NCBI GenBank assembly: GCA_012799255.1
Contig: JAAZLQ010000382.1
Location: forward strand, 1-6,771
Origin: Bacillota bacterium
Lineage (GTDB): Bacteria; Bacillota_G; Limnochordia; DTU010
Length of the DNA stretch: 6,771 bases
Reading direction: 5' to 3'
Shown here piece by piece: positions 1-6,771 of this stretch (position 1 is the first letter of the stretch; each line of letters opens with the position of its first letter). The notes below the pieces were generated by a model. It saw only the letters and a program-made list of their open reading frames with translations, ran no database searches and was not told where the DNA came from. A program made the translations under genes and the position numbers.

Positions 1-1
1 C

Positions 2-1816
2 AAGGAAGCTGAGAAGGTTACTAAACAGTCACCCACTGAAGCTCAAAAGAAGGCAGGCAACTATTCCAAAGGGAAGGTTTCCATAAGGGGATTCCCAATA
101 TCAATAGAAAATCCTGTTGGGTCAATTCGTAGTGGTATTGATAAGGATGGTAATGAGTGGAGCAACACCACTAAACATACTTATGGATATTTCCGTGGAA
201 CAGTTGGTAAAGATGGCGACCCAATAGATGTATATCTTGGAGATAACTTTGATGACTTTGATGTGTATGTGATTGATCAAATTGATCCAACGACACGTGC
301 ATTTGACGAGCACAAAGTTATGTTCGGGTTCAATACACCTGAGGAGGCCAAGGAAGCATATTTAAGCGAGTTTGAAGATGGTTGGGGTGGATTTGGTAGT
401 ATTACTACCATGACATTAAAATACTTCCAAAAATGGCTTTATAATCGCACATTAACACAACGTCCTGCAAATAGGTTGAAATTACAGATAGGAAATTCCA
501 TTGTATCTATTGGTACTGTGAATAAAGAGCCTATTATTGCACATGCTTCAATGATGGAAGAAGTTGTGGAAGGTGTCACACTAAAGAACATACAATCACA
601 AATCCCAAAGGAATTCGATGTCCTTATTCTTGAGATTGGGAGTCCTGGTGGCAATGTATTAGAAGGCTTCCGTATAATGGAGTATCTTAATGGATTAAGT
701 GAGCAGGGTAAAAGTGTGGTTACTGTGGTGTCGGCGAATGCTTATAGTATTGCATCTCTGATTATGTTGGTGGCAGATTATAGAGTGATAAGCAACTATG
801 GAGAAGTGATGATTCATAACCCAATGGTTCCAACTCTACAGTTTGCAGATGCCTCCACACTTGAGAAGTATGCTTCAGAATTAAGAGATCTTGAAAACGT
901 ATTAGTTCAATTGTATTGCATGTTCACTGGATTAGAGCCAGAGGTTATTAAGGGTATGATGTCTAAAGAGACATTCATTGGACCTGATGAAGCCGTAGAA
1001 CTTGGATTCATGGACGAAGTATTAAATATGAACAAGAAGCCGTATGTGTCGGCTTCAAAGTCAACTAAACATAAAGTAATTAACATGTCAAAAACAATTA
1101 ATATACTGAGACGAGTCATCAGTATGGTAAATGGCAGTGAATTCATCAACCAGGTGTATGATACTGTTGATGGAGAATCTATTGAAATTTTTCAATCTGA
1201 CCCATCTGGGTATAAGGTAGGGGATAGAACAAGTGTAGAAGAAGGTATTTTCAAACTTTCTGATGGAACTATCAAAGTTGATGATTATATCATCGTAGAA
1301 ATTGATAAGTCTGCAGCCGAAGCACCCGCAGAAGCTCCTGTCGTAGAAACTCCAGTGAGTGAATTCAATGTAGGTCCTGCACCAAAGAAACCAGTAGCCG
1401 AAGAAGTCCCCACAAGGGAAGTTCCAGTAGCTGAAGAAACTAAAGTAGTGGAAACACCTGTAGAAACTCCAGTAAGTGAAGAAATTCCAGTGGAGGAAGA
1501 AGGTGTGGTAGCTAAATTGCAAGCCGTGGTAAGCGAAATGCAAGAAACCATCAAGGGTCTTCAGGAGAAAATCACCGAAATGGCCAACCAGAACATTGAA
1601 GAGAAAGTTGTAGAAATTTCAAATGAGTTGAACAAGATGAAAGCAGAGAATCAAGAATTTGAAGAAATGGCCACTGAAGCCATTGACAAGATTGCTTCTC
1701 ATGCTTCATCTGTCTGGAATAGTGGTAAACCAGAGACCCCACAAATCCCACAGGGTAATAGTATTTTTAAGAGAGCGTTGGCTGCAAAGAAACTTGCAAC
1801 AGCTCGTAACCAATAG
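2..1816 (+). CDS. InPase-ClpP-scaffold fusion: phage prohead protease (5' partial)
   Basis: The frame is open from the window edge, so the N-terminus is missing; 604 residues are visible. A GTG at 263 would cut through a domain and is not the start. Residues about 20-146 match the phage polyvalent InPase (inorganic-pyrophosphatase-fold) domain: IENPVGSIRSG, TYGYFRGT, then DGDPIDV (71-77), which fits the pyrophosphatase signature D-x-D-P-x-D, then FDEHKVMFGF. Residues about 160-342 are a ClpP-like (S14/S49-type) protease: GSPGG oxyanion loop (213-217), probable catalytic Ser249 in NAYSIASLI, His272 in VMIHNP, and Glu323 where ClpP has Asp, in KETFIGPDEAVELGF. Residues 437-499 are Pro/Glu-rich with repeated ETPVSE, followed by a predicted coiled coil (about 500-570) and a basic end, KRALAAKKLATARNQ. 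By analogy with lambda C/Nu3 and Mu I/Z, the protein probably cleaves and scaffolds the procapsid before maturation. It sits directly before the capsid gene. Whether InPase hydrolyses pyrophosphate is unknown. Confidence 0.88.
   Translation, partial: KEAEKVTKQSPTEAQKKAGNYSKGKVSIRGFPISIENPVGSIRSGIDKDGNEWSNTTKHTYGYFRGTVGKDGDPIDVYLGDNFDDFDVYVIDQIDPTTRAFDEHKVMFGFNTPEEAKEAYLSEFEDGWGGFGSITTMTLKYFQKWLYNRTLTQRPANRLKLQIGNSIVSIGTVNKEPIIAHASMMEEVVEGVTLKNIQSQIPKEFDVLILEIGSPGGNVLEGFRIMEYLNGLSEQGKSVVTVVSANAYSIASLIMLVADYRVISNYGEVMIHNPMVPTLQFADASTLEKYASELRDLENVLVQLYCMFTGLEPEVIKGMMSKETFIGPDEAVELGFMDEVLNMNKKPYVSASKSTKHKVINMSKTINILRRVISMVNGSEFINQVYDTVDGESIEIFQSDPSGYKVGDRTSVEEGIFKLSDGTIKVDDYIIVEIDKSAAEAPAEAPVVETPVSEFNVGPAPKKPVAEEVPTREVPVAEETKVVETPVETPVSEEIPVEEEGVVAKLQAVVSEMQETIKGLQEKITEMANQNIEEKVVEISNELNKMKAENQEFEEMATEAIDKIASHASSVWNSGKPETPQIPQGNSIFKRALAAKKLATARNQ
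1085..1816 (+). other. Possible internal start giving a separate scaffold protein
   Basis: An in-frame ATG at 1085, just after the protease domain ends, opens a 243-residue product starting MSKTINILRRVISMVNG. This looks like a natural N-terminus, and the product would hold only the small folded segment, the acidic Pro-rich linker and the coiled coil. Lambda (Nu3 within C) and Mu (Z within I) make their scaffold from such nested starts. The A-rich stretch before the ATG (AAACATAAAGTAATTAAC) suits Bacteroidota initiation, but there is no Shine-Dalgarno sequence. This is an inference from architecture, not shown by the sequence alone. Confidence 0.35.
1343..1480 (+). repeat. Imperfect repeats in the Pro/Glu-rich linker
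   Basis: The 21-nt element GTAGAAACTCCAGTRAGTGA(A) occurs at 1343-1363 and again at 1460-1480, coding VETPVSE both times. Shorter relatives (GAAGTTCCAGTAG, GAAACACCTGTAG, GAAATTCCAGTGG) lie between and after them. The linker is acidic and probably unstructured, joining the protease to the coiled-coil scaffold. Such repeats easily expand or shrink by slippage. Confidence 0.7.
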
Positions 1817-1829
1817 GTCAAAATTGACC
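1816..1829 (+). other. Small inverted repeat between protease and capsid genes
   Basis: GGTCAA-AA-TTGACC is a perfect 6-bp inverted repeat that begins on the last base of the upstream TAG stop codon. As RNA it would form a 5-bp stem with a four-A loop. No T-run follows, so it is not a rho-independent terminator. It may be an mRNA end-protection or processing element, or an operator half-site pair. The A-rich leader 1830-1854 then leads into the capsid start codon without a Shine-Dalgarno sequence. Confidence 0.4.
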
Positions 1830-1854
1830 ATTCAAACAATAATATAAAAACAAG

Positions 1855-2835
1855 ATGGCATTTAATGTAGGAAGTGCTCCTATTGGAGTATTAGCAAGAG
1901 CCTTGACAGGCAACGTATTTATTGAAAAATCATTGGCTTACATGAACGAAGGCGACAAAGATGGCTACAATGCTTATAAGCATGACATCCGCAATGTTCT
2001 TCGTGCACGCAGCGTCAATCCGGCTGCATCAGTGAGCAATACCAGTGAAAAGAAAGCATTCAAACGTACTTTGGCAGTCGTTGAATCGTTCGAAACTTTT
2101 GATCCGGCTGATTACCACCAATACTGGAGAGAATACCAGCCAGAGGGTGAATTTCAGTGGGAGGGTCTTCCAGCCGAAGTTCAGGCCACTTTGGAAGAAT
2201 TATTCTTGGGTAATGCTGCCGAAGCAGCTGAAGATGCATTGACTAATGGTAATGCAGATATTTCATTGACTGGTCTTATACCTCAGTTGGAATCTCCAGC
2301 CCTCACAAATCTTAATGGTGCTATGCCAACACCTCTTCAAGTTGTTGAAAATACTACCATTGGATATCGTAAATCATCTGCAGCAACCCTGACTGTTGAT
2401 AACATCTTTGACGAATTGGAATTGCTTATATCTAAGCAAAACCGAGCAATGCGTAAACGCCCAGGACGGAAGTTCATGGTGTCTAATGCAACTGCCGATC
2501 TTATAGCTCAAGCTCAAAGAAATCTTCAATACAAAGGTGTTGATATTACTGACGAAGGTGTAATGCGTTATGCAGGTTTCGAAATCGTAGCTAATCCTTC
2601 ATTCCCAGATGACGCCATTCTTTTGGCTTCTATGACTGGTGATTTCAAAACTGATGCTATCCAATTGGGTACTTCATTGAGCTCAGATTTCAATAACCTT
2701 ACAGTTGATCGTGTTTCTAACTTCGGTCGTGAGTGGGGTATGCTGTTGACTTTTGCACTTGACATCTTCCTGGTACGCCCAGAAGAAGTGTGCTATAGAA
2801 CTGCATCAGTTATTGCTGATGAACCTGCAACATAA
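1855..2835 (+). CDS. Major capsid protein, HK97 fold
   Basis: A 326-residue protein, within the usual HK97-type capsid size range, placed directly after the protease-scaffold gene as expected. Visible features are an N-arm (1-60), an E-loop-like segment rich in aromatics (FETFDPADYHQYWREY, 80-94), a helix-rich A/P region with a spine-helix-like stretch (NIFDELELLISKQNRAM, 183-199) followed by GRKFMVSN, then AGFEIVANPSFPDDAILL (240-257), and a closing region with VDRVSNFGREWGMLLTF. The start ATG at 1855 follows an A-rich leader. Arginine is often CGT/CGC here, while the fibre genes favour AGA/AGG; this suits high expression. The protein would form the icosahedral shell and be processed or expanded with the upstream protease. 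Its stop is TAA followed by C, and the same frame continues into an Ig-like domain (see 2836-3093). The family call is by pattern and gene order. Confidence 0.88.
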   Translation: MAFNVGSAPIGVLARALTGNVFIEKSLAYMNEGDKDGYNAYKHDIRNVLRARSVNPAASVSNTSEKKAFKRTLAVVESFETFDPADYHQYWREYQPEGEFQWEGLPAEVQATLEELFLGNAAEAAEDALTNGNADISLTGLIPQLESPALTNLNGAMPTPLQVVENTTIGYRKSSAATLTVDNIFDELELLISKQNRAMRKRPGRKFMVSNATADLIAQAQRNLQYKGVDITDEGVMRYAGFEIVANPSFPDDAILLASMTGDFKTDAIQLGTSLSSDFNNLTVDRVSNFGREWGMLLTFALDIFLVRPEEVCYRTASVIADEPAT

Positions 2836-2840
2836 CATAA
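2830..2840 (+). promoter_or_regulatory. Candidate stop-codon readthrough site at the capsid gene end
   Basis: The codons read ACA TAA CAT AAA. The TAA at 2833-2835 ends the capsid frame, yet the same frame continues at once into an intact domain. C in the +4 position is known to make bacterial termination less efficient than U. CATAA is repeated in tandem (2831-2835, 2836-2840); the second TAA is in another frame. Whether ribosomes read through, or whether the TAA is a mutation or sequencing error, cannot be told from this window. Confidence 0.4.
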
Positions 2841-3093
2841 AGTCACTTTTTCAGCTGGCGAAAACGGAACAGTGACTGCCACAGCTGATGGTGTAGCAAT
2901 TACAAGCCTTGATGAAGTCGCAGAAGGTAGTGATTTAGTATTTACAGCAGTACCTGAGTCAACATATAAAGTAGCATCTTGGACTCTTAATGGTGAAGTT
3001 GTTAGTGACAATGTTACTAATACCTTAACTGTTGAAAATATTAGTGCTCCGGTAGTAGTATCAGTTGCATTTGAATCAGCTGAATTAGATTAA
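2836..3093 (+). CDS. InlB-B-repeat/Ig-like domain, in frame after the capsid stop
   Basis: Eighty-five residues in the same frame as the capsid protein, starting HKVTFSAGENGTVTA directly after its TAA. The pattern (GTVTA, GSDLVFTAVP, YKVASWTLNGEVV, NTLTVENI, VVVSVAFE) is that of the divergent InlB B-repeat domain, a small beta-sandwich or beta-grasp-like adhesion module common in Bacteroidota and Firmicutes surface proteins. There is no ATG, GTG or TTG in frame between the stop and a GTG at 2872, and starting there would remove the first beta strand. The domain is thus best explained as a capsid C-terminal extension made by readthrough (412 residues in all), or as a former fusion split by a nonsense change. 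Ig-like domains on phage heads are known, in some phages through recoding, and can bind mucin glycans. It ends shortly before a strong terminator. Confidence 0.75.
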   Translation, partial: HKVTFSAGENGTVTATADGVAITSLDEVAEGSDLVFTAVPESTYKVASWTLNGEVVSDNVTNTLTVENISAPVVVSVAFESAELD

Positions 3094-3112
3094 TTAGTAT
3101 TTTAATACTAAT
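3093..3112 (+). other. AT-rich perfect inverted repeat
   Basis: ATTAGTATT-TT-AATACTAAT overlaps the last base of the Ig-like domain's stop codon. It could form a weak stem of about 8 bp in the mRNA, only 8 nt before the GC-rich terminator stem. It may act as an RNA 3'-end element or protein site; no function can be assigned. Confidence 0.5.
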
Positions 3113-3120
3113 CATATAAT

Positions 3121-3149
3121 GGGGGAGGGAATGATCCCTCCCCTTTTTT
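3121..3149 (+). terminator. Rho-independent terminator after the capsid block
   Basis: GGGGAGGGA (3122-3130) pairs perfectly with TCCCTCCCC (3135-3143) around an ATGA loop, and six T follow (3144-3149). This is a strong canonical intrinsic terminator. It lies 28 nt after the Ig-like domain's stop and 18 nt before the next start codon, so it separates the capsid block from the fibre block. It would cap capsid transcripts or lower expression of the genes behind it. On the opposite strand no T-run follows, so it acts in one direction only. Confidence 0.9.
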
Positions 3150-3167
3150 ATTTAATAAAGGGTAACA

Positions 3168-3740
3168 ATGAATTGTGATGATATAATCGTAGCAGGTATC
3201 TCTAAAGATTGTGCTTCTATTAATGCTCCGGTCGGTGCAGATAAGGATCTAATTCTCGTTAATTATGAGGATTTCGACTATGCTGGAACAGTGGATCCAT
3301 TGAATAGAGAAGCTGATGATACCAATAATAATATTGATGGCCTTACAGCTATCAAATTAAAACAAGGTGCAAAACAGTACACATTTGAAGGTACAGACTA
3401 TTCAGTTATCCCCTCCACAATTGGAGAGGTCAAAGAAACTGGCGATATGTGGTATGTACATTCAATAGGCTTTATTGTTTATTCTAAAAGAGCAGCCGAT
3501 AGGAGGACTCTTAGAGCACTTGGTAATTCACGTGTAATCGCTATCACTAAAGATCGTTCAACTGGATTGTATGAACTCTTCGGAATGGAACATGGTTTGA
3601 AGGTAGGAGAACTTTCCCGTGAATATGTAGGTAGTGAGAATTCAAACTTCTATTCTGTTACAATTCAGACACCAGATGTTGCAGTTGTACGTGAATCAGG
3701 TCTTCCTGAATTAGCTCTATCAATCGAAGTAGCAGAATAA
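3168..3740 (+). CDS. Phage structural protein, possible tail-tube-like or head/tail accessory protein (190 aa)
   Basis: I do not recognise a named family with certainty. The protein is soluble-looking, acidic and beta-rich, with no signal peptide or membrane segment. It opens MNCDDIIVAGISKDC, a type of start I associate with uncharacterised structural genes of Bacteroidales phages. Residues 96-180 (YVHSIGFIVYSKRAADRR to RESGLP) align without large gaps with residues 72-155 of the next gene, including the shared H-(S/A), N-x-x-V-I, LF, SV and RE-x-LP positions, so the two are likely paralogues. The start ATG at 3168 comes 18 nt after the terminator, with a modest AAAGGG about 5-10 nt upstream. 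It is first in a four-gene run that ends in fibre genes. A tail-tube-like, baseplate-like or head-decoration role is possible; choosing between them needs structure prediction. Confidence 0.6.
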   Translation: MNCDDIIVAGISKDCASINAPVGADKDLILVNYEDFDYAGTVDPLNREADDTNNNIDGLTAIKLKQGAKQYTFEGTDYSVIPSTIGEVKETGDMWYVHSIGFIVYSKRAADRRTLRALGNSRVIAITKDRSTGLYELFGMEHGLKVGELSREYVGSENSNFYSVTIQTPDVAVVRESGLPELALSIEVAE

Positions 3741-3741
3741 T

Positions 3742-4563
3742 ATGATATGTACAGATAAACTCCTGAAGGGTATTAAGAAATCCAGTTGCCCCCAAGATAT
3801 CCTTCGGGGTTTTTCTGGATTAATCAGGGTGTATGACTGGAGAGGGTTTAATAAATTTAAACCCGACCCAGAATACATGGATTATATAGAGATTGAGGCT
3901 GTTAAATACATACAACCGTCATCCACACCAGAAGAACGAGAGGACAACGTAACAGTTTTTTCACACGCAGTCACATTCTTGATTGATAACCAAGGTGACG
4001 ATGTACTGGATTTGCTTTCTGCTTATGTGAACATTCCAGTGATAATCGAGCTTCAGTTAGAAGAGAATGAGGATAAGTTTTTGAGATTATTTGAATCTAC
4101 AGGCGCAAAGATGAAGCCAACAGTAGAGTTTCATGGTTCAAAATCAGGAATGGTTTCAGTAGAGTGTACCCACTATGATCCTACAATACGTGAAGAAAGA
4201 TTGCCGACCTTATCGGATGAACCCTATAATAGGTTTTATTATAACTGGTATGGAAATAGTACTGGTATCCCTACAACAGAAGCAGAAATAAGAGACCTTA
4301 CACCAACATTCAACAATTCATTCGCACTTAATACAGGGGATGAAAATACTGTATTCATTATCGCAATACCATCCACTAAGAATCTTTTAAGTGTGTTTGA
4401 TAAAGATGCAATGAATGTAAATTTAACAGCGATCTATAATTTGTCTGGGACAGTTACAAATGTGCCAGATGGTCAGGGGAATTTAGTTACATATAAAGTA
4501 TATGCAATGAAAATTTCAATACCTTATAGATCCAATCATAAACATTTAGTAACAATATCGTAA
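3742..4563 (+). CDS. Two-domain structural protein linking virion to fibres (273 aa)
   Basis: The start ATG lies one nucleotide after the previous stop (TAATATG), which indicates translational coupling. Residues 1-155 (MICTDKLLKGIKK to IREERLP) look like a divergent copy of the preceding protein. Residues about 185-273 form a separate beta-rich domain, LTPTFNNSFALNTGDENTVF followed by LLSVFDKDAMNVNLTAIYNL and ending SNHKHLVTIS, a type I recall from fibre-associated proteins of Bacteroidales phages. No signal peptide or membrane helix is visible. The plausible role is an adaptor: one domain packs with the 190-aa protein and the other presents or anchors the fibre proteins encoded next. The exact place on the virion, tail tip or head, cannot be told from sequence. 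The C-terminal domain assignment is from memory. Confidence 0.6.
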   Translation: MICTDKLLKGIKKSSCPQDILRGFSGLIRVYDWRGFNKFKPDPEYMDYIEIEAVKYIQPSSTPEEREDNVTVFSHAVTFLIDNQGDDVLDLLSAYVNIPVIIELQLEENEDKFLRLFESTGAKMKPTVEFHGSKSGMVSVECTHYDPTIREERLPTLSDEPYNRFYYNWYGNSTGIPTTEAEIRDLTPTFNNSFALNTGDENTVFIIAIPSTKNLLSVFDKDAMNVNLTAIYNLSGTVTNVPDGQGNLVTYKVYAMKISIPYRSNHKHLVTIS

Positions 4564-4564
4564 T

Positions 4565-5425
4565 ATGAGTTTAGAACTTCCATTTGGGATTAGACCAGTT
4601 GTCCCACTATCAAATGTAGATGAGAGATATGGTCCATATCAATCAGTAGAAGATGCCTTAATAGGTACACAAGGTACAAGAGTTATTGGATTAACTGTGG
4701 GCGTGATAGAAAATGGTATTGTTGTAGAATATTGGTTTAGGTCTGGGATTTCAGATGAAGACTTGACTCTCAAGGTAGTTGGTGGGAAAGAACAGCAATC
4801 AACTCCAACATACACCCACATTTCGCTAACGAATTATTCCCCAAATGAGGATATAATGCCAGCAGCAGGAGAAGTGAGGGTTGGAGACATGATCTGGAAA
4901 ACAAAGAATGAAACATGGAATGATGGAGGCGATGGCATTTATTACCCAAATGGAGATCCATTGAATGAAAGTGGTTATGGGCTACTCTATACTGCTGAAG
5001 CTACAGAGAGGTTATTGGCAGACAATCCAGGGTATAGGCTACCAACCACACACGATATGTTGAAATTTTTGGATTACCTTGAAATCCTAAACGAAACCAC
5101 AGCCCAATATTCTCTCATTGCAAATAAGATTTCATCTGATGATAATGATTTATGGTGGCATGAAAATGATGCCACAAACGAATTAGGGTTAGGATTTGTT
5201 CCTGCAGGATACGCCCGCATAAATAATGGAGAATTATCGTACACTTTGTTTAAGGTGTATTCTTCATTTTGGGTTAATAATGGAGAATATTTTTATGCAG
5301 ATACGATAGCGTTGTTCATTGCTAATAGCTTGATCCTTTCCATTGGGAAACCAGGGTACATATGGCCTCCAAATAGTGACAATAGAAATGGGGCACACAC
5401 AGTAAGATTAATAAAAGACATCTAA
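4565..5425 (+). CDS. Fibre protein with FISUMP/DUF1566-like C-type-lectin-fold domain (286 aa)
   Basis: It starts one nucleotide after the previous stop. Residues 1-72 (LPFGIRPVVPLSN, GPYQSVEDAL, VEYWFRSGISDEDL) form an N-terminal module found on Bacteroidales phage fibre proteins, probably for attachment. Residues about 98-286 match the FISUMP/DUF1566 type, which has a C-type-lectin-like fold: VGDMIWKTKNETW, YYPNG, GLLYTAEA, GYRLPTTHDMLKFLDYL (156-172), ELGLGFVPAGYARINNG (206-222), YSSFWVNN and the closing NGAHTVRLIKDI. In this fold the C-terminal part forms the ligand-binding face, which makes this a receptor- or glycan-binding protein. Domains of this type are frequent targets of diversity-generating retroelements, and the C-terminal codons fit that idea weakly (see findings). 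Full length, with no frameshift. Confidence 0.75.
   Translation: MSLELPFGIRPVVPLSNVDERYGPYQSVEDALIGTQGTRVIGLTVGVIENGIVVEYWFRSGISDEDLTLKVVGGKEQQSTPTYTHISLTNYSPNEDIMPAAGEVRVGDMIWKTKNETWNDGGDGIYYPNGDPLNESGYGLLYTAEATERLLADNPGYRLPTTHDMLKFLDYLEILNETTAQYSLIANKISSDDNDLWWHENDATNELGLGFVPAGYARINNGELSYTLFKVYSSFWVNNGEYFYADTIALFIANSLILSIGKPGYIWPPNSDNRNGAHTVRLIKDI
5267..5425 (+). other. Candidate variable region at the lectin C-terminus
   Basis: Codons 235-286 cover the part of a C-type-lectin-like domain that varies in retroelement targets. From 5315 to 5344, nine of ten codons end in C or T (TTC ATT GCT AAT AGC TTG ATC CTT TCC ATT), as adenine-directed changes in AAY template codons would leave, and they encode an unusual hydrophobic run in place of the polar residues usual there. 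No template repeat, no obvious GC-rich end marker and no reverse transcriptase lie in this window, so this is only a hypothesis. Confidence 0.25.
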
Positions 5426-5428
5426 GAT

Positions 5429-6771
5429 ATGAGTAGATTAATAGCAGGAGTTCAACCACTCATCCTAACACAAGCAGGACAGCGTCCAACCATACCAAAT
5501 CCTCCCACAATCATGCCTGACGACAATAGGTTTGATAAATCAAGGGATTTGATGGTTGGACAGTTGGCATATAATGTTGTGGATGATGAGTGGTATTACA
5601 GAGGGTATTCCTCCATACAAACTCTACTGAAACCTTCCACAATCACTGTTGGACAGGTAGAGTCATGGCAAAGTAACAAAGTATATAAGGCAGGGAATGT
5701 ATTCGTATCATTTGTGAATCCATCTTCACCAGATGAACAGTTCCACAATGAAGCAATTTACAGGTGTAAGGAGACAACTCTGGTAGGACAATCCCCAGAG
5801 ACACACCCTGAGAAGTGGGTGTATCAAGGACAGAGTGTAACAGTAGACCCAACCACCGTCATAGAGACTGTAACGATAGAGACAGCCTCATCTTACAACC
5901 CTACGAAAGAAGGTGGTTATACTGAGGGGAGTATTGTTTCATACAAGAACGAATCTTCACCTGATCCACAATTCCAAAGACTGGAATTATACCTTGCAAA
6001 TTCAGATATCCCACAAGGTGTATCACCAGAGGATTCTGCGGAGTGGATATTTAAGGGGCAAGAAATTGTTGAGCAAATTACCTATCCAACTGTAAGGGTC
6101 AAGAGTTCTATCTCCACTATGCAAGCCATAGTAAACAATATGGATGGAGATATCACAATCATCCACACAACTGGAGAGATATATGAATATGATTCTGAAG
6201 CTACATCAGGAGTAAAGCCTAATAATGTGTTAGCGACAGACCCAGGACGTTGGGTGTTGGTAGTTCCTCATAAAGTAGGAGAAGCTCCAATTGATGGGAA
6301 CCAGTATGTAAGGAAAGATGGAGAATGGGAAGCAGTAGAATCAATAGAGCTTGGTGAAACATCAACTACTGCTTACAGAGGGGATAGGGGGAAGTTAGCA
6401 TATGAACATAGTCTAACTACTCACGCACCATCTAACGCACAAAAGAATAGTGACATAACCAAAAGTGAAATAGAAGCTAAATTAGTTGGTAACATTACTA
6501 CTCACAGTCACACAGTAACTAAAGATGATGTAGGACTTGGAAATGTAGAAAATAAATCTTCTTCTACTATTAGAAGTGAAATTACTAACACCGATGTTAC
6601 TGATGCATTAGGTTTTACTCCTATGGATGCTTCTTTAAAGGGAACTAATAATGGTGTAGCTGAATTAGATGCAGCTGGTAAAGTTCCTGCTAGTCAATTA
6701 CCTAGCTATGTAGATGATGTTTTAGAATTTGCTTCATTATCTGATTTTCCTTCAACAGGAGAAAGTGGTAA
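5429..6771 (+). CDS. Large tail-fibre-type protein (3' partial)
   Basis: ATG at 5429 follows the previous stop by 3 nt; the frame stays open to the window edge, giving 447 residues without the C-terminus. Order of parts: an N-terminal segment with a fibre-like WYYRGYSSIQ (55-64); two tandem carbohydrate-binding-like modules (about 74-134 and 155-211); an Ig- or jelly-roll-like section with SISTMQAIVNNMDGDITIIH and DPGRWVLVVP (227-280); and NQYVRKDGEWEAVE. Familiar fibre motifs follow: STTAYRGDRGKLAYEH, THAPSNAQKNSDITKSEIEA, VTKDDVGLGNVENKS (363-377), ALGFTPMD, NNGVAELDAAGKVPASQLP (407-425) and SYVDDVLEFASLSDFPSTGE. The last motif usually comes before more fibre or receptor-binding sequence, so much of the protein is likely missing. 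Role: trimeric fibre for adsorption to surface glycans. A codon-use shift near 6480 suggests a mosaic. Confidence 0.82.
   Translation, partial: MSRLIAGVQPLILTQAGQRPTIPNPPTIMPDDNRFDKSRDLMVGQLAYNVVDDEWYYRGYSSIQTLLKPSTITVGQVESWQSNKVYKAGNVFVSFVNPSSPDEQFHNEAIYRCKETTLVGQSPETHPEKWVYQGQSVTVDPTTVIETVTIETASSYNPTKEGGYTEGSIVSYKNESSPDPQFQRLELYLANSDIPQGVSPEDSAEWIFKGQEIVEQITYPTVRVKSSISTMQAIVNNMDGDITIIHTTGEIYEYDSEATSGVKPNNVLATDPGRWVLVVPHKVGEAPIDGNQYVRKDGEWEAVESIELGETSTTAYRGDRGKLAYEHSLTTHAPSNAQKNSDITKSEIEAKLVGNITTHSHTVTKDDVGLGNVENKSSSTIRSEITNTDVTDALGFTPMDASLKGTNNGVAELDAAGKVPASQLPSYVDDVLEFASLSDFPSTGESG
5648..6061 (+). repeat. Two tandem carbohydrate-binding-like modules in the fibre
   Basis: The pattern repeats at protein level: W/Y-x(6-9)-Y-x-x-G-x-V-x-S then SSPDEQF, Y-R-C, SPETHPEKWVYQGQ (residues 74-134), and ASSYNPTKEGGYTEGSIVSY, SSPDPQF, LYLAN, SPEDSAEWIFKGQ (155-211). 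Spacing of aromatics and the W-x-x-x-GQ end recall CBM5/12-type (chitin-binding-like) modules found on phage fibres. The DNA copies have diverged, so the duplication is old. Sugar specificity cannot be predicted. Confidence 0.6.

Follow-up and report, generated by a model that had tools for sequence, protein, structure and literature searches.

An in-frame stop between a phage major capsid protein and an InlB-type β domain, and the direct fusion of the two in a close relative

In the window, by which we mean the whole 6,771-nucleotide stretch of DNA analysed here, the gene for a phage major capsid protein is separated by a single in-frame TAA from an intact open frame for a divergent InlB B-repeat domain, and a relative with a 96%-identical capsid protein carries the same domain as a direct fusion. 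The explanation that fits best, to which we would give a probability of about 0.6, is that a recent stop in a capsid-domain fusion has returned a decorated capsid to the plain form of its family. According to this proposal, in one lineage the major capsid protein would have gained an InlB-type β domain as an in-frame C-terminal extension, upstream of the terminator, such that in the fused state each capsid subunit would bear an extra domain. In the strain represented by the window a stop would then have arisen in the linker of the fused frame, bringing the capsid protein back near to the usual length of the family and leaving a domain that would still be transcribed, but not, or hardly, translated. 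The net outcome would be a head that has gone from decorated to plain, as a change at the level of the strain. We infer that the domain is located on the surface, that it has a binding role and that it goes untranslated in the window strain.

The capsid gene, its stop and the domain frame

The gene upstream of the stop (1855..2835, forward strand) encodes the major capsid protein of the Cellulophaga phage phiST/phi13:1 group. Its product matches phrog_20525 with an E-value of 3.9e-154, residues 1-321 of 326 being aligned over profile positions 1-328, and is 68% identical to the structural protein of Cellulophaga phage phi13:1, for which MS/MS evidence is cited in the phage record. Eight records in the annotated phage collection match the protein: six from Cellulophaga and Tenacibaculum phages at 67-68% identity (phiST, phi13:1, phi19:2 and Larrie), and two from unannotated faecal phages at 23-25% identity. 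The records of phi13:1 and Larrie place these phages in Cbastvirus. At the level of structure, the matches to HK97-type capsids and encapsulins are weak: in a Foldseek search with the model of the fused relative, the 50 listed of 191 matches are all capsids of phages or GTAs, encapsulins or, in one case, an engineered nanocage, the best E-value being 1.4e-3. That model is itself weak (mean pLDDT 50.4, and below 50 in the domain part) and does not allow the position of the C-terminus on the shell to be read off.

The layout of the junction is as an earlier sequence-only reading of this DNA had described it. The capsid frame is closed after 326 residues by the TAA at 2833-2835, and the same frame is open directly 3' of it through codons 2836-3090 (85 residues) up to a second TAA at 3091-3093, all on the forward strand. 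An open frame of 85 codons is expected by chance in the window with a probability between about 2e-4, from the rate of out-of-frame stops, and 2e-3, from base composition. In codon usage the domain frame resembles the window's own genes (score 0.36, compared with 0.16-0.27), but one reverse frame also scores high (0.28); its third-position GC content is 0.14, lower than the 0.23-0.32 of the other genes of the window. The absence of a start codon claimed by the same reading also holds, as no ATG, GTG or TTG lies upstream of the GTG at 2872 within the 85-codon frame. Initiation at this GTG (2872..3093, forward strand) gives a product of 73 residues without residues 1-12 of the domain frame.

The downstream frame (2836..3093) is a genuine PF18998 domain. 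The 85-residue piece matches this divergent InlB B-repeat (Flg_new_2) family with an E-value of 4.9e-9 and a score of 36.5 bits against a curated cut-off of 23.6, covering positions 2-71 of the 73 in the profile. Its AlphaFold2 model is all-β with a mean pLDDT of 94.9, and the first strand is formed by residues 2-7, such that a product begun at the GTG would lose this strand and the start of the second. Of the label InlB-B-repeat/Ig-like given previously, the first half is more precisely a divergent InlB B-repeat; as to the second, the solved structures nearest to the model include Ig domains, with middling scores only. Of the searches of solved structures by sequence, one had a weak best E-value of 0.054 and another returned no match.

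Outside this phage lineage the domain was encountered at bacterial loci. A search of phage records with tblastn gave no match to it, and a scan of genome contigs recovered three bacterial loci of the PF18998 type. The one examined further, from a Chitinispirillia metagenome-assembled genome (L009), is 47% identical to the window domain and has three tandem copies of PF18998; unlike the window protein, it is cellular, carries a carbohydrate-binding domain and is no capsid protein. Two proteins of the BFVD collection that are named as tail tube proteins (A0A8S5P9Y9 and A0A8S5RL27) match the fold of the domain weakly, with E-values of 0.1 and 0.2, and the InlB-type module may therefore be present on other virion parts too. 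Literature searches that paired phage with the InlB B-repeat or Flg_new_2, or nonsense changes with capsid domains of the Ig-like type, listed nothing relevant, and in the part of PMC10013915 consulted, on phage Larrie, no such domain is mentioned.

Relatives with and without the domain

The relative in question (P0001; 410 residues, source jgi) differs from the window at 12 of 326 capsid residues (314/326 identical) and continues in frame, with a sense codon at the position of the window's stop, into the same domain. This bears out the claim that the domain belongs to the capsid, and of the explanations considered in the sequence-only reading it is the recent nonsense change in a fusion that fits best. 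Within the domain, 6 of 82 aligned residues differ, in addition to one codon of length and the very end. At the junction two residues of the relative replace the last capsid codon and the stop of the window, which amounts to at least three base differences in six, as deduced from the residues of a relative available as a protein sequence.

An assembly or sequencing artefact, in which the real genome would be fused as in this relative, is improbable in our estimate. The existence of so close a fused relative is in its favour; against it, 11 further capsid residues differ between the window and this relative, and the 73-residue frame from the GTG at 2872 is recorded on six contigs in the protein database (P0123). 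Gene callers would normally report such a frame only if it is closed upstream. The stop is probably real, and a single miscall unlikely, given these six contigs, which may not be independent samples, together with the difference of at least three bases from P0001; the suspicion of a sequencing error is weakened to the same extent.

A protein search with the capsid sequence gave 267 matches, of which the best 120 were examined. P0001, which stands for a cluster of 10 sequences, is far closer than the rest among the matches listed, the next being at most 76% identical over most of the query; a further protein (P0084) reaches 78% over 47% of the query. No separate entry among the matches listed corresponds to the capsid protein of the window itself, which may lie in the cluster of P0001. 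Of the 120, 117 have a recognizable C-terminal motif, and 116 of these end 7-11 residues after it, P0001 alone running on past it, for 97 residues. The capsid protein of the window ends 13 residues past the motif, compared with 7-11 in the relatives. Three proteins of 327-328 residues (P0068, P0079 and P0099) are without the motif and lie outside this count. Three longer homologues (P0084, P0098 and P0116; 447-449 residues) are without a C-terminal domain and contain, as judged by eye, some 120 residues inserted in their interior. P0084 fits locus L007 and matches no Pfam family at an E-value of 0.01. A search with the C-terminus of P0001 revealed no second capsid fusion, its three matches being P0001 itself and two non-capsid proteins with leucine-rich-repeat families.

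The same picture is seen at the DNA level, where the capsid gene is followed by the domain in none of six distinct related phages (seven loci); instead, a hairpin, recognized by eye, comes after the capsid stop, and about 70-110 nt separate that stop from the start of the next gene. Scans of viral contigs contributed five capsid loci on four distinct contigs, 64-78% identical in the best segment and without the domain; another hit from these scans (L008) was set aside as an unrelated match. A separate scan of genome contigs yielded no capsid relative. The Cellulophaga phages phiST, phi13:1 and phi19:2 and the Tenacibaculum phage Larrie have their capsid family in common with the window, and phi13:1 and Larrie differ from both P0001 and the window in having no domain behind the capsid gene.

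As the plain capsid is common among the relatives inspected and the fusion is found in this lineage alone, this lineage probably acquired the domain at the C-terminus of its capsid protein, and in the window strain the domain was probably cut off at the linker. The simplest order of events, as judged from one relative known as a protein only, would be fusion first and stop second, since the domain, lacking a proper start, is unlikely to have functioned earlier as a gene of its own. The domain is undecayed: it has no further stop and differs in length from that of P0001 by one whole codon, and it scores higher against Pfam than the fused copy does, although the two figures are not fully comparable (36.5 bits for the isolated piece, 26.8 for the whole of P0001). 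Such a state is compatible with a stop of recent date as well as with continued use at a low level, and to that extent counts against the reading of a lost domain.

A capsid-fused adhesion-type domain is thus present in a phage group in which none of the other members inspected has one, and the same type of phage appears to have been caught both with and without a stop between capsid and domain. Should the stop prove to be a genuine polymorphism, the value of capsid decoration could be examined by comparing the two forms, which would make up a natural pair.

Translation across or behind the stop

The sequence-only reading had favoured read-through of the UAA, by which a small share of the capsid subunits would be extended to give a sparse decoration, and had called the stop context, TAAC, a weak one. 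We regard such read-through, whether programmed or tolerated, as unlikely, and as a poorer explanation than a stop newly arisen in a fusion. It would suit the presence of an intact domain, modelled with confidence and lying in frame immediately 3' of the stop, the coincidence of the stop with the domain boundary, and the partial Ig-like capsid extensions made by frameshifting in other phages (PMC5009743, in part). Conservation of the stop along with the frame behind it would be a further point in its favour; the one domain-bearing relative, P0001, however, has a sense codon there, and none of the six others has the domain; no other lineage combining stop and domain was found among the relatives searched.

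The RNA 3' of the stop is equivocal. Dinucleotide shuffles reach the native folding energy in 3-18% of cases for 3' segments of 42-60 nt, the segments of 42 and 60 nt being beaten by only 3.2% and 4.6% of shuffles, and the 60-nt segment is in the best 2% of segments of the window. Against this, folding is ordinary in three segments (z +0.60, -0.82 and -0.89), and over lengths of 42-90 nt the share of window segments that fold as well as the post-stop RNA ranges from 2% to 19% (8%, 8%, 15%, 11% and 19% at 42, 45, 50, 75 and 90 nt). There is also a 7-bp stem starting 5 nt 3' of the stop, but when longer contexts are folded its pairing probability does not exceed 0.07. The best figures, at 42 and 60 nt, come from several lengths tried without correction and amount to a faint hint of structure. 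The case for ochre read-through is accordingly weakened by the sense codon in P0001, the lack of a second lineage with both stop and domain, and an RNA structure that is weak or ordinary.

A related proposal, in which decoration is controlled by one codon, the fused form bearing the domain on every subunit and the stop form on a few by leaky UAA termination, seems to us distinctly doubtful. Were the stop leaky, it would constitute a recoding route for tailed-phage heads, and true read-through would mean that a dsDNA phage head relies on an ochre codon being read through, in place of the frameshifts already known. In the portion of the literature on phage capsid and virion read-through that was surveyed, we found no stop read-through in tailed-phage heads.

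Most improbable of all is a separate small domain protein, made by ribosomes that terminate at the capsid stop and re-initiate at the GTG at 2872. The 73-residue frame is present and retains its PF18998 match; its product would, however, lack the strand elements described above, and a separate gene of this kind is found at the locus in none of the six related phages.

The direct display of Ig-like domains in major capsid proteins is described in PMC10385173, which cites Fraser et al. 2006; P0001 is the same kind of direct fusion, with an InlB-type domain, and the window copy differs in being cut off by a stop. In phage T3 and Lactobacillus phage A2, Ig-like capsid extensions are made by -1 frameshifting, with in-frame decoding as the alternative, and capsid-gene frameshifting is also known in the Listeria phages A118, A500 and PSA (both from part of PMC5009743). 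These systems resemble the window in having a domain behind a virion protein, the translation of which is separated from that of the main product. They differ in needing a frameshift, whereas the window domain lies in the same frame behind a stop with no recoding signal established, and is fused directly in P0001.

Other devices were considered and rejected. An alternative code with TAA as a sense codon is contradicted by the TAAs that also end frames at 3093, 3740, 4563 and 5425, and by the frame behind 3093, which closes again within a few codons. For a slippage switch, the only repeat overlapping the stop is a 5-base tandem, and the gain or loss of one unit, worked out by hand, keeps the stop in place. 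For an invertible switch, the inverted repeats near the junction are short. The 5-base tandem (2830-2840) also covers the codon after the stop and may mark a local copying event that created the stop.

The surrounding genes

The window is a head gene block with the order protease, capsid, domain frame, terminator and further genes, those up to 3740 lying on the forward strand. It is probably an entire metagenome contig, as the longest of the six contigs on which the 73-residue frame is recorded has exactly 6771 bases. The head maturation protease gene (2..1816, its 5' end outside the window) matches Pfam PF18823 and PF00574 as well as phrog_20705 and several head maturation protease PHROGs; an inorganic-pyrophosphatase-like domain (PF18823) is N-terminal and is followed in one frame by the ClpP-type protease. 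In phi13:1 the position just before the capsid gene is occupied by a 2067-base gene annotated as a putative tail protein. The domain frame is followed by an intrinsic terminator (3121..3150; z -3.62 for 3094-3160) and then by the next structural gene (3168..3740), which matches the head and packaging family phrog_19979 with an E-value of 2.4e-78. Further downstream, a protein with a Fib_succ_major domain (PF09603; 4565-5425), possibly a surface-binding protein, adjoins a gene with tail-type PHROG matches (5429-6769).
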